Source: a virus. From it: a stretch of 59,020 nt of DNA. Numbering within the stretch: the stretch's first letter is position 1; each line of letters opens with the position of its first letter. The stretch is from IMG/VR virus record IMGVR_UViG_3300034094_000170, positions 1-59,020 of that record. One strand, 5' to 3'. Shown one piece after another: positions 1 to 59,020 of the stretch. The translations under genes were made by a program, and so were the position numbers. The notes below the pieces were generated by a model. The model ran no database searches, was not told the origin of the DNA, and was given only the letters and a program-made list of their open reading frames with translations.

Positions 1-637
1 CTGTTATTTGTCCTTTCCCGTTGACAGTAACGACAGGAATTGAACTAGCACCGCCAAACGCACCAACATTACTATTAACTGTTGCCAGAGTTATCGCGCT
101 TGAAACATTAGCTGAACCATCAAAACTAACAGAGTAAGTTGCGTCTCCAGTTGTTGAAATTGTCCGGGCGTTTGTTAGTTTTAACGCCTCCCCCGCCGTT
201 GCCGAGCTTGATATTTCAACATAAACAGTACCAGACCATCGATAGGTTTTGTTAGTATCTTCGGTGACATAAATTTTGCCAGTCTCACCCGCAACCGGAA
301 ACGCTGCAAGGTTAGCAAAATTCAAAACATCATCAACATAAGATGGTAAAACCGATGCTGAAATTGTGCCAGACGCGGCGTTAAGAGCCGTTAAGATTGT
401 GTTATTAGAAGTTAATGATTTTGTGAAATTTGAAACAGTGGGGTCTGTTTCGGTTGTTAAAAAAGTATTTGGATTAATACCCCTAATTAAATCAGCATCA
501 AGACCTGAACCTGAACCGTCAACAGTTTTCAGTTCAGTTAATAAAACATTAGCAGAGGTTAAACCTTTAGTGTATGAACTAACTTCGGGGTCAACCTCTG
601 TAACAACTCCAACTGATTTTTTAACTCTAAATCCCAT
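1..637 (-). CDS. Tail fibre / structural protein, partial (3' end outside window)
   Basis: I translated this leftward frame by hand. It opens at the ATG at 637 (MGFRVKKSVGVVTEVDPEVS) and stays open to base 1, giving about 212 residues without a stop. Around residues 125-150 it reads GETGKIYVTEDTNKTYRWSG and then VYVEISS, wording typical of phage tail fibre and tail-tip proteins. It continues with SVSFDGSANVSSAITLATV and a Gly/Ser/Thr/Val-rich stretch, also fibre-like. Its start lies 6 nt beyond the stop of the 644-1000 gene, so it is probably co-transcribed with it. The rightward open frame at 366-680 is a shadow of this gene. Family membership is inferred from composition and these motifs. 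The C-terminal receptor-binding part is not visible. Confidence 0.8.
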   Translation of the reverse strand, partial: MGFRVKKSVGVVTEVDPEVSSYTKGLTSANVLLTELKTVDGSGSGLDADLIRGINPNTFLTTETDPTVSNFTKSLTSNNTILTALNAASGTISASVLPSYVDDVLNFANLAAFPVAGETGKIYVTEDTNKTYRWSGTVYVEISSSATAGEALKLTNARTISTTGDATYSVSFDGSANVSSAITLATVNSNVGAFGGASSIPVVTVNGKGQIT

Positions 638-643
638 AATTTA

Positions 644-1000
644 TCACCGCCCAATTAATATCAAAAAATCACCAGCATAAGAAATTTCACCCCAAGGAAC
701 TCCAACATAAGGAAATTCAACTACCTCTAAATCGGTTCCTAATGCTGTACCACAAATAGTTCCACCAGTTGCCAAAATTTGAAAACTTACATGATAAGCA
801 CCCGCAGGAATAACGCCAGGAGTGGCAAGAACTGAATAAACAATTGATGGCGCTAATGGTGTAAATTTTTGAATATTAGAAAGAGATATTGTGGCAATAT
901 CAACAGCAATTTTATTGTTGACTAATTGTAAAGCTAAAATATCTCTTTCAGTTGACACCTTTTGATAAAATGTAGCCTCTTGTTCCTCTGTTAATGCCAT
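644..1000 (-). CDS. Small virion-associated protein, unknown function
   Basis: Protein of 118 aa starting MALTEEQEATFYQKVSTERD. Residues 1-50 look helical; the rest is a beta-rich Gly/Ala/Val section. I do not recognise the family. It belongs to the leftward late tail operon, just upstream of the fibre gene that leaves the window. A copy of the 9-mer GTTGATAAT lies 35 nt before its ATG (complement of 1035-1043), with AT-rich TATTAT about 19 nt further on, so it may head its own short transcript. A baseplate or fibre-attachment role would fit the position but is only inference. Confidence 0.65.
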   Translation of the reverse strand: MALTEEQEATFYQKVSTERDILALQLVNNKIAVDIATISLSNIQKFTPLAPSIVYSVLATPGVIPAGAYHVSFQILATGGTICGTALGTDLEVVEFPYVGVPWGEISYAGDFLILIGR

Positions 1001-1046
1001 ATTTTAGGTTTATAATAAAAATATCTGTAATATTATTATCAACATC

Positions 1047-1889
1047 ATGGTAAAATTTTTAATCAATAATCCAGTATATAAAAGTCAATTAGATAATATG
1101 TACAACCCCACAGGTTCATGTAACGTAACATCTCAAGCTATGGGACTTTGTTGGGGCGGTGTACCGAGAACGCTCAATGGTAATCAGTTAGAGGATGAAT
1201 TATATAATTTTTTAATTGATAATGGTTACTCGCGCCATTACCCCTATGACTTAGCCAGAGGAACAAATGAATTTAGACAAAAATATTTTTCTGATAATAA
1301 AACTTGCGTTGTTTTAAAAACTAATGCAACCTGGGAAGAAATTGAAAAACATATTAAAAGTGGTAAACCATGCGTAGTTCACGGGTGGTTTACTAATTCA
1401 GGGCATATCGTAACTATTGTTGGAGTCACTGACAGTGGATGGATTGTAAACGACCCCTATGGTGAATGGTTTTACTGGGGATATGATACAAACAAAACTG
1501 GTGAACAGGTAGAGTATTCAAAAACTTTAATAAATGAAACTTGTGGCCCAGACGGTACTATTTGGTGTCATTTCTTTGACAATAAATCACCCAATGTTTA
1601 CCCAAAAATTGAAAATCGTTATCGTGGTTTAGAGACTGATATAATTCTTCAAAAGATATACAAAGAAAAATTAGAAGTATATGAGTCTGAAATACACAAT
1701 CATGCTTTTTTAGTTAAACAAATACAAATCAGACTCAAAGATTTAGGTTTTAAACCTGGAAAAACTGATTCAATCTGGGGAAATATTACTAAAATGGCAT
1801 ATTTTAAATTTTGTCAAGATTATAATATTTCACCCGAATTACCAATAACTTCTGAGATATCAAAAATATTAATTGAAGCTAAAAAATAA
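1047..1889 (+). CDS. Endolysin-like C39 family peptidase with peptidoglycan-binding domain
   Basis: Protein of 280 aa with two parts. Residues about 15-165 look like a papain-fold, C39-like cysteine peptidase. The likely nucleophile is Cys25 in TGSCNVTSQAMGL, the histidine is His120 in SGHIVTIVGV, and the acid is Asp136 in NDPYGEW. Residues about 220-280 (LVKQIQIRLKDLGFKPGKTD and on) match the PG_binding_1 helical fold. A peptidase joined to a peptidoglycan-binding module is a common endolysin or virion-lysin design, so cleavage of cell-wall peptides is inferred. The gene runs rightward, against the surrounding tail operon, and is directly followed by the 1890 gene. A chaperone-like or maturation peptidase is the main alternative. 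Confidence 0.8.
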   Translation: MVKFLINNPVYKSQLDNMYNPTGSCNVTSQAMGLCWGGVPRTLNGNQLEDELYNFLIDNGYSRHYPYDLARGTNEFRQKYFSDNKTCVVLKTNATWEEIEKHIKSGKPCVVHGWFTNSGHIVTIVGVTDSGWIVNDPYGEWFYWGYDTNKTGEQVEYSKTLINETCGPDGTIWCHFFDNKSPNVYPKIENRYRGLETDIILQKIYKEKLEVYESEIHNHAFLVKQIQIRLKDLGFKPGKTDSIWGNITKMAYFKFCQDYNISPELPITSEISKILIEAKK

Positions 1890-2120
1890 ATGACTAATAA
1901 AAGATTCAAATATCACCCATATTTATCAGATAAATTTTTAAAAAGGGGTAATGGTAATTATTGTTGTAATTGTGGTAGTAGGATGAAAAATATTAAACCT
2001 GGTATCGGAAATGCTTATGAATACTGGATTATGCCAGATGATTCAGATAAAATTATTTTTATAGGATATGCTCATAGAGTATGTCCTGATAGCAAAGATA
2101 AAGATTCAATGTTTGTTTAA
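1890..2120 (+). CDS. Small Cys-rich protein next to the endolysin
   Basis: Protein of 76 aa whose ATG follows the endolysin stop codon with no spacer, so translation is probably coupled. It has NYCCNCGSRMKNI and a later RVCPD, so three to four cysteines could bind zinc. I see no membrane segment, which argues against a holin. It overlaps the convergent 2117-2593 gene by 4 nt. The family is unknown. The position suggests a lysis accessory protein, but the sequence does not prove it. Confidence 0.65.
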   Translation: MTNKRFKYHPYLSDKFLKRGNGNYCCNCGSRMKNIKPGIGNAYEYWIMPDDSDKIIFIGYAHRVCPDSKDKDSMFV

Positions 2121-2593
2121 ACTTGAATTGCCGTTATTTCAACATCATAACCAGTACCATTAGGAACAGATGTAAAATTAGTAAAAATACTTTTAAATTG
2201 TGCAAAATATTTTTTGCTTCCCCCTACTGTTTCAGTCCAATCACCAATCTGAGTTAATGTTGGCACATATTCAATCATAGGTTTACAAACATCGGCAATT
2301 GATATTTCAAAACCTGTCCTTGGTGGTGTATTTGATTTATGGGTAGAGATAGCAAAAATAGAAGATAATAAATCATATAAATCATCTCTAACTTTTAAAG
2401 TCAAACTCCACTGTTCAGGGGGAGTGTAGTTATTTCCTGATACTATTTTGCTCCCATTGTGTGAACGAGAAACCTCTAAAAAAGTTATCCGGTTTCGATT
2501 GTAGGTTATAATTTCATTATTTGTTAATATGACAGAGACACCATCAATAGAGAAGGTGAGTTGAGGGTAGATTTCAGGATATGGAATAGCCAT
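2117..2593 (-). CDS. Putative tail/baseplate protein
   Basis: Protein of 158 aa starting MAIPYPEIYPQLTFSIDGVS. It is beta-rich, has no signal peptide or membrane segment, and ends GYDVEITAIQV. Phrases such as WSLTLKVRDDLYDLLSSIF resemble tail-tip structural proteins, but I cannot name a family. It continues the leftward order of tail genes. Its start overlaps that of the rightward 2592 gene: one CATG supplies both ATG codons. Confidence 0.6.
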   Translation of the reverse strand: MAIPYPEIYPQLTFSIDGVSVILTNNEIITYNRNRITFLEVSRSHNGSKIVSGNNYTPPEQWSLTLKVRDDLYDLLSSIFAISTHKSNTPPRTGFEISIADVCKPMIEYVPTLTQIGDWTETVGGSKKYFAQFKSIFTNFTSVPNGTGYDVEITAIQV

Positions 2594-3074
2594 GATTGAT
2601 ACAGCAACAATAGAAAAATTAATTGAAAAAGCTCAGGCCGAAAAAGCAAAAAGAAAACCTGGTGCTTTAGATACTATATTAAATAATTCTAAACTAAATA
2701 GACTAAAAACCCAACCACTCTCTAACTCAGGATTAAAAGGTGGTGGTAATTGTTGTAATAGTTGTGAAAATAAAAATAATAATTCTATTGATGGTCAGGG
2801 GCCATATTTAATTTTAAGTTATAAACCCGATTCCGATAAATGGGAAGCGCAGTCAACTAAAAACCCCCAAGAGGTATTCTTAGGGGATTTGACGTTTCCA
2901 GGGCTAATAGCACCAGGCTTTATTTTACCAGGTTGGCATACTCTTGGTGAACCCTATGGATTGATTCAACCTAAACGTACTGGTAAACCGTTTGAAGCTA
3001 CTGATAATACCAAGAAGACTAATTACATCACTATCACAATTAACCTTGATAATGGTTTCACTGGTAGAGGTTAA
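2592..3074 (+). CDS. Hypothetical protein inserted in the tail operon
   Basis: Protein of 160 aa. Residues 1-60 are Lys/Ala-rich and helical (MIDTATIEKLIEKAQAEKAK). A CCNSC cluster follows near residue 55. The C-terminal half is beta-like and mentions no known motif. The ATG at 2592-2594 overlaps the ATG of the divergent 2117-2593 gene, and its stop overlaps that of the 3071-4093 gene by 4 nt, so it is packed tightly between two leftward genes. Its codon use is ordinary for the region. Function unknown. Confidence 0.6.
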   Translation: MIDTATIEKLIEKAQAEKAKRKPGALDTILNNSKLNRLKTQPLSNSGLKGGGNCCNSCENKNNNSIDGQGPYLILSYKPDSDKWEAQSTKNPQEVFLGDLTFPGLIAPGFILPGWHTLGEPYGLIQPKRTGKPFEATDNTKKTNYITITINLDNGFTGRG

Positions 3075-4093
3075 TTCCTATTATAAAAAGGTGATAAATA
3101 AACCGAGGGATGAAATGGAATCAAATCAATACCAGGCTTAAAAATATAAGGGATATTGCCCACACCTGAACCTTCTGGAACTATTAAAGTGTTACCATTT
3201 AATAGTCCAATAATTTTAGAGTTGACATCTAATTCAGTATTTAAGTGGAGTTTGGTTTTTTCAAATAAACTACCATTATTTTTAATCTTAATACTCCACA
3301 ATCCAGTAGGATATAAAGCTAAAATACTACCATTTCCTAGCAATGAAACACCTTTACAAGTAGCATCCGATGGTTCAATACTATTTGAATTGACTAAACT
3401 ATTTGAAGCATAATTATAAACTAAACATTTATTATTATATCCAGGTTCAGGAAACAAAATCAATAATTCATCAACAGTCATCACAGCATGAATATATCGT
3501 TTATAATCTGTTAATTCAGAAATTTCAGTTAAAACTAAATTACTTAAATCTAATAACGCAAATGCTTTAGTTCCTGCTATCAAAAATATTTTACCATTCG
3601 GCAACAAATAAGCGCCGTTATAAGCTGGTGTAGAACCTCCTGAAAATACGGTTGTAATCTTTTGAACACTATCATCTAAAGGGTTATAAATTGCTGCATA
3701 TTCGGCGTGATAAGGGGGAAAAAACACTCTCCCATCAGGCAGTAAAGTCCCCCCTAAATATCTATTGGTTGTGACTGTTATTATTTCTTCTTCCCACGCT
3801 GAATTTATATTAAATGTGTTTGCAGCACTATCATAAATTAAAGGTTTTTTCCAATTTCTAGGAGGGAAAACAATTGTTTTTTTATCAGCACATAAAACAC
3901 CTTTACCGTAACTAGGTGAATTGGTTGCATATTCATGGTTAGCAAAGTCTTGACCCCTTAAATTTGTCAAAGGGTTATAAATTGAATAGCCCCACGTTTT
4001 TTCGGTAAACTTGCAGAAGACATTACCATCAGCAAGCAAAACCATGTTATCAATTCTTTTTAAAAAAGAACCAGAATCAGCAACAAATAACAT
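3071..4093 (-). CDS. Beta-propeller-like (kelch-type) tail protein, copy 2
   Basis: Protein of 340 aa built of repeated blades of the form LLPDGRVFF...AAIYNPLDDSV and LLPNGKIFLIAG, spaced roughly 45-50 residues apart. This is the sequence style of kelch / galactose-oxidase-like propellers. The C-terminus YLSPFYNRN almost repeats that of the neighbour (CLSAFYNRG), so the two are tandem paralogues separated by 2 nt. In a phage tail-tip cluster a propeller would suit receptor or polysaccharide recognition, which is inference. No catalytic residue was identified. Confidence 0.7.
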   Translation of the reverse strand: MLFVADSGSFLKRIDNMVLLADGNVFCKFTEKTWGYSIYNPLTNLRGQDFANHEYATNSPSYGKGVLCADKKTIVFPPRNWKKPLIYDSAANTFNINSAWEEEIITVTTNRYLGGTLLPDGRVFFPPYHAEYAAIYNPLDDSVQKITTVFSGGSTPAYNGAYLLPNGKIFLIAGTKAFALLDLSNLVLTEISELTDYKRYIHAVMTVDELLILFPEPGYNNKCLVYNYASNSLVNSNSIEPSDATCKGVSLLGNGSILALYPTGLWSIKIKNNGSLFEKTKLHLNTELDVNSKIIGLLNGNTLIVPEGSGVGNIPYIFKPGIDLIPFHPSVYLSPFYNRN

Positions 4094-4095
4094 AA

Positions 4096-5073
4096 TTAAC
4101 CCCTGTTATAAAAAGCACTTAAACAAACTTCTTTGGGTAAAGTTCCCAAGGATGAATCCCAAATAGTGAAACCATTATTATCTAAAGCTGTACCATTTGT
4201 ACAATAAAATAATTTTCCTGATGGTAACATCACCATTCCTTTAGGGGCTTGTTGCAATGTTGGCATGGTTGTATATCCAACGTTTGTTAAAACATTGTTT
4301 TCAATGTGATATTTATTTATAGCCATGTTATTAGCCAAGAAAACATCACCATCAGGAGAAATTCTAATAAATGCAGCCGTTGATGAACCTATCATTGCCT
4401 CTTGGTCTATAATTTTTTTACTATAAATATCAATTAAATTTAAACCGTAATAATTGGAAAAAATAGATAACCCCCCATCATAAACTAAAGCTCCTTTTGA
4501 ATTAGAATCTCCATTAAATCCATTTAAAGATATTTGTTCCCAAACATTATTAAATGGGTTGTAAATATAACCCGTTTGTGTAACATGAGCATTAATTAAC
4601 AATAATTTACCGTCAGGCAATAATGTTGTTGAAGCTGGTACAACGCCAGATAAAATAGCTGATGGAGTATTGGGAAAATATTCAAAATAAGTTGTTTTTG
4701 GATTAAAAAAACCAAATCTGTTAGCTGTTGTATTACAAATAGCTACTTTTCCATCCCTCATTAATGAAGCACCACTAACGTTAAAATTCCAATCATTTAA
4801 TGTCTGATATGTCCCATCTTCATTTACTAACAACCAACTTCTATTTGCAACAACAGGACAAAATAATATCCTACCATCTAACAATAAAACTCTTGGGTAA
4901 TAATCGGAAGCTGGTAAAGTGAAAGTTGTAAAAGTGTTGTTAGCAGGATTAAAAATATAACCCTTTGACGAGCCACCATTTTCTGTTCCACAATAAACTT
5001 TATCATTAAAATGTAAAACAGCACCCAGTGGTTTATCTGCTATAGCTCCGGTTCCTATAAACGTAAATGGCAT
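4096..5073 (-). CDS. Beta-propeller-like (kelch-type) tail protein, copy 1
   Basis: Protein of 325 aa from the ATG at 5073 (MPFTFIGTGAIADKPLGAVL). A TTG four codons upstream (5085) is also in frame, but ATG is preferred. It has the same blade motif as its neighbour: LLLDGRILFC, LMRDGKVAICN, LLPDGKLLLINAH, MLPSGKLFYCT, each followed by a 'YNP' or 'FNP' turn. It overlaps the end of the 5055-5768 gene, consistent with coupled translation in the tail operon. Recognition of the host surface is a plausible role inferred from fold type and position. Confidence 0.7.
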   Translation of the reverse strand: MPFTFIGTGAIADKPLGAVLHFNDKVYCGTENGGSSKGYIFNPANNTFTTFTLPASDYYPRVLLLDGRILFCPVVANRSWLLVNEDGTYQTLNDWNFNVSGASLMRDGKVAICNTTANRFGFFNPKTTYFEYFPNTPSAILSGVVPASTTLLPDGKLLLINAHVTQTGYIYNPFNNVWEQISLNGFNGDSNSKGALVYDGGLSIFSNYYGLNLIDIYSKKIIDQEAMIGSSTAAFIRISPDGDVFLANNMAINKYHIENNVLTNVGYTTMPTLQQAPKGMVMLPSGKLFYCTNGTALDNNGFTIWDSSLGTLPKEVCLSAFYNRG

Positions 5074-5768
5074 ATATACCCCCAATCAGTTAACAATGAA
5101 CTACTACTAATATAATCTATTTTTCTATTATTTATTATCGCTTCATTTAATCGTATTTTAATACTATCATAATTAGTTAAAGTATTGACATCATTATCAA
5201 GATAAACCCTTTTATTTTCTATAGTTTGAAAATAATATTGTTTATTAATAAAACTAAAGTCAGTTAGAGATGTATTTTTGTCATCGGGTGCTAATTTCTG
5301 ATTTTCTAAACTTGCTTTAAAGTATTGACTACTTATATAAGAAAAATTTGTTAGTAACTCACTATTGCCAACTTCAAAATTATAACTTTCTTCAGCAATT
5401 TCATTAGCATTGATAACGGGAATCAGTCTAGGTACAATATCATCCCATGAAACCAAGACATAAGATTTTAAATCAACTCTATTTTGAGATATTCCATTAG
5501 TTATCAATGCTTTTGTCAGAGTCCAGTTTGCTAATTCAAAACTATCACTTTTTTGAGTTGAACTAAAAAACTTCCAACATCCGAGAGTAGCAGGAATATC
5601 TTGCGGATTTTCAACAACTCCGGTTTTACGCCAAACATAGATAGCTTGGTCAGCACCCATTCCTACAAACATAAACAACCCATCTTCATCGGTACTATCA
5701 AAAGTGAAATTATCGGTTAATTCTTGAGTATTTGCCACCCAGAAGGCGGATGATTTGTAATTAGGCAT
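5055..5768 (-). CDS. Tail fibre/tip protein with shared N-terminal domain
   Basis: Protein of 237 aa. Residues 1-75 (MPNYKSSAFWVANTQELTD, then DSTDEDGLFMFVG and YVWRKTG) align well with the N-terminus of the 10256-11002 protein, so the two share a domain, perhaps one that docks onto the tail. The rest holds three imperfect repeats of about 30-35 residues (SYNFEVGNSELLTNFSYI; TSLTDFSFINKQYY; NTLTNYDSIKIRL). It overlaps the propeller gene downstream. The fold is not recognised, and a docking role is inference. Confidence 0.65.
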   Translation of the reverse strand: MPNYKSSAFWVANTQELTDNFTFDSTDEDGLFMFVGMGADQAIYVWRKTGVVENPQDIPATLGCWKFFSSTQKSDSFELANWTLTKALITNGISQNRVDLKSYVLVSWDDIVPRLIPVINANEIAEESYNFEVGNSELLTNFSYISSQYFKASLENQKLAPDDKNTSLTDFSFINKQYYFQTIENKRVYLDNDVNTLTNYDSIKIRLNEAIINNRKIDYISSSSLLTDWGYICHLRL

Positions 5769-5771
5769 AAG

Positions 5772-8564
5772 TTAATCCCTCAATGCTAAACGTTGTTCTA
5801 ATGTCATGCTAAATGGGTCTACATAATCATTTCTCTCTTTCTCTTCTTCATCATCAGTCCTAATTGCTGTCACAAAATAAATTAAACTTTTATCGTTGAT
5901 ACCATTTATTTTGGGTAATTTTACGATTGTTGACAACTGAAATTTAGTCTCAGGTAAAAAATTAAAAACTTTTTCACTATCAGAAATATAAGGGAATTTT
6001 TGTCTTTTACTGCGGTTAGCGTATATATTATCATCTTGAAGATAAACTAAACCCGAATAACCATAATATTTATTATTCGGATAATTAAAACTTTTTGCAT
6101 AATTATCTGAAATACCTTGAAATATTGCAGGTGTTATCCAAGCGGGGTTGGTCAAATTTCCAGTATAACCAGGATAAAAACCATAAATATTTATAGTGTC
6201 ATTTTTGCTAAAATTCCTAATAGTATGTTTTGCATCATTATTAATTTTTTCAGTTTTTGCTATTTTGAATTGTGCTTTAGCTGTGCCATTTTTTAAAGAA
6301 TCTCTAAATATCTTACTACCAATCATCTCACCGACTCTAATAGTATCCTGAACAGGAAAAGATAAGCCGAGATTAAAATTATCAATGCTAACATTTTCTT
6401 CACTAGCTCCAATTTTTGCAGCAATATATAAATTATTTTTTGAATGATTAATATTATTATAATATCTGATAACATCATCAGTAACAATACCAGTTCCTAA
6501 ACCATAAACATTAATTTCACCATTAGCATAAAAATCAGAATAATTATAATAAACACCAAAAGGGAAACCATAAATAAATTTAATATTTCCAGGTTTATAT
6601 GAGTTTGCTCCCACATAAAATTTACTAAATCTTTGACATGAAAAACTTGAATTAAAATTATTATCTTTATTGGGTATTGGTATTTCACGACTTATAAAAT
6701 ATGGTGATACACCTTCAGCACCTATTTTATGTATTCCTTGAGTGTTCAAACCGTAAACACCACCATTGTAACCATTAACTGTTCTGCACAAATTATTAGA
6801 AGTAGGGAAAAAGAAATAAGGATTTAAAAAACCGTCATAATCAATCTCTTTAATCCATTCAGGCAAACCTGTTATTTTACCATCTCTAATCGGGTAATAT
6901 TTAACACTTGGGGAATTACCATTAACCTCAATAACTGTTAATCTTTTAAATTGAAAACAACAATAGTTATTATTACAATTTCTATCAATATAAAAATCTT
7001 CTCCAACAACTTTAAGTTTTGTTTGTTGTATAGCACCTTCTAACAATAAAAATATATGTCTATCTCTAGCCAATGAATAAACTTTAGTATTTGAATATAA
7101 ATTCAATGAATTTGGTACTAAAGGTTCTAACATTTCATCAACACCTTTAGTTTTATCAAAATCAAATTTTTCTCTATTTGTGATTAATATTTCTGATATT
7201 TTACCAGGGAACAAACCCCAATTTGAGCCTATTTTATCTGACCAACTAAAATCATCTAAAATCACATCTAAAGGGTGAACCCAATCATTAGGAATATCAT
7301 CGTCATCGGTTGTCTCTGGGTCATTATCAGGTAAACTTCCGATTAATTTAATGGGGAAAGTGCAAAGCATTTCACTAGCAGATGTCTCATATATTTTAGT
7401 ATTGTTAAAATATATCTCTGCTGTATATTTTGAATTTGGTGCATCAATAATATCCGATTTTTTCTTAGGTAATTTTTCACCCGCTTGACTATGTGACGGT
7501 TGTTCACCGCCACCGCCGCCACCACCATCACTACCACCAGGGTCGCCACTACCTCCAGGGTCACTCAGGTAGTAAATATCAAAAGGTAAAAATCCAGGGT
7601 CAGGAGAGACTGAAATACTTTTAATAACAGCAGAAATACTTCCTTGTGCAACGGGTGGGTCATCAGGGAAACTTGTCCATTTTCCATCAACATATTGAAA
7701 GTGTCCTGATTTTCTACCTTGTCCTATCCAAATACCACCAGAATTAGAAGCACCATGAATAGCATTCATCATTATAGAACCTCCACCACCATGAATAGGA
7801 GTATAAGGTGTATCAAAACCCATAAATCGTTCCCCTCCTCCTATAGTGGGTTTATATCTTATTCTATGAACTTGTCTTTTGGCATTTTTAAAAGTTTCCA
7901 TTCCTGAACCCATATATGAAGCTAAAAGTGTATCGTAAATACAAGTTGTCCCACTAGGTTGAACTGTTGGGGGGCCAGAGGCAACATAAACGTTTTGGTG
8001 GGCATTAAACGGTGCATATCGAGAATCAAAAGTTGCTGTTGTTGTAACTATTGCGTTTACTGTCCATTTTCCTATATAGGTAGGAATTAAAATAATATCA
8101 CTAGAACTTAATGGTTCACCACCAGCACCACTAACACCATATCCACTACCACCAGCACCAGACCCTCTAGGTGAAACACTTGCCGGACTATAACCACTAC
8201 CAGGGGCGGGTGGTGTTGAATCAGGTCTTTTTAAAATTAATCTTATATCTGCCTCTGTAGGATTATGTAATATTATTTTATCTTTATTTATTTTTTCAAC
8301 CGATTTAATTGTAGTTGTAGTAAGATAACCGTTAGGAATTTTTTTATAATCTTCAAATTGCCATGCACTAGCACATGGGTATCTACGCATTGCAGCAAAA
8401 TCATAAAGCCAAGATTCACCTGTTTTAAATATTACAGGGGATGATTTTTTAACAAATTTAACCCAAAAAACATTAGCTTCTACTGGTATTGTGATATTGG
8501 AATCACCTAATGTTTTGTTTATTAAACTTCCTTCATTTTTAACTTCAAATTTATTTCTACTCAT
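5772..8564 (-). CDS. Large tail/fibre structural protein with Gly-rich linkers
   Basis: Protein of 930 aa, beta-rich, with Gly/Ser/Pro-rich linkers at about residues 112-155 and 335-355 that separate it into three regions. The middle and C-terminal regions are aromatic-rich (many Tyr, Asn and Phe), as in receptor-binding fibres. There is no signal peptide, membrane segment or recognised catalytic motif. Its start overlaps the stop of the 8561-9493 gene by 4 nt. The position in the leftward tail operon supports a tail-tip or side-fibre role; the family is unknown. Open frames at 6497-6688, 7343-7564 and 7719-7907 are shadows. Confidence 0.65.
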   Translation of the reverse strand: MSRNKFEVKNEGSLINKTLGDSNITIPVEANVFWVKFVKKSSPVIFKTGESWLYDFAAMRRYPCASAWQFEDYKKIPNGYLTTTTIKSVEKINKDKIILHNPTEADIRLILKRPDSTPPAPGSGYSPASVSPRGSGAGGSGYGVSGAGGEPLSSSDIILIPTYIGKWTVNAIVTTTATFDSRYAPFNAHQNVYVASGPPTVQPSGTTCIYDTLLASYMGSGMETFKNAKRQVHRIRYKPTIGGGERFMGFDTPYTPIHGGGGSIMMNAIHGASNSGGIWIGQGRKSGHFQYVDGKWTSFPDDPPVAQGSISAVIKSISVSPDPGFLPFDIYYLSDPGGSGDPGGSDGGGGGGGEQPSHSQAGEKLPKKKSDIIDAPNSKYTAEIYFNNTKIYETSASEMLCTFPIKLIGSLPDNDPETTDDDDIPNDWVHPLDVILDDFSWSDKIGSNWGLFPGKISEILITNREKFDFDKTKGVDEMLEPLVPNSLNLYSNTKVYSLARDRHIFLLLEGAIQQTKLKVVGEDFYIDRNCNNNYCCFQFKRLTVIEVNGNSPSVKYYPIRDGKITGLPEWIKEIDYDGFLNPYFFFPTSNNLCRTVNGYNGGVYGLNTQGIHKIGAEGVSPYFISREIPIPNKDNNFNSSFSCQRFSKFYVGANSYKPGNIKFIYGFPFGVYYNYSDFYANGEINVYGLGTGIVTDDVIRYYNNINHSKNNLYIAAKIGASEENVSIDNFNLGLSFPVQDTIRVGEMIGSKIFRDSLKNGTAKAQFKIAKTEKINNDAKHTIRNFSKNDTINIYGFYPGYTGNLTNPAWITPAIFQGISDNYAKSFNYPNNKYYGYSGLVYLQDDNIYANRSKRQKFPYISDSEKVFNFLPETKFQLSTIVKLPKINGINDKSLIYFVTAIRTDDEEEKERNDYVDPFSMTLEQRLALRD

Positions 8565-9493
8565 ATAACTACAACCTCCCAGGTTAATTCGGTTTTTACT
8601 TTTATTTCATTTATTTCTAATGCTTTACCCTCTAAGTTTTCATCAAACATGGCTTTGGATTCTGTTGTGCCAAATATATAATAATCGTTTTCAAATGGTG
8701 CAGCATAACAAACAAAAGCATCTGAATAATCAGGAGTAGAAGACTTAAATAAAAATAAACAATCATAAATTAAATCAGTTTGATTGGGTTCAAATGTCAC
8801 ACTATCTGTACCATAATCTATCACTACAGCAGGACGGCTAACAACTGTTCCTAAACTAAAACTAGGGTACAGTTGGCAAAATGTAGTACCTGATTGGTTA
8901 TTGTCAAATTCATTTAAACAATTTTGAATAAAATCAGTTGATGAATTATACAGAACTGTGTTGCTAGAACTTCCATGTTTAATAATATCAACACCCTTGG
9001 CAACACCTAAATAATATCCATTAGTTGTAGTATTAAAAAAATCACTATTAATAGAAGTCACATTATCTTTAAATGGTGATAATAATAAACTATTTCCTAA
9101 ACTATAGTTGATATCACCACCCAATAACAGTAAAGTTCCAAAATTAATATATGCCGAATCAATTGTTACAGGTTTTTTTATTTTTAATTTGGTTTTTTCT
9201 GGCAACTTAACACTAAATCTTGCTTCTCCTTGATTGTATAAATATTCAATATCATCAGATGTAAATTTAAAATCATTTGAGTTTTTCTTTCTAACTATAT
9301 TATCAATTGAACCAGTATATAGATATGGGTTAGTTCCTATTATTCCACCCTTTTTATAGGAACTAAACTTAATACTATACTCACCATTTTTTGCCCATAT
9401 ATGTTTAGCTTGTGCTTCTAAAAATTCAACAGTCGGAAAAAAGGTGATTATCTCACCATCACCAAAAACATCGGGTGGTAAACTTTCAACCAT
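8561..9493 (-). CDS. Tail-associated protein, unknown family
   Basis: Protein of 310 aa starting MVESLPPDVFGDGEIITFFP. Composition is beta-rich with many Asn, Thr, Ser and Tyr residues. It overlaps genes on both sides (4 nt with the 930-aa gene, 8 nt with the GH10-like gene), so it is clearly part of the same translationally coupled operon. I recognise no motif. A baseplate or fibre component is the best guess. Confidence 0.6.
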   Translation of the reverse strand: MVESLPPDVFGDGEIITFFPTVEFLEAQAKHIWAKNGEYSIKFSSYKKGGIIGTNPYLYTGSIDNIVRKKNSNDFKFTSDDIEYLYNQGEARFSVKLPEKTKLKIKKPVTIDSAYINFGTLLLLGGDINYSLGNSLLLSPFKDNVTSINSDFFNTTTNGYYLGVAKGVDIIKHGSSSNTVLYNSSTDFIQNCLNEFDNNQSGTTFCQLYPSFSLGTVVSRPAVVIDYGTDSVTFEPNQTDLIYDCLFLFKSSTPDYSDAFVCYAAPFENDYYIFGTTESKAMFDENLEGKALEINEIKVKTELTWEVVVI

Positions 9494-10256
9494 TGATATT
9501 ATCCTTAGTATATAAGTTCAATTTTTCAAATGTTGGCATTCTCCTACCAACATTTGAATCTTCAACATTTAACCACCAATCACAAAAAGATACGACTTTT
9601 TTTGATTCACAAATTTCAATTAATTGTAGCCATATATCTTTACAAAATATATAATCTAAATCAATAAAATACCATAAACTAGCTTCTATCAAATGTACAT
9701 CACCAAGATTAAACATATCAATGATATTTGGCAAGTTTTTGATAAAAACTAAAGCGTTTTTTGTTTTGATATGGGTTTGTATGCCAACTTTTACTGGGAA
9801 TCCAGATTTTTTTAAATCGTTAATTATTTTTGATATTCCCATCCATTTATTAATATTCCAAGGTCTAAAATCACCAATAATGATATCAATATCAGGATTA
9901 GCACTATAGGCTGCATCACAATAACGTTTAAGACTTTCTAAATCATAATGTTGATATGGTGTTCCACAATCATCTGTGAACTCATTAATTAAAACCCATT
10001 CTTTTACCTGTGTAAATTTGCTAATTCTTTTATATATCCATTGTTCAATAGTTTCACATTCAGTTTTTTCGGGAGGTTTTTTGTTTTTATTCCCATAAAG
10101 AAATTGACTCCTGATTATTTTATTTTCAAACTTTTCAGGAATATTATCGGTGTTAGGAATTATTTCTTTAAATATATCCCAATGATATCCTATGACAACA
10201 CCATCAAAAGGTGCTAAGTCTAATTCTTTTGTTGACCCACAAGTAAAATTTAACAT
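9486..10256 (-). CDS. GH10-like glycoside hydrolase in the tail module
   Basis: Protein of 256 aa that reads like a TIM-barrel glycosidase of family GH10 (xylanase type). The signature order is kept. The acid/base motif is WVLINE (Asn91-Glu92), matching the family's VVNE. GIQTHI at about 158-163 matches the G-Q-S-H strand. HLIEASLW holds the candidate nucleophile Glu191, matching the family's ITELD. FCDWW near 224-228 matches the final Trp-rich strand. It is shorter than usual GH10 domains (about 300 aa), so some loops or early strands are missing. Its ATG overlaps the upstream stop (TAATG). Cleavage of a sheath or capsule polysaccharide during adsorption is inferred from tail context. Confidence 0.7.
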   Translation of the reverse strand: MLNFTCGSTKELDLAPFDGVVIGYHWDIFKEIIPNTDNIPEKFENKIIRSQFLYGNKNKKPPEKTECETIEQWIYKRISKFTQVKEWVLINEFTDDCGTPYQHYDLESLKRYCDAAYSANPDIDIIIGDFRPWNINKWMGISKIINDLKKSGFPVKVGIQTHIKTKNALVFIKNLPNIIDMFNLGDVHLIEASLWYFIDLDYIFCKDIWLQLIEICESKKVVSFCDWWLNVEDSNVGRRMPTFEKLNLYTKDNING

Positions 10257-11002
10257 TATGAACCTGCTCCGTTAATAATAGTCCAGCCGCCATTTAATCC
10301 AACATATAAAACCGACGCTGTTGTATCAATAAAAAATTCCCCTTCAAAGTTAGGACTAATATTAATTGAATCAGGTGTATTATAATCTTTTCGCACCCTA
10401 CCAGATTTAATAGTCCATTCAGTTGCAGTGCTAGTATATTCAATCAATGAATCATAAGTATTTACAATGCCATTTTCTTTCCATAAATAATTGATTCCTG
10501 GTAAGGGTGGTGTACCAGTCGGTCGAATGTTCGATACAATCACGGATGCTGATTCAATGGTCATTCTACCTGTTGTTATTGTGTTAAGTTTCACAATAAT
10601 GGGTTCATCAATGGCTTGTGTTGATGTAGCATTCCAAACAAAAAATACAGGAGGTTTTCCGGTTTCACTCAAGCAATATAAAACCTCTGTGCTAGGGGTT
10701 GTATATGCTTTTAACGCCGCTAAAGTTGCAAATTGTATCATTTCAGTTACATTGTTATTATTGCCGTCAGTGTTGGATGTAGAACCCGCTAAAACTATCC
10801 ATCTCCCAGGGCCGTTAGCGGGATATGATGTTAGATTATCAATGTTTTTGGTGCTGTAACGTCTCCAAACAACAATTTTATAATCATCGTTATTTGTTGG
10901 CAAAATAAACGGCCCTAGCATATCTTCATCAGTGTCATCAACAGTGAAGTTTAGCATTTCAGCAGTATTAACAAATGCTCTATTAGCTAAAAAATTGGGC
11001 AT
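10256..11002 (-). CDS. Tail fibre/tip protein, paralogue of the 5055-5768 protein
   Basis: Protein of 248 aa. Residues 1-75 (FVNTAEMLNFTVDDTDED, VVWRRYSTKN, PGRWIVLAGS) match the N-terminus of the 5055-5768 product, showing a duplicated docking-type domain. The middle (TLAALKAYTTPSTEVLYCLS) resembles the carbohydrate-binding or fibre repeats seen in other phage tail proteins. The C-terminus, GEFFIDTTASVLYVGLNGGW, is a common phage structural ending. Start and stop sit within 1 nt of the neighbours. Structural role in the tail tip is likely; precise role unknown. Confidence 0.65.
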   Translation of the reverse strand: MPNFLANRAFVNTAEMLNFTVDDTDEDMLGPFILPTNNDDYKIVVWRRYSTKNIDNLTSYPANGPGRWIVLAGSTSNTDGNNNNVTEMIQFATLAALKAYTTPSTEVLYCLSETGKPPVFFVWNATSTQAIDEPIIVKLNTITTGRMTIESASVIVSNIRPTGTPPLPGINYLWKENGIVNTYDSLIEYTSTATEWTIKSGRVRKDYNTPDSINISPNFEGEFFIDTTASVLYVGLNGGWTIINGAGS

Positions 11003-11116
11003 TTATTTTCTTAAATATAATAAATCGTTTTTATTTTTTAACAAAATGTCATACTTGACAACATTTAATAATCTTTTTGATTGTTCTAAAGGTCTGAATG
11101 CAAATTTAATAGTCAT
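11003..11116 (-). CDS. Very small ORF (37 aa) filling the operon gap
   Basis: A hand-translated leftward frame with ATG at 11114-11116 and TAA at 11003-11005. It encodes 37 residues, MTIKFAFRPLEQSKRLLNVV followed by KYDILLKNKNDLLYLRK. The stop touches the start of the 10256-11002 gene, and the start is 3 nt past the stop of the 11120-11380 gene. That spacing is exactly what this compact operon uses elsewhere, which is the main support. The peptide is basic and helical. Function unknown. Confidence 0.5.
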   Translation of the reverse strand: MTIKFAFRPLEQSKRLLNVVKYDILLKNKNDLLYLRK

Positions 11117-11119
11117 AAT

Positions 11120-11380
11120 TTAACCCACAACATTGTTTTGATAAATCATAAATTTCTGATTCAATCTACTAGCAGTATGCTGATTATTATTATCAGCTTC
11201 AATAACATCACCGGATTTGGTTTTAAACTTTTGTAATCCGGTGTCAGGATTAAAACCTTCATAAGTTACAGGTTTGGTGCTATTAGCGGTAGAAGCCGAT
11301 GGAATAGTCAAACCAGTAGACAAAGGTTTACTATTAAATCGGTTTTTTGCTGACTGATATCTGATTGAAGAAACACTCAT
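11120..11380 (-). CDS. Small tail-operon protein
   Basis: Protein of 86 aa, Ser/Thr/Asn-rich, starting MSVSSIRYQSAKNRFNSKPL. The middle reads YEGFNPDTGLQKFKTKSGD, a beta-hairpin style common in small virion proteins. It starts 3 nt after the stop of the 751-aa hub candidate. No known motif is visible; it may be a minor tail-tip or linker protein. Confidence 0.6.
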   Translation of the reverse strand: MSVSSIRYQSAKNRFNSKPLSTGLTIPSASTANSTKPVTYEGFNPDTGLQKFKTKSGDVIEADNNNQHTASRLNQKFMIYQNNVVG

Positions 11381-11383
11381 TTT

Positions 11384-13639
11384 TTACTTAAATCCTAACC
11401 AGTACAATTGTGAAAGTATAAGGGATTCAGTATCTCTCAACTCTATGGTAAACCCAGACGCTAAATAAATCAATCTATTTTCAGGTTCATCAATGTCAAT
11501 CCTTTGGAGAGGTTTAAAATTAGTTTCAATCCAATACTGTGTTAACGGTTGCACAATTTCATAACTAAAACTTTTCCCTTGACGCATAAAATAAATAATT
11601 TCACCAATACGTCTGAGAACTGTTGCATTATCAACAACACCAATACTCACAAATTCCCTTGGTGGCTTATAAATATTGGGATAAGGAAATTCCCATGTAT
11701 GACGGTCAACAATAATTTTATTTTTATATTCAGGTTCTTTTACAGCATTAGCTTCATTGTTAGGCATGTTTTCAGTTGGTGGTGGTGCAGCTTCACCCGT
11801 TCTACTTAAAACTTGATTCTCTTTATCAGTATCAGAAACTAATGTTAACCTCTGACTTTTTGTTACAAAGTTTTTATCAACCCAATCAAACCAACTAGCA
11901 ACTATAACATTATCGAGTCTATCAGATATGACCATATAACCGGGATATAATACAATACCGTTAAATTCTATAACAACACTACCATTACCATCTTGTATTT
12001 CTGTTAGTGGTTTAAAAACCCTAACTGATTTTGAAACTGCTGCCATGTTTGGTCTATAAACAATAGTACCGTTATAAACATTATTAACATAAGGTTGTTC
12101 AGCATTCTTTTTTTCTCTTAAATAACTATCATTAGCTTCAACTGCCGAACTATATTTAGCTTCCAAGGTTGCTTTTGATGTTTTAGTGTGACGTTCATTT
12201 TTTCCATTTTTTACCCACTCCTCAGTCTCCATTTCAGTGATAGCATCTTGATAATCAAAACCCGCACTAAGGTCATCACCATTAAAACTTGTTAATACTT
12301 TAGAAACAGGTTCCCACACTGTTAACACCGTTTTTCTAAGTGTTTTATCTAAATTATAATGATAGGTTTTCCATTCTTTTCTTGATTGATAAAAAGCTGT
12401 AGAGAATCTTGCTTCATCAGCAAAACTTGAGATATTACCACCTTCACCAGTACCAGATATAGAATTTGTAATATACCAATCTAAATGATTATTATACCAA
12501 CCTCCAAATATTCTACCCCAAGGCTCTTTAATAATAGTTTCCTCAAAAACTAATCTATTTTCATTTTGAGTATCAAATTCCTGTCTCTGAACTTTTTGTA
12601 AAACTTTTACCATATCCATTTTATCTTTTCCGATAACATCGGGATATAACAAACCCATTCTTTCATGTCTGATTGTAGTGACAACTTTAATCAAAGCACC
12701 TGAAACAGTCCTAGTGGTTTTTTCACAAACACTTTCAGTTGATAAAATGATACTATTTCCAGAATTTAAACCCAAAGCATAATCTAAACCCTCACTCTGA
12801 GAGTATGTACAAAAACCATCTTCACCGTTGGTTGTATCCTCAGAATCAGGTACTATTTCAGGGATTTCACCAGTCACAATCAATTCAGAGAGTGGAGAAT
12901 CTTGACCCGTTGGTTGATAAAGTTTTTCATCTCTACCTATTTTTAAATACAAATCCATTGCCGGGGTTTTAACATTTATTTCAGCTATATTAATTTTTCC
13001 ATTTTCATCAGAATATAATTGAGATGGTGAGGTTGACTTAAAACATAAATCACCACATGATGCTATCAATCCTGATGGTGTCCAGGGTAAATTAACATTA
13101 GTTGTAGGCAATACTTGACCTGCGTTCATTTGTATTTGTAGCTTCTGAAATATCTTGGAAACTATTTGTGAAACAGTAGTTTTACCCTTCTTTTCCCAAT
13201 CTGACCACCATTCATCTATAACAGGTTTCTTGGTATCATTAGGGTCTTTTTCAGGGTTTTTCCAATGGTCTAAACTATATTCTGAAAGTAATCCTAAAAC
13301 ACAAGTCACAGTCAAGGTTAAAATTTTACTCTCTGGATTATACGGGTTAGCATTTTTAATATATAATTTTGGTAAAATTCTAGGCTTAACAAAATCACCG
13401 TTATCATCCTCTACTAATATTTCAACAGGTGTTCCAAACATCCAACCCGTTCTATTTTTACGATTATCAACAGTTGAAGGGTTGCTATCAATATTGGCAA
13501 TATCAATGGTTCCTGAAAAGGTACACAACCCTTCCATAGAAAACTCATCCCATGAACCTGATAGTGAGATGAAACCAGGATAAACAGAATTGTTTTTTTT
13601 AAATAAAGTTTTTCTTGATTTGGTTAAAGCTAAAGTCAT
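11384..13639 (-). CDS. Putative tail hub / tail-tip protein
   Basis: Protein of 751 aa, first leftward gene after nrdB and the tape measure, which is where the tail hub is usually encoded. The N-terminus (FISLSGSWDEFSMEGLCTFS) and 'GTPVEILVEDDNG' resemble the first beta-barrel domain of gp27-like hub proteins: a field-angle style module followed by long beta-rich and helical sections. No peptidase motif is seen. A copy of GTTGATAAT lies 41 nt upstream of the ATG (complement of 13680-13688), a candidate promoter element. Identification as hub rests on position and domain style only. Confidence 0.6.
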   Translation of the reverse strand: MTLALTKSRKTLFKKNNSVYPGFISLSGSWDEFSMEGLCTFSGTIDIANIDSNPSTVDNRKNRTGWMFGTPVEILVEDDNGDFVKPRILPKLYIKNANPYNPESKILTLTVTCVLGLLSEYSLDHWKNPEKDPNDTKKPVIDEWWSDWEKKGKTTVSQIVSKIFQKLQIQMNAGQVLPTTNVNLPWTPSGLIASCGDLCFKSTSPSQLYSDENGKINIAEINVKTPAMDLYLKIGRDEKLYQPTGQDSPLSELIVTGEIPEIVPDSEDTTNGEDGFCTYSQSEGLDYALGLNSGNSIILSTESVCEKTTRTVSGALIKVVTTIRHERMGLLYPDVIGKDKMDMVKVLQKVQRQEFDTQNENRLVFEETIIKEPWGRIFGGWYNNHLDWYITNSISGTGEGGNISSFADEARFSTAFYQSRKEWKTYHYNLDKTLRKTVLTVWEPVSKVLTSFNGDDLSAGFDYQDAITEMETEEWVKNGKNERHTKTSKATLEAKYSSAVEANDSYLREKKNAEQPYVNNVYNGTIVYRPNMAAVSKSVRVFKPLTEIQDGNGSVVIEFNGIVLYPGYMVISDRLDNVIVASWFDWVDKNFVTKSQRLTLVSDTDKENQVLSRTGEAAPPPTENMPNNEANAVKEPEYKNKIIVDRHTWEFPYPNIYKPPREFVSIGVVDNATVLRRIGEIIYFMRQGKSFSYEIVQPLTQYWIETNFKPLQRIDIDEPENRLIYLASGFTIELRDTESLILSQLYWLGFK

Positions 13640-13704
13640 AATTAATACAAAATAAATTCAAATTTAATATTATAATGTTATTATCAACTCACAATTAATC
13701 AACA

Positions 13705-15003
13705 ATGCAATCACTCAAATCAAATTTAATTTTTAATCCACAAGGAAATGATGATGTAAACCATCGGTCAATATGGAAAGGTGAAACCACAAATTTAATG
13801 CAATTAAATGATGTGCGTTATTCCTGGGCTGTTAGTTTGTGGAAACAAATGAGAGAGAATTTTTGGACAAGTGAAAAATTTGATGTCACTCAAGACATTA
13901 ACGATTATCAAAATTTAACACAGCATGAACAGAAAGGTTATGATGGGATACTATCATATTTGATATTTTTAGATTCAATTCAAACGGTCAATATACCACA
14001 TCTAAAAAGTGTTATAACAGCACCAGAAATAAGTCTATGTATGTCAGAACAAACATCTCAAGAAGCTTTACATTCACAATCATATCAATATCTTTTGGAA
14101 AGTATTGTCCCAACTGAAAAACGCAATATAATTTATGATTTTTGGAGGACTGACACATTGCTTTTTGAACGTTGTGAGTTTATATCTTCAATGTATCAAA
14201 AATTTGTTGACACATCAACTGAAGAATCTTATTTTGAGGCGTTGATGGCTAATTTTATTTTAGAAGGATTATATTTTTACTCTGGCTTCTGTTTCTTTTA
14301 TTCTCTTTCTTCTCGAATGTTAATGTCTGGTTCTGCTGATATTTTTCGTATGATTAACCGTTAATTTGTGGCGGCTTTTTACAGCAATGTAAATCGAAAA
14401 CCCCTCTAATTTAGGGGACATCTCAACTGAGACAATCCTAAGCCAATTTAATAATTTATATTATTAAAAGGTTCAACGACTAGCTGAGAAGCGTAGGGTC
14501 AAGTGACTCGAAACGGGGGGCAACCTTATGGGTTGGTGATATAGTCTATTCTAATAGGTGACTATTAGCAGTTTTAAAAAACGGGCAAAGATTAACGAAC
14601 TTTGTTGAATGTATAGGATGAATTATCTCACGTCCGGTTATACCAAAAAATCATACCTAAAGCTATGCAAACTTTTCCACATTCAATAGAGCGAATATAT
14701 GAAATGTTTGATAAAGCTGTAAAATATGAAATCCTTTGGGTTAACCATATTGTCGGCAATGAAATACTAGGAATCACTGAACAAAGCACAGAACAATACA
14801 TCAAATATTTAGCTAACATTCGATTAAAGTCAATTGGTTTACAACCGTTATATAATAAACCAATTTACTTTAAAAACTGTTATGCTCATCTTGAAAAAAT
14901 GGCAGATACAGGAAAAGATGCTAATGTAAAAGCTAACTTTTTTGATAGTGGTGTTACCAGTTATGTGATGTCATCTGGGGTGAGTGGTTGGGAAGAATTT
15001 TAA
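13705..15003 (+). CDS. nrdB: Ribonucleotide reductase class I beta subunit (R2), split by an intron
   Basis: Joined product of 13705..14361 and 14617..15003, 347 aa. R2 makes the radical needed by the large subunit to reduce ribonucleotides for DNA synthesis. All expected iron ligands are present: Asp90 (FLDSIQ), Glu120 and His123 (QEALHSQSY), Glu187 (ILEGLYFY), Glu221 and His224 (RDELSH). The radical Tyr127 is kept. The RDELSH motif is complete only after removal of 14362-14616: exon 1 ends at the codon for Arg219 followed by a stop, and exon 2 begins GAT GAA. The second exon is read upstream of its first ATG. nrdA is not in the window, so it lies elsewhere in the phage or comes from the host. 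It runs opposite to the tail genes. Confidence 0.9.
14362..14616 (+). ncRNA. Group I intron (td-like, subgroup IA2), no internal ORF
   Basis: 255-nt insertion in nrdB. It starts TAATTTG after a U-ending exon and ends in G before GATGAA. Conserved core blocks are visible and close to the phage T4 td intron as I remember it: CAACGACTA near 14473, GTAGGGTCAAGTGACTCG near 14492, GATATAGTCT near 14539, and AAGATTAACGAAC at 14588. Precise removal restores the R2 reading frame and its RDExxH ligand motif. There is no homing endonuclease frame, so mobility would need help from outside. Intron ends were placed by restoring the protein and by the terminal G. Confidence 0.9.
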
Positions 15004-15025
15004 TTATTTGTGTTATAATGATAAT

Positions 15026-15047
15026 ATGGTTTTGTTATTAAAACCAT
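15026..15047 (+). terminator. Hairpin after nrdB
   Basis: ATGGTTTT and AAAACCAT form an 8-bp stem around a 6-nt loop, 23 nt past the nrdB stop. There is no T-run after it, so it may be an mRNA-stabilising hairpin or a weak terminator. Confidence 0.4.
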
Positions 15048-15072
15048 TGAATCGAAACTATTGTGTCATTAA

Positions 15073-15105
15073 TATCAATCCTTTTTATGGATTGTGAATT
15101 GAAAT
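15073..15105 (+). repeat. Solitary CRISPR-repeat-like hairpin with handle tag
   Basis: CAATCC-TTTTTAT-GGATTG forms a stem with a 7-nt loop (15076-15094), followed by the 11-nt TGAATTGAAAT. It is preceded by TAT, as in the array repeat. The stem sequence differs from the array repeat, but the layout and the tag are the same. It lies in the sense strand of the nrdB 3' region. The same loop, TTTTTAT, occurs in the element at 52137. Confidence 0.6.
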
Positions 15106-15129
15106 TTAGAGTTTAGTGAGCCTCCCACC

Positions 15130-15166
15130 AAAAAACCCCCTAACTTTTTAGTTTTTGGGGTTTTTT
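15130..15166. terminator. Bidirectional rho-independent terminator
   Basis: AAAAAACCCC pairs with GGGGTTTTTT with T- or A-runs on both sides. It sits between convergent nrdB and the tape measure gene and can serve both. The remaining 15167-15326 stretch is AT-rich, and I see no gene or clear signal in it. Confidence 0.8.
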
Positions 15167-15326
15167 TCTCTACATTATAAATGGTTTTAATGCTTGCTGT
15201 GTATAGGTTATAGTGTTCAAAAAAAAATACTTATTTAATATAACGATTAAAAAGGTGTGTTTTTGACCAACACTTAACACCACAACACTTTCCCACACTC
15301 GGTAGGGGGAGTTTAAAAATCAACAT

Positions 15327-18300
15327 TTAACATTTACCTTTATTTGCTGCAAGGTCATTCAGGACTTGCCTTGCATCACCAGTTGGGTCGTTGCTGACAA
15401 TCACCAGATTTTCAACGTTTACATTAGTGCCACCTCCACTTTCTTCAGATTTAGATACAGGTTTAGGTTGTTTTTTACTACTATCAACCGCTTTCTGTGC
15501 TGATTGTAATTCCTCTTGTAATTTTTGTAATGGTGTTTTAATTTGTTGTGGAGTAAAACCATCAGCACCAGTTGTTTTCAGCTTCCCAGATGCTAAATCA
15601 GCCGTTATTTTTGCAGCTTCTTCCCTAGCAATTTTAGCTTGTTCATAACCACCAGCCGTTGCTTGTTTGGCTGTTAAACCTGATGCAATTCTTTCTTTTT
15701 CAGCTTCATTATTCCATTTATTAATATAATCGTCAATTGCCGCATTAGCTTTTTGCAATCGTGATTCTTCTGCTAATTTATTTATATCGTTTTCGATTTT
15801 TTTCATTTTTTCTAAATCAGAATTTTGATTTTGATTATTGACGTTTTGATTACCATCAGAAACATTGCCATTGATATAAACATTAGTAGCCGTAACTTTC
15901 ATCGATTCAATTATTTCATCTTTAGCTTTTTTAGCTTTTGCATCTGTTGATGTTTTACCATAATCAGAAGTTGTCATACCCGATACAGGTTTACGGTTTC
16001 TGTCAGCTTCAGATAAATAAATTGGTTGAGCAGGTACACTATTATAAGTGACACCAGCATTTACACTAACACCAGCATTATAAGTGACACCACCTTTACC
16101 ACCTTTCTCACTATTTTTTTGTTGCTGTTCTTTAGCTGCTCTAGCTTGGTCTAATATTCTTTGTTGTTGTAAATTTTCGTTAGCTGCGGTTTGGTCAATG
16201 TTTAATTTTTGTTTTTCTAATTCTTGAATTTTGGCGACATTCTCTTTATCAGCTTGTACTGATTGTTCCTGTTGCTGTCTCAATCCCAAAACTTTTTCTA
16301 ATGCTGCCATTTCAGCACTACCAGCACCTCTAGCCTTAGCTTTTTCTATTTCAACTTGCGCTTCTAACGTTGCAATTTCAGCTAATGTTTCTTGACGCTT
16401 GATGTCAATATCTTGTTTTTGTTGAGCTATTTTTAATGTTTCACGTTCAATCTCTTGACGTTGTGCTAAAGATTTTAACTCTTGTTCATATAATTGTTGT
16501 TTAATTTGCTGCTTTTGAACTTCATTTTCTGATAGTTCAGCTAACTGCATTCTAAAATCTAATCGTTGTTTTTCAAGGTTAGAAACAGAATCATTTAATC
16601 CTGATTTTGCTGACTGTAAAGCTGATTGACGGTCAAGTTCAGCATTCTGTAAATCTAATTGTGAAGTTATAAATTCTAATTCAGCTTTTTCTTTTTCAAA
16701 TGATTTAGTTATTTTTTGGATAGCCAAATCCTGTAATTCAAGTTGACGCTGTTGGTCAATTTGTTCTAATTTAGCTTGCTGTTGAATATCAAGATTTTCT
16801 TTTTGTAACCCGTTTAAATTATCTGTTAATATTTTTTGTTCAGTGATACCAGCTAAATGATGACCCTGTATGATTACAAATTGTTCTAAATTATGTAATT
16901 CATTTTCTGATAAACCTTCTAATTTACCTTTCTCTAAATTGAGTTGCGCTTGCAATAATCCAGATTTAGCTTGTAATAACTGACGGTCTAATTCTATATT
17001 GTTTTGTTTTTGACTTAACTCCAATGAAACTTTTTGTGATTCATTCTGTCTTAAAATTTCTTTACGCTGTTGTAAATAAATTTCAGCTTTTAATTGTTCA
17101 ATTTTATTAAAGTCATTGCTCCTGTTAGCAAGCTCTAACTGAAAATCTAAACGTTGTTTATCTAATTCACCAGTTGACTGTAGTATTGTTTGCTGTGCAT
17201 CATATAACTTAGTTTGATTTTCAATTTCTTTTGTAGTTTTTTGAATTTCTAACTCTTGAATTTCTAAATATCTTTGACGCTCAAGATTAGCTAATGCTGA
17301 TTGCTGTTCAACACCAACTCTTTCAGTTTCATTTTGTTGTATAGCCTCAACATTGGTTAACTGTTCTTTAGATGATTTTAATTGTCTTTTAGCGATATCA
17401 ATATCCTGTTTAGATGCTTTATTTAATTCTAATTTTCTTAAATTGGCTTGAGCATCTAATATATCATTTTCAGCTTGGATTCTTTGTTGTTTATGGCTTA
17501 ACTCCAACGAATAACTTTGTGCTTTATTTTGTTCATTAAGAGCTTGTAATTGTAGCGAGTATGATGCAAATTTTAATACTTCTAACGCTTTTATATTATT
17601 AGATTTATTTGCAATTTCGATATTATAATCAACTTGAGATTTTAGAGCTTCACTCTGAGCTTTGTATACTTCACTATTAGAATTTGTTAACTGGATTTTT
17701 CTTTCCAGTTGTTTATTAATTATATCATTTTGATTTTTAGTAATTTCAACTTCTTTGGTTATTCTTTTTTCAGCCTCCTCTATTAATTGTAAATTTCTTG
17801 AACGTTTTGCATCTTTTTTCTGAGTCTCATTTTGAACAGTTAAATTATCTTTTTCTAATTTTTGAACTTCACCTAAATTTTTACGTTGTTCACTGACAAA
17901 ATTTACCTGTTGCTTACGAATATCAACTGTTTGTTGTGCTACAGATATTTCTTCAGCCGTTGCTTTATTTGCAATTAACTGATTAACTTGACTTTCAGCT
18001 TCTAACAATGCAATTTTAGCTTGCATATCAGAACGCTGCATTTCTAACCTTTGTTGAGCTTGGGTTAGTTCTAAAGATTTAGTTTGTAAATCTTGTTTGG
18101 CAGTCAGAGAAGTTAATTGGTTTTGATATATCTCAGCATTAATTTTTTCTTGTTTAGAAATATCACCAGATTTTTCAAATAATTGTTTTTGATATTCTAA
18201 TTGTTTATTTAATTCATCAGACTTACCAGTTGAAACCTGTTCTTTCAAATTAGTTTGTTGAACTTCAAAACCTTTACGTTCAACATAAAAACCTTTATCA

Positions 18301-21300
18301 GCTTGTTCAGCTTCAGATTGAACTTTTGACTGTTCTAATGTACGTTGGATATTCTCAACTTCTTTAGCTCTTAAAGCCTGTTCCTCACCTAATTTAGCCT
18401 GTAATATAGCTAAACTATTTTGTGCGCCTTGAACTGTTAACTCTCTAACTTTGGTTTCATAATCTTTGGCACTGATTAATTTATCTTCATGTAATTTTCT
18501 TATTCCTGCTAACTCTTGCTGTCTTAAAACTTCTTTTTGTTGTGCTGATTTTAATTGATTATCAGCATCAATCAAACCAATATCGGCTTGACTTGACCCA
18601 CCCATTATTTGTCTTCTGACTGACACTGATTGGGCGTTAGCATCTGATATATCAACTTTAGCTCTACTAATAGCAATCTCTCTATCAAGGTTTTCCTGTG
18701 CTACTCTAAAACGCTCTCTTTCTTGTTGTAAAAGTTGTTCTTGTAGTGTTGACTGTAAATCTAATGTGGTATTTTCACTCTCTCTGAGTTTTATTAACGC
18801 TTCTAAGGTTGATTTTCTGGCAATATCTTTTTCATCAGTTTTTTCTAACTCTGACTGTAATTTTTGTAAAGGATATTTTTCAGTATCAGAATATTTTTTA
18901 TAATTTTCTCCAACTTCACCACCAGAAGCCTTGAGCGTTCCGGTTAAACTATCAGCCATATCTTTAGATGCTTTCAGTTTTGCTTGTGTTGCAAAAACAT
19001 CTGCTCTCACTTGTTCTAAAGAGGCATTATTTTCAGCTTTAACATCAGTAGTTAAATTTTCTTTTAAGTTTTTGTTTATTGATTTTTTTATTTTAATTAA
19101 TGCTTTATCTGTATCATAAGAAACTTTTTCAAACTTAGCACCTATTTTTGATATATTAGTCAAAAATTGAGTCAATAAATCTGAACTACCCATTTGTTCA
19201 GACAACTCATCTAATTTTTCTTTATATTCTTCTAATTTAGCTATTTGTTCAGTTAATACTTTTTTTGGTTCATCTGAAACAGTGCCAGCTAAATCATCTT
19301 TTAATGTGGCAATAGTTGATGAAACACTTTCAGCAGTGCTATCAATATTAGCTAAACCTAAACTGTTATCACCAACTTTAAATAATTCAACATTACTCTC
19401 TAGCTGTAATACCTCTATTTGTTTTTTGATATCTTCAAGGTTTTTACCCTCAGCAGATTTAGCTTGTACCGTCAACTTACCTATAGCATCAGTTTTTTCT
19501 TTAGATTTAGCTATAATTAAATCTGAAGATGATAATATATTTTCTACATTAGTTGATAATGTTTTAAGTTCACCTGTACTAGCAGACTCTTTTACAGTTT
19601 TAGCGGTTCTTTTTTCTTTGATATCTTTACTTTTGGCAGTCCAATCTTCCATCCCTCTACTAAGGTTTTTAAAACCTGACACTTTATCAAATAAAGTGTC
19701 ATTTTTTTTATCTTCTTCTTGTTTTTTTCTTGCTAATTTAAAATTAGTAACATTTTCAGTTTTTGGTTTTTCTTTTTCACCTTTAGTTTCTATTTCACCT
19801 CTCAATTTAGCCAGTTTTTCTCTTAATTCATCAGCTTTTTTACCTGCTTCGTCAAAATTTTTGGATAGATTTTTATTTATTACATCACCTTTAGTTTTAG
19901 ACATAAAGGTGTCAAAAGCAAAATATAAAACTTCAACAGCTTTTGATAAAGCATAAAATATCAAAATTTGTGGAGCCATCGCCACCAATTTAGGTATAAA
20001 AAATTTCCATATAACATTTCCAATTGTTAAAATCCTTGCCATTATAGCTTTGAGAGTAAATTCATTTTTTACTAAAGTTACTGTCAAAGTCCAAACTGTT
20101 TTTATATAATCTTTAAAAGCAACACCAACTGTAATAACTAAAATCCTACTCAATAAACCAGCATATTTAGCAACAGAATCCATTGCTTTTGCTACAACAT
20201 CTAATCCAACAGCAACCATTGGTAATAACGGTTTTCCTGCATTAACTTTTAATGCAGTTAAACTGTTATTAAACCTTGTCATTGAAGCTGTAATGTTTTT
20301 TGTAGAATCCTCAGCACCACCAGCAGTTTCAAGAGATAATTGTTTTGCAAACTTAGGTAGAAAATCTGTTGCAGCTAATTTACCACTATTTACTAAATCA
20401 TTAAAACCTTGTTCGGTCATACCCATCGACCGTGCCGCAATCTGCATCGCTCCAGGGATTTTTTCTGAGAGTTGCCCTCTCAGTTCTTCCATGCTCACGG
20501 TTCCCTTAGATGCAATTTGTGACATTGATAAAATTGAACCCTGAACCTCATCACCAGTTAAACTAAAAGCTGCGCCCGCTTGTGATATACCAGAAAAAAT
20601 AGCTTTTGTTGCATCACCTTCAAGAACAGTCCCTCTAGTTGTTGCTGCAAGTTTGTTCCAACCCGTTATAGCAGATTCAGTATCAATTGATAGTCTTGAA
20701 ACTTCAGAACTCAAAAAATCAAATGTTTTAGCTGCATTTTCATTACTACCTGCTATAAAATTAGTTACTGTTTCTAATTTTTGAAATCTTGCTGCCGTTT
20801 CTATGCAGATTTTACCAACACTTAAAAGTGCTTTTCCAAAAAATTCAAATATTCTATAAGAAATTCCGGCACTAAATAAAGCCTCAAGATTATCAGTAAA
20901 TGGTTTTAACGCAGGTATAGCTTGACCAATATTTTTAACTAATTTAGGTAGAAAATCAACCAATTGACCGATTTGACTATTTCTCAAATTAAAACGTCTT
21001 ACTGTAAAATCTAAAGATGGTTTTAATTCTTCAAATTTATCTTTTAAATTTTTAATATGTCTAGCAAAAAATCCTAAACCTTTACCAGAATCTTGTGCTT
21101 TTAAACCAAGAAAACTTGTAATACTAGCAACGGTTTTAGCTTGGCCTAAATAATTTTTTATTGCATGACCATCTCCACTGTCAGGAGCTACAACACCTCT
21201 AGTTTGTTTAACATTTCTACCCTTTCTTAATTTGGCTAAGGGGTCAAACTTAGCCATGTAACTACGAAAACCTTTAGATTGCTCACCGTTATTTCTTTGG

Positions 21301-24300
21301 TCTTCTAAATACCCAACTTGAGGTGTACCAATTCCTACGGCTTTTGATTCAACACCCATATTACTCAAAACTCTTTGAGCTTGTTGGGCAACAAAACCAC
21401 CACCCGAATAACCAATAGCATTAACAGGTTGACCATATTTTCTTGAATGTGCCAACATTTGTGCAGCTAATTCTGTTGTATCAGGGTTAGCACCTTCAAC
21501 AACATTAGTTCTTAATACCTTTCTTTTTACAACTTCTTTTACCCATGAAATAGGGTCATGTGTTATTGGTGCGGTAGTATCAGAACCAGTATTTTCTACA
21601 GGTACAACATGACTACCTTGAAATTTTTCTTGAACTTGGTCAGCTAATCTATGACTAGATTTACCTTTTTCACCTGCAAAACCACCAATTGCAAATAAAG
21701 TGTTATCTTTACCATCTGGTAAAGCATCGGGTAAAGTTGCGATAATTTCTTGCGCTCTTTTTTCAACATCTACTGCTAAATCAGCAAGAATCCTATCTTG
21801 TCTTTCATTAATTTTTTTAGCAGGGACTTCATATAAATTTTTTAAAGATTTTTTAATTTTAGCAAAGGCTGATTTTTTCTTTGCAGCTTTATCCTCTAAT
21901 CTTTTTTCTTTTTTTGCTGCACGATATTCACCAATATTTTCAACTAAACCTTTAGCTTCCTCAGCAAAGTTTTGAGGTGCAAAAACTTCAGCAACAGCAG
22001 GTTTTACATTTTGTTCCCAGTCTTCACTTGCAGCTTTAACTTGTTCCGATAATTCAAGAACTTTACCAGATACATCACTAGCTGTTACTGTTATAGGTTT
22101 AATTTTAGGTTGTTTATAAGGTAATCCTGTAGATGCAGCTTGTTTTCTAGCTTCTTTTTCAGCTAACTCTCTTTCAAATATAGCAGCTTCTTTTTTTTGT
22201 CTAAATCTTTCTTTTCTATCCTCTCTTTTACCAGGGGTTTTTACAAATACTTTTGCACTCGCAGCTTGAATATTTTCAGCAGCTTCTAAATAATCAGAAG
22301 CAACACCAGGTTTTACATTTAATCTGGCTTCTGATAGTTTTCTTCTAATATTTGGTCTTTTTTTAGCTATTTTTTTTATAGCTTCAAGATTTTCAGTTAT
22401 ATCAGTTATTTTTGCTTCAACTTCTGCCGTGACATCACTAATAGCTTTTTTAGCTTTACTTGCAACACTACCAACCGAATATAAATATAATGGTAGTTGT
22501 GGTGTTACTGGTTTAGCTGTAGGTAATAATGTACCGGACTTAATAGGTAATGTTGGTTCATCAAAATTTAATTCAACATTATTTAAAAACTCTGATAAAT
22601 CATCTATTTCGGAAGTTATATCATCAGAATTTAACTCGACACTATTTAAGAATACAGACAAGTCATCTATTTCAGAAGTTATATCTTCAAAGTTTAAATC
22701 GTATGTAAACTCAGGAACATTTGGTCGCTCTATTTTAACAAATTCACCATTAGATTTAAAAATGTTTGTTATATTTTTAAAAATATTAGCTGTCGTTTTT
22801 CTTAAAGCGTTTGTAACTTTTTTATCTTCTTTTGATATATCATCAACTATTTTACCAGTAAACAATGACTGTATACTATATGCTTGTACTTCTTTTTTTT
22901 TCTGATTATCAAATAATCCCTGTTTAAAATCATCTATTTCTTTTTGCGATATACCAGAAGATAAAGCTTCTTGGATACCACTAATCATTTCTGGATTATT
23001 GTTTAATTCATTAACAAAAGAATCAGTGGATTTGTTTGCACCACTCTCTATTTGTGAAAGAATTTTAGGGTTTTTAATTTCTGGTATTATCAGGTCATCT
23101 GTAACATCTATACCATATTTTTCCGTCAAATCTTTTAAGTTTTTTTGAAATGAGTGTGTTAATTCGTGTACTAAAATTTCAACAGTATTATATGCAACAC
23201 CTCTCCCATATTTTTCAATAGTTTTAGCAACACCTTCATTTAAAACATTAATATCTTTAGCTGTAAGAAAAATAGTATTTAATTCAGCTATATATTCACC
23301 CATTTTATCACTAGCACTATTGGAAAGTTTATCAATTTTTGGTAATTTAAAAAGTTCAATATCTAATTTTAAATTTTCAGCCAGTTTTTTAATTATTTTA
23401 TTATATTCTTCTATACCTTTTTTATTTAATAATAAATTATCTAAATCTTTTTTATATGATTTTTTAGATTTACCTAAAACACTACCAACTGAATATAAAG
23501 GTAATGGTGGTGTTACTGGTTTAGCTGGAATAACAGATTTTCCATCACTTCTTAAATTTGAAATTATAACACCAGTTAAAGATTTTTGAACTGTATATGC
23601 TTCAACCTCTTTTCTTTTAACTGTTTTAAAAGCATCAGGATTTTCATTTTTTAATCTTTCAACAGTGTAATCAGGAACATTTTCTTTTATGACTCTTTCA
23701 GCAGTTGCATTAACAGATTTTTCCGATAATCTTTCTATATAATCAATGATATTTTTATCATCAACTTTAGGCAATTCAATATGAGTAGGATTATCAACAT
23801 CACCTTTATTAATTTTTTCAGGAAATTTAGTTTTTTCTAAAAATCCTTGAATTGCATGAGTTAATTCATGCAATACTGTTTCTAAATCATTAGTGACATC
23901 ACTTAAACCTCTTGTATCAATAGCATTTTCTATACCACTATTTAATAGTTCAATAACATTTTCATAACTATCGTTTAATGTTAGTGTGTTGGTGCTTTTT
24001 GTGTACTGTGCGCCAATTTTATCACCATCAGATAATGATTGATTTCCTTTATATTTTTCAATTTGAGGTAATTTAATACCTTCAATATCAATTTTTAATA
24101 ATTTTCCTAACTCTTTAAATAATTTTTTATAAGATTTTACACCTTCATCATTTAATGATTTAAAAGGTGGTAATTTTACAATAGGTTTATTAGATATCCC
24201 TAAATGTCCAGATATACTAGACATTGCATCAGCATCTTCTAAATAATTTTTAATTCCATGCCCACTTTCACCAGGTTGAAGTGTTGGTGCGCCTTGAGTA

Positions 24301-27300
24301 ACAACATTAGCTTTATTTAACCCCATCATCATCTTACCTATGGGGTCATTTTTGGCTATATATGCTTGGTAATTAGGATTAGCTTTTCCTTGGTCAAGAT
24401 ATCCGGTTGCTGGTGTGGCGATACCAACTCCTTTCATACTCATGCCCATTTGTTCTAACAGGTCAATACTTTGTTGAACAATAAAACCACCACCAGAAAA
24501 ACCAGCACCAGCTACAGGGACGTTGTATTTTTTAGCATACGCTTTAGCTTGCGCCGCAAATTCTTTGGTGTCAGGTATAACAGCATCAACAAAGTTTGTT
24601 TTAATAACTTTACTAAATACTATTTCAGACAACCAACCTATTAAATTTTTCTCTGCAACATTTATAACGTCAAAATATTTATTAGCAACAGGTACAACTA
24701 AACTTTCTTGGAATTTTTCTTGTATATTATTTGCTATTCTTACACTTGAACCACCACCTTCACCAGCAAAACCACCAATAGCTAGAATGACACTACCTTT
24801 AGTAATAGAGTCAGGTAAACCTTTTTTAATTTCTTCTGAACGCTTATATATATCTTGTTCTAATTGTTTATATATAGCTTTACGTTTTTTGTTTATATAA
24901 TTACTAGGTAAGTTATATAAATCAGATAAATATTTTTTAATTCTTGATTGAAAACCTTTAGAATCTTTTGCTGGTATATTACCAACATTCAAATCATTAT
25001 TTTTTACTATAGATTTTGAAAAATCCAATGATGGTATTTGTCTAGGATTTTTTAATTTGGATTTTGAAAAATCAAGACCTGGAACTTTTACAGGGGTTAC
25101 TCCTAATTTTTTAGCTTTTTCATCATAATCGGATAAAATTTTAGCTCTTTTTTCTTTATATTTAACCTTTCTTTCTGCTAATTCTTTTTCAGATTTTTCT
25201 TCGTTTTCAATGAAATCAATAAATCTAACATTCATATTAGATTTATTGATTTCATTTTTAATAGGTTCACCTATAAACCTTGCGTTCATATTAGAAGTTT
25301 GAACTTTAGGTTCAGGTTTTTTACCACCACTGACACTACCCATTGAATATAAAGGTAATGAAGGTGGTTTTGTCGATTTTATTTCAGCTTTTTGTTTTTG
25401 TTTATTAAACTTTTCTTGCAGCTTCTCTCTTTTTTTATCATACTTATCAATTATTTTTTGTTGTTCTTTTGATATTTCAGGAATAGAAACATTATTTTTA
25501 TCATCTTTATTAACAGAAAAATCAGATAATAAATCAGGTAATTGTATTAAATTTTTAACAATATCTTGAGTGAGTATAGCACCCGCAGCATAAGCTTCTC
25601 GCTCTATTTGTAAAACCTCTTGATGAATTTCTTCTATCACTTCAACAAGTGAAGGTTTTAACTTTCTAAGTTCTTCTATAGATTTAACACCATGTTTGAC
25701 TACTTCTTTATTAAGACCTTCTAAAACGTATTGACTAGATAATTTTGCACCTTTTTCTATAAAACCTTTATCAAATTCAGTTTTAGCTTTAGGTATTTTT
25801 AATTTACCACCACCTGAATCTGGTGACGGTAAACCATTTTTATAATCAAATGTACCTCTATCATTTTCAGGAATTTGAACTATCGACTGAAGTGCATGAG
25901 TTAATTCATGTACAAGAATTTCTAATCCATTACTTAAACTTTGAATACCATCAGGTTTTTCTGACTCATTTTTAAAATCACTATTAAGAAAATCTATAAT
26001 ATTTTTATTACTAGCATCTTTATATTCAGTATTTAACCCAACTGTGTAATTAGTTGAATCAAAACTACCAAGACTATCTTGACCATCTTTAAAAGTTTCA
26101 ATTTTGGGAGGTTCTACATTTTTAACATTAACCCCTACTGTTTTAGCTAAAACAGCAAATATTTTTCTATAATTTTCTAAACCTTTTTCTGTTAATATCC
26201 CTTCATTTTTTATCAATGACTGACTTGCATCCACTTTAGAGCTTTTATTTTTACCAAATATGCCCCCAAAAGAATATAGTGGTAGATTTGGTGATGAAAT
26301 ATCAGGAGTTTCAACAGGTTTAATTATTTCATTTTTTTGAAAACCTTTAAGAATGTCATTTGTTTGAAATTGAGAAGTATATGCCTCTCTCTCTATTTTT
26401 TGAACATCTTGATAGTTTTTAGGTAATGTTTCATCGATATATTTTGAACCTTCAGGATGATTTTTTCTAATTTCCTCCTCTGTTTTACCATATTTACCAC
26501 TTTTAATAAGTCTGTTAATTACCTCTTGTGGGTGTCTCCCTTCACTAGAAAGCAATGCGCTTTTTTCTATATATTCTAAATCATCGACATCTTTAATTTG
26601 AGGAAGTTTTAACTGTCCCCAACCAGCTTTAGGGTCAGGTATTTTACTATAATCTATTACACTTTTATCTTCAGGTTTAATTTGTACAAGTGACTGTAAA
26701 GCATGAGTTAATTCATGTACAAGGCTGGATATACCACTATCCGCCATATATTCAATTTCACCAGGTATTTTTGATTCATCGCCTATGTTTTCATTATTAA
26801 GAATGTCTCTAACATCAGGATAAGCCGTTTGATTGAGTGTTATTCTATATTTTTTTGGATTATATTCACCACCTAATGAAGCATCAAGACTAGGAAAACT
26901 AAGCTCAGGAGGTTTTATGCCAGCTACATCAACATTAACTAATTTAGCTAAATCTTCAAATATTTTTTTATAATTTTCTTCACCTATTTTTGTTAAAGTG
27001 TTATCTTTATCTGCTCTTTCTGTATCTTTTATTTTTTCTTCTAAAGCCTTTATTTCAGCTTTTAATTCTTCTATTTCTTTTGCATCCTCTACTTTATCTA
27101 ATTCTTTTATTTCAGCTTTTAATTCTTCTATTTCACTTTTTTTCTCAGCTTTATCTAAAGCCTTTAGTTCAGCTTTTAATTTTTCTTCTTCGGATTTTTT
27201 ATCAAATGGGTTTTTAAATATATTTCCAAGACCAAAACCATATTGAGGTAAATTTGGTGTTTGTATTCCTAATTTTTCTGCTTTTTTCTGATATTTTTCT

Positions 27301-30300
27301 ACAATTTTAGCTCTACGTTCTTCAGCTTTAGCTTTTCTATCAGCTTGTTTTTCTGCTAATTTATCAGCTTTTCTTTGCTCTTTTTCAGAAAGTGTAGAGA
27401 CAGAAACAACAGGTGTTTTAACAACAGGTGCTACAACAGGAGGTGTGGAGATAGGTTTAACAACGGGTGTTTCAACGGGTTTGATAATAGGTTCAACAAC
27501 AGGTTTTTGAAAACCTTTGATGATGTCTCCAGTTGAGCCATACCCCATTGTGTATGCCTCTCTCTCCATTTGTTTAGTATTTTCAAAATCTTTAGGAAAT
27601 ACCTCATCAAAATATTTTTCAAAACCAGGATGATTTTTTCTAATTTCCTCCTCTGAACCACCAACCGTACCCATTCCAATAATCTTAGCTATTCTTTTTT
27701 GTGGGTGCATTCCTGCACTAGATAGCAATAATTGTTCTTCTATACTCGCTGCTAAATCAGCATTTTCAACTAATGGCGTTTTTAATATTCCTGCCCCATC
27801 TCTAGGCGCGGGTACTTTAAAATCTTTACTACCGACTTTTGATTTATCGCCATCTATAACTTGAACAAGTGATTGTAAAGCGTGAGTCAATTCATGTACA
27901 ATAACTTCAAAACCACCTTCCTCTAATGCCTTAATACCACCAGGCTGTTGAGAAAGTGTACTAATGTCACTATTCAAATAATCTTGAGCTTTAGGAAAAT
28001 ATTTACTATTTACTTCTATAGAGTATGTCTTTTCATCATATTCACCAGCTTTAGTATATCCAGATGAACTATTAGCCATCGTAGCAGGAAAACTAATTTT
28101 AGGAGGTTGTAAATCAGATACATCAACACCAACTAATTTAGCTAAATCATCAAATATTTTTCTATAATTTTCTAACCCTCTTTCTGTTAAACCATTTACT
28201 ATTTTTGATTGATGTATTTGTTGTTTATTAGATTTTAAATCAGCTTTTAATTTTTCTTTTTGTGCTTTTATTTCAGCTTTAATTCTATCTTTTTCTGATT
28301 GTGCATCAGCTTTTCTTTGTTCTTTTTCAGAAGGTGTAGATGTTGATATTTTTGGTGTAGAAACCTGTACAGTAGGTGATTGTACAATTGGTGATTTAGA
28401 TTTTAATTTTTCAGTTTTTAATCTTACTCTCTCTTCTCTTTTAGCATATTTTTCTGCTAATTTTTCAGTTTTTAATCTTTCTTTTTCAGCTTCTTTTTGT
28501 TCTTTTTTAGAAATCGCAGGAATAGGTTTTTCAATACCAAAAGAATGTAATGGTAAATCAGATTGTTGAGAATCATCTTTCTCACCACCTAAATCCCCTC
28601 TAGCCGGATGTACAGGTAAATCATCTTTAGATTTATTACCTTTTTTATTTGCTCTACTTTTTACACTCTTAATAACCTCTTGTGAATATACAGCCTCAGC
28701 TTTATATGCTTCAATTTCACGTCTTCTAACTTCTTTTATTAAAACTGCATATTGTTTATTTATTTGTGCGTAACTTGCTCCAGGGTTTGCATTTTTTAAT
28801 GATTCAATAAATCCTTGTGTTGACATTTCAACCATATCATCAATAATCTTTGCTAAATCTTCACCAGGATTAGGAATATCAAATGCCTGCACATTGATAA
28901 CCGGTTGACCTTTGAAAATATCATCTATTGATATTTTAGAAACACCAGCTTGAAAAGCATGGGTTAATTCATGTATCAATATTGATAATGATTCATTGAC
29001 CGTATCTTCACCTAACTTATCTATTGACTCACCAATACCAGCGTTCAATATATCTAATAATTCAGGAGCAACACTAACAGCATTAAGCGTTTCTTCATAA
29101 GAAGCTTTGACACCATCAACAGCAAAATCAGTTTTTACATTTATATTAGGTATTGTTATTTTCTCAATATCAACACCTAATTTTTTACCTAACTCTTTAA
29201 ATATTGCTTTATAATCTTTAATCGCTCTAGCATTTAACCCGTTGATAACAGGTTGCATAGTCTCTTTTGGTGTTGCTGTAGCACTAGATTCTTTAGCTTT
29301 TGGAGGTCTAGCATTAGAAGCTCTAGTTTTCTTGGGTTTTGGTTCTTCTTCTTCAGTTTCTAATTCATCACCTGATTTATATGTATCAGGTTTTGGTATT
29401 CTACTAGATAGAGGGCCGTTTACTATAACATCATTTTTAAGTTCAAGATTAGATTTTATCTCAGCAATAACACCACTTTCATCTGATGTTAAATCAAAAG
29501 TTTTTGTTATTTTATCAATTACAGCAATAAATTCATTGATATCTTTTGTAATATCTTTAGCTACACCTTTACCTAAAATAGAATATTGAATCGCTTTAGC
29601 GTCTAATTCTGATGCCAAATCCTGTATTTTATTAAAATTGACTTGTTCTATTTTTGGCTTTTCAATATCACCTGTTGATTGTATTGGTGTCACTACAGGT
29701 TCAACAACAGGGGCAACTATTGGTTTAGGTGTAGAAATTGTAGCGGGTTTGACTTCTACAACGGGAGTTGATGGTTTAACAGTAGCAACTTTTGGTTTTT
29801 TAGCTACAACTTTAGCTTTTGGTTCAGGTGCAATTACGGGTGTGACAACTTGTGGTAAAGCTGAAATATTAGCAATATATTTTTGTTTTTCTTTTAACTG
29901 TACTATTAAACCACCCAGAGCTTTACCAGTAACACCATCATATTTATATATTTTAAGTATTTCATCAATACCTTTTATATAATTATCAATATCTTCATTT
30001 ATTTTATCTACAGATTCATCTCTATTAACACTGTAATTTTTAATCCTAACATTTAAGTTTTTATTTGCTTCTTTTAAATGTTTTATGATATCATCTTCAC
30101 TATTAAGCATTGGTCTGATATCAGCAGCACCAGTCTTTTTAGATGAACGTTTAACAGAGTCACCTAATTGTTTAGCAACAATTTGTATATCAGGAAAAGA
30201 TGCACTCTGAGCTATCAATTCTGATAACGGTTCAAGATTTCTTTGCTGACCACTAACTTTAACACCTAAAGATTTAGCAATTTGAAATAAACCTTTGGCT

Positions 30301-33300
30301 GTAAATTCCTCTCTTAATTTTTTAGCTATTTCAGCTAATTGGTTTTTGGGTAAATTTACAGGTTTAAGAACAGTCAAAGCGGGTTTTGTTACTGGTGTAA
30401 CAATAGGACTGCTAACAGAAGTCTGTATTTGTGTTGCAACAGGTGTTACTTTAGGTGTTGCTACATTTTTAACAACAGGTTTAGAAGGTGTTGTTAACTC
30501 AGGTTTTTTTGTTAAATCTATTTTGGTAACAGGTTTTGTTGCTGGTGTTGAAACTTTAACCTCTGGTACAATAGGAGTTTTAACATCTGGTATTTTTTTT
30601 ACAGGTGCAGGTTTTGGAGTTGGCTCAGGTGTTGATATAACAGGTTTAGGAACACTAACCTGTTCAGGTGTTTGTATTTCTAATTCATCTGCTCCAAATA
30701 ATATTTTATTTTGCTGTTTTAATATACTAATTATTGGATTAATTTTTTCAGCTATTATCGGTATGTTTCCATATACTTTATTTATTTCATCAAGATATGC
30801 AACAAAAAAATCAATATCATTTTTTATGTTTTCAGCAATACCTACACGACGTTTTGCATATAATAATATTCTTTTATTTAATTTTTTATATGTTGGTTCT
30901 AAACTTGCAATAAAAGAGTTGATTTCATCATCAGTATTAAGTTCCTCTATTTTGGGTATTGTTGGTTGTTTTTGCGATTGATGCTCAGGTAAAGGAACAG
31001 TCGATGATGTAACTGAAGGTGCTTGAATATTAACCTCTGGTTTAGCAGAAGTTCTAATATTAGGTCTTCTTTGGATAGGTGCTATTGTTGTTACAGGTTT
31101 AGGTGTTTGAACAACAGGCACAGTAGGTTTAGCAGAAACCTTAACAACAGGAGTAAAAGGTTTACCACTAATTTCAGCAAGTTTTTGTTTTTTAGCGATT
31201 AACTGACGTTTATAACCACCTAAAGCTTTACCAGTTTCAGGTTTATATTCATAACTTTTTATTATTTCATCAATATTGTTTATATAGTTATCAATATCAT
31301 CATTGATGTTTTGAACATTACCGTTACGAGTTTCTTCATATAGCTGTATTCTTTGATTTAAACTGATAGTAAAATCTTTATATAATCTTATGGTGTTTTC
31401 TTCATTAACTAAAACCTTTTTAACACCTTCTGATTGTTTTTGGATTCTTTTTACACTTTCACCTAAAGTATTTGCATAACTTTCAATATCAGGGAGATTT
31501 TCATACTTAGCTAAGTTTTTAGCTACTTCATCAAAACCTCTATTTTTAGCACCAACAGGTACACCCATACCTCTTGATATTTGTTCTAAACCTTTAGCGT
31601 TATATTTTTCTTTTAATGTTTTAGCATCAGCCTCTATTTCAGCAGCAGTTTTATTTAAAGGTTTACGATAAGATTTACCACCAGAAGATTTTTCTGGACT
31701 ATTAACTAAACCCAATTTTTCAAGTATATTTTGAGCATTAAAATTAAATGTTACTGTGGCTTTAGAGCGTCCACCTAAAGGTATAGAAACAGGTACTTTT
31801 AATTTTAAGTTAGCTTTTGGTAAATTTAAACCACGTCTCCCCGCCGGAGCAGTTTGGGGTTCAGGTTTATTTCTTAATTTGGGTAAGGGTATTTGTACGG
31901 GTGCTTGTGGTGTTGTTGGCGTTGTTGGTTTATTCTTTAATACAGGCTTGGGTTTTCTTGTTTTTAATATAGGTTTAGGTTTTTCAACTTTAGCTACAGG
32001 TTTTTCAGGTATCTCTACATTATCAAGAGAGAAAATATCAACATTTTTAACAAGAGAATTTTTTAATTCTTCATTTGTCTCGTTTAAATTTTTAATAATA
32101 GGTTCAAACTTTTCACCTATTGCTGGTATATGACTATATATTTCACTAATTTCACCAAGATATTTAGTAAATTTATCAATATCATTTTTTATTTTTTTGA
32201 TGTCGCCACTACCATTTTTTTGATATTCCTCTATTTGTGCATATAATTTATCTTTTGAAGCACCAATATTTTGAATCTGTTTTACAAGTTCAGCGCCAGA
32301 TTTAGGTTTTTTACCAAGATTAAAGTTTTCAGTGATACTAGCAACAACTTCAGCATCACCCATATAATTTTTAATATTATGTCCTGCAAACCCTTCTTTA
32401 AAAGAACCAGGTTTATACTGAGGTTTTGGTACACCTTGGGATTGAATAAAATCCTCTCCGGGTTTACCCATGATGGGCTTAAACATTTTTACAATGCCAT
32501 CATTTTTTGCCAAATATGACTTGACATTTTTATTTTGTCTTCCTTGTCGTCTTTTTAAATAACCCGTTTGTGGTGTTGCTACTGTTGCACCTTTAGTGCC
32601 ACCCTGTTCTTTTTGGACTCCCATCTTGTCCAAAATATCAATACTTTGTTCTACAGTAAAACCGCCAGAAGAAAAACCTATGGCACTAACAGGTACATTA
32701 TATTTTTCGGCATAAGCTTTTACTGTTGCTGCAAATTCTTTTGTGTCAGGGATAGTACCTTCAACAATGTTTGTTCTTAATATTTTCTTACTTACAACTT
32801 CCCACAACCATTTAGGTGCATTTTCAGTAAAAGCTATTGATGTGTCAAACATTGCGTTAGCAACAGGAACAACATAACTATCCTGAAATGTTTTTTGTAT
32901 TTCTTCAGCTACAGTTTCACTTTCTTTACCGCCACTACCAGAGAATCCACCAATAGCAACAATAACATTATCTTTACCTAAAATATCAGGTAAATCTTTT
33001 TTGATTTCCTCTGCGCGATTAGTGATATCTACTTCTAATTGTTGAAGTATTAAATCGCGTCTTTTATTGATATTTGCACCAACAACATTAGATAAGTTGG
33101 TTAAATCTCTTTTTACTTTAACAACAGCTTTTCTATTATCTGGTCTATTTTTTTTAGTTGGTAATTTAAACTCTTTAACAGAAGTTACTAATGATGCAGT
33201 ATCATCTTTGAAAGTATCAGGGTCAAATACTTCTGCTATTGCAGGTTTAACGTTTTGTTTAAAATCATTTTTCTTTTCTTTTTTTTCAGATTTTTTATAT

Positions 33301-35834
33301 GCTCTACGTTGTTTTACAGAAGGTTTTTTTATACTTTCTTTTTTAGTATTTAATTCTTTTATTTTAGGTTCTAATCTTTCAGCTATTAATGGTATATGAC
33401 TGTAAGCTTTACTTATTCCGTCTATATAATCGACAAATACTTCAATATCATTTTGTATATCAAGAACACTACCTTTTCCCGATTTTTCATATAGATTTAT
33501 TTTTTGATATAATTCTTTATATGTAGAATTTATACCAACTATAACCTCTCTAAGTTCACTACCTGTTTTTATATCAAGTTTTTCAGACTTAAGTTTTTCT
33601 ATTACAGGTGCTAATTTTTCACCTATTAATGGTATATCAGCATAAGCCCTAGAAATAGTTTTAATATATTCAACAAAATCATCAACATCTTTTTGTAAAT
33701 CGGTGATACTACCTTCACCAACTTTTTTATATAAAACTATTTTTTTATTTAGATTATTATAGGAAACGTTTATACTTTCAAGTAGTTTTTTTAAGTCGTC
33801 ATTGGTCTTAACTTTAGGCGGTGCTTTTTTGACTCTGTTTGCAATATCAAAAGTTTTTCTAATATCCTCCATTACTGGTGCATCTTCAAAATAATTTCCT
33901 ATTGAATGTGCTTTTTTAACGTCTGTTTCAGCACCTTCACTCTCTACAATATTTTTAGCACCTTTTCTCAATGGCCCCATAACTTTACCTATGGGGTCTT
34001 TTTTAGACATATAGGATTTAAAACCTAAATTCTTTTTATGTTTTTGCAAATATCCAGTTTGCGGAGTTCCTATTGCTACAGTAGGAACTTTAACACCAAC
34101 TTTATCTAATACTTCCTGTCCCTGTTGAGCGACAAAACCGCCACCAGAATATCCAACAGTGCTAATAGGAACATTATATTTTTCTGCGTATGCTTTAGCC
34201 TGGGCAACATATTCCGCAGTTGTGGGGATAGAACCGTCAACTAATGTAGTTTTTAATATTTTTTTAAATAATACTTCATATATAGCTTTTGGTACGTTTT
34301 CAGCTATTGGTTGTGATATGTCATATAAATGATTACTAATAGGTACAACATAACTTTCTTGAAAACGTTGTTCAATTTCTCTAGCTAACTTTTCCCCACC
34401 TTTACCTTGATTTCCACTAAAACCACCAATAGCAAAAATGACGTTATCTTTACCTAATTCATCAGGTAATCCTTTTTTTATTTCTTCAGCACGTTTTTCA
34501 ATTTCTTCAGTTAATTGTTGTAAAATTCTTTCTGTTCGTTTGTTTATATTTTTTGCAGGGACATCATATAAACCAACTAAAGACTTTTTTATTCTTGCAA
34601 CAGCCCTAGCATTAGATTTTTTATTTTGTCTTATAGGTAATCTGAGAGTCTTAACGGCTCTACCTAATTCCTGAGCATCAGGTTTAAATGTTTCAGGATT
34701 AAAAACCTCTTTGACGGCGGGGATTACTTGCTCTTTAACATATTTTACTTTAGCTGCACGTCTTTTTCTACCATTTCTGATTTTAGCCCCCGCATTATGT
34801 ACAGCAGTACCACTTTCTTCATCTTCTTCACCCTCAACAGGTTCACTCCCATATACTCTATTTCTAACTTTGGTTACAAATTTGCTTGTTTTTTGTGCAA
34901 TTTTTTCAAACTGTACCGCAATATCATCAAGTTTTTTATTTAATTTTTCATCTAAATCAAACCTTTCTATTATTTTATCGGCAAGAGCATTACCAAATCT
35001 TTCACCAAAACCAGAAAATACAGCACCAGCAAAAGACATTGTTAAATCACCAACAAATTTACCAATACCTTTTAAAGCATTAGTAAAAATATTACCAGCA
35101 CTTTTTTTCTGCAATTGATATAATTCGTTTGTATTTCTAACAACTAATTCTAAACTTTTTTCTATTCGTAAATTTACATTTAATATGTTATTTAATATTG
35201 ATTTATTACTATCTTTAGTTTTAGAACTACCGGAAGATAATCCAACCCGTGTTTCAACAGTAGGAGGAGGTGCAGATTGTCTATAATTAGAACTTACATT
35301 TTGAGTTACTGTTTTGGTTTTTATCGTGAAAGTTTCTTTTTCTAATTGTGTTCTTATTTTTTTTATCGCATTTCTTGATAAAACAGGCGTAACCGTTATT
35401 TCATTGGGAACACTTCTGTAATCAACTTTTTTTATTCTTAAAACAACATCTTTATTTATTGGTTTATTACCAGCTTTTTCTAATGCTTTTAATTTTCTTT
35501 CAGCATCAGAAGTATCAATATTTAACTTTGTATTTATTCTTATTTCTTTTTTTAAATCTTTTTCTATTTTTCTTTTTTCTTTATCTTCAATTTTTTCAGC
35601 TTTTATTTTTAATTTAGCTTCAATTTTTAAATCTTTTGATAATTTTCTTTTTATAGAAGATAATTCTCTCTCATAACTTTTTTCAGAAAAAGATACAGGT
35701 ACAGTGACACCTTTTTTATAATCCGATAAATCAATATCAGGTTTTAAATTTATATTTTTAAGTTTTTTTAACTGGTCATCTAAATCGTTAGTGTTAAGCC
35801 TTACATTTATTTCTACTGTTCCTAATGATGTCAT
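15327..35834 (-). CDS. Giant tape measure protein with embedded hydrolase and metallopeptidase-like domains
   Basis: Single unbroken frame of 6835 aa; it sets tail length. A tape-measure domain lies near residues 5015-5205 (LSIDTESAITGWNKLAATTR; MEELRGQLSEKIPGAMQIAA), followed by hydrophobic segments (about 5228-5305) and a coiled coil (about 5345-6580) in four repeats of roughly 200 residues. The N-terminal two thirds are unusual. Four alpha/beta-hydrolase-like domains lie near 460-650, 958-1156, 3681-3863 and 4710-4895, each with a GxSxG elbow, a following Asp and a His (AHSIGNYF, GHNIKNYM, GHGIKNYL, GHAIKNYL). Six HELTH motifs lie near 2288, 2646, 3040, 3309, 3988 and 4223, each followed by an E-x-E-A-Y-like motif; the last has Gln in place of its second Glu. 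About seven helical repeats (DIDxFxxYLxEI type) and Pro-rich linkers with LPLYSxG join the parts. Confidence 0.92.
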   Translation of the reverse strand: MTSLGTVEINVRLNTNDLDDQLKKLKNINLKPDIDLSDYKKGVTVPVSFSEKSYERELSSIKRKLSKDLKIEAKLKIKAEKIEDKEKRKIEKDLKKEIRINTKLNIDTSDAERKLKALEKAGNKPINKDVVLRIKKVDYRSVPNEITVTPVLSRNAIKKIRTQLEKETFTIKTKTVTQNVSSNYRQSAPPPTVETRVGLSSGSSKTKDSNKSILNNILNVNLRIEKSLELVVRNTNELYQLQKKSAGNIFTNALKGIGKFVGDLTMSFAGAVFSGFGERFGNALADKIIERFDLDEKLNKKLDDIAVQFEKIAQKTSKFVTKVRNRVYGSEPVEGEEDEESGTAVHNAGAKIRNGRKRRAAKVKYVKEQVIPAVKEVFNPETFKPDAQELGRAVKTLRLPIRQNKKSNARAVARIKKSLVGLYDVPAKNINKRTERILQQLTEEIEKRAEEIKKGLPDELGKDNVIFAIGGFSGNQGKGGEKLAREIEQRFQESYVVPISNHLYDISQPIAENVPKAIYEVLFKKILKTTLVDGSIPTTAEYVAQAKAYAEKYNVPISTVGYSGGGFVAQQGQEVLDKVGVKVPTVAIGTPQTGYLQKHKKNLGFKSYMSKKDPIGKVMGPLRKGAKNIVESEGAETDVKKAHSIGNYFEDAPVMEDIRKTFDIANRVKKAPPKVKTNDDLKKLLESINVSYNNLNKKIVLYKKVGEGSITDLQKDVDDFVEYIKTISRAYADIPLIGEKLAPVIEKLKSEKLDIKTGSELREVIVGINSTYKELYQKINLYEKSGKGSVLDIQNDIEVFVDYIDGISKAYSHIPLIAERLEPKIKELNTKKESIKKPSVKQRRAYKKSEKKEKKNDFKQNVKPAIAEVFDPDTFKDDTASLVTSVKEFKLPTKKNRPDNRKAVVKVKRDLTNLSNVVGANINKRRDLILQQLEVDITNRAEEIKKDLPDILGKDNVIVAIGGFSGSGGKESETVAEEIQKTFQDSYVVPVANAMFDTSIAFTENAPKWLWEVVSKKILRTNIVEGTIPDTKEFAATVKAYAEKYNVPVSAIGFSSGGFTVEQSIDILDKMGVQKEQGGTKGATVATPQTGYLKRRQGRQNKNVKSYLAKNDGIVKMFKPIMGKPGEDFIQSQGVPKPQYKPGSFKEGFAGHNIKNYMGDAEVVASITENFNLGKKPKSGAELVKQIQNIGASKDKLYAQIEEYQKNGSGDIKKIKNDIDKFTKYLGEISEIYSHIPAIGEKFEPIIKNLNETNEELKNSLVKNVDIFSLDNVEIPEKPVAKVEKPKPILKTRKPKPVLKNKPTTPTTPQAPVQIPLPKLRNKPEPQTAPAGRRGLNLPKANLKLKVPVSIPLGGRSKATVTFNFNAQNILEKLGLVNSPEKSSGGKSYRKPLNKTAAEIEADAKTLKEKYNAKGLEQISRGMGVPVGAKNRGFDEVAKNLAKYENLPDIESYANTLGESVKRIQKQSEGVKKVLVNEENTIRLYKDFTISLNQRIQLYEETRNGNVQNINDDIDNYINNIDEIIKSYEYKPETGKALGGYKRQLIAKKQKLAEISGKPFTPVVKVSAKPTVPVVQTPKPVTTIAPIQRRPNIRTSAKPEVNIQAPSVTSSTVPLPEHQSQKQPTIPKIEELNTDDEINSFIASLEPTYKKLNKRILLYAKRRVGIAENIKNDIDFFVAYLDEINKVYGNIPIIAEKINPIISILKQQNKILFGADELEIQTPEQVSVPKPVISTPEPTPKPAPVKKIPDVKTPIVPEVKVSTPATKPVTKIDLTKKPELTTPSKPVVKNVATPKVTPVATQIQTSVSSPIVTPVTKPALTVLKPVNLPKNQLAEIAKKLREEFTAKGLFQIAKSLGVKVSGQQRNLEPLSELIAQSASFPDIQIVAKQLGDSVKRSSKKTGAADIRPMLNSEDDIIKHLKEANKNLNVRIKNYSVNRDESVDKINEDIDNYIKGIDEILKIYKYDGVTGKALGGLIVQLKEKQKYIANISALPQVVTPVIAPEPKAKVVAKKPKVATVKPSTPVVEVKPATISTPKPIVAPVVEPVVTPIQSTGDIEKPKIEQVNFNKIQDLASELDAKAIQYSILGKGVAKDITKDINEFIAVIDKITKTFDLTSDESGVIAEIKSNLELKNDVIVNGPLSSRIPKPDTYKSGDELETEEEEPKPKKTRASNARPPKAKESSATATPKETMQPVINGLNARAIKDYKAIFKELGKKLGVDIEKITIPNINVKTDFAVDGVKASYEETLNAVSVAPELLDILNAGIGESIDKLGEDTVNESLSILIHELTHAFQAGVSKISIDDIFKGQPVINVQAFDIPNPGEDLAKIIDDMVEMSTQGFIESLKNANPGASYAQINKQYAVLIKEVRRREIEAYKAEAVYSQEVIKSVKSRANKKGNKSKDDLPVHPARGDLGGEKDDSQQSDLPLHSFGIEKPIPAISKKEQKEAEKERLKTEKLAEKYAKREERVRLKTEKLKSKSPIVQSPTVQVSTPKISTSTPSEKEQRKADAQSEKDRIKAEIKAQKEKLKADLKSNKQQIHQSKIVNGLTERGLENYRKIFDDLAKLVGVDVSDLQPPKISFPATMANSSSGYTKAGEYDEKTYSIEVNSKYFPKAQDYLNSDISTLSQQPGGIKALEEGGFEVIVHELTHALQSLVQVIDGDKSKVGSKDFKVPAPRDGAGILKTPLVENADLAASIEEQLLLSSAGMHPQKRIAKIIGMGTVGGSEEEIRKNHPGFEKYFDEVFPKDFENTKQMEREAYTMGYGSTGDIIKGFQKPVVEPIIKPVETPVVKPISTPPVVAPVVKTPVVSVSTLSEKEQRKADKLAEKQADRKAKAEERRAKIVEKYQKKAEKLGIQTPNLPQYGFGLGNIFKNPFDKKSEEEKLKAELKALDKAEKKSEIEELKAEIKELDKVEDAKEIEELKAEIKALEEKIKDTERADKDNTLTKIGEENYKKIFEDLAKLVNVDVAGIKPPELSFPSLDASLGGEYNPKKYRITLNQTAYPDVRDILNNENIGDESKIPGEIEYMADSGISSLVHELTHALQSLVQIKPEDKSVIDYSKIPDPKAGWGQLKLPQIKDVDDLEYIEKSALLSSEGRHPQEVINRLIKSGKYGKTEEEIRKNHPEGSKYIDETLPKNYQDVQKIEREAYTSQFQTNDILKGFQKNEIIKPVETPDISSPNLPLYSFGGIFGKNKSSKVDASQSLIKNEGILTEKGLENYRKIFAVLAKTVGVNVKNVEPPKIETFKDGQDSLGSFDSTNYTVGLNTEYKDASNKNIIDFLNSDFKNESEKPDGIQSLSNGLEILVHELTHALQSIVQIPENDRGTFDYKNGLPSPDSGGGKLKIPKAKTEFDKGFIEKGAKLSSQYVLEGLNKEVVKHGVKSIEELRKLKPSLVEVIEEIHQEVLQIEREAYAAGAILTQDIVKNLIQLPDLLSDFSVNKDDKNNVSIPEISKEQQKIIDKYDKKREKLQEKFNKQKQKAEIKSTKPPSLPLYSMGSVSGGKKPEPKVQTSNMNARFIGEPIKNEINKSNMNVRFIDFIENEEKSEKELAERKVKYKEKRAKILSDYDEKAKKLGVTPVKVPGLDFSKSKLKNPRQIPSLDFSKSIVKNNDLNVGNIPAKDSKGFQSRIKKYLSDLYNLPSNYINKKRKAIYKQLEQDIYKRSEEIKKGLPDSITKGSVILAIGGFAGEGGGSSVRIANNIQEKFQESLVVPVANKYFDVINVAEKNLIGWLSEIVFSKVIKTNFVDAVIPDTKEFAAQAKAYAKKYNVPVAGAGFSGGGFIVQQSIDLLEQMGMSMKGVGIATPATGYLDQGKANPNYQAYIAKNDPIGKMMMGLNKANVVTQGAPTLQPGESGHGIKNYLEDADAMSSISGHLGISNKPIVKLPPFKSLNDEGVKSYKKLFKELGKLLKIDIEGIKLPQIEKYKGNQSLSDGDKIGAQYTKSTNTLTLNDSYENVIELLNSGIENAIDTRGLSDVTNDLETVLHELTHAIQGFLEKTKFPEKINKGDVDNPTHIELPKVDDKNIIDYIERLSEKSVNATAERVIKENVPDYTVERLKNENPDAFKTVKRKEVEAYTVQKSLTGVIISNLRSDGKSVIPAKPVTPPLPLYSVGSVLGKSKKSYKKDLDNLLLNKKGIEEYNKIIKKLAENLKLDIELFKLPKIDKLSNSASDKMGEYIAELNTIFLTAKDINVLNEGVAKTIEKYGRGVAYNTVEILVHELTHSFQKNLKDLTEKYGIDVTDDLIIPEIKNPKILSQIESGANKSTDSFVNELNNNPEMISGIQEALSSGISQKEIDDFKQGLFDNQKKKEVQAYSIQSLFTGKIVDDISKEDKKVTNALRKTTANIFKNITNIFKSNGEFVKIERPNVPEFTYDLNFEDITSEIDDLSVFLNSVELNSDDITSEIDDLSEFLNNVELNFDEPTLPIKSGTLLPTAKPVTPQLPLYLYSVGSVASKAKKAISDVTAEVEAKITDITENLEAIKKIAKKRPNIRRKLSEARLNVKPGVASDYLEAAENIQAASAKVFVKTPGKREDRKERFRQKKEAAIFERELAEKEARKQAASTGLPYKQPKIKPITVTASDVSGKVLELSEQVKAASEDWEQNVKPAVAEVFAPQNFAEEAKGLVENIGEYRAAKKEKRLEDKAAKKKSAFAKIKKSLKNLYEVPAKKINERQDRILADLAVDVEKRAQEIIATLPDALPDGKDNTLFAIGGFAGEKGKSSHRLADQVQEKFQGSHVVPVENTGSDTTAPITHDPISWVKEVVKRKVLRTNVVEGANPDTTELAAQMLAHSRKYGQPVNAIGYSGGGFVAQQAQRVLSNMGVESKAVGIGTPQVGYLEDQRNNGEQSKGFRSYMAKFDPLAKLRKGRNVKQTRGVVAPDSGDGHAIKNYLGQAKTVASITSFLGLKAQDSGKGLGFFARHIKNLKDKFEELKPSLDFTVRRFNLRNSQIGQLVDFLPKLVKNIGQAIPALKPFTDNLEALFSAGISYRIFEFFGKALLSVGKICIETAARFQKLETVTNFIAGSNENAAKTFDFLSSEVSRLSIDTESAITGWNKLAATTRGTVLEGDATKAIFSGISQAGAAFSLTGDEVQGSILSMSQIASKGTVSMEELRGQLSEKIPGAMQIAARSMGMTEQGFNDLVNSGKLAATDFLPKFAKQLSLETAGGAEDSTKNITASMTRFNNSLTALKVNAGKPLLPMVAVGLDVVAKAMDSVAKYAGLLSRILVITVGVAFKDYIKTVWTLTVTLVKNEFTLKAIMARILTIGNVIWKFFIPKLVAMAPQILIFYALSKAVEVLYFAFDTFMSKTKGDVINKNLSKNFDEAGKKADELREKLAKLRGEIETKGEKEKPKTENVTNFKLARKKQEEDKKNDTLFDKVSGFKNLSRGMEDWTAKSKDIKEKRTAKTVKESASTGELKTLSTNVENILSSSDLIIAKSKEKTDAIGKLTVQAKSAEGKNLEDIKKQIEVLQLESNVELFKVGDNSLGLANIDSTAESVSSTIATLKDDLAGTVSDEPKKVLTEQIAKLEEYKEKLDELSEQMGSSDLLTQFLTNISKIGAKFEKVSYDTDKALIKIKKSINKNLKENLTTDVKAENNASLEQVRADVFATQAKLKASKDMADSLTGTLKASGGEVGENYKKYSDTEKYPLQKLQSELEKTDEKDIARKSTLEALIKLRESENTTLDLQSTLQEQLLQQERERFRVAQENLDREIAISRAKVDISDANAQSVSVRRQIMGGSSQADIGLIDADNQLKSAQQKEVLRQQELAGIRKLHEDKLISAKDYETKVRELTVQGAQNSLAILQAKLGEEQALRAKEVENIQRTLEQSKVQSEAEQADKGFYVERKGFEVQQTNLKEQVSTGKSDELNKQLEYQKQLFEKSGDISKQEKINAEIYQNQLTSLTAKQDLQTKSLELTQAQQRLEMQRSDMQAKIALLEAESQVNQLIANKATAEEISVAQQTVDIRKQQVNFVSEQRKNLGEVQKLEKDNLTVQNETQKKDAKRSRNLQLIEEAEKRITKEVEITKNQNDIINKQLERKIQLTNSNSEVYKAQSEALKSQVDYNIEIANKSNNIKALEVLKFASYSLQLQALNEQNKAQSYSLELSHKQQRIQAENDILDAQANLRKLELNKASKQDIDIAKRQLKSSKEQLTNVEAIQQNETERVGVEQQSALANLERQRYLEIQELEIQKTTKEIENQTKLYDAQQTILQSTGELDKQRLDFQLELANRSNDFNKIEQLKAEIYLQQRKEILRQNESQKVSLELSQKQNNIELDRQLLQAKSGLLQAQLNLEKGKLEGLSENELHNLEQFVIIQGHHLAGITEQKILTDNLNGLQKENLDIQQQAKLEQIDQQRQLELQDLAIQKITKSFEKEKAELEFITSQLDLQNAELDRQSALQSAKSGLNDSVSNLEKQRLDFRMQLAELSENEVQKQQIKQQLYEQELKSLAQRQEIERETLKIAQQKQDIDIKRQETLAEIATLEAQVEIEKAKARGAGSAEMAALEKVLGLRQQQEQSVQADKENVAKIQELEKQKLNIDQTAANENLQQQRILDQARAAKEQQQKNSEKGGKGGVTYNAGVSVNAGVTYNSVPAQPIYLSEADRNRKPVSGMTTSDYGKTSTDAKAKKAKDEIIESMKVTATNVYINGNVSDGNQNVNNQNQNSDLEKMKKIENDINKLAEESRLQKANAAIDDYINKWNNEAEKERIASGLTAKQATAGGYEQAKIAREEAAKITADLASGKLKTTGADGFTPQQIKTPLQKLQEELQSAQKAVDSSKKQPKPVSKSEESGGGTNVNVENLVIVSNDPTGDARQVLNDLAANKGKC

Positions 35835-35838
35835 ATCT

Positions 35839-36030
35839 TTAATCCTCTATTTTTTTATCTTTTTTGTCATCTACATCATCGACACTATCAACAATATATT
35901 TATTTAATAAATAAACAGGAAACAATAAGACATTAAAGAAAAAAATCATGCAATTGATTTTCCATTCAGCTACACCTTTTAAATCATCATAGGCAGAACC
36001 ATCATAATCATCGGGTTTATCAGATGACAT
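35839..36030 (-). CDS. Small membrane-segment protein before the tape measure gene
   Basis: Protein of 63 aa with a central hydrophobic segment (INCMIFFFNVLLFPVYLL, about residues 25-43) between an acidic N-terminus and an acidic/lysine-rich tail. It overlaps the upstream gene by 11 nt and ends 4 nt before the tape measure ATG. A membrane or tape-measure-associated role is possible. It could also be a holin-like protein, although the single segment and location give no firm support. Confidence 0.6.
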   Translation of the reverse strand: MSSDKPDDYDGSAYDDLKGVAEWKINCMIFFFNVLLFPVYLLNKYIVDSVDDVDDKKDKKIED

Positions 36031-36391
36031 TTTTTAACTCCATTTCAAAAGTTTTTTGTATATCTAATTCATCAACAGCGTCAACCATCCAAGGCCTACC
36101 AGGTTGCATAGTATCATCTTTTTTTGTATAACCTTCGTGAACTAACAAAGCGTAATCAACGTTATATGAAATTACAGTAAGATAAGGGTTTACTGGTTCA
36201 GAATGTTGGGATTTAAGCAAATCACGGCTATCAACAATGTCACGACCTGGGGGAAAAGGTGGACTATAACCACCCTCTCTTTCAATGATTTCAGTCATTT
36301 TATCACAAAGTTTTTCGCACGTTTTTTCAAAAGCCTTAATTAGTTTGGCTTTTGTTGCACCAGTTCCGTTAACAAAGTAAACCCTATTCAT
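36020..36391 (-). CDS. HK97 gp10-like tail completion / minor tail protein
   Basis: Protein of 123 aa. The pattern is helix (KLIKAFEKTCEKLCDKMTEI), then beta section, then DYALLVHEGY followed by PGRPWMVDAV. This is the hallmark of the HK97 gp10 family of head-tail joining or tail completion proteins. Its ATG begins 2 nt after the stop of the chaperone paralogue. In many phages this gene sits before the tail tube; here it follows the chaperones, which is somewhat unusual. Confidence 0.7.
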   Translation of the reverse strand: MNRVYFVNGTGATKAKLIKAFEKTCEKLCDKMTEIIEREGGYSPPFPPGRDIVDSRDLLKSQHSEPVNPYLTVISYNVDYALLVHEGYTKKDDTMQPGRPWMVDAVDELDIQKTFEMELKNVI

Positions 36392-36393
36392 GA

Positions 36394-36852
36394 TTAGACC
36401 TCTACAGGTTGTTTGGTTGAACTTTTTTTGTTAGCCTGAACATCAGCTAAAACTGGAGAAACATTAATCACTTCTGACCGTGTAAAGTTAGCATAATTAC
36501 CCAAGGGGAATTTGATAACGTCAGCATCAGCACCCAACTCACTGATAAAATGGTTATATAACGCTTTCAGCATCGGTGCGCCAATCAAACTACCATCTTC
36601 AAGTCTTAATAATTTATCGTGGCTAGTATTTAAAGGTAATTTAAAACGTGAAATTAAAAGCATCACAACAATATCACGCTCAACCGTATGTAAACGATTA
36701 TCTTCACTAGCGTTGATAATGAGTTTCATCGCTTCAGAATATTCACTAGCATCAACATAACCTTTTGAGGGGATATCAATACTACAACCGTAACCATCGT
36801 GAATAGATACTACATTTGTTTCTTCTGCGCTTTTTTTGAAATTTAATAACAT
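36394..36852 (-). CDS. Paralogue of the tail assembly chaperone
   Basis: Protein of 152 aa aligning along its length with the 37303-37854 product: MLLNFKKSAEETNVVSIHDG against MKKLSFKKRDKTEEVSVLED, then RLHTVERDIVVMLLISRF against FAKLKLEALAAFLSCRF. A duplicated tail chaperone (gpG-like) just before the tape measure is therefore likely. A good promoter precedes it (TTGATA, 16 nt, TATAAA; complement of 36866-36893), within the GTTGATAAT motif. Function as chaperone for the very long tape measure is inference from paralogy and place. Confidence 0.65.
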   Translation of the reverse strand: MLLNFKKSAEETNVVSIHDGYGCSIDIPSKGYVDASEYSEAMKLIINASEDNRLHTVERDIVVMLLISRFKLPLNTSHDKLLRLEDGSLIGAPMLKALYNHFISELGADADVIKFPLGNYANFTRSEVINVSPVLADVQANKKSSTKQPVEV

Positions 36853-36865
36853 GGGTCAATTTTGT

Positions 36866-36893
36866 TTTATAGTACGTCTAATTTCATTATCAA
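36866..36893 (-). promoter_or_regulatory. Promoter of the tail chaperone paralogue
   Basis: On the minus strand TTGATA (36893-36888) and TATAAA (36871-36866) are 16 nt apart. The predicted start of transcription falls only a few bases before the ATG at 36852, so the mRNA would be nearly leaderless. The -35 lies in the GTTGATAAT motif shared with three other late genes. Confidence 0.65.
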
Positions 36894-36895
36894 CA

Positions 36896-37854
36896 TCACA
36901 AACCAGCATTTTTAATTAATTCAATTTCATCGTTGGTTATTGCACTCATAACCCAATTAGGAATAGCGTTGACTTTATATAACTCCAAAAATGTCCTAGC
37001 GGCATCTTCAGATACATATTCTTTAGCTTTACGAATATCTAAAATCTTTTGATATGGGTTAAACCAATCCTCTTGTGCCGACTTTGCTCCCTGTGTTGTA
37101 AGCATTGCTACGCCAGCTTTAGCAATAGGTATGGCTAATAAATTTGCTTGTTCTATATTATTTTCCTCAATTGCACTTAACGCTTCTTCGATAACATACA
37201 TTGGACAATAACCAAAATTATATTCACTGAATCTATCCTCTGTTGGATAATTTAATTTTAGTTTCCAATATATACTATCCCAATCAGTTTCTTGATTTAA
37301 TTTTAATAGATTGCTAGACCGTTTTTTTTACTATTGTTGGTAACAACATTGCTATAATCAAAAACCACCTCAAAACTCTCTGGCACTACATCCAAAGATT
37401 TAAAAATATAATAAGAATTATTTATTTTTAAATCCTCTCTTGTGGCGACAACATAATGATTTTCTTGTGCATATTTTTTAGCACAATCAAGAGATTCTAT
37501 GCTACCTTCAATACGACAAATATTTGAACTAGGCAACCATCTTGCACGTTCATTTTCCATGAATGTGTACAAAACATCAATCATTGCTTGAGAACCAGCT
37601 TCGACTGCTAATTTTTGTGGGGTTAGACTTTCATCTTCAAATCTACAACTTAAAAAAGCGGCAAGTGCTTCTAATTTTAATTTAGCAAAACTATCTTTTG
37701 ATTGTTGAATATCTGACCAAACCTTTGTGATTGCCAATTCTTCAAATACAGTCACACAACCAAGTTTTGTTATCTCTATGGATGTACCTAAACCATCTTC
37801 TAATACTGAAACTTCCTCAGTTTTATCTCTTTTTTTAAATGATAACTTTTTCAT
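36896..37854 (-). CDS. Tail assembly chaperone fusion (gpGT-like) made by -1 frameshift
   Basis: About 319 aa, made by reading 37854-37321, slipping back one base at A AAA AAC (37327-37321), then reading on to the stop at 36896. The -1 frame has no stop from the slip site to 36896. Its extension begins RSSNLLKLNQETDWDSIYWK and continues into the region whose first ATG is at 37201. A gpG gene whose end overlaps a -1 frame just upstream of the tape measure is the classical arrangement in long-tailed phages such as lambda. The extension is thought to bind the tail tube protein while the common part coats the tape measure. Slippage itself is inferred from sequence. The 37202-37302 gap in simple ORF calls is coding here. 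Confidence 0.75.
37303..37854 (-). CDS. Tail assembly chaperone (gpG-like), unshifted product
   Basis: 183 aa from the ATG at 37854 (MKKLSFKKRDKTEEVSVLED), preferred over the upstream in-frame start at 37917 because the paralogue at 36852 begins at the same point and because the upstream part overlaps the preceding gene. The start overlaps the stop of the 37835-38062 gene by 20 nt, suggesting coupling. The frame ends soon after the slippery run of eight A's. This would be the abundant form; the fusion would be the minor one, as known in lambdoid phages. Confidence 0.75.
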   Translation of the reverse strand: MKKLSFKKRDKTEEVSVLEDGLGTSIEITKLGCVTVFEELAITKVWSDIQQSKDSFAKLKLEALAAFLSCRFEDESLTPQKLAVEAGSQAMIDVLYTFMENERARWLPSSNICRIEGSIESLDCAKKYAQENHYVVATREDLKINNSYYIFKSLDVVPESFEVVFDYSNVVTNNSKKNGLAIY

Positions 37855-38062
37855 AGGATAAAGATATGTCAAAGAATAAGTTAAAGCCTTCTGGAACCAC
37901 AAAAGAAAACCGTTCATTAGTGTCGGGATTTAAAACATTAACAGGATTTTTTTGTTCACCGTTAGTAACAAGAATACCTACGGTTATTGTTTTATCTTTT
38001 TCATTTTCTAAACAATGACAACAAAAACATCCTTTTGTTTGCAACCTTTGATGTAGTTTCAC
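37835..38062 (-). CDS. Small protein between tail tube and chaperones
   Basis: Protein of 75 aa with a GTG start at 38062. It has a CFCCHC cysteine cluster near residue 12-17 and a beta-rich rest. It overlaps the chaperone start. I do not recognise it. Upstream 38063-38134 contains an 8-bp inverted repeat (AATTCAAG 38082-38089, CTTGAATT 38108-38115), a possible weak terminator or leader hairpin after the tail tube gene. Confidence 0.5.
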   Translation of the reverse strand: MKLHQRLQTKGCFCCHCLENEKDKTITVGILVTNGEQKNPVNVLNPDTNERFSFVVPEGFNLFFDISLSYEKVII

Positions 38063-38134
38063 TCAAATAAAAAAAAATAACAATTCAAGCTATTTAACAA
38101 TAAACAACTTGAATTATTATAACATAAAATCAGA

Positions 38135-38800
38135 CTATGCTAAAACAGGTTCAAGTTCGTCTACATATCCACTAAATTTAATAGAAATGTCACCAGAAAT
38201 AAAACCGTCAGCAGGGTTGGATGATGGGCGGTCAGAAACGTAACCTTGACCTAAAATAATTTCACCTCTAGTAAATCCACGAGGAGGTTCATATTCAAGC
38301 ATCACCCATAACGGTTCTTTTAATTCGGCTTGCTGTTTACAAATCTTATAGCCTGGATTAAAAAAGTTGTAAAAACCTTGCAATGAAATATCCTTAGAAG
38401 TAACAGTTGCAGTGATAGTTTCGTTCCCACCAGTGTTAAACGTTTGAGTTCCTTGGTTGCTGTAAGAACGGTTCATGTCAGCGTTGCTTCTGTCAAAGAT
38501 TTCAGACGGGAATTTGCCCGTAGCACCCGTTGGAGGGTCGGCTGTAATCCAATCGACTACAGGTACACCACCAGCAACACTTCCAGTTGTGACCTTGCCG
38601 ATATATTCCAACCCGTCAGCATCTTCAACCATAACAAAGTTGCCAACAGGAACGTCAATAGAAACGGCTGTCAACGCTCCTGAAGCACCTGTAGTAATCG
38701 TTACAACAGTCGTACTGGGTTTTTTGTCACTTACCATAATTCGCACTGTAGCGACATAACCCTTATTAGGTTGGTGGGCAATCTTTGGAATCGTACCCAT
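38135..38800 (-). CDS. Putative major tail tube protein
   Basis: Protein of 221 aa starting MGTIPKIAHQPNKGYVATVR. It is beta-rich with many Gly, Thr and Val residues, about the usual size of a siphovirus tail tube protein. It sits one gene before the frameshifted tail chaperones, where the tube protein is nearly always found. The C-terminal GDISIKFSGYVDELEPV is consistent with a tube fold strand. No direct family motif is recognised, so the call is mainly by synteny. The ATG lies 23 nt after the preceding gene. Confidence 0.65.
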   Translation of the reverse strand: MGTIPKIAHQPNKGYVATVRIMVSDKKPSTTVVTITTGASGALTAVSIDVPVGNFVMVEDADGLEYIGKVTTGSVAGGVPVVDWITADPPTGATGKFPSEIFDRSNADMNRSYSNQGTQTFNTGGNETITATVTSKDISLQGFYNFFNPGYKICKQQAELKEPLWVMLEYEPPRGFTRGEIILGQGYVSDRPSSNPADGFISGDISIKFSGYVDELEPVLA

Positions 38801-38823
38801 AAAATTTTAACCTCAAAATTAAT

Positions 38824-39246
38824 TTAATTTCGCCATCTAATAACACTAGGAGACACTAAATAAATAACCCTTGATTCAATCGTTTCTAAATCCCAATTAG
38901 GGAGTACAGCAGGGCCAATCCTTTTTATATCCCAATAAGGTAGGATTTTAGAAACAATCAAGTCGGTTGCAGTATTTGTGTCTCGACTGCTATCCCACTG
39001 ATTTAGTATCAGCTTAATTTCTTCCAAAATTAATACAGAACCTAAATACTTTTCAGTTTCTATATTAGACTCTGGTATTATCACCACTTCTAAACCTTCT
39101 TGTTTAGTACCAGGTTCAGGGTATGGTGTTGGTTGTTTAATAGATATAGAAGGTATTTTAAAATTGTTGGGCAATGTGTAAACTCCTAATTCACTGCCCA
39201 ATATATCAACGATTAATTTTTTTAAATTGTCATAATTCCTAATCAT
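38824..39246 (-). CDS. Putative tail terminator / neck protein
   Basis: Protein of 140 aa (MIRNYDNLKKLIVDILGSEL). An alpha-beta composition with an N-terminal helix and strands such as EEIKLILNQWDSS is in the style of tail terminator proteins, which lie just before the tube gene. It overlaps the upstream gene by 8 nt. The assignment is by position and size. Confidence 0.5.
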   Translation of the reverse strand: MIRNYDNLKKLIVDILGSELGVYTLPNNFKIPSISIKQPTPYPEPGTKQEGLEVVIIPESNIETEKYLGSVLILEEIKLILNQWDSSRDTNTATDLIVSKILPYWDIKRIGPAVLPNWDLETIESRVIYLVSPSVIRWRN

Positions 39247-39640
39247 CTTTTCTGACTACATCTAAAGAAAGTTTAAATGAACCTTCTTCTACTGTTTTTG
39301 TTTTAGTGGTTTTTAACATTTGTACACCATAAACCAACATTGAATCATTGGGTAAATTACGGGTTTCTAATGATGTAATAGTCCATGATGCTGTTAAAAC
39401 GTTACCTGTGACATCAACGGTGATAGCTTGACCTGAACCACCATCAACACCATATTTATTTATGATTGCAGCACTATCATCATCATCGATAGATGCTTTT
39501 ACCACAAAATCAATTCTTGCCCCGGTATTGTCACCATAGATAACTAATAAACAATCATGGTCATCACCAATTTTTAATGTTTGACCGTTAGCTGGTAAAC
39601 CATTTATTGTAAAAGAACAATATCCTACGCTACTACTCAT
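39239..39640 (-). CDS. Head-tail region protein, beta-rich
   Basis: Protein of 133 aa that reads as an Ig-like or beta-sandwich domain (FTINGLPANGQTLKIGDDHD; VLTASWTITSLE). Such domains are frequent in head or tail decoration proteins. It lies 3 nt from the upstream gene and overlaps the downstream one. Function unknown. Confidence 0.55.
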   Translation of the reverse strand: MSSSVGYCSFTINGLPANGQTLKIGDDHDCLLVIYGDNTGARIDFVVKASIDDDDSAAIINKYGVDGGSGQAITVDVTGNVLTASWTITSLETRNLPNDSMLVYGVQMLKTTKTKTVEEGSFKLSLDVVRKDD

Positions 39641-39643
39641 AAA

Positions 39644-40315
39644 TTAACCTTTATAAACAGTAAACATACCTGAAACTATTTCATATTCTAAGTTTAATAA
39701 ATCATTTGATTGTTTTAAAGTAAACAAAAATTCTTGTTCTTTTAAATCAATATTTAATTCATCTCTAAGAATTGGAATAGTACCAATTTGGATTTTTTTA
39801 GATTCTAATTCTGTGATTGATTCATCATAAATACCACCTGGTACACCGTTTAAAGTTTTGTAAAGTTTTTGGGTTCCATCAAGTTTTTTTACTTCAAACT
39901 CTAATTGCATACCTGCAATTTTTGTGGCATGAACTTCAAAAATTAAATTGTGAATTAAACCTGTTTTTAATCTTAGTTTATTTAATTCTAAATTTCCTAA
40001 AATTAATTTACCTGTAGGATTTACAGGAATGGGTAAAACTAATAAATCTGAAATTGTAATCTCGGTTTTTGCTTTTATTTCACAAGTAACTTTTCTTAAT
40101 CTTTTAGATTTTCCTGATAGTGTAGCCTTAGATTTAATAGGTAAACTACCAGCACTTAAAATTGAATGCTCTCTTGATGGTCTTTCAGCTAAATTAAACT
40201 GTGATATTCCTAATATTTTACATTCTGAATATCTACGTCTTTTTAAACTGGTAGAGGGAATATCTACCAGTTCAGAAATAGCTATGACACTAGAAGATGA
40301 ATAATGTACAGTCAT
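39644..40315 (-). CDS. Head-tail region protein, unknown
   Basis: Protein of 223 aa, basic N-terminal half (STSLKRRRYSECKILGISQF) and an amphipathic C-terminal half of alternating strands. It is located in the head-neck cluster, 6 nt after the 40322 gene. I see no known motif; a neck or connector role is possible. Confidence 0.5.
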   Translation of the reverse strand: MTVHYSSSSVIAISELVDIPSTSLKRRRYSECKILGISQFNLAERPSREHSILSAGSLPIKSKATLSGKSKRLRKVTCEIKAKTEITISDLLVLPIPVNPTGKLILGNLELNKLRLKTGLIHNLIFEVHATKIAGMQLEFEVKKLDGTQKLYKTLNGVPGGIYDESITELESKKIQIGTIPILRDELNIDLKEQEFLFTLKQSNDLLNLEYEIVSGMFTVYKG

Positions 40316-40321
40316 GATATT

Positions 40322-41119
40322 TTAATCAAGTGTAATCACAACAGTTTCAGGACTTAAAATCAAAGTATCACCAGCGTCAATAGCTTTAGGGGGATTTAAT
40401 AAACCGTAAGCCAAGAAATCACCACCTGACTGTTGACTCCAAATCCCTAAATGGGTAGCCGTGCCTTGTGCTGAAACAGCTTCATTAAAAACTAATTCAA
40501 CAGCAACTTTTTTCTCGCCCCCCGCAGCAACAGCAAAAGTTGTTAAATTATTATTAAATTCTTTTCTTTCACCGCCACTACCAGAGGAAGGTTCAGAACC
40601 CGCAGCAACATCAGATGGTGCAGAAACCATGTAATTAAAACTTAATTTGGGATTAACTGGCATTTGCACGGCTTTATATACATGATTAAAAATTAAATTT
40701 TTCATGTAATTGGTAAAACCACCAACGTCCCAAGTATGAGAAATCACCCCCGCAGGGATAGTGATTGCATCTTTGTTTTCAATGACTAAATCACCATCAA
40801 TAGGAATATAAGTAATCATATTCCCACCAAAAGATGAATCCCAAAGTTGAATCACAACCACAGAACCTTGTAAAGCAGTGGCTTTAGGGCATTTGATGTC
40901 AGAAACATTATGAGCTTCTTGCGCTGTTGATGTTGACCAAAAAGTTGTATTTGTGGAAACACGACTATAGCCAGCACCAGTAACTTCAGAACCGGGGCCA
41001 GTTTCACCACCAGAACTTAAACCATAGCCTAAATAAAGACTTGGAGGTGTCCAAGTTTCACCTCCAAAGGCATGATTTAACAGTTTTGCTTCCGCCCAAT
41101 CAGAAAAACTACCAGGCAT
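40322..41119 (-). CDS. Virion structural protein with an internal duplication
   Basis: Protein of 265 aa. The opening MPGSFSDWAEAKLLNHAFGG and then PPSLYLGYGLSSGG is a widespread phage structural signature. The second half repeats the same order: a helix (MKNLIFNHVYKAVQMPVNPK), then LSFNYMVSAPSD, then VVITLD-type strands, so the protein holds two copies of one domain. Placed two genes after the capsid gene, it is probably a head decoration, neck or tail protein. Which of these cannot be told from sequence. Confidence 0.6.
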   Translation of the reverse strand: MPGSFSDWAEAKLLNHAFGGETWTPPSLYLGYGLSSGGETGPGSEVTGAGYSRVSTNTTFWSTSTAQEAHNVSDIKCPKATALQGSVVVIQLWDSSFGGNMITYIPIDGDLVIENKDAITIPAGVISHTWDVGGFTNYMKNLIFNHVYKAVQMPVNPKLSFNYMVSAPSDVAAGSEPSSGSGGERKEFNNNLTTFAVAAGGEKKVAVELVFNEAVSAQGTATHLGIWSQQSGGDFLAYGLLNPPKAIDAGDTLILSPETVVITLD

Positions 41120-41140
41120 AATTCATTAAAAAAATAAAGT

Positions 41141-41374
41141 TTACGATTGAGACTCTACAGAATCGGTCAAATCTTTATTTCTACTTTTGAGTGTTGATGT
41201 TTTTGATGGATTTTTTAAATCATCAGCACTCAAAGATTCAGATTTAAACGTTGTAGTAGCGTTTTCTCCATTTACAACTTTGTGTTTACTATCATCAAAA
41301 TCACTTTCATTGATAATGACAAAAGGTAAATCTGGATGGTCTTTTGATTTAACTTTTAGAGTTTTTACAAACAT
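41141..41374 (-). CDS. Small protein after the major capsid gene
   Basis: Protein of 77 aa, charged and Ser-rich (MFVKTLKVKSKDHPDLPFVI then KSESLSADDLKNPSKTST). The beginning could be a short beta domain followed by a disordered tail. The position right after the coat gene suits a small head protein, but there is no recognised motif. Confidence 0.5.
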   Translation of the reverse strand: MFVKTLKVKSKDHPDLPFVIINESDFDDSKHKVVNGENATTTFKSESLSADDLKNPSKTSTLKSRNKDLTDSVESQS

Positions 41375-41401
41375 TTAATCTCCTTCAATTTCAAAAAAAA
41401 A

Positions 41402-42541
41402 TTAACCTAAAATTCGGCAAGCACCTTCAGGTCGAATGACAGCCGCACCAAACAAAATATCAAAAGTGAATAATGTTTGTTTATTTTCACGGGTGACTTC
41501 TAATCGCATTGTGATTTTAGTCATGTCATCAGTGAAAGTCTCAATCATGCTACCCGCAGGAATAACATCATTTAAAGGGCGAACTGCGAGAGCAAAAGCA
41601 TCACGATGAAAAGCCATATTAACAACATGGTCGCCAACAACAGTAATAGCTGAAGCGGCAGGAGCATCTTGTCTTAATGCAGGAGTAATTGGCCATGAAG
41701 TTGTAGTAGCATCTTTTCCAACAACATAGGGATAAGGGTCGCCAGCAATTGTAAAAACATCACCTTCAATTGGTGCTGCACTTGCTCCAGTTACGGTAAG
41801 AACTTTTACACCTTTTAAATTACTTGCTCCAGTCGTAGTAATTGTTCCGGCTGCGCCTGTTTCATGTGTCAAAACATTTTGAGACATAAACCAGTCAAAA
41901 CCCAATTTTCGACCGATAATTCCTTCTTTGATTGTTACATCAGTTCCGGCTTTGTCAGCATTTAAAAACTCAGGTAATGCAGTTGCGTTAGCCTCTGATT
42001 CAACATCTAATAAAATTCGACGGTCAGAAACAGGTGTTAATTGTCGGTTTAAGACTTTTCGAGCATCACGTCCAGCACCCATACCTTTATATACAGCAGG
42101 GGTTCCAGTGTTTTCTTGAAAAGGTGTGTTGCCAGCTAAACCAGCAATACCATAAACACCTTTATATAAACTTAAAAGGTATTTATCTACAGAATTTGCA
42201 AGGGATTTTGCAGCTTCAGCAACTTGCAAATTTTGATAACCATTCATTATTTCATAAATTTCTTTATCCGTTAAACGGAAAGCTTGATACTTCCATTGGT
42301 CAAGTTTAATCGGAATAAATTGAGGCGAAAGGTCTGCTGTATCAGGTGCGAGTTTAGAAGGAATAACATCTCTGGCTTCACCCATAGTGCTAGGGATAGG
42401 AACGTCAACAGATGAACCTTTTTGTCGAGCATCACTGTCAAAATTTCGATTGACTAGCAATGACATCACGGAGTTTTCACGGAACGCAACCATCCCACCG
42501 CTCAAAATTCTGGGGATTACAGCCTCAAGCAAATTAGCCAT
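41402..42541 (-). CDS. Major capsid protein, P22 coat type
   Basis: Protein of 379 aa. The N-terminal half carries the motif sequence of P22 gp5-like coat proteins: GSSVDVPIPS near residue 42, then YQAFRLTDKEIYEIMNGYQN, with later AFHRDAFALAVRPL near 308. An inserted Gly/Thr/Ala-rich domain (about 225-300, GTITTTGASNLKGVKVLTVT) resembles the I-domain region or an Ig-like insertion. The scaffold gene precedes it and small head genes follow. A 275-nt leader upstream carries a terminator, a TATAAT box and three hairpins with a common loop, so it is probably transcribed and controlled separately from the scaffold. Confidence 0.85.
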   Translation of the reverse strand: MANLLEAVIPRILSGGMVAFRENSVMSLLVNRNFDSDARQKGSSVDVPIPSTMGEARDVIPSKLAPDTADLSPQFIPIKLDQWKYQAFRLTDKEIYEIMNGYQNLQVAEAAKSLANSVDKYLLSLYKGVYGIAGLAGNTPFQENTGTPAVYKGMGAGRDARKVLNRQLTPVSDRRILLDVESEANATALPEFLNADKAGTDVTIKEGIIGRKLGFDWFMSQNVLTHETGAAGTITTTGASNLKGVKVLTVTGASAAPIEGDVFTIAGDPYPYVVGKDATTTSWPITPALRQDAPAASAITVVGDHVVNMAFHRDAFALAVRPLNDVIPAGSMIETFTDDMTKITMRLEVTRENKQTLFTFDILFGAAVIRPEGACRILG

Positions 42542-42574
42542 AGTTAGTTTTTAATTTTTTAATTGCGGTTTTTT

Positions 42575-42617
42575 TCACGTCTGAGGAGAAAATTGAATCA
42601 CTCAATTTAAAACGTGA
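42575..42617 (-). promoter_or_regulatory. Capsid leader hairpin 1 (GUGAU loop)
   Basis: In the minus-strand RNA an outer stem UCACGU/ACGUGA (42575-42580, 42612-42617) encloses an inner stem AAAUUGA/UCAAUUU (42590-42608) with pentaloop GUGAU. It lies 34-76 nt before the capsid ATG. Confidence 0.5.
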
Positions 42618-42639
42618 TATTGACAAAAATATCTTTAGC

Positions 42640-42660
42640 TTTTCTGAATCACTCAGAAAA
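42640..42660 (-). promoter_or_regulatory. Capsid leader hairpin 2 (GUGAU loop)
   Basis: Perfect 8-bp stem UUUUCUGA/UCAGAAAA with pentaloop GUGAU in the minus-strand RNA, in the leader of the capsid gene. The three loop-proximal pairs equal those of hairpin 1, apart from the next pair, which is exchanged as a pair. Confidence 0.55.
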
Positions 42661-42662
42661 TA

Positions 42663-42675
42663 TGGCATCACGCCA
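42663..42675 (-). promoter_or_regulatory. Capsid leader hairpin 3 (GUGAU loop)
   Basis: UGGC-GUGAU-GCCA, a 4-bp GC-rich stem with the same pentaloop as the two other leader hairpins, 2 nt from hairpin 2. Confidence 0.45.
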
Positions 42676-42688
42676 AACTGCATACAAA

Positions 42689-42694
42689 ATTATA
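42689..42694 (-). promoter_or_regulatory. Possible -10 box for the capsid gene
   Basis: TATAAT on the minus strand, directly downstream of the scaffold terminator and upstream of the three leader hairpins. A matching -35 at the usual distance is poor (AGTCGG/GTCGGT), so this may depend on a phage factor, or it may not be a promoter. Confidence 0.35.
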
Positions 42695-42706
42695 ATAAAC
42701 AAAAAT

Positions 42707-42740
42707 AAAACCGACTATTATAAAAATAATCGGTTTTTTT
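42707..42740. terminator. Terminator between scaffold and capsid genes
   Basis: AAAACCGA and TCGGTTTT with an inner ATTAT/ATAAT stem form a near-continuous hairpin with U-rich flanks in both directions. It lies 77 nt after the scaffold stop. Confidence 0.65.
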
Positions 42741-42816
42741 GAATCATGGAAAAAATAGTATTCTACCTTTCTTATGATTCAACTATTTAGAGGGTCTTTT
42801 TTTAAAATACCACTAA

Positions 42817-43605
42817 TTAACCTTGAATGATTGCTGTCCCCGCCGCCAGTTCAGCCATCGGAACTTGCCCCGACTGCACTTGTTTTCGAGTATAAACTTT
42901 TACTTGTTTACCGCCCACTGATGCAGTTTGGGGAGTCATACCACCACCTTTAGAATCGTTAATAGGTTCAAAAAGTGTACCTAAACTACCCTGTTTTAAT
43001 TCTTGAATTTTTTCACTTAGAGTTTTGGGACGACCTTCTGTATATTCAATTGAACCAACACGGTCAACAACACAAACTCTACCATCAACAATTTTCACCC
43101 GTCCACGCATTTGATTGATAACAACCTCTACTGGGTGAATGTCCTCAATTGAAACCTCAGTATTTTCAATGATTGCAGGTTTGCGCCCACCATTTTCAAA
43201 AAATGAATTTCTGATAGCATTTTCAATTTTTTCAGTACGCCACATTTCTTCCCATTTGTTTGCTTCAGCAAGGGCTTTTTGCTCGTTAGCCATGTGACGC
43301 TGTTTTAATTCGTCATAAGCACGTTTTTGTTCTAACTCTTGTTCTTCTTTACGTTTTGCTTCTTCTAATAATTTTTGGTATTTGTCAGGGTCAACATTTT
43401 TATGCTTTTCTAAAATTAAACGCTGTTCTTCTTCACGTTTTCTTGCATCTTTAAATTGTTTTTCCAAATTCTCGGCTCTTGCTCTTTCTTTTTGTAAAGT
43501 GGCAAGCAGTTTTTGGATGTCATCAGGTGTTGTTTCTGTTGTTGACTGTGAAACTTCTTCTGATTGACCAGTGGTAGAATCTAAATTTGTTTTGTCGGTT
43601 CCCAT
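42817..43605 (-). CDS. Capsid scaffolding protein
   Basis: Protein of 262 aa. Residues about 28-120 are a highly charged coiled coil rich in Glu, Lys, Gln and Arg (LLATLQKERARAENLEKQFK), followed by a beta section and a Gly-rich C-terminus. Size, composition and the place directly before the coat gene are those of a phage scaffolding protein that guides procapsid assembly. A GTTGATAAT element lies 35 nt upstream of the ATG (complement of 43640-43648), with TAAATA 17 nt beyond TTGATA. It is divergent from the portal gene with a 54-nt shared control region. Confidence 0.8.
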   Translation of the reverse strand: MGTDKTNLDSTTGQSEEVSQSTTETTPDDIQKLLATLQKERARAENLEKQFKDARKREEEQRLILEKHKNVDPDKYQKLLEEAKRKEEQELEQKRAYDELKQRHMANEQKALAEANKWEEMWRTEKIENAIRNSFFENGGRKPAIIENTEVSIEDIHPVEVVINQMRGRVKIVDGRVCVVDRVGSIEYTEGRPKTLSEKIQELKQGSLGTLFEPINDSKGGGMTPQTASVGGKQVKVYTRKQVQSGQVPMAELAAGTAIIQG

Positions 43606-43618
43606 ATTTAGGTGACAA

Positions 43619-43648
43619 TATTTAATACATGACTATTTAATTATCAAC
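43619..43648 (-). promoter_or_regulatory. Promoter of the scaffold gene, in the scaffold-portal divergent gap
   Basis: Minus-strand TTGATA, 17 nt, TAAATA, within the GTTGATAAT late-gene motif. The predicted transcript would start close to the scaffold ATG (43605). Confidence 0.55.
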
Positions 43649-43659
43649 ACTCAACCAAC

Positions 43660-45291
43660 ATGGTTTATTCTTTTTTTACTAATCAATCAATTGATAATAG
43701 CAACAACATAGAATTACCAAGCTATGAAAATCCATATTATAAATTAATGAAAAATAAATGGGCTTTTGTACTTGATATGTACAGAGGTAGGGAAGCGTGG
43801 TTATCTATAAATGATGATGGTTATTTTAATTTTGACCCTGCAAAAATCTCAAGATATCTTCCGTGCGAACAAGATGAACCAGCAGAAGAATATAAAAAAA
43901 GATTATCCCGAAGTTATTTTGAACGTTTTTTTGGGACAGCTATTGAAAACTTTTCTGGTTTTTTATCTTCATTCATTTTAAACAATGATGTTGATAAAAC
44001 AATTTTAGATAATATTGATGATGTTGATTTATTAGGAAATAATTTAGAGGTCTTTTTAAAAAATGCTGACACAAAGGCATTGAGAGATGAACATTGTTTT
44101 ATTTATGTCGAGTTTCCTAAAAAAAATGAAAATATAAAAACTGCTTACGATGAAAAAATATATAAATCAAGACCATATCTTGTTTTGATTGACTGTAGGG
44201 ATATTGTTAACGGGATTTTATCTGATGATAATAAAGAGATAATTCAATTGACAATAAAAGAAAAAATATCAGTCAAAGAGGGAAAATATGGTGTAAATGT
44301 CAAAACTAGATATAGAGTTTTGACACCTGGACATTATCAAGTTTTTGAGATTGGTGGTGAAAAAGATAATACATACCAAGTTGTTGTTGATGAAGGTGAC
44401 ACATCTCTAAATTTTATTCCGATTATACCGTATAGTTTATTTAATAAAGGTAGTATTGTTGAATATTTTGGTTGTGATGTAAACGAGGAAAGTTTAGAAA
44501 GTAAGCCTCCACTTTATGATTTAGCGGAATTAAATTTAAAACATTATCAAAAAACATCAGAAAAAGATGAGGTTATGCACAGATGTAATTTACCTGTATT
44601 GGTAATTAATGAATTACAACAAACCAGACGTAATGCTAATGAACCCTACCCGATTGTGTCTCTAGGGCCAAACACTTGTCTTTGGAATGTTGACGCTAAA
44701 TTTGTTGAGCCATCTGGTAGTGCTTTACAACAGACACAATTGGATATTGAAAAACTTGAAAAATCCATGCTTGACCGCACTCTTTCATTTTTGACAGGTA
44801 ATGAAATTGTGCGAACCGCAACAGAGGTTAATTTATTTTCTACACCTGTTGAATCTAATTTGTCAGCAATGGCACGGGCTAAACAAAGTGCTGTTGAAGT
44901 TATTTTTAGATATTGGGCAGCATACTATAAAAAACCTTATGGTGGGAGCATTAAAGTTGATGAGAGAATTTTAAAATCAACTATGGATTCTAACACATTT
45001 ACAATAATTGATAAAATATACGAAAGAGGCATAATCACAACTAAAACATATTTTCATATTTTACAGTCAGGTAAAATATTACCCAATGATTTTGTTATTG
45101 AAGACGAGTTAAAATTAGTAGAGGAAGACAGAAATAAAACTATAGCAGGACAAAACATAGATAAACTAGATGTTATTGATGATGAAGATAATGTAGATGT
45201 TAGCCAAAATAAAAACAGTAAATCTGTTGATGTTATGGTTAAAAAAGATGCAAAAATGCCAATGATAGATGAAACAAAAGATATTGATTAA
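43660..45291 (+). CDS. Portal protein (DUF4055-like)
   Basis: Protein of 543 aa. The order of segments fits the DUF4055/SPP1 gp6-like portal group: an N-terminal part (YYKLMKNKWAFVLDMYRGRE), RSYFERFFGTAIENFSGFLS, a middle beta wing (RPYLVLIDCRDIVNGILSDD), then the helical stem-crown section with KLEKSMLDRTLSFLTGNEIV and a disordered acidic C-terminus. Portals form the dodecameric ring through which DNA is packaged. It is divergent from the scaffold gene. No terminase was found beside it, so packaging genes must lie elsewhere. Confidence 0.8.
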   Translation: MVYSFFTNQSIDNSNNIELPSYENPYYKLMKNKWAFVLDMYRGREAWLSINDDGYFNFDPAKISRYLPCEQDEPAEEYKKRLSRSYFERFFGTAIENFSGFLSSFILNNDVDKTILDNIDDVDLLGNNLEVFLKNADTKALRDEHCFIYVEFPKKNENIKTAYDEKIYKSRPYLVLIDCRDIVNGILSDDNKEIIQLTIKEKISVKEGKYGVNVKTRYRVLTPGHYQVFEIGGEKDNTYQVVVDEGDTSLNFIPIIPYSLFNKGSIVEYFGCDVNEESLESKPPLYDLAELNLKHYQKTSEKDEVMHRCNLPVLVINELQQTRRNANEPYPIVSLGPNTCLWNVDAKFVEPSGSALQQTQLDIEKLEKSMLDRTLSFLTGNEIVRTATEVNLFSTPVESNLSAMARAKQSAVEVIFRYWAAYYKKPYGGSIKVDERILKSTMDSNTFTIIDKIYERGIITTKTYFHILQSGKILPNDFVIEDELKLVEEDRNKTIAGQNIDKLDVIDDEDNVDVSQNKNSKSVDVMVKKDAKMPMIDETKDID

Positions 45292-45296
45292 ATATT

Positions 45297-45683
45297 ATGA
45301 ACATTTCACCTTTTGATTTTGCAGCTAACGCCGTTTTAAATTTTGATATACCTTCTGATGGTGTTAAAACTAACGATTTTGGAAATATTGTTAGTGTTAA
45401 AAAAAGTTTAAGGATTGTTGCACTATTAAATATTAAAAAAAAGGATTACCAAAATAGAGAAGGTGCTAATACTACTGATATTGCACTAGAAGGTTATTTG
45501 GTTTCGCCGATTGAATATCCTAAAGAAATTACAGATGGTATGATTGCTAACGCTGAAATAAAACTAAATTCAAATGAAATTAGCAAAGGTACTTTTGTTG
45601 TTTCTAAAAAACCAGAAAATCCTTTTTTATTATCAGCAAAAATTCAAGGGTTTACAAAAATAGAAGGGAATTTTAGAATTTAA
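45297..45683 (+). CDS. Small protein following the portal gene
   Basis: Protein of 128 aa (MNISPFDFAANAVLNFDIPS), beta-rich, no motif recognised. It begins 5 nt after the portal stop and is probably co-transcribed. A head or head-tail connector role is plausible from place. It ends convergent to the cas operon. Confidence 0.6.
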   Translation: MNISPFDFAANAVLNFDIPSDGVKTNDFGNIVSVKKSLRIVALLNIKKKDYQNREGANTTDIALEGYLVSPIEYPKEITDGMIANAEIKLNSNEISKGTFVVSKKPENPFLLSAKIQGFTKIEGNFRI

Positions 45684-45713
45684 TTTTCTTCTATTTTTGT
45701 GTTAGGAATCTGG

Positions 45714-45753
45714 ATTTCAATTCGCATCTCAATATTTTTTTAATATTGAGATG
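45714..45753 (-). repeat. CRISPR-repeat-like hairpin in the cas operon 3' flank (unit a)
   Basis: On the minus strand, CATCTCAATATT and AATATTGAGATG form a perfect 12-bp stem with a 5-nt loop (45725-45753), directly followed by CGAATTGAAAT (45724-45714). That tag equals the handle of array repeats R6 and R7. The stem is unlike the array repeat. It is in sense with the cas5-cas8-cas7 transcript. Confidence 0.6.
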
Positions 45754-45773
45754 TTATCCTCATTTTTTACAAT

Positions 45774-45806
45774 ATTTCAATTTTCAATCCCTATTACTGA
45801 GTATTG
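45774..45806 (-). repeat. CRISPR-repeat-like element, degenerate stem (unit b)
   Basis: Minus-strand CAAT...ATTG with a decayed inner stem (45785-45806), followed by AAAATTGAAAT (45784-45774). Its tag and the first half of the stem equal those of unit c, 62 bp away. Confidence 0.5.
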
Positions 45807-45835
45807 TTACCCAAATATCAAAATATCGTTGCCTT

Positions 45836-45872
45836 ATTTCAATTTTCAATCCCTATTAATTAATAGGGATTG
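45836..45872 (-). repeat. CRISPR-repeat-like hairpin in the cas operon 3' flank (unit c)
   Basis: Minus-strand 26-nt perfect palindrome (13-bp arms, CAATCCCTATTAA and TTAATAGGGATTG; 45847-45872) followed by AAAATTGAAAT (45846-45836). The total is 37 nt, the same length as the array repeat. It begins 15 nt after the cas7 stop. Confidence 0.6.
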
Positions 45873-45887
45873 TTTTAACTATTTCAA

Positions 45888-46748
45888 CTATTTGTCAACA
45901 CTCCAAAAACTTACACTATCTGGAGTATTATCGTAATCAATGGAAATATCATAATCGCTGATACTTCGAGGGATGTCAACATTTTTTTCAACTGACAACA
46001 TCTCAAACAATTTATGACTAGGATAATTACCCCATTTACTGTCATGGGTAAAAATATACAATCCTTGACAGTTCATTGAAGAACGGGCAGAGCTTTTATC
46101 AAATTCCCAACAATTAACAAGCGCATCCCAAAAAAGTTTTAAATCATCTTCAGAAACGTCGCCTTTATTCAAACCAGGATTGTAATGGATTTCAACCTTA
46201 AATAAACCATAAGGGATTAACTCTTTACGACCCATAGTTTTATTGTCCTTGCCCTCAGTTCCCTCAGTAGCGGCACATCGGGTAATTGTTGCTGAAATAG
46301 GCAATACAGGGTCAAACGAACGTCCCCAACTAACTTGTACTGGCCCCCAAACTTGTCCTGCTTTCCATCCAGTAGACAAAACGGCCCCAAACATCCGAAT
46401 ATCAAAATATCTTTGTCGTAGTAATGTCTGAACTTTTTCTTGTTCTTCTGGTGAACCTTCTTTTTTGTTACCTTTTTTGACACTAGGCTCAATCCCTAAA
46501 TCGGTGTAACCTTGGTCAATTTTGTTATTGAGGATACTACCTTCTTTAACAAAAATTTCATGGTTTCCAAGCATTTGAACATAGTTACGAATCTTGCGTT
46601 TAATACAAGCATCGGTCATTAAACCGTGTCGGGTTTCAGAATCGGTTCTTGGCTGATTTCCTGCGTCTGGGTCGCCATTAGGATTACCGTCAGTGCAATC
46701 AACTAATAAGATTGCATCATGTTTTTTGTTAGGGTCAAAGTGGTTCAT
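45888..46748 (-). CDS. cas7c: Cas7, type I-C (Csd2)
   Basis: Protein of 286 aa. The start (KKHDAILLVDCTDGNPNGDP) is the typical Cas7/Csd2 RAMP strand and glycine turn. MFGAVLSTGWKAGQVWGPVQ and SWGRSFDPVLPISATITRCA are family hallmarks. Cas7 forms the backbone that holds the crRNA spacer in the type I-C Cascade complex. It is the last gene of cas5c-cas8c-cas7c, with a 3-nt gap to cas8c. Length is normal for the family and no truncation is seen. Three repeat-like hairpins follow it in the presumed 3' untranslated region. Confidence 0.93.
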   Translation of the reverse strand: MNHFDPNKKHDAILLVDCTDGNPNGDPDAGNQPRTDSETRHGLMTDACIKRKIRNYVQMLGNHEIFVKEGSILNNKIDQGYTDLGIEPSVKKGNKKEGSPEEQEKVQTLLRQRYFDIRMFGAVLSTGWKAGQVWGPVQVSWGRSFDPVLPISATITRCAATEGTEGKDNKTMGRKELIPYGLFKVEIHYNPGLNKGDVSEDDLKLFWDALVNCWEFDKSSARSSMNCQGLYIFTHDSKWGNYPSHKLFEMLSVEKNVDIPRSISDYDISIDYDNTPDSVSFWSVDK

Positions 46749-46751
46749 GGT

Positions 46752-48449
46752 TTATTCTTCCTCTTGTTTGTTTTCAGTGTTTTGTTTAGTGTAAAATTCA
46801 GCCCGTCGCTTTGCAAATCCTATGAAAAACAAAGATTTTTGACGGAGTGAAAAATTTTCAGGTAAGTTTTCAGGATTAAATTCTAAAAACTCGGAATCTA
46901 AACAGTTTTGGACGTAAATCGTATTTGTTGCCGATTGTAGATGGTGACAATAACAACCTTGATACAATCGGTCAAATACTTGAAAAGGTGTTGTTGAAAG
47001 TGTTTTAAGAGAACGCAACACATTAGTATCTTCATTGTTTCCTTGATTACGTCCTTTTATTTGTGCAACGTGCATCAAGAAAGCAATCCGACCTAATCGG
47101 TATGCAATATCATCATTTGTTTCCATTTTGATTTCTTTGATTGTTTGGTTGAGATAGAGCAAAAGACCTTTTACTCTGACAGCAAGAGAATAACTAAAAA
47201 ACTTTAGATTTTCCTCGCTATGGCATTCGGCACAGATTCTATCAATTAGTTTTTGAGCATATTCATCTGGTAATGTTTTACCCAAAAGAGTGTAATAAAT
47301 CAAAGCTGTTTCCACTCTTTGAGTGTAATCACCCGCATCAAAAAAAGCAGCTTTAATCAATGCGTAAATGGGCAAAACTTTACCATCAAGTGATTGTTGG
47401 ATTTCAAGAAAACGTTTGACATTTTCAGCTATTTCATCGGGAGTAGTTTTGTTAATCCCATTGATAGCAATCCTTCCAGCATTACCCTTTAAAATACCAA
47501 GGTAAAACTCAGATGAATATGCTCTGGTGTTTGCTGAAGTTTTACCTCCATAAACACTTTTGAAAAGACCTGAGAATTTTATTGATTCAGGGTCATTCCA
47601 AAACTCATCATTTATTCCCTCCTGATTGACATTTCCCCAATAAACAAACATCTGCTTATTAAGGGTTTGGTGATGATATGGGGAGTTTATTAAGTAGTCA
47701 AGTCCACTTATCACCCCCCATGCTGTATCAATCCCTATAGGCGCATTGTCATTACCTTTAAATCCCCATCCCTGATAGGCAGGTTTATCAAAAGATGTGA
47801 TTGATGCTCCAGTGCTATTGCCACCAGGGATATTTTTTATTTTTTCAGGGAAAACACTCAAAATAATTGGTTGTTTTTCCCCAGTGATGATACAACGTTT
47901 ATCATTCCAATCATCTAAATCTAAACGGTCAAGATATTCAAACCGCCAAAACTCTTGAATTTTTGGAGTGTCAGAAATTAGTTTTGGTTGCTCATCATCT
48001 CCTGTTGTACAGAATGCAAACCTCAACCCTTCACCCATTTTTTTATTAGGAACAGGTTTGCATCCGATTTCTTTGAGATGATTTACAACATCTTTTGTGT
48101 TAACGCTTTCAAGATAAGATATAATTTTGGAAGTGTTAACGTCTAACGTCTTCTTGCAACATCTATGCAGCAACTCCAAATATGCTGCATATTTTTTTTT
48201 ATCCAAACCTAAAACGTATTCACCAACATCAACAATCAAGATAGGAACTGTCCCATTTCTACTCAGTGATGGCACAATCATCCGTTTACCCTGAGTGCTA
48301 AAAACTTTATCCTTTTTGATTCTCTCTGTTTTTAATAATGTGATGGAATTGTTATCAACATTAATCAAAACATCAACTTTTTGAGTGGAATAACCTACGG
48401 GTAATTGCGGGTTTAATGTTTTAGAAAAATCATACAATTCTTTTAGCAT
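46752..48449 (-). CDS. cas8c: Cas8c, type I-C large subunit (Csd1)
   Basis: Protein of 565 aa, of the length expected for Csd1. It has family-like segments ALGLDKKKYAAYLELLHRC, FCTTGDDEQPKLISDTPKI, CIITGEKQPI, NSPYHHQTLNKQMFVYWGN, and the helical C-terminal part RLGRIAFLMHVAQIKGRNQG. Cas8c recognises the PAM and, in I-C, an internal start is known to yield the Cas11c small subunit; ATG codons in the C-terminal third (for example at METNDD) could serve but I cannot prove this. It overlaps cas5c by 7 nt. The frame is intact. Confidence 0.92.
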   Translation of the reverse strand: MLKELYDFSKTLNPQLPVGYSTQKVDVLINVDNNSITLLKTERIKKDKVFSTQGKRMIVPSLSRNGTVPILIVDVGEYVLGLDKKKYAAYLELLHRCCKKTLDVNTSKIISYLESVNTKDVVNHLKEIGCKPVPNKKMGEGLRFAFCTTGDDEQPKLISDTPKIQEFWRFEYLDRLDLDDWNDKRCIITGEKQPIILSVFPEKIKNIPGGNSTGASITSFDKPAYQGWGFKGNDNAPIGIDTAWGVISGLDYLINSPYHHQTLNKQMFVYWGNVNQEGINDEFWNDPESIKFSGLFKSVYGGKTSANTRAYSSEFYLGILKGNAGRIAINGINKTTPDEIAENVKRFLEIQQSLDGKVLPIYALIKAAFFDAGDYTQRVETALIYYTLLGKTLPDEYAQKLIDRICAECHSEENLKFFSYSLAVRVKGLLLYLNQTIKEIKMETNDDIAYRLGRIAFLMHVAQIKGRNQGNNEDTNVLRSLKTLSTTPFQVFDRLYQGCYCHHLQSATNTIYVQNCLDSEFLEFNPENLPENFSLRQKSLFFIGFAKRRAEFYTKQNTENKQEEE

Positions 48450-49090
48450 CGCACTACCCCATTTTTCATGATTGCTTCAAAATATTCAGGTTCAACATTA
48501 CCCTTTGTAATCTTTTTTTGTTGATGGTCAAACCATTGAAGCTTGCCTGTTTTACTAGGGTTAAAATTTATCTTTTTGAGAACTTGTCCAAAGTTAAACT
48601 CACCCAAAAGTTCGGGATGTACCTGTTCAGTACCATCAGGAAATTTAAAAGCACAAGCATACTCTTTAACACCCATACATGGTTGTTTGAAACAAGCACC
48701 TTGACTGATTCGCTTGTTTACGATGGCAAAATATTTATCAATTGGGTCTGTTGCCCTTTTAGTCAATTCCATGCCAAAATCAATGATGTAAGCAGGGTTT
48801 TTAAGAACAACAAAATTGCGCTGTGAACGGTCGTCACTGATGATGTAATGTTCTTTGTCGTAACTACTGGTAACGATTTTACTCTTACCCATATTACGAA
48901 AAAAAGAAGCGTATCTGATTGGATTCAGAACTGTTATACTGTTGACCGTATACTCGATTTCCGGTTTCCAGAAAATCGCCTTTAGGATTCCCTCTGCTGC
49001 ACTAGGAGTGAGAAAAGGATATGAAAATGGGTCAGCTTTTGTTTCGGGTTTTGTGAATAAACCATACTCGCCCCACACTTTTAATTGCAT
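48443..49090 (-). CDS. cas5c: Cas5c (Cas5d), crRNA-processing endoribonuclease
   Basis: Protein of 215 aa. Family motifs: MQLKVWGEYGLFTKPETKAD at the start, then VLNPIRYASFFRN, SDDRSQRNFVVLKNPAYIID and CMGVKEYACAF. In type I-C systems this protein replaces Cas6: it cuts the repeat at the 3' base of its hairpin and leaves an 11-nt 5' handle on the crRNA. The array repeat here has a 7-bp stem followed by exactly 11 nt, which fits. It is first in the cas operon with its own promoter, and its 5' leader contains the handle sequence. Confidence 0.9.
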   Translation of the reverse strand: MQLKVWGEYGLFTKPETKADPFSYPFLTPSAAEGILKAIFWKPEIEYTVNSITVLNPIRYASFFRNMGKSKIVTSSYDKEHYIISDDRSQRNFVVLKNPAYIIDFGMELTKRATDPIDKYFAIVNKRISQGACFKQPCMGVKEYACAFKFPDGTEQVHPELLGEFNFGQVLKKINFNPSKTGKLQWFDHQQKKITKGNVEPEYFEAIMKNGVVRC

Positions 49091-49102
49091 AGGTTTATAT
49101 TT

Positions 49103-49146
49103 TTAATTCAGTATTTCAATTCGGTTGTTTGCTCTTACTGAATTAA
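49103..49146 (-). promoter_or_regulatory. Hairpin with CRISPR handle sequence in the cas operon leader
   Basis: TTAATTCAGTA (49103-49113) and TACTGAATTAA (49136-49146) are perfect 11-bp inverted arms. The 22-nt loop, in the sense of the cas mRNA, contains CCGAATTGAAA, continuing into U, which matches the crRNA handle. The hairpin ends 13 nt before the cas5c ATG, so it could affect translation or bind Cas5. Confidence 0.5.
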
Positions 49147-49173
49147 ATATACCAATAAAAAGCTAGTTGTAAA
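49146..49173 (-). promoter_or_regulatory. Promoter of the cas5c-cas8c-cas7c operon
   Basis: Minus-strand TTTACA (49173-49168) and TATATT (49151-49146) with 16 nt between. The predicted start falls at or near the beginning of the leader hairpin. Confidence 0.6.
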
Positions 49174-49210
49174 CATATTTTAGTTTTGATTTTTATATCA
49201 AATAACAAAA

Positions 49211-49227
49211 AACTTATAAGTTATAAT
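49211..49227 (+). promoter_or_regulatory. Candidate cas3 promoter with overlapping palindrome
   Basis: The 12-bp perfect palindrome AACTTATAAGTT (49211-49222) overlaps TATAAT (49222-49227), a probable -10 for cas3. No good -35 is seen, which suggests an operator or activator site. Confidence 0.4.
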
Positions 49228-49304
49228 CATATATTTTAATGTTGAAAAATCACATATTTAAGTTAGGATTATCAATTATCTATGTCAAAATTTAGGAAAC
49301 AAAA

Positions 49305-51389
49305 ATGGAATTACACGCCAGGAGATTTATAGTTAATGGTAAATTTATTACACAAGATTTGATAGAGCATCTTAAAGGTGTTGCCAACAAATCAAGTGAT
49401 AAATTTAAAAATATTTCAGTTGATTTAAAAACATTAGCTTTTTATGCAGGGCTATTACATGACGTTGGAAAAGCTAAAAAATCATGGCAAAAATATATGT
49501 TTAAAAAATCGTGGGAAAAACATCTAACAAAAAAATCAGATAAAAAAAAATCAAAAGTTGAAATGGTTTTCCACTCATCAGAGGGTGCTAGAGCTATCAT
49601 GGAACTGTCAGGTGATGACTACCACCCGCTTGCATGGATTATTCAAGCGCATCACACAGAGTTAAAAAACCAAAGTGATTTAGGAAGTGATTATTTTATT
49701 GAAAATTCTAAACATTGGAAAACTTGCCTTGACCGTGTTTTTCCTGGGTTTGATATCAATAAAATTCCAAAATTAAAATTAAATATTTTAAAAAAAGAGT
49801 TGGCAATCAGGATGTTGTATTCAGTTTTAGTTGATTCTGATAGGCTTGATGCTCAAGAATTTGAAGAAAGATATTATAAAAACGTTGTTACACATAAACC
49901 ATCTATCTTGACTGTCTGTAATATATGGTCAAATATACCAGTACCACCACCGGAAAACACTTTGGTATCGGTTGAGCGTAAATATTTTAGAGATATTGTC
50001 AGTGGTTATATCAAAGATAAAAAAACCTGTTACCGATTAATTGGTGCTACTGGAGTAGGAAAAACACTTACATCACTCAACTTTGCATTAGAGCATTGCA
50101 AATATCATAATATGGATGGATTGATTTATGTTGCTCCGTACAAGTCAATCATTGACCAAACTGCTAAGATATATCGTGAATTGTTGAGTGATGATGCTGT
50201 TTTGGAACATCACTCCGATTTTGTACCTAAACCTAAAGATGAAAATGATTATAAGTTATCTTGCCAAAGGTGGGATTATCCGGTGATAGTTACTACTGCG
50301 GTACAATTTTTTGAGTCAATATTTTCTAACAAATCTACCCGATGTCGCAAGCTTCAAGGATTACTCAATAAGGTGATTTTGATTGATGAATACCAAACTA
50401 TTCCACCTAATTTAATTGAATCAATTGCCGATATTTTAAAAAATTTAGTTGAAGATTTTGGATGCACTGTAGTTTTAATGTCAGCTACAGCACCAAATTT
50501 ATCGGGTTTTAATTTACCCCATGTTGACATGATTCCACAATCAGAAGTAAATCGTCAATTTGAAGTTTTGCAGCGTTGTGAGTATGAATTTAAGGAGTTT
50601 GATTATCAAGAAATAGCTAATTTTCCTGGTAAAAAACTTGTAATCGTAAACACCACGAAAACAGCATTAAATTATTTTCAATATTTTGATAGTGTCCAAC
50701 CGGGACAATGGCTACACTTATCATCTCGGATGTGTGTTTCACATCGTAAAGAAGTGATTAAAAAATTAAAAACTGGTAAATATAATTGTGTCAGCACTCA
50801 GATTGTGGAAGCAGGGATTGATATTGATTACCCCACAGTTTTTACAGAAGAATGTCCTTTTGATTCATTGATTCAACGTGGTGGACGTTGTAATCGTGAA
50901 GGTAAATTACCGTCAATGGGTAAAGTTTTTATCATCCCTTGCAGCAATTATCCTGGTCAAGAATACAGACAGTTGGCAATTACAACATCTAATTATATTT
51001 TAAACCATAAAGGCTTTAAACCTGATGAATTGGTTGGCTTATTGAGTAAATATTTTAGTGTGAGAAATTCTAATATTTCATCTGAAATTCAAGATTTAAG
51101 AAAGAATTTAATGTTTAAAGATGTCAACGATAAATTCAAAGTGATTGAGGATGGTATGCCTAATGTTTTATGTGAATGGGGTGATGGAATACAATTAATT
51201 AATCAGTTAAAAAATAAACCAAAATTGACACCTAATGAATGGAAACAATTACAACAATTTACTGCAACAATTTTACCCAAGGATGATAATTTTAAAAATG
51301 TTGTAGAATATGATAATGGTATGAGAGTTTGGAATGATGGATATGATGATAATTTTGGAGTATATATTCAAACTTCATATATTATTTAA
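49305..51389 (+). CDS. cas3: Cas3 nuclease-helicase
   Basis: Protein of 694 aa with the full HD-helicase layout. The HD nuclease part has GLLHDVGK (His52-Asp53) and a later AHH. The helicase part has Walker A GATGVGKT near 247, DEYQ near 361 (a DExx box), motif III SATAP near 393, and QRGGRCNREG near 522. Cas3 is recruited by Cascade to nick and degrade target DNA. It is divergent from the cas operon and just upstream of the CRISPR leader. AGGA lies 8-11 nt before the ATG. Nothing is missing, so the interference machinery is complete. Confidence 0.93.
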   Translation: MELHARRFIVNGKFITQDLIEHLKGVANKSSDKFKNISVDLKTLAFYAGLLHDVGKAKKSWQKYMFKKSWEKHLTKKSDKKKSKVEMVFHSSEGARAIMELSGDDYHPLAWIIQAHHTELKNQSDLGSDYFIENSKHWKTCLDRVFPGFDINKIPKLKLNILKKELAIRMLYSVLVDSDRLDAQEFEERYYKNVVTHKPSILTVCNIWSNIPVPPPENTLVSVERKYFRDIVSGYIKDKKTCYRLIGATGVGKTLTSLNFALEHCKYHNMDGLIYVAPYKSIIDQTAKIYRELLSDDAVLEHHSDFVPKPKDENDYKLSCQRWDYPVIVTTAVQFFESIFSNKSTRCRKLQGLLNKVILIDEYQTIPPNLIESIADILKNLVEDFGCTVVLMSATAPNLSGFNLPHVDMIPQSEVNRQFEVLQRCEYEFKEFDYQEIANFPGKKLVIVNTTKTALNYFQYFDSVQPGQWLHLSSRMCVSHRKEVIKKLKTGKYNCVSTQIVEAGIDIDYPTVFTEECPFDSLIQRGGRCNREGKLPSMGKVFIIPCSNYPGQEYRQLAITTSNYILNHKGFKPDELVGLLSKYFSVRNSNISSEIQDLRKNLMFKDVNDKFKVIEDGMPNVLCEWGDGIQLINQLKNKPKLTPNEWKQLQQFTATILPKDDNFKNVVEYDNGMRVWNDGYDDNFGVYIQTSYII

Positions 51390-51642
51390 TTCCGACAACC
51401 TAGAGGTGTACAGCTAACAATGTCTAAAAAATAGTCTACACCTCTCACCACACAACCCTTTGAGCGATTCTAACTTAAAAATAGGTTGGCGGAAACGCTA
51501 GAATACTTATGGGTAAACATTTTTTGATGATTATTACTAATATCCACTTGACAAATAATGAATACATTTGCTATTATTAATTCAGGTTGTCGGAATCAAA
51601 CCTTGAAAACTAAATATATCAAGGGTTTGAAAAGCAATGCAA
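51389..51642 (+). promoter_or_regulatory. CRISPR leader with inverted-repeat motifs
   Basis: This stretch separates cas3 from the first repeat. It contains a perfect 13-bp inverted repeat (ATTCCGACAACCT 51389-51401; AGGTTGTCGGAAT 51584-51596), a third near copy AGGTTGGCGGAA (51483-51494), and an inner 9-bp pair AGAGGTGTA/TACACCTCT (51402-51410, 51437-51445). A further hairpin, TCAAACC-TTGA / TCAAG-GGTTTGA, ends shortly before repeat 1. Confidence 0.6.
51548..51577 (+). promoter_or_regulatory. CRISPR array promoter
   Basis: TTGACA (51548-51553), 18 nt, TATTAT (51572-51577). Both boxes are close to consensus. Transcription would begin near 51584, at the second arm of the 13-bp inverted repeat, about 59 nt before repeat 1. 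Confidence 0.75.
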
Positions 51643-52119
51643 GTATCAACTCCTAGCAATGGGAGTTGCGAATTGAAACATATCGGTGTTCGAGTTGTTC
51701 CCCCTTGCTCACCTGTATCAACTCCTAGCAATGGGAGTTGCGAATTGAAACATCACCTATGAGCAAAAAATCGATAATGCTATTCAAGTATCAACTCCTA
51801 GCAATGGGAGTTGCGAATTGAAACGCGTGGCTTGGCTTGCCTTGCTTGGCTGTGAGAGAAAAGTATCAACTCCTAGCAATGGGAGTTGCGAATTGAAACA
51901 AGCCTTCCTGAACACTGCCAACAGCCCCAATGTAAGTATCAACTCCTAGCAATGGGAGTTGCAAATTGAAACGATTTGTTCTATGTTGGTAATACTATCA
52001 GCATTTAGCAGTATCAACTCCTAGCAATGGGAGTTGCGAATTGAAATAATTATCCGACGCGATACCAATGATGAAATATTTGGTATCAACTCCTAGCAAT
52101 GGGAGTTGCGAATTGAAAT
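51643..52119 (+). CRISPR. CRISPR array, type I-C style, 7 repeats and 6 spacers
   Basis: 37-nt repeats start at 51643, 51715, 51788, 51863, 51936, 52011 and 52083. Each reads GTATCAACTCCTAGCAATGG followed by GAGTTGCGAATTGAAAC. The stem CAACTCC/GGAGTTG is followed by the 11-nt handle CGAATTGAAAC. Spacers are 35, 36, 38, 36, 38 and 35 nt. Repeat 5 has G to A in the handle; repeats 6 and 7 end in T rather than C, the usual decay at the leader-distal end. The spacers look richer in GC than the phage genome, so their sources are probably other replicons. cas3 lies upstream. Confidence 0.97.
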
Positions 52120-52136
52120 CATGAATTGGTCATTAA

Positions 52137-52170
52137 CAATCTCGTTTTTATCGAGATTGAGAATTGAAAC
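52137..52170 (+). repeat. CRISPR-repeat-like hairpin after the array (first)
   Basis: CAATCTCG-TTTTTAT-CGAGATTG is a perfect 8-bp stem with a 7-nt loop, followed by AGAATTGAAAC. It lies 17 nt after repeat 7, too near for a normal spacer, and the stem differs wholly from the array repeat. Confidence 0.6.
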
Positions 52171-52188
52171 CAATCATGGCTTGCAGAC

Positions 52189-52224
52189 CATTTCTAAACA
52201 ACAATTAGAAATGAGAATTAAAAT
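52189..52224 (+). repeat. CRISPR-repeat-like hairpin after the array (second)
   Basis: CATTTCTAA-ACAACAA-TTAGAAATG is a perfect 9-bp stem with a 7-nt loop, followed by AGAATTAAAAT. It lies 18 nt after the first trailing element and 10 nt before the right end of the solo tnpB element. Confidence 0.55.
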
Positions 52225-52234
52225 ACGATAATTT

Positions 52235-53560
52235 GACACTCCCCGCTCTAAAGAGACGGGGATTCTTGGTTCACAGAGATTACTTGCTTAGACAGAATTG
52301 CTTCTGAAAAAGTAGAGGTATTCTCTCCCCAAGCGTTTATTGGGTCGAGCCCAAAGGTTCCGGTATGCCCTACCGTACTTAGTCCCCTTTTAAGGATGTT
52401 GATTGCGGCGTTTTCATCCCTATCCAAAACACATCCACACTTGCACTGATGGGTTCTAGTCGATAAAGATTTTTTGACAGTTTCACCACAGTTTGAACAG
52501 TTTTGGCTTGTATAGTTCGGTGCGACAGCAATCGTTATCTTGCCAAATTTAACCCCAAAATACTCTATCCATTCCCGAAACTGATACCAGGCCGCATCAT
52601 TTATCGATTTAGCTAGACAATGATTCTTGACTAAGTTCTTAACTCTTAAATCCTCGTAGGCTATCACATCGCTAGAGTGAACTACGCACCTTGCTAATTT
52701 CACAGCAAAGTCTTGACGTTGCCTACTTACTTTAAGATGAGCTTTAGCTAATCTTTGTCTAGCTTTTTGACGATTTTTACTTCCCTTTTTCTTTTTAGAT
52801 AATCGCCTTTGAAGTCGTTTTAATCGTTTCTCAGACTTTCTCAAGAATTGAGGATTATCAACCTTGTTGCCATTGTTATCTGTATAGAAAGAAGCCAAAC
52901 CTACATCTAAGCCAATACACTTACCTGATGGTTTAACATCTTCTTTAACGTCACAAGAAAGGACAAATTGACAATAATAACCGTCCGCTCTCCGAATCAA
53001 CCTAACCCGTTTAATATCGGATTCTTGAAAGTACCCTAAATCCCAAGTTCCTACCAACTTAAGAACACCAATGTTTTTCTTGTCAGTGAACTTAACAGTT
53101 TTCGGGCTAAGAAGCTTCCATCCTGATTGTTTGTATTCAACAGAGCGAGATTTTTTAAATTGAGGATACCCCTTTTTGCCTGATACTTTACGTTTACAGT
53201 TGTCGTAAAAACGACTAATTGAACTCCAAGCACGTTCAGCACTTGCCTGTCTAGCAGTTGAATTAAGTTCATCGGCAAATTTAAAGTCCTGAGCTAATTC
53301 TTTAGAATATCGGTATAAATCGTTCTTACCCGTACCTTTTGTATCCATCCATAACCTTACACATTTGTTACGGATGAATTGAGCAGTACGAATAGCATCG
53401 TCTATGGCTTGATACTGTTGAGTTTTAGCTTTAACTTTAAACTCTAAGACAAACATTTTACGCAGGGGGGACTTAGACAAAATCAGTATAGCACAATAAA
53501 AGTTAAGTTAACAAGCTATAGTTTAAAAAGCCGTCCTAAAAGGACGGGGCTTTAACCCAA
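52235..53560 (-). mobile_element. Solo tnpB element (IS1341-type, IS200/IS605 family)
   Basis: tnpB without tnpA. The right-end hairpin CCCCG...CGGGG lies at 52241-52261 in a sequence almost identical to that of the second element (52235-52266 against 54562-54593). The left-end hairpin CCGTCCT-AAA-AGGACGG is at 53531-53547. Exact tips are approximate. It would depend on a transposase in trans, perhaps from the neighbouring IS605-like element. Confidence 0.7.
52248..53480 (-). CDS. tnpB: TnpB, RNA-guided nuclease of a solo IS element
   Basis: Protein of 410 aa with intact RuvC residues: Asp about 189 (IGLDVG), Glu about 276 (AYEDL) and Asp about 355 (DRDENAA). A zinc ribbon CSNCG...CKCGC precedes the last one. 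The N-terminal helix-turn-helix part (AIRTAQFIRNKCVRLWMD) is normal. TnpB proteins cut DNA next to a transposon-adjacent motif, using an omega RNA made from the gene's 3' end and the element's right end. The stop lies in the right-end hairpin, as expected. It borders the CRISPR array. Confidence 0.88.
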   Translation of the reverse strand: MSKSPLRKMFVLEFKVKAKTQQYQAIDDAIRTAQFIRNKCVRLWMDTKGTGKNDLYRYSKELAQDFKFADELNSTARQASAERAWSSISRFYDNCKRKVSGKKGYPQFKKSRSVEYKQSGWKLLSPKTVKFTDKKNIGVLKLVGTWDLGYFQESDIKRVRLIRRADGYYCQFVLSCDVKEDVKPSGKCIGLDVGLASFYTDNNGNKVDNPQFLRKSEKRLKRLQRRLSKKKKGSKNRQKARQRLAKAHLKVSRQRQDFAVKLARCVVHSSDVIAYEDLRVKNLVKNHCLAKSINDAAWYQFREWIEYFGVKFGKITIAVAPNYTSQNCSNCGETVKKSLSTRTHQCKCGCVLDRDENAAINILKRGLSTVGHTGTFGLDPINAWGENTSTFSEAILSKQVISVNQESPSL

Positions 53561-53587
53561 AATTTCGGTAAAGTGAAAAAAGACGAT

Positions 53588-53623
53588 AAAAACCCCTGAT
53601 ACGTCTCTATACCAGGGGTTTTT
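53588..53623. terminator. Bidirectional terminator
   Basis: AAAAACCCCTG and CAGGGGTTTTT form a perfect 11-bp stem with a 14-nt loop and T-runs on both strands, between the tnpB left end and the 53758 gene. Confidence 0.75.
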
Positions 53624-53666
53624 CAAACAAAACAAACAAAAGAAATAATTGAAACATATCAATTTA

Positions 53667-53720
53667 TGTTGTTATGACTACAAATAAAACAATTAATATT
53701 TTGTCATAACCATAACAACA
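53667..53720. other. Overlapping alternative inverted repeats
   Basis: TGTTGTTATG (53667-53676) can pair with CATAACAACA (53711-53720), or GTTATGAC (53671-53678) can pair with GTCATAAC (53703-53710). The right side is a direct repeat CATAAC-CATAAC. The two hairpins exclude one another, so this could be an operator or an attenuator-like switch in the 3' flank of the 53758 gene. Confidence 0.35.
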
Positions 53721-53757
53721 TCAACATTGTAACCTAAACACCTAAAGGTGTCAAGTT

Positions 53758-53994
53758 TTAATTTATGTTGATTTTACTCACTTTTTCTTTAACTTCTTTA
53801 ATCCAATTTATTGCAGGTTGATTGAGTTTGATTTGTTCCTCTGTATTTTGCCCTAAATTTTTTAGATGATTTGATAATCGACCATTGTTGATTTTTTCTT
53901 GTAACTGCAATTTTAATTGCTCAACTTCTTTAATTAAATCATCTCTTTCTTGCTCTAAAGCTTTGATGTTTGCTTGTTTTTTGATGTCATTCAT
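53758..53994 (-). CDS. Small coiled-coil protein
   Basis: Protein of 78 aa. Residues 5-40 (IKALEQERDDLIKEVEQLKL) form a clear leucine-type coiled coil. The C-terminus is Lys-rich. It has an upstream promoter candidate on the minus strand (TTGCAA, 16 nt, TATGAT, near 54023-54050). It is divergent from the 54114 ORF. Function unknown; dimerising regulator or structural adaptor are possibilities. Confidence 0.55.
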   Translation of the reverse strand: MNDIKKQANIKALEQERDDLIKEVEQLKLQLQEKINNGRLSNHLKNLGQNTEEQIKLNQPAINWIKEVKEKVSKININ

Positions 53995-54054
53995 TGTTTT
54001 GCCTTGTTGTTTTACATATTTATATCATAGCACAAAATACAGCTTTTGCAATAC

Positions 54055-54083
54055 TTGACATATTTGTTGACAATGTGTAAAAT
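54055..54083 (+). promoter_or_regulatory. Strong sigma70-type promoter
   Basis: TTGACA (54055-54060), 17 nt, TAAAAT (54078-54083). A second TTGACA (54067) and TATAAT (54097-54102) follow. It would drive the 54114 and 54337 ORFs. Confidence 0.7.
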
Positions 54084-54113
54084 AAGAATACTAAGATATA
54101 ATAACAAATAAAT

Positions 54114-54254
54114 ATGGTAACAGTAACTTGGCAAAATGAGCAAAAAAGATGTTTCCAGTCAACAGGTAAAATTAACAGTGATGGCGATTTTATCTATAAC
54201 GGTAACTGGGTATCATATCTTGATAAATATAATTACTCTTTTCATCAATTTTAA
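54114..54254 (+). CDS. Small ORF, 46 aa
   Basis: Hand-translated frame MVTVTWQNEQKRCFQSTGKI and then NSDGDFIYNGNWVSYLDKYN up to YSFHQF. Aromatic-rich and compact, it starts shortly after a strong promoter, which is the main support. An AAGGAG follows its stop (54253-54258), perhaps used by a downstream frame. Function unknown. Confidence 0.5.
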   Translation: MVTVTWQNEQKRCFQSTGKINSDGDFIYNGNWVSYLDKYNYSFHQF

Positions 54255-54336
54255 GGAGTAAAAGGAAAAAAAAGAAATTATCAAAAAAGGTAATTTTGAG
54301 ATTGTTTAATTTTTTAGTTAAAATAAAGGAAAAAGC

Positions 54337-54558
54337 ATGAGTTATGTAGCAGATAGAGATTGGCTAGAAAGTTTGAAAGTTGGTGATAAAGTTGTCGTAA
54401 AAGACAACAAAAACGCCATAAAACCAATCAACGCAATAATAACAAAGGTTACAAAAAAACTCATTTATGCAAACTATAACGAGTTTTCAAGACAGTCAGG
54501 AAAGATTAATACCAACAAGAGCGGAAGCAATTATTATTACCTGAGCAAAAGAGAGTGA
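54337..54558 (+). CDS. Small hypothetical protein, KOW/SH3-like
   Basis: Protein of 73 aa (MSYVADRDWLESLKVGDKVV). The pattern LKVGDKVVVKD...AIITKVTKKLIYANY resembles small SH3-like barrels, which are common in early phage genes. AAGGAAAAAG lies just upstream of the ATG and is a good ribosome site. Its stop is directly followed by the right end of the IS605-like element, so the insertion may have removed a natural downstream neighbour. Confidence 0.6.
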   Translation: MSYVADRDWLESLKVGDKVVVKDNKNAIKPINAIITKVTKKLIYANYNEFSRQSGKINTNKSGSNYYYLSKRE

Positions 54559-54598
54559 ATTGACACTCCCCGCTCTGAAGAGACGGGGATTCTACATT

Positions 54599-55780
54599 CT
54601 ACGTCAGAATTTGCTCAACCAGGTTTTCACCAAGAAGAGTAGAGACTCCAACTCCTGTAGCGTTAATTCGGGAATGCCCTTCCCTATTTTTAGCTAAATT
54701 CAGAATGTTAATTGCAGCGTTTGTATCTCTGTGCAACTCACATCCACAAGTACAAACATGGGTGCGAGTTGATAGAGATTTTTTCACAATTACCCCACAA
54801 TTAGAACATTTCTGTGAAGTGTAATGGGGTGGAACTGGTATTGCCAATTTATCAAATTTAGCTGCAAAATATTCTATCCATTGTCGGAACAAATACCAAC
54901 TGGCATCACTAATTGATTTAGCTAAACAGTGGTTTTTAACTAAATTCTTAACACTTAAATCTTCGTAGGCTACTACATCGTTAGATGTGCATACGTTACG
55001 CGCTAGTTTTTTAGCGTGTTCATTCCGTTGCCTGCTTACTTTTAAGTGTTTTTTAGCGTAAACTTTTCTGGCTTTCCGTCTTCCTGATGAACCTTTAACC
55101 TTTTTATAGATTTGTCTCTGAGATTTTTTAATCGACGTTTCCGCCTTTCTTAGAAACTTGGGATTTGGTTCTTGATACCCGTTAGAGTCTGTATAGAAAG
55201 ATTCTATTCCAACATCCAGTCCGATTTCCTTTCCGGTTTTCGGTTGAACATCAGTGACGGTAATATTCAGGCAAAATTGACAGTAATATCCATCAGCGCG
55301 ACGAATTAAACGAATCCGTTTAATATCTTTGACGTTGTAAGTATGGATATCCCATTTTCCTAAAAGTTTAAGTTCACCAATACCTTTTTTGTCAGTTATG
55401 GTAATTCTTCTTTTAGTGGGATGCAATGACCAACCCGATGTTTTATATTCAACAGAACGACAATCTTTCTGAAATCTAGGAAATCCTTTCTTTCCAGAAA
55501 CCTTTTTCTTACAATTTTCGTAAAAACGAGAAATTGCCGACCATGCTCGTTCCGCAGCAGCTTGTACTGCCATTGAATTTAAGTCTTTGACAAAATCGAA
55601 TTGTGAACGAAGTTCTGTAGAATACTTGTTTAAAGCAAATCGATTAATTTTGGTATCTTTAGGTGCGTCCATCCAATACCGAATAGACTTGTTTCTAATA
55701 AACTGTACCGTTTTAATCGCCTCATCAATCGCTTTGTACTGATGAGGTTTTGCTTTGATTTTGTATTCTATAACTATCAT
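54599..55780 (-). CDS. tnpB: TnpB of the IS605-type element
   Basis: Protein of 393 aa. RuvC residues: Asp about 189 (IGLDVG), Glu about 273 (AYEDL), and Asp in HRDTNAAINI near 350. Zinc ribbon CSNCG...CTCGC. It is clearly homologous to the solo TnpB at 52248 over its whole length but differs at many positions, so the two are not a recent duplication, although their right-end DNA is nearly identical. The start is ATG at 55780. The known role of TnpB is RNA-guided cutting that helps the element persist. Confidence 0.88.
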   Translation of the reverse strand: MIVIEYKIKAKPHQYKAIDEAIKTVQFIRNKSIRYWMDAPKDTKINRFALNKYSTELRSQFDFVKDLNSMAVQAAAERAWSAISRFYENCKKKVSGKKGFPRFQKDCRSVEYKTSGWSLHPTKRRITITDKKGIGELKLLGKWDIHTYNVKDIKRIRLIRRADGYYCQFCLNITVTDVQPKTGKEIGLDVGIESFYTDSNGYQEPNPKFLRKAETSIKKSQRQIYKKVKGSSGRRKARKVYAKKHLKVSRQRNEHAKKLARNVCTSNDVVAYEDLSVKNLVKNHCLAKSISDASWYLFRQWIEYFAAKFDKLAIPVPPHYTSQKCSNCGVIVKKSLSTRTHVCTCGCELHRDTNAAINILNLAKNREGHSRINATGVGVSTLLGENLVEQILT

Positions 55781-55872
55781 TGATTCGACCTGTCAATGGG
55801 TTGTCTGTTTGCTACTATCAACCTTAACACAGTAAACTAGATTTGTCGATAAAAATATCAGAACAACCAAAT

Positions 55873-56283
55873 ATGAAACTGAAGTCTATAGATTACAAGC
55901 ATTACAACCACTCAGTCGGATTAGCTTGTGTCCACCTGGTTTGGATTCCAAAACGAAGAAAGCGTGTGCTAGTTGGAAACGTAGCAACACGCTGTCGGGA
56001 GATATTTTATGAATTAGCAATTGAGAAAGAATGGGAGATTAAAGCACTGGAGATAGCTCCTGACCATATTCATTTATTTATCTGCCATCAACCTAATTAT
56101 TCGATTAGTCAGATTGTGCAAGCTTTCAAAGGGAGATCGTCGTGTTACCTCAGAAGAGAATTTCCTGATTTACTGAAACTTCCTAGTTTATGGACTCGCT
56201 CCTATTTTCACACAACTGCTGGTAGTGTTAGCTCGAAAGTTATCATGGAATATATTAATGACCCCCATCACAGTACCCATTAA
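55873..56283 (+). CDS. tnpA: TnpA, Y1 HUH transposase (IS200/IS605)
   Basis: 136 aa from the ATG at 55873; a TTG 30 nt upstream (55843) is in frame but less likely. The HUH motif is PDHIHLFI, the first strand is VHLVWIPKRRK, and the catalytic Tyr lies in the C-terminal helix region with TRSYFHTTAG and SSKVIMEYI. Such enzymes cut and join single-stranded DNA at subterminal hairpins during replication. The length is normal and the gene is intact. It probably can also mobilise the solo tnpB element whose ends are similar. Confidence 0.88.
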   Translation: MKLKSIDYKHYNHSVGLACVHLVWIPKRRKRVLVGNVATRCREIFYELAIEKEWEIKALEIAPDHIHLFICHQPNYSISQIVQAFKGRSSCYLRREFPDLLKLPSLWTRSYFHTTAGSVSSKVIMEYINDPHHSTH

Positions 56284-56366
56284 AAGACAGGCGCTTAAAA
56301 GCGCTGCTTGCCTTCATCCACGAACTGAAGTTACGTGGTTTTCGGCTCTGCCAATAATAAACTGAT

Positions 56367-56404
56367 AAAACCCCGTGATTAATATAATCACGGGGTTTTT
56401 TTTA
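56367..56404. terminator. Strong terminator after the IS element
   Basis: AAAACCCCGTGATTA and TAATCACGGGGTTTT form a 15-bp perfect stem followed by a T-run. The following stretch to 56507 is AT-rich and holds a TATAAT (56477-56482), a possible -10 for the next gene. Confidence 0.8.
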
Positions 56405-56507
56405 CAACCGTTGCGCTACTTATTTGGTAGTATCCAAAAAGTTCTAAATTTATCATATCATATTTTCAATTAATGTTATAATTAATTTAGTACAATAAAC
56501 AAACAAA

Positions 56508-56723
56508 ATGAAAACAGTACCATTAACAAAAGAAAATCTTTCACCTGATGTAATTCTAAACCTTAAAAAATTAAATATTAACATTGATGATTGTTTTATT
56601 ATGAAAGATTATTGGAATTTTAACTTTTCCAGACAAAATGGTAGAATTATACACGGTCAGGATGAGTATAAAATTTGGAGAGATGTAATCGGAGGTGATT
56701 GGTTGTGGGTAGAAAATCAATAA
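56508..56723 (+). CDS. Small hypothetical protein
   Basis: Protein of 71 aa (MKTVPLTKENLSPDVILNLK). Two parts: a helical N-terminus and an aromatic C-terminus (DYWNFNFSRQNGRIIHGQDE). A TATAAT lies 26 nt before the ATG; no Shine-Dalgarno site is visible. The gene is followed in sense by two and a half hairpin-tag repeats. No family recognised. Confidence 0.55.
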   Translation: MKTVPLTKENLSPDVILNLKKLNINIDDCFIMKDYWNFNFSRQNGRIIHGQDEYKIWRDVIGGDWLWVENQ

Positions 56724-56746
56724 TATAATATTAAAAAAATTAAAAT

Positions 56747-56875
56747 AGATGAGCGACTAACTAACAATACATAATTAATTATGTATTGAGAATTGAAATA
56801 GATGAGCGACTAACTAACAATACATAATTAATTATGTATTGAGAATTGAAATAATTATGTATTGAGAATTGAAAC
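56747..56875 (+). repeat. Tandem hairpin-tag repeats with CRISPR-like handles
   Basis: Two identical 53-bp units (56747-56799, 56800-56852) and a 23-bp third part (56853-56875). Each unit is an 18-nt stretch (AGATGAGCGACTAACTAA), a 24-nt perfect palindrome (CAATACATAATT and its complement) and the tag AGAATTGAAAT. The third part keeps half the stem and ends AGAATTGAAAC. The sense is that of the preceding gene. Confidence 0.7.
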
Positions 56876-56893
56876 AAATGAGTAAATAAATTT

Positions 56894-56921
56894 AAAACCC
56901 ACTAATCAATTAGTGGGTTTT
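56894..56921. terminator. Bidirectional terminator
   Basis: AAAACCCACTAAT and ATTAGTGGGTTTT, a perfect 13-bp stem with a 2-nt centre, between the hairpin-tag repeats and the convergent 56927 gene. Confidence 0.75.
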
Positions 56922-56926
56922 AAAAA

Positions 56927-57253
56927 CTAAACAATCATACTAACAACATTGCCTAATTCAACTTTATGAAGCAGTAGTATTAAATTTTTAATTTTAACAG
57001 CTATTGCTTTTGTTAATTTTGAAATTTCATAGATATTGTTATCCACAACAAAACCTTGTCGGTTTATTGTACTAACATGAATAACTGTTTTGGGTGTGAG
57101 AGGTGGAGCAGAATAACATTTGCTCACCTTTATATAATGCTGATATCCATAATCATATAAAGCAATTTGATTGTTATTAGAATCAACATCTATCTTAAAA
57201 CCCATCATTGTTAAAATCTTAGTGTCGTCATTATTAAAAGTGAATCGTGGCAT
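56927..57253 (-). CDS. Hypothetical protein
   Basis: Protein of 108 aa starting MPRFTFNNDDTKILTMMGFK. A beta-rich first half (KIDVDSNNNQIALYDYGYQH) and a helical, hydrophobic C-terminus (LTKAIAVKIKNLILLLHKVE) are visible. It has a terminator right after its stop and lies alone between two terminators, so it is probably transcribed singly. Family not recognised. Confidence 0.6.
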   Translation of the reverse strand: MPRFTFNNDDTKILTMMGFKIDVDSNNNQIALYDYGYQHYIKVSKCYSAPPLTPKTVIHVSTINRQGFVVDNNIYEISKLTKAIAVKIKNLILLLHKVELGNVVSMIV

Positions 57254-57293
57254 ATATAAAAATCCTAAAAAATATTATAATAGTATACCACAT

Positions 57294-57329
57294 AAAAAAG
57301 CATTTATCCTTGTATGTAAATGCTTTTTT
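57294..57329. terminator. Terminator upstream of the 56927-57253 gene
   Basis: AAAAAAGCATTTA and TAAATGCTTTTTT form a 13-bp stem with a 10-nt loop and T-runs on both strands. It would end the transcript of the 57405-57635 gene. Confidence 0.75.
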
Positions 57330-57404
57330 ATTTATATGATACAACCATATTATAGCATACAAAAAGGTTTTGTCTACAGTTTTTTATCTCATAATTAAAA
57401 TATT

Positions 57405-57635
57405 TTATTTTTTAACAATTTCAATTTCACCATTAACCCAAGCGACAAGAAGCTGTCCTAAGTTTAACCCCATCGACTGAAGTTTTTGTTGCAACATTTC
57501 TTTATCTTTACCACGCAGTCTACAAGTTGCACTGGTAAATTTTACTTGGTCTATCGTTTTTTTGTTACCACCAGGTATAAGATTTGCAAGTTGGGCAGGG
57601 GATGAGTTGTAAGGTTTTGTTCTGTTTGTTTTCAT
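57405..57635 (-). CDS. Small DNA-binding-like protein (ribbon-helix-helix style)
   Basis: Protein of 76 aa. The segment VKFTSATCRLRGKDKEMLQQ followed by KLQSMGLNLGQLLVAWVNGE has the strand, helix, turn, helix pattern of ribbon-helix-helix regulators and of plasmid partition or copy-control proteins. The N-terminus is basic and disordered. It is divergent from the primase gene with a 114-nt gap, so it might regulate the primase. The fold is inferred from pattern only. Confidence 0.5.
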   Translation of the reverse strand: MKTNRTKPYNSSPAQLANLIPGGNKKTIDQVKFTSATCRLRGKDKEMLQQKLQSMGLNLGQLLVAWVNGEIEIVKK

Positions 57636-57723
57636 GTTATTACTCTAGGGTCGTCAAAATTCTTTTTTTTAATTATAACACAAATCTCAATATCGTGATA
57701 TACTCAAAAAGTAAACACTAAAA

Positions 57724-57742
57724 AACCCTGCGCGAACAGGGC
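57724..57742 (-). terminator. Small hairpin before the primase gene
   Basis: CCCTG-CGCGAA-CAGGG with a run of six T's after it on the minus strand. It could stop antisense transcription, or form a 5' hairpin in the primase mRNA, ending 7 nt before its ATG. Confidence 0.4.
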
Positions 57743-57749
57743 TAAACTA

Positions 57750-59020
57750 ATGAAAAATAAAACTTTTAGTAATGACTTTATCGCCAATTCAAAACACGAC
57801 TGTAAACATAACTCTAATTATAACATGATTTCTGAAAAAACAATAGAATCCTGCAAAAATATTTCCATTGTCACGATTGCCGAACGGATTGGACTAAAGT
57901 TAAAAAAAATCGGTAGTCAGTTTGTTACCTCATGCCCATTCCACAAAGAAAAAACCCCTAGCTGTTACCTGACTGACGGCAAGGGGTTTAAATGCTTTGG
58001 TTGCAATGAGAGTGGTGGGAGCATCAAATTCTATCAAAAGCTCTGTGGGATTGATAAATTTAAAGATGTAATTTTGGCAATGGCATCAGAATTTTCTATC
58101 AATGTAGAGTATGAAAATGATTCTCAGTCTCAATCACAAAATGATGTTCCTAAAAAAATTATTACTCAAGAAAATAAAACTGTAAAAAACAATGCCAAAA
58201 AAGTTGTAGCTATGAATATTGATTTTGTTGAGTTAGCAAAAACGATAAACCCTAACCTCGGTGTCCTTAAAACCCGCCAGGTTGGAGGTTGTACCGAGGT
58301 CAGGGTTACTTACAATTACTCTGACAGCCAATCTGTCGAGCGAATCGAACGCTTTGATTCAAGCAATATTCGCATCGAGTTTCAGATAGGTAGTCGTCCA
58401 AAAAGTCTTAAACATATAATACCACATCATATAGATGATAGTGGGGAAACTCAAAATAATAAAGGTGATTTGCCTTGGGGTTTTTACGGTCAAAGCGATG
58501 CTGTGACTCACGGTAAAGGTAAATTTGTGTTAATGGTTGAGGGTGAAAAATGTGCAGATGTTATTCGTCAAATAGGATTAGTGGCAGTCTCTCGGATGGG
58601 TGCTGACAAAAAACCCGAAGCTATTAAACGTAATTTTCAAGCGTTGAGTGATGCTGGTGTTGAGGGTGTCATCTTTATATCTGACAATGATGAACCAGGG
58701 GAAAAAGAGTGTGAGACATTTTCTGAACTTGCTACAGATACAGGATTAAAAACCTTAACACTCAAAACTTTAGACTTATATCCTGAAGCTCAAAAAGGTG
58801 ATGATGTTGTTGATTGGGTGATAGCTGACCATGAATTATCTCATACTGATTTTATCAAAAATATTGAATTAGCGATTGATAAAAAAATAAATGTTGCCAA
58901 TAAAACTGAATCAGAACCAATAGAGAAAGCGATTGATTTAGTTAAAAAAGTGATGTTGAGTGAGATTTTTAGTGACATTCAAAAAGCTGTAAAGATTGAT
59001 AAAATAAAAGAGGAATTTAA
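57750..59020 (+). CDS. DnaG-like primase, N-terminal part (runs off the window)
   Basis: Hand-translated from the ATG at 57750; the frame stays open to 59020 (423 codons). A CHC2-type zinc finger is clear: SCPFHKEKTPSC, then KCFGCNESGG, about residues 70-95. A TOPRIM-like domain follows: FVLMVEGEKCADVIRQIG holds the conserved Glu near 270, and GVIFISDNDEPGEKEC holds the Asp-x-Asp near 312. The protein lays down RNA primers for phage DNA replication and may be a primase-helicase whose C-terminal helicase lies outside. An in-frame ATG near 57825 is an alternative start. Confidence 0.88.
   Translation, partial: MKNKTFSNDFIANSKHDCKHNSNYNMISEKTIESCKNISIVTIAERIGLKLKKIGSQFVTSCPFHKEKTPSCYLTDGKGFKCFGCNESGGSIKFYQKLCGIDKFKDVILAMASEFSINVEYENDSQSQSQNDVPKKIITQENKTVKNNAKKVVAMNIDFVELAKTINPNLGVLKTRQVGGCTEVRVTYNYSDSQSVERIERFDSSNIRIEFQIGSRPKSLKHIIPHHIDDSGETQNNKGDLPWGFYGQSDAVTHGKGKFVLMVEGEKCADVIRQIGLVAVSRMGADKKPEAIKRNFQALSDAGVEGVIFISDNDEPGEKECETFSELATDTGLKTLTLKTLDLYPEAQKGDDVVDWVIADHELSHTDFIKNIELAIDKKINVANKTESEPIEKAIDLVKKVMLSEIFSDIQKAVKIDKIKEEF

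What the first reader, a model, noticed from the sequence alone, without database searches (positions are those of the whole stretch)
45714..45872. Hairpins with unlike stems but the crRNA handle, in the 3' flank of the cas operon
Three minus-strand units follow cas7. Two have perfect stems (12 bp and 13 bp) that share no sequence with the array stem, and each unit is followed at once by an 11-nt tag (CGAATTGAAAT or AAAATTGAAAT) matching the array's handle. Type I-C Cas5 cuts at the 3' base of such a hairpin to leave an 11-nt handle. Stems that differ yet pair perfectly point to selection for structure rather than decay of old repeats. Inference: Cas5 may process the cas mRNA itself, releasing short guide-like RNAs or controlling its own transcript.
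Basis: partly seen in the sequence, partly recalled or inferred. Interest (0 to 1): 0.88.

Follow-up and report, generated by a model that had tools for sequence, protein, structure and literature searches.

The report
Scattered phage hairpins mimicking CRISPR repeats
A virus of bloom-forming cyanobacteria that carries its own small CRISPR system also scatters, at the ends of several of its genes, short RNA hairpins that copy the shape and tail of a CRISPR repeat but not its stem sequence, probably to be bound and cut by a CRISPR enzyme and so to act as decoys or regulators.

Summary
After cas7 lie three minus-strand units: two perfect hairpins (11 and 12 bp, not 12 and 13) and one imperfect one, each abutting an 11-nt handle like the array's. 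Five further such units with unlike stems lie elsewhere in the window: two at the array tail, one after a ribonucleotide-reductase gene, two in tandem after a small ORF. Outside the array, 6 perfect stems of at least 7 bp abut the handle; 200 shuffles gave none. A covariance model finds 15 units in the window (7 array, 8 ectopic), nothing above 18.4 bits in nine known phages, and little off the cas locus in cyanobacterial genomes. Comparable units follow cas7 in Planktothrix and other cyanobacterial type I-C loci. They also occur in phage contigs where no Cas5 or Cas7 was found, one a PaV-LD-like Planktothrix phage matched exactly by Planktothrix I-C spacers. Best reading: ectopic I-C repeats kept for Cas5c recognition, acting as Racr-like crRNA decoys and, on the cas mRNA, as cleavage or feedback sites. 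New variant of a known kind.

The parts
45836..45872 (-). ectopic unit 1: 11-bp hairpin + handle AAAATTGAAAT, 15 nt after the cas7 stop
   Evidence: 33.2 bits; near-identical stem at the same place in Planktothrix L009
45774..45806 (-). ectopic unit 2: imperfect hairpin, array-like, handle AAAATTGAAAT
   Evidence: 31.6 bits
45714..45753 (-). ectopic unit 3: 12-bp hairpin + handle CGAATTGAAAT
   Evidence: 27.9 bits
45811..45835 (-). spacer-like stretch after unit 1, resembling the cas7 codons for RQRYFDI (own cas7 46395-46420)
15076..15105 (+). ectopic unit: 6-bp hairpin + TGAATTGAAAT after the RNR small-subunit gene, before a terminator-like hairpin
   Evidence: (29.1 bits)
52137..52170 (+). 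ectopic unit at the array tail: 8-bp hairpin + AGAATTGAAAC
   Evidence: 34.7 bits
52189..52224 (+). ectopic unit at the array tail: 9-bp hairpin + AGAATTAAAAT
   Evidence: 27.9 bits
56765..56799 (+). ectopic unit: 10-bp hairpin + AGAATTGAAAT, tandem copy 1
   Evidence: 33.6 bits
56818..56852 (+). ectopic unit, tandem copy 2, followed by a half copy to 56875
   Evidence: 33.6 bits
51643..52119 (+). canonical I-C array: 7 repeats GTATCAACTCCTAGCAATGGGAGTTGCGAATTGAAAC/T, spacers 35-38 nt
51476..51642 (+). array leader, related to the leaders of Planktothrix and phage L017
45888..46748 (-). cas7 (Csd2)
   Evidence: PF05107, E 1.7e-85
46752..48449 (-). cas8c (Csd1)
   Evidence: PF09709, E 1.1e-63
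48443..49090 (-). cas5c/d, the likely processing enzyme
   Evidence: PF09704, E 2.1e-21; solved Cas5d relatives; same residues as array-bearing cyanobacterial relatives
49305..51389 (+). cas3, divergent from the cas5-8-7 operon
   Evidence: Cas3 HD and helicase Pfam domains

Best explanation
The units are ectopic type I-C repeats: a hairpin of free sequence but fixed shape, closed by C-G and A-U, directly followed by the 11-nt crRNA handle. They sit downstream of phage genes so that they are transcribed with them. Cas5c (the phage's own, the host's, or both) is expected to bind each hairpin and cut at its base, leaving a handle-bearing RNA whose 'guide' is usually too short (about 13-29 nt) for normal interference. 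Such RNAs would occupy Cas5, Cas8 and Cas7 as crRNA decoys, in the manner of RNA anti-CRISPRs. On the cas mRNA the same cut would also trim the transcript and give feedback on the phage's own Cascade. Stems can diverge because Cas5c reads shape plus handle, and because unlike stems recombine less. Shown: anatomy, phasing, non-randomness, pairing of unlike stems, recurrence. Inferred: transcription, cutting, decoy action, feedback.
For: Perfect stems abutting the handle far exceed chance. Model R1 separates 15 units (>=27.9 bits) from the next window match (16.3 bits). Stems pair with themselves, much less with each other; in a set including Planktothrix, Snowella and array repeats, 24 cells changed on both sides against 4.9 in shuffles. 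Specificity: no match above 18.4 bits in nine known phages and 0-1 strong off-locus hits per cyanobacterial genome. Comparable units after cas7: Planktothrix L009, L084, L085; L093, whose unit stem CAGACATC/GATGTCTG differs from its array stem CAGACCCC/GGGGTCTG by paired changes; after cas3 in L095. Phage contigs with units but no Cas5 or Cas7 found: G394 (four units, one between two cistrons) and G393. G393 is PaV-LD-like and carries exact 34- and 32-nt matches to spacers of a Planktothrix I-C array, so it is targeted by the system whose repeat it mimics. Precedent: RacrIC1, 11 nt downstream of an acrIC5 gene in one transcript, inhibits type I-C (PMC10651486).
Against: No expression or cleavage data. 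A decoy would also tax the phage's own I-C complex, whose handle is the same. Bacterial cas loci carry such units too, where an anti-CRISPR makes no sense; there they include 35-nt spacers and look like small arrays. G394 and G393 are fragments, so their phages may still encode cas genes. In the predicted minimum-energy fold the two tandem units at 56.8 kb pair with each other rather than forming two hairpins. The alignment behind searches was trimmed to the stems, so its covariation counts are partly circular.
Confidence: 0.47

Rival explanations
1. RNA-processing sites: Cas5c is used as a sequence-specific RNase that trims or separates phage messages, and on the cas mRNA gives negative feedback on Cas levels.
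For: All phage units checked that follow a gene lie about 15-92 nt downstream of a same-strand stop codon, one between two cistrons of a G394 operon. cas7-proximal units recur in bacterial I-C loci with different stems. The cas7 3' region folds far better than shuffles, z -6.3.
Against: In about 14 of 20 cyanobacterial I-C loci no separate cas7-proximal unit was seen, so it is not required. G394 and G393 show no Cas5 in the contigs, so those phages would depend on host Cas5.
Confidence: 0.25
2. Leaderless mini-arrays and array-tail relics: real but old repeats whose transcripts may still give crRNAs; repeats drift under structural constraint because no Cas1-Cas2 keeps them uniform. The first spacer could be aimed at the cas7 of a related I-C system.
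For: Planktothrix L084 and L085 carry repeat-35 nt spacer-repeat between cas7 and the leader; Snowella has six divergent repeats after cas7; no cas1/2/4 was recognised among the ORFs near the locus. The stretch after unit 1 matches own cas7 at 22/28, with the Arg-codon differences synonymous.
Against: Spacers in the phage units are shorter than in any array examined. Units after RNR and after the 56.5-kb ORF have no array context. The cas7 match has seed mismatches and no exact target was found in IMG/VR.
Confidence: 0.2
3. CreR/CreA-like guides that direct Cascade to a promoter, repressing cas genes or a toxin.
For: Ectopic, degenerate repeats next to cas genes are typical of these (PMC9458426; PMC12737573).
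Against: None of ten candidate guides has a seed match of 8 nt or more in the cas5 promoter or the array leader; spacers differ between species.
Confidence: 0.03
4. Coincidental terminators or transposon ends.
For: IS200/IS605-family genes lie in the window, and hairpins are common at operon ends.
Against: Separate terminator-like hairpins follow several units; the fixed 11-nt tag and its phasing are not terminator features; shuffles give none.
Confidence: 0.03

Closest known systems
Solitary repeat units / RNA anti-CRISPRs (Racr), in particular RacrIC1 (PMC10651486)
   Same: Repeat mimics in phage intergenic regions, downstream of genes, with the hairpin and handle of the host's CRISPR subtype; RacrIC1 inhibits type I-C.
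   Different: Here several units per phage, stems unlike each other and unlike the array, some clustered, in a phage with its own I-C effector; the published finder needs BLAST similarity to known repeats and discards clustered ones, so such units would tend to be missed.
CreA/CreR ectopic degenerate repeats (PMC9458426; PMC12737573)
   Same: Degenerate repeats outside arrays, next to cas genes; degeneration reduces recombination.
   Different: The haloarchaeal repeats studied lack a conserved hairpin; here the hairpin is what is kept, and no guide match to the cas promoter was found.
Virus-borne mini-CRISPR arrays (PMC6858448; PMC11656645)
   Same: Phage-carried repeats that could use host Cas proteins; spacer 1 resembles cas7 of a related system.
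   Different: Mini-array repeats equal the host repeat; these differ in stem, and the spacers are too short.
Type I-C CRISPR repeats processed by Cas5d/Cas5c (B. halodurans; reviewed in PMC3890593)
   Same: Hairpin cut at its base leaving an 11-nt 5' handle; Cas5d reads hairpin plus 3' single strand.
   Different: Not in an array with full-length spacers; stems free.

Membership tests
Type I-C repeat unit (Cas5c substrate) | hairpin directly followed by an 11-nt handle like the cognate array | tested here: met
Type I-C repeat unit (Cas5c substrate) | cleaved by Cas5c at the hairpin base | not testable with these tools
   no biochemical data
Racr / solitary repeat unit | repeat mimic in a viral genome, outside an array | tested here: met
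Racr / solitary repeat unit | matches the CRISPR subtype of the host, which targets the phage | tested here: inconclusive
   met for G393 (Planktothrix I-C spacers match it exactly); host of the window phage not established
Racr / solitary repeat unit | truly solitary, no other repeat within 100 nt (published finder rule) | tested here: not met
   met at 15076 and in G393; not met for the cas7, array-tail and 56.8-kb units. Filed as works-like, not as strict member
Racr / solitary repeat unit | inhibits CRISPR interference | not testable with these tools
   needs a plaque or conjugation assay
CreR / CreA | guide with partial complementarity to the cas or toxin promoter | tested here: not met
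   no seed match >=8 in the cas5 promoter for ten guides; toxin promoters not tested
Viral mini-CRISPR array | repeats identical to the host's, spacers of normal length | tested here: not met
   stems differ; spacers about 13-29 nt
[quoted passage not shown]

The most novel reading that the evidence does not exclude
A phage family has turned Cas5c into a general RNA-processing enzyme: hairpin-plus-handle cut sites at the ends of and between many of its genes, with stems diversified to stay stable, so that Cas5c shapes phage messages and at the same time releases crRNA-like decoys that starve the host's type I-C complex.
Probability: 0.15. Interest if true: 0.88.

Novelty: new variant of a known kind. 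Interest (0 to 1): 0.62.

Why it matters
If right, repeat mimics in viruses are more common than sequence-based searches show, because only shape and handle need be kept; they can be found with a covariance model. It would also link RNA anti-CRISPRs, degenerate ectopic repeats and cas-mRNA control in one element, and raise the question of how a phage that carries its own I-C effector lives with decoys of the same kind.

Tried and rejected
CreR-type promoter guides: no seed match in the cas5 promoter. Exact target for the cas7-like spacer: none in IMG/VR beyond the sister contig. IMG/VR scan CAATCN{8,24}GATTGNRAATTGAAAY: 13 new contigs, none with a convincing unit. Scan GGGATTGNRAATTGAAAY: nearly all chance, but it gave G393 and G394. 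A hairpin in relative L016 (8484) is not matched by the model and is left as doubtful; so is G397:2252. Host of the window phage by spacer-like matches in 391 cyanobacterial genomes: none seen; the RNR gene swamped one search. Loss of Cas5 activity: the residues expected for catalysis, placed from memory of B. halodurans Cas5d, are changed but equally so in array-bearing relatives, so no conclusion. A model search over a whole phylum was not run.

Full report
The window is a 59,020-base virus record of a tailed phage: portal and major head proteins are recognised, and the nearest Cas7 relatives are cyanobacterial (Planktothrix 72%, Aphanizomenon 58%, Roseofilum 56%, Snowella 50%). It carries cas3, cas5d, cas8c and cas7 of type I-C and a 7-repeat array with a leader. 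No cas1, cas2 or cas4 was recognised among the ORFs near the locus, but I did not scan every ORF with profiles.

Observation. The three units after cas7 are there. Stems are 11 and 12 bp rather than 12 and 13, and the middle unit is imperfect. Tag and phasing are as described. Excluding the array, 6 perfect stems of 7 bp or more directly abut NRAATTRAAAY, against none in 200 dinucleotide-preserving shuffles. A covariance model built from 16 phage and cyanobacterial repeats finds 7 array repeats and 8 ectopic units at 27.9 bits or more; the next match is 16.3 bits. Most of these were used to build the model or are close to those that were, so the gap is the informative part.

Structure rather than decay. 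Among the window units the 7 outer pairs are complete in all but the 15076 unit (6 of 7) and unit 2, while the 5' arm of one unit pairs with the 3' arm of another at only 4.9 of 7 on average, and stem identity between units averages 59%. In the mixed alignment 24 cells changed on both sides against 4.9 in shuffles; because arms were trimmed to the stems this is partly circular. The Snowella locus is an independent case: six repeats after cas7, spaced like an array, with unlike stems that mostly pair (scan). In locus L093 the single unit after cas7 and the array behind it differ by paired changes in the stem.

Where units occur. In Planktothrix paucivesiculata a unit nearly identical to phage unit 1 lies 10 nt after the cas7 stop, followed by a terminator-like hairpin and then the leader. 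Two other Planktothrix-like genomes carry repeat-spacer-repeat at that place; a fourth has none. One locus has a unit after cas3 (L095). In whole genomes the model finds little outside the cas locus. Nine known phages, eight of cyanobacteria, give nothing above 18.4 bits.

Phages without cas in hand. Contig G394 (45.7 kb, replication genes) has four units, two in tandem after an ORF and one between two genes of an operon. Contig G393 (50.5 kb) has one, 34 nt after an ORF. Neither contig shows Cas7 or Cas5, though both are fragments. G393 aligns over long stretches with Planktothrix phage PaV-LD, and two spacers of a Planktothrix type I-C array (locus L083, whose Cas7 is 72% identical to the phage's) match it exactly over 34 and 32 nt. 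So a phage targeted by a Planktothrix I-C system carries a mimic of the I-C repeat. PaV-LD itself has no such unit. A relative of the window phage, L017, has a 3-repeat array with yet another stem next to the same gene.

Mechanism. Cas5d is known to read the hairpin and the 3' single strand and to cut at the hairpin base, leaving an 11-nt handle (PMC3890593). The phage Cas5 is full length and has the same residues as relatives that serve large arrays. Units in transcripts should therefore be bound or cut. What is released has guides shorter than the roughly 30-46 nt typical of the arrays, so decoy action like RacrIC1 (PMC10651486) is my first choice. A promoter-directed guide was tested and not found. 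The stretch after unit 1 resembles cas7 codons for RQRYFDI, with the arginine-codon differences synonymous, as if it came from a relative's cas7; no exact source was found.

Limits. No RNA data; host of the window phage not shown; contigs fragmentary. L083 is held without a name; it is called Planktothrix here because its cas locus and leader are nearly those of the named P. paucivesiculata record and its spacers match PaV-LD. The bacterial cas7-proximal units are better described as small leaderless arrays, so one single function for all units may not exist.

Noticed in passing
window 14352-14568 +: Group I intron (Rfam RF00028, 96 bits) at the 3' end of the first RNR small-subunit ORF; a second ORF resumes at 14665.
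   Followed up: no
window 49085-49150 -: 5' region of cas5 holds a handle-like CGAATTGAAAT inside the loop of a 12-bp perfect inverted repeat (TTTAATTCAGTA/TACTGAATTAAA); fold z -4.7. Possible operator or Cas5 site.
   Followed up: partly
L012 3451-3852: Snowella MAG: CRISPR array of six mutually divergent repeats with largely paired stems directly after cas7.
   Followed up: partly
L083 array; L138 7377-7408 and 11876-11909; PaV-LD: Spacers of a Planktothrix-type I-C array match a PaV-LD-like phage contig exactly (34/34, 32/32) and PaV-LD itself (33 nt, 36 nt).
   Followed up: partly
window 56508-56723 +: 71-aa ORF with no PHROG match directly upstream of the tandem units; by analogy with acr-racr operons a candidate anti-CRISPR protein, untested.
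   Followed up: partly
window 56738-56853 +: 53-bp tandem duplication carrying the 56.8-kb unit and its flank, plus a half copy to 56875.
   Followed up: no
window 52233-52266 and 54560-54593: Near-identical 34-bp ends next to two TnpB (IS605 OrfB) genes; the first matches Microcystis phage MaMV-DC exactly over 33 bp.
   Followed up: no
window 15327-35834 -: One ORF of 6,835 aa (tape-measure-like in position), internally repetitive.
   Followed up: no
L016 8484-8523: Long bulged hairpin TGTTATCAA...TTGATAACA followed by TGAATTGAAAT in the structural gene cluster of a relative phage; not matched by the model, doubtful.
   Followed up: partly
L095 5702: Single repeat unit about 68 nt after the cas3 match end in a cyanobacterial I-C locus.
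   Followed up: no
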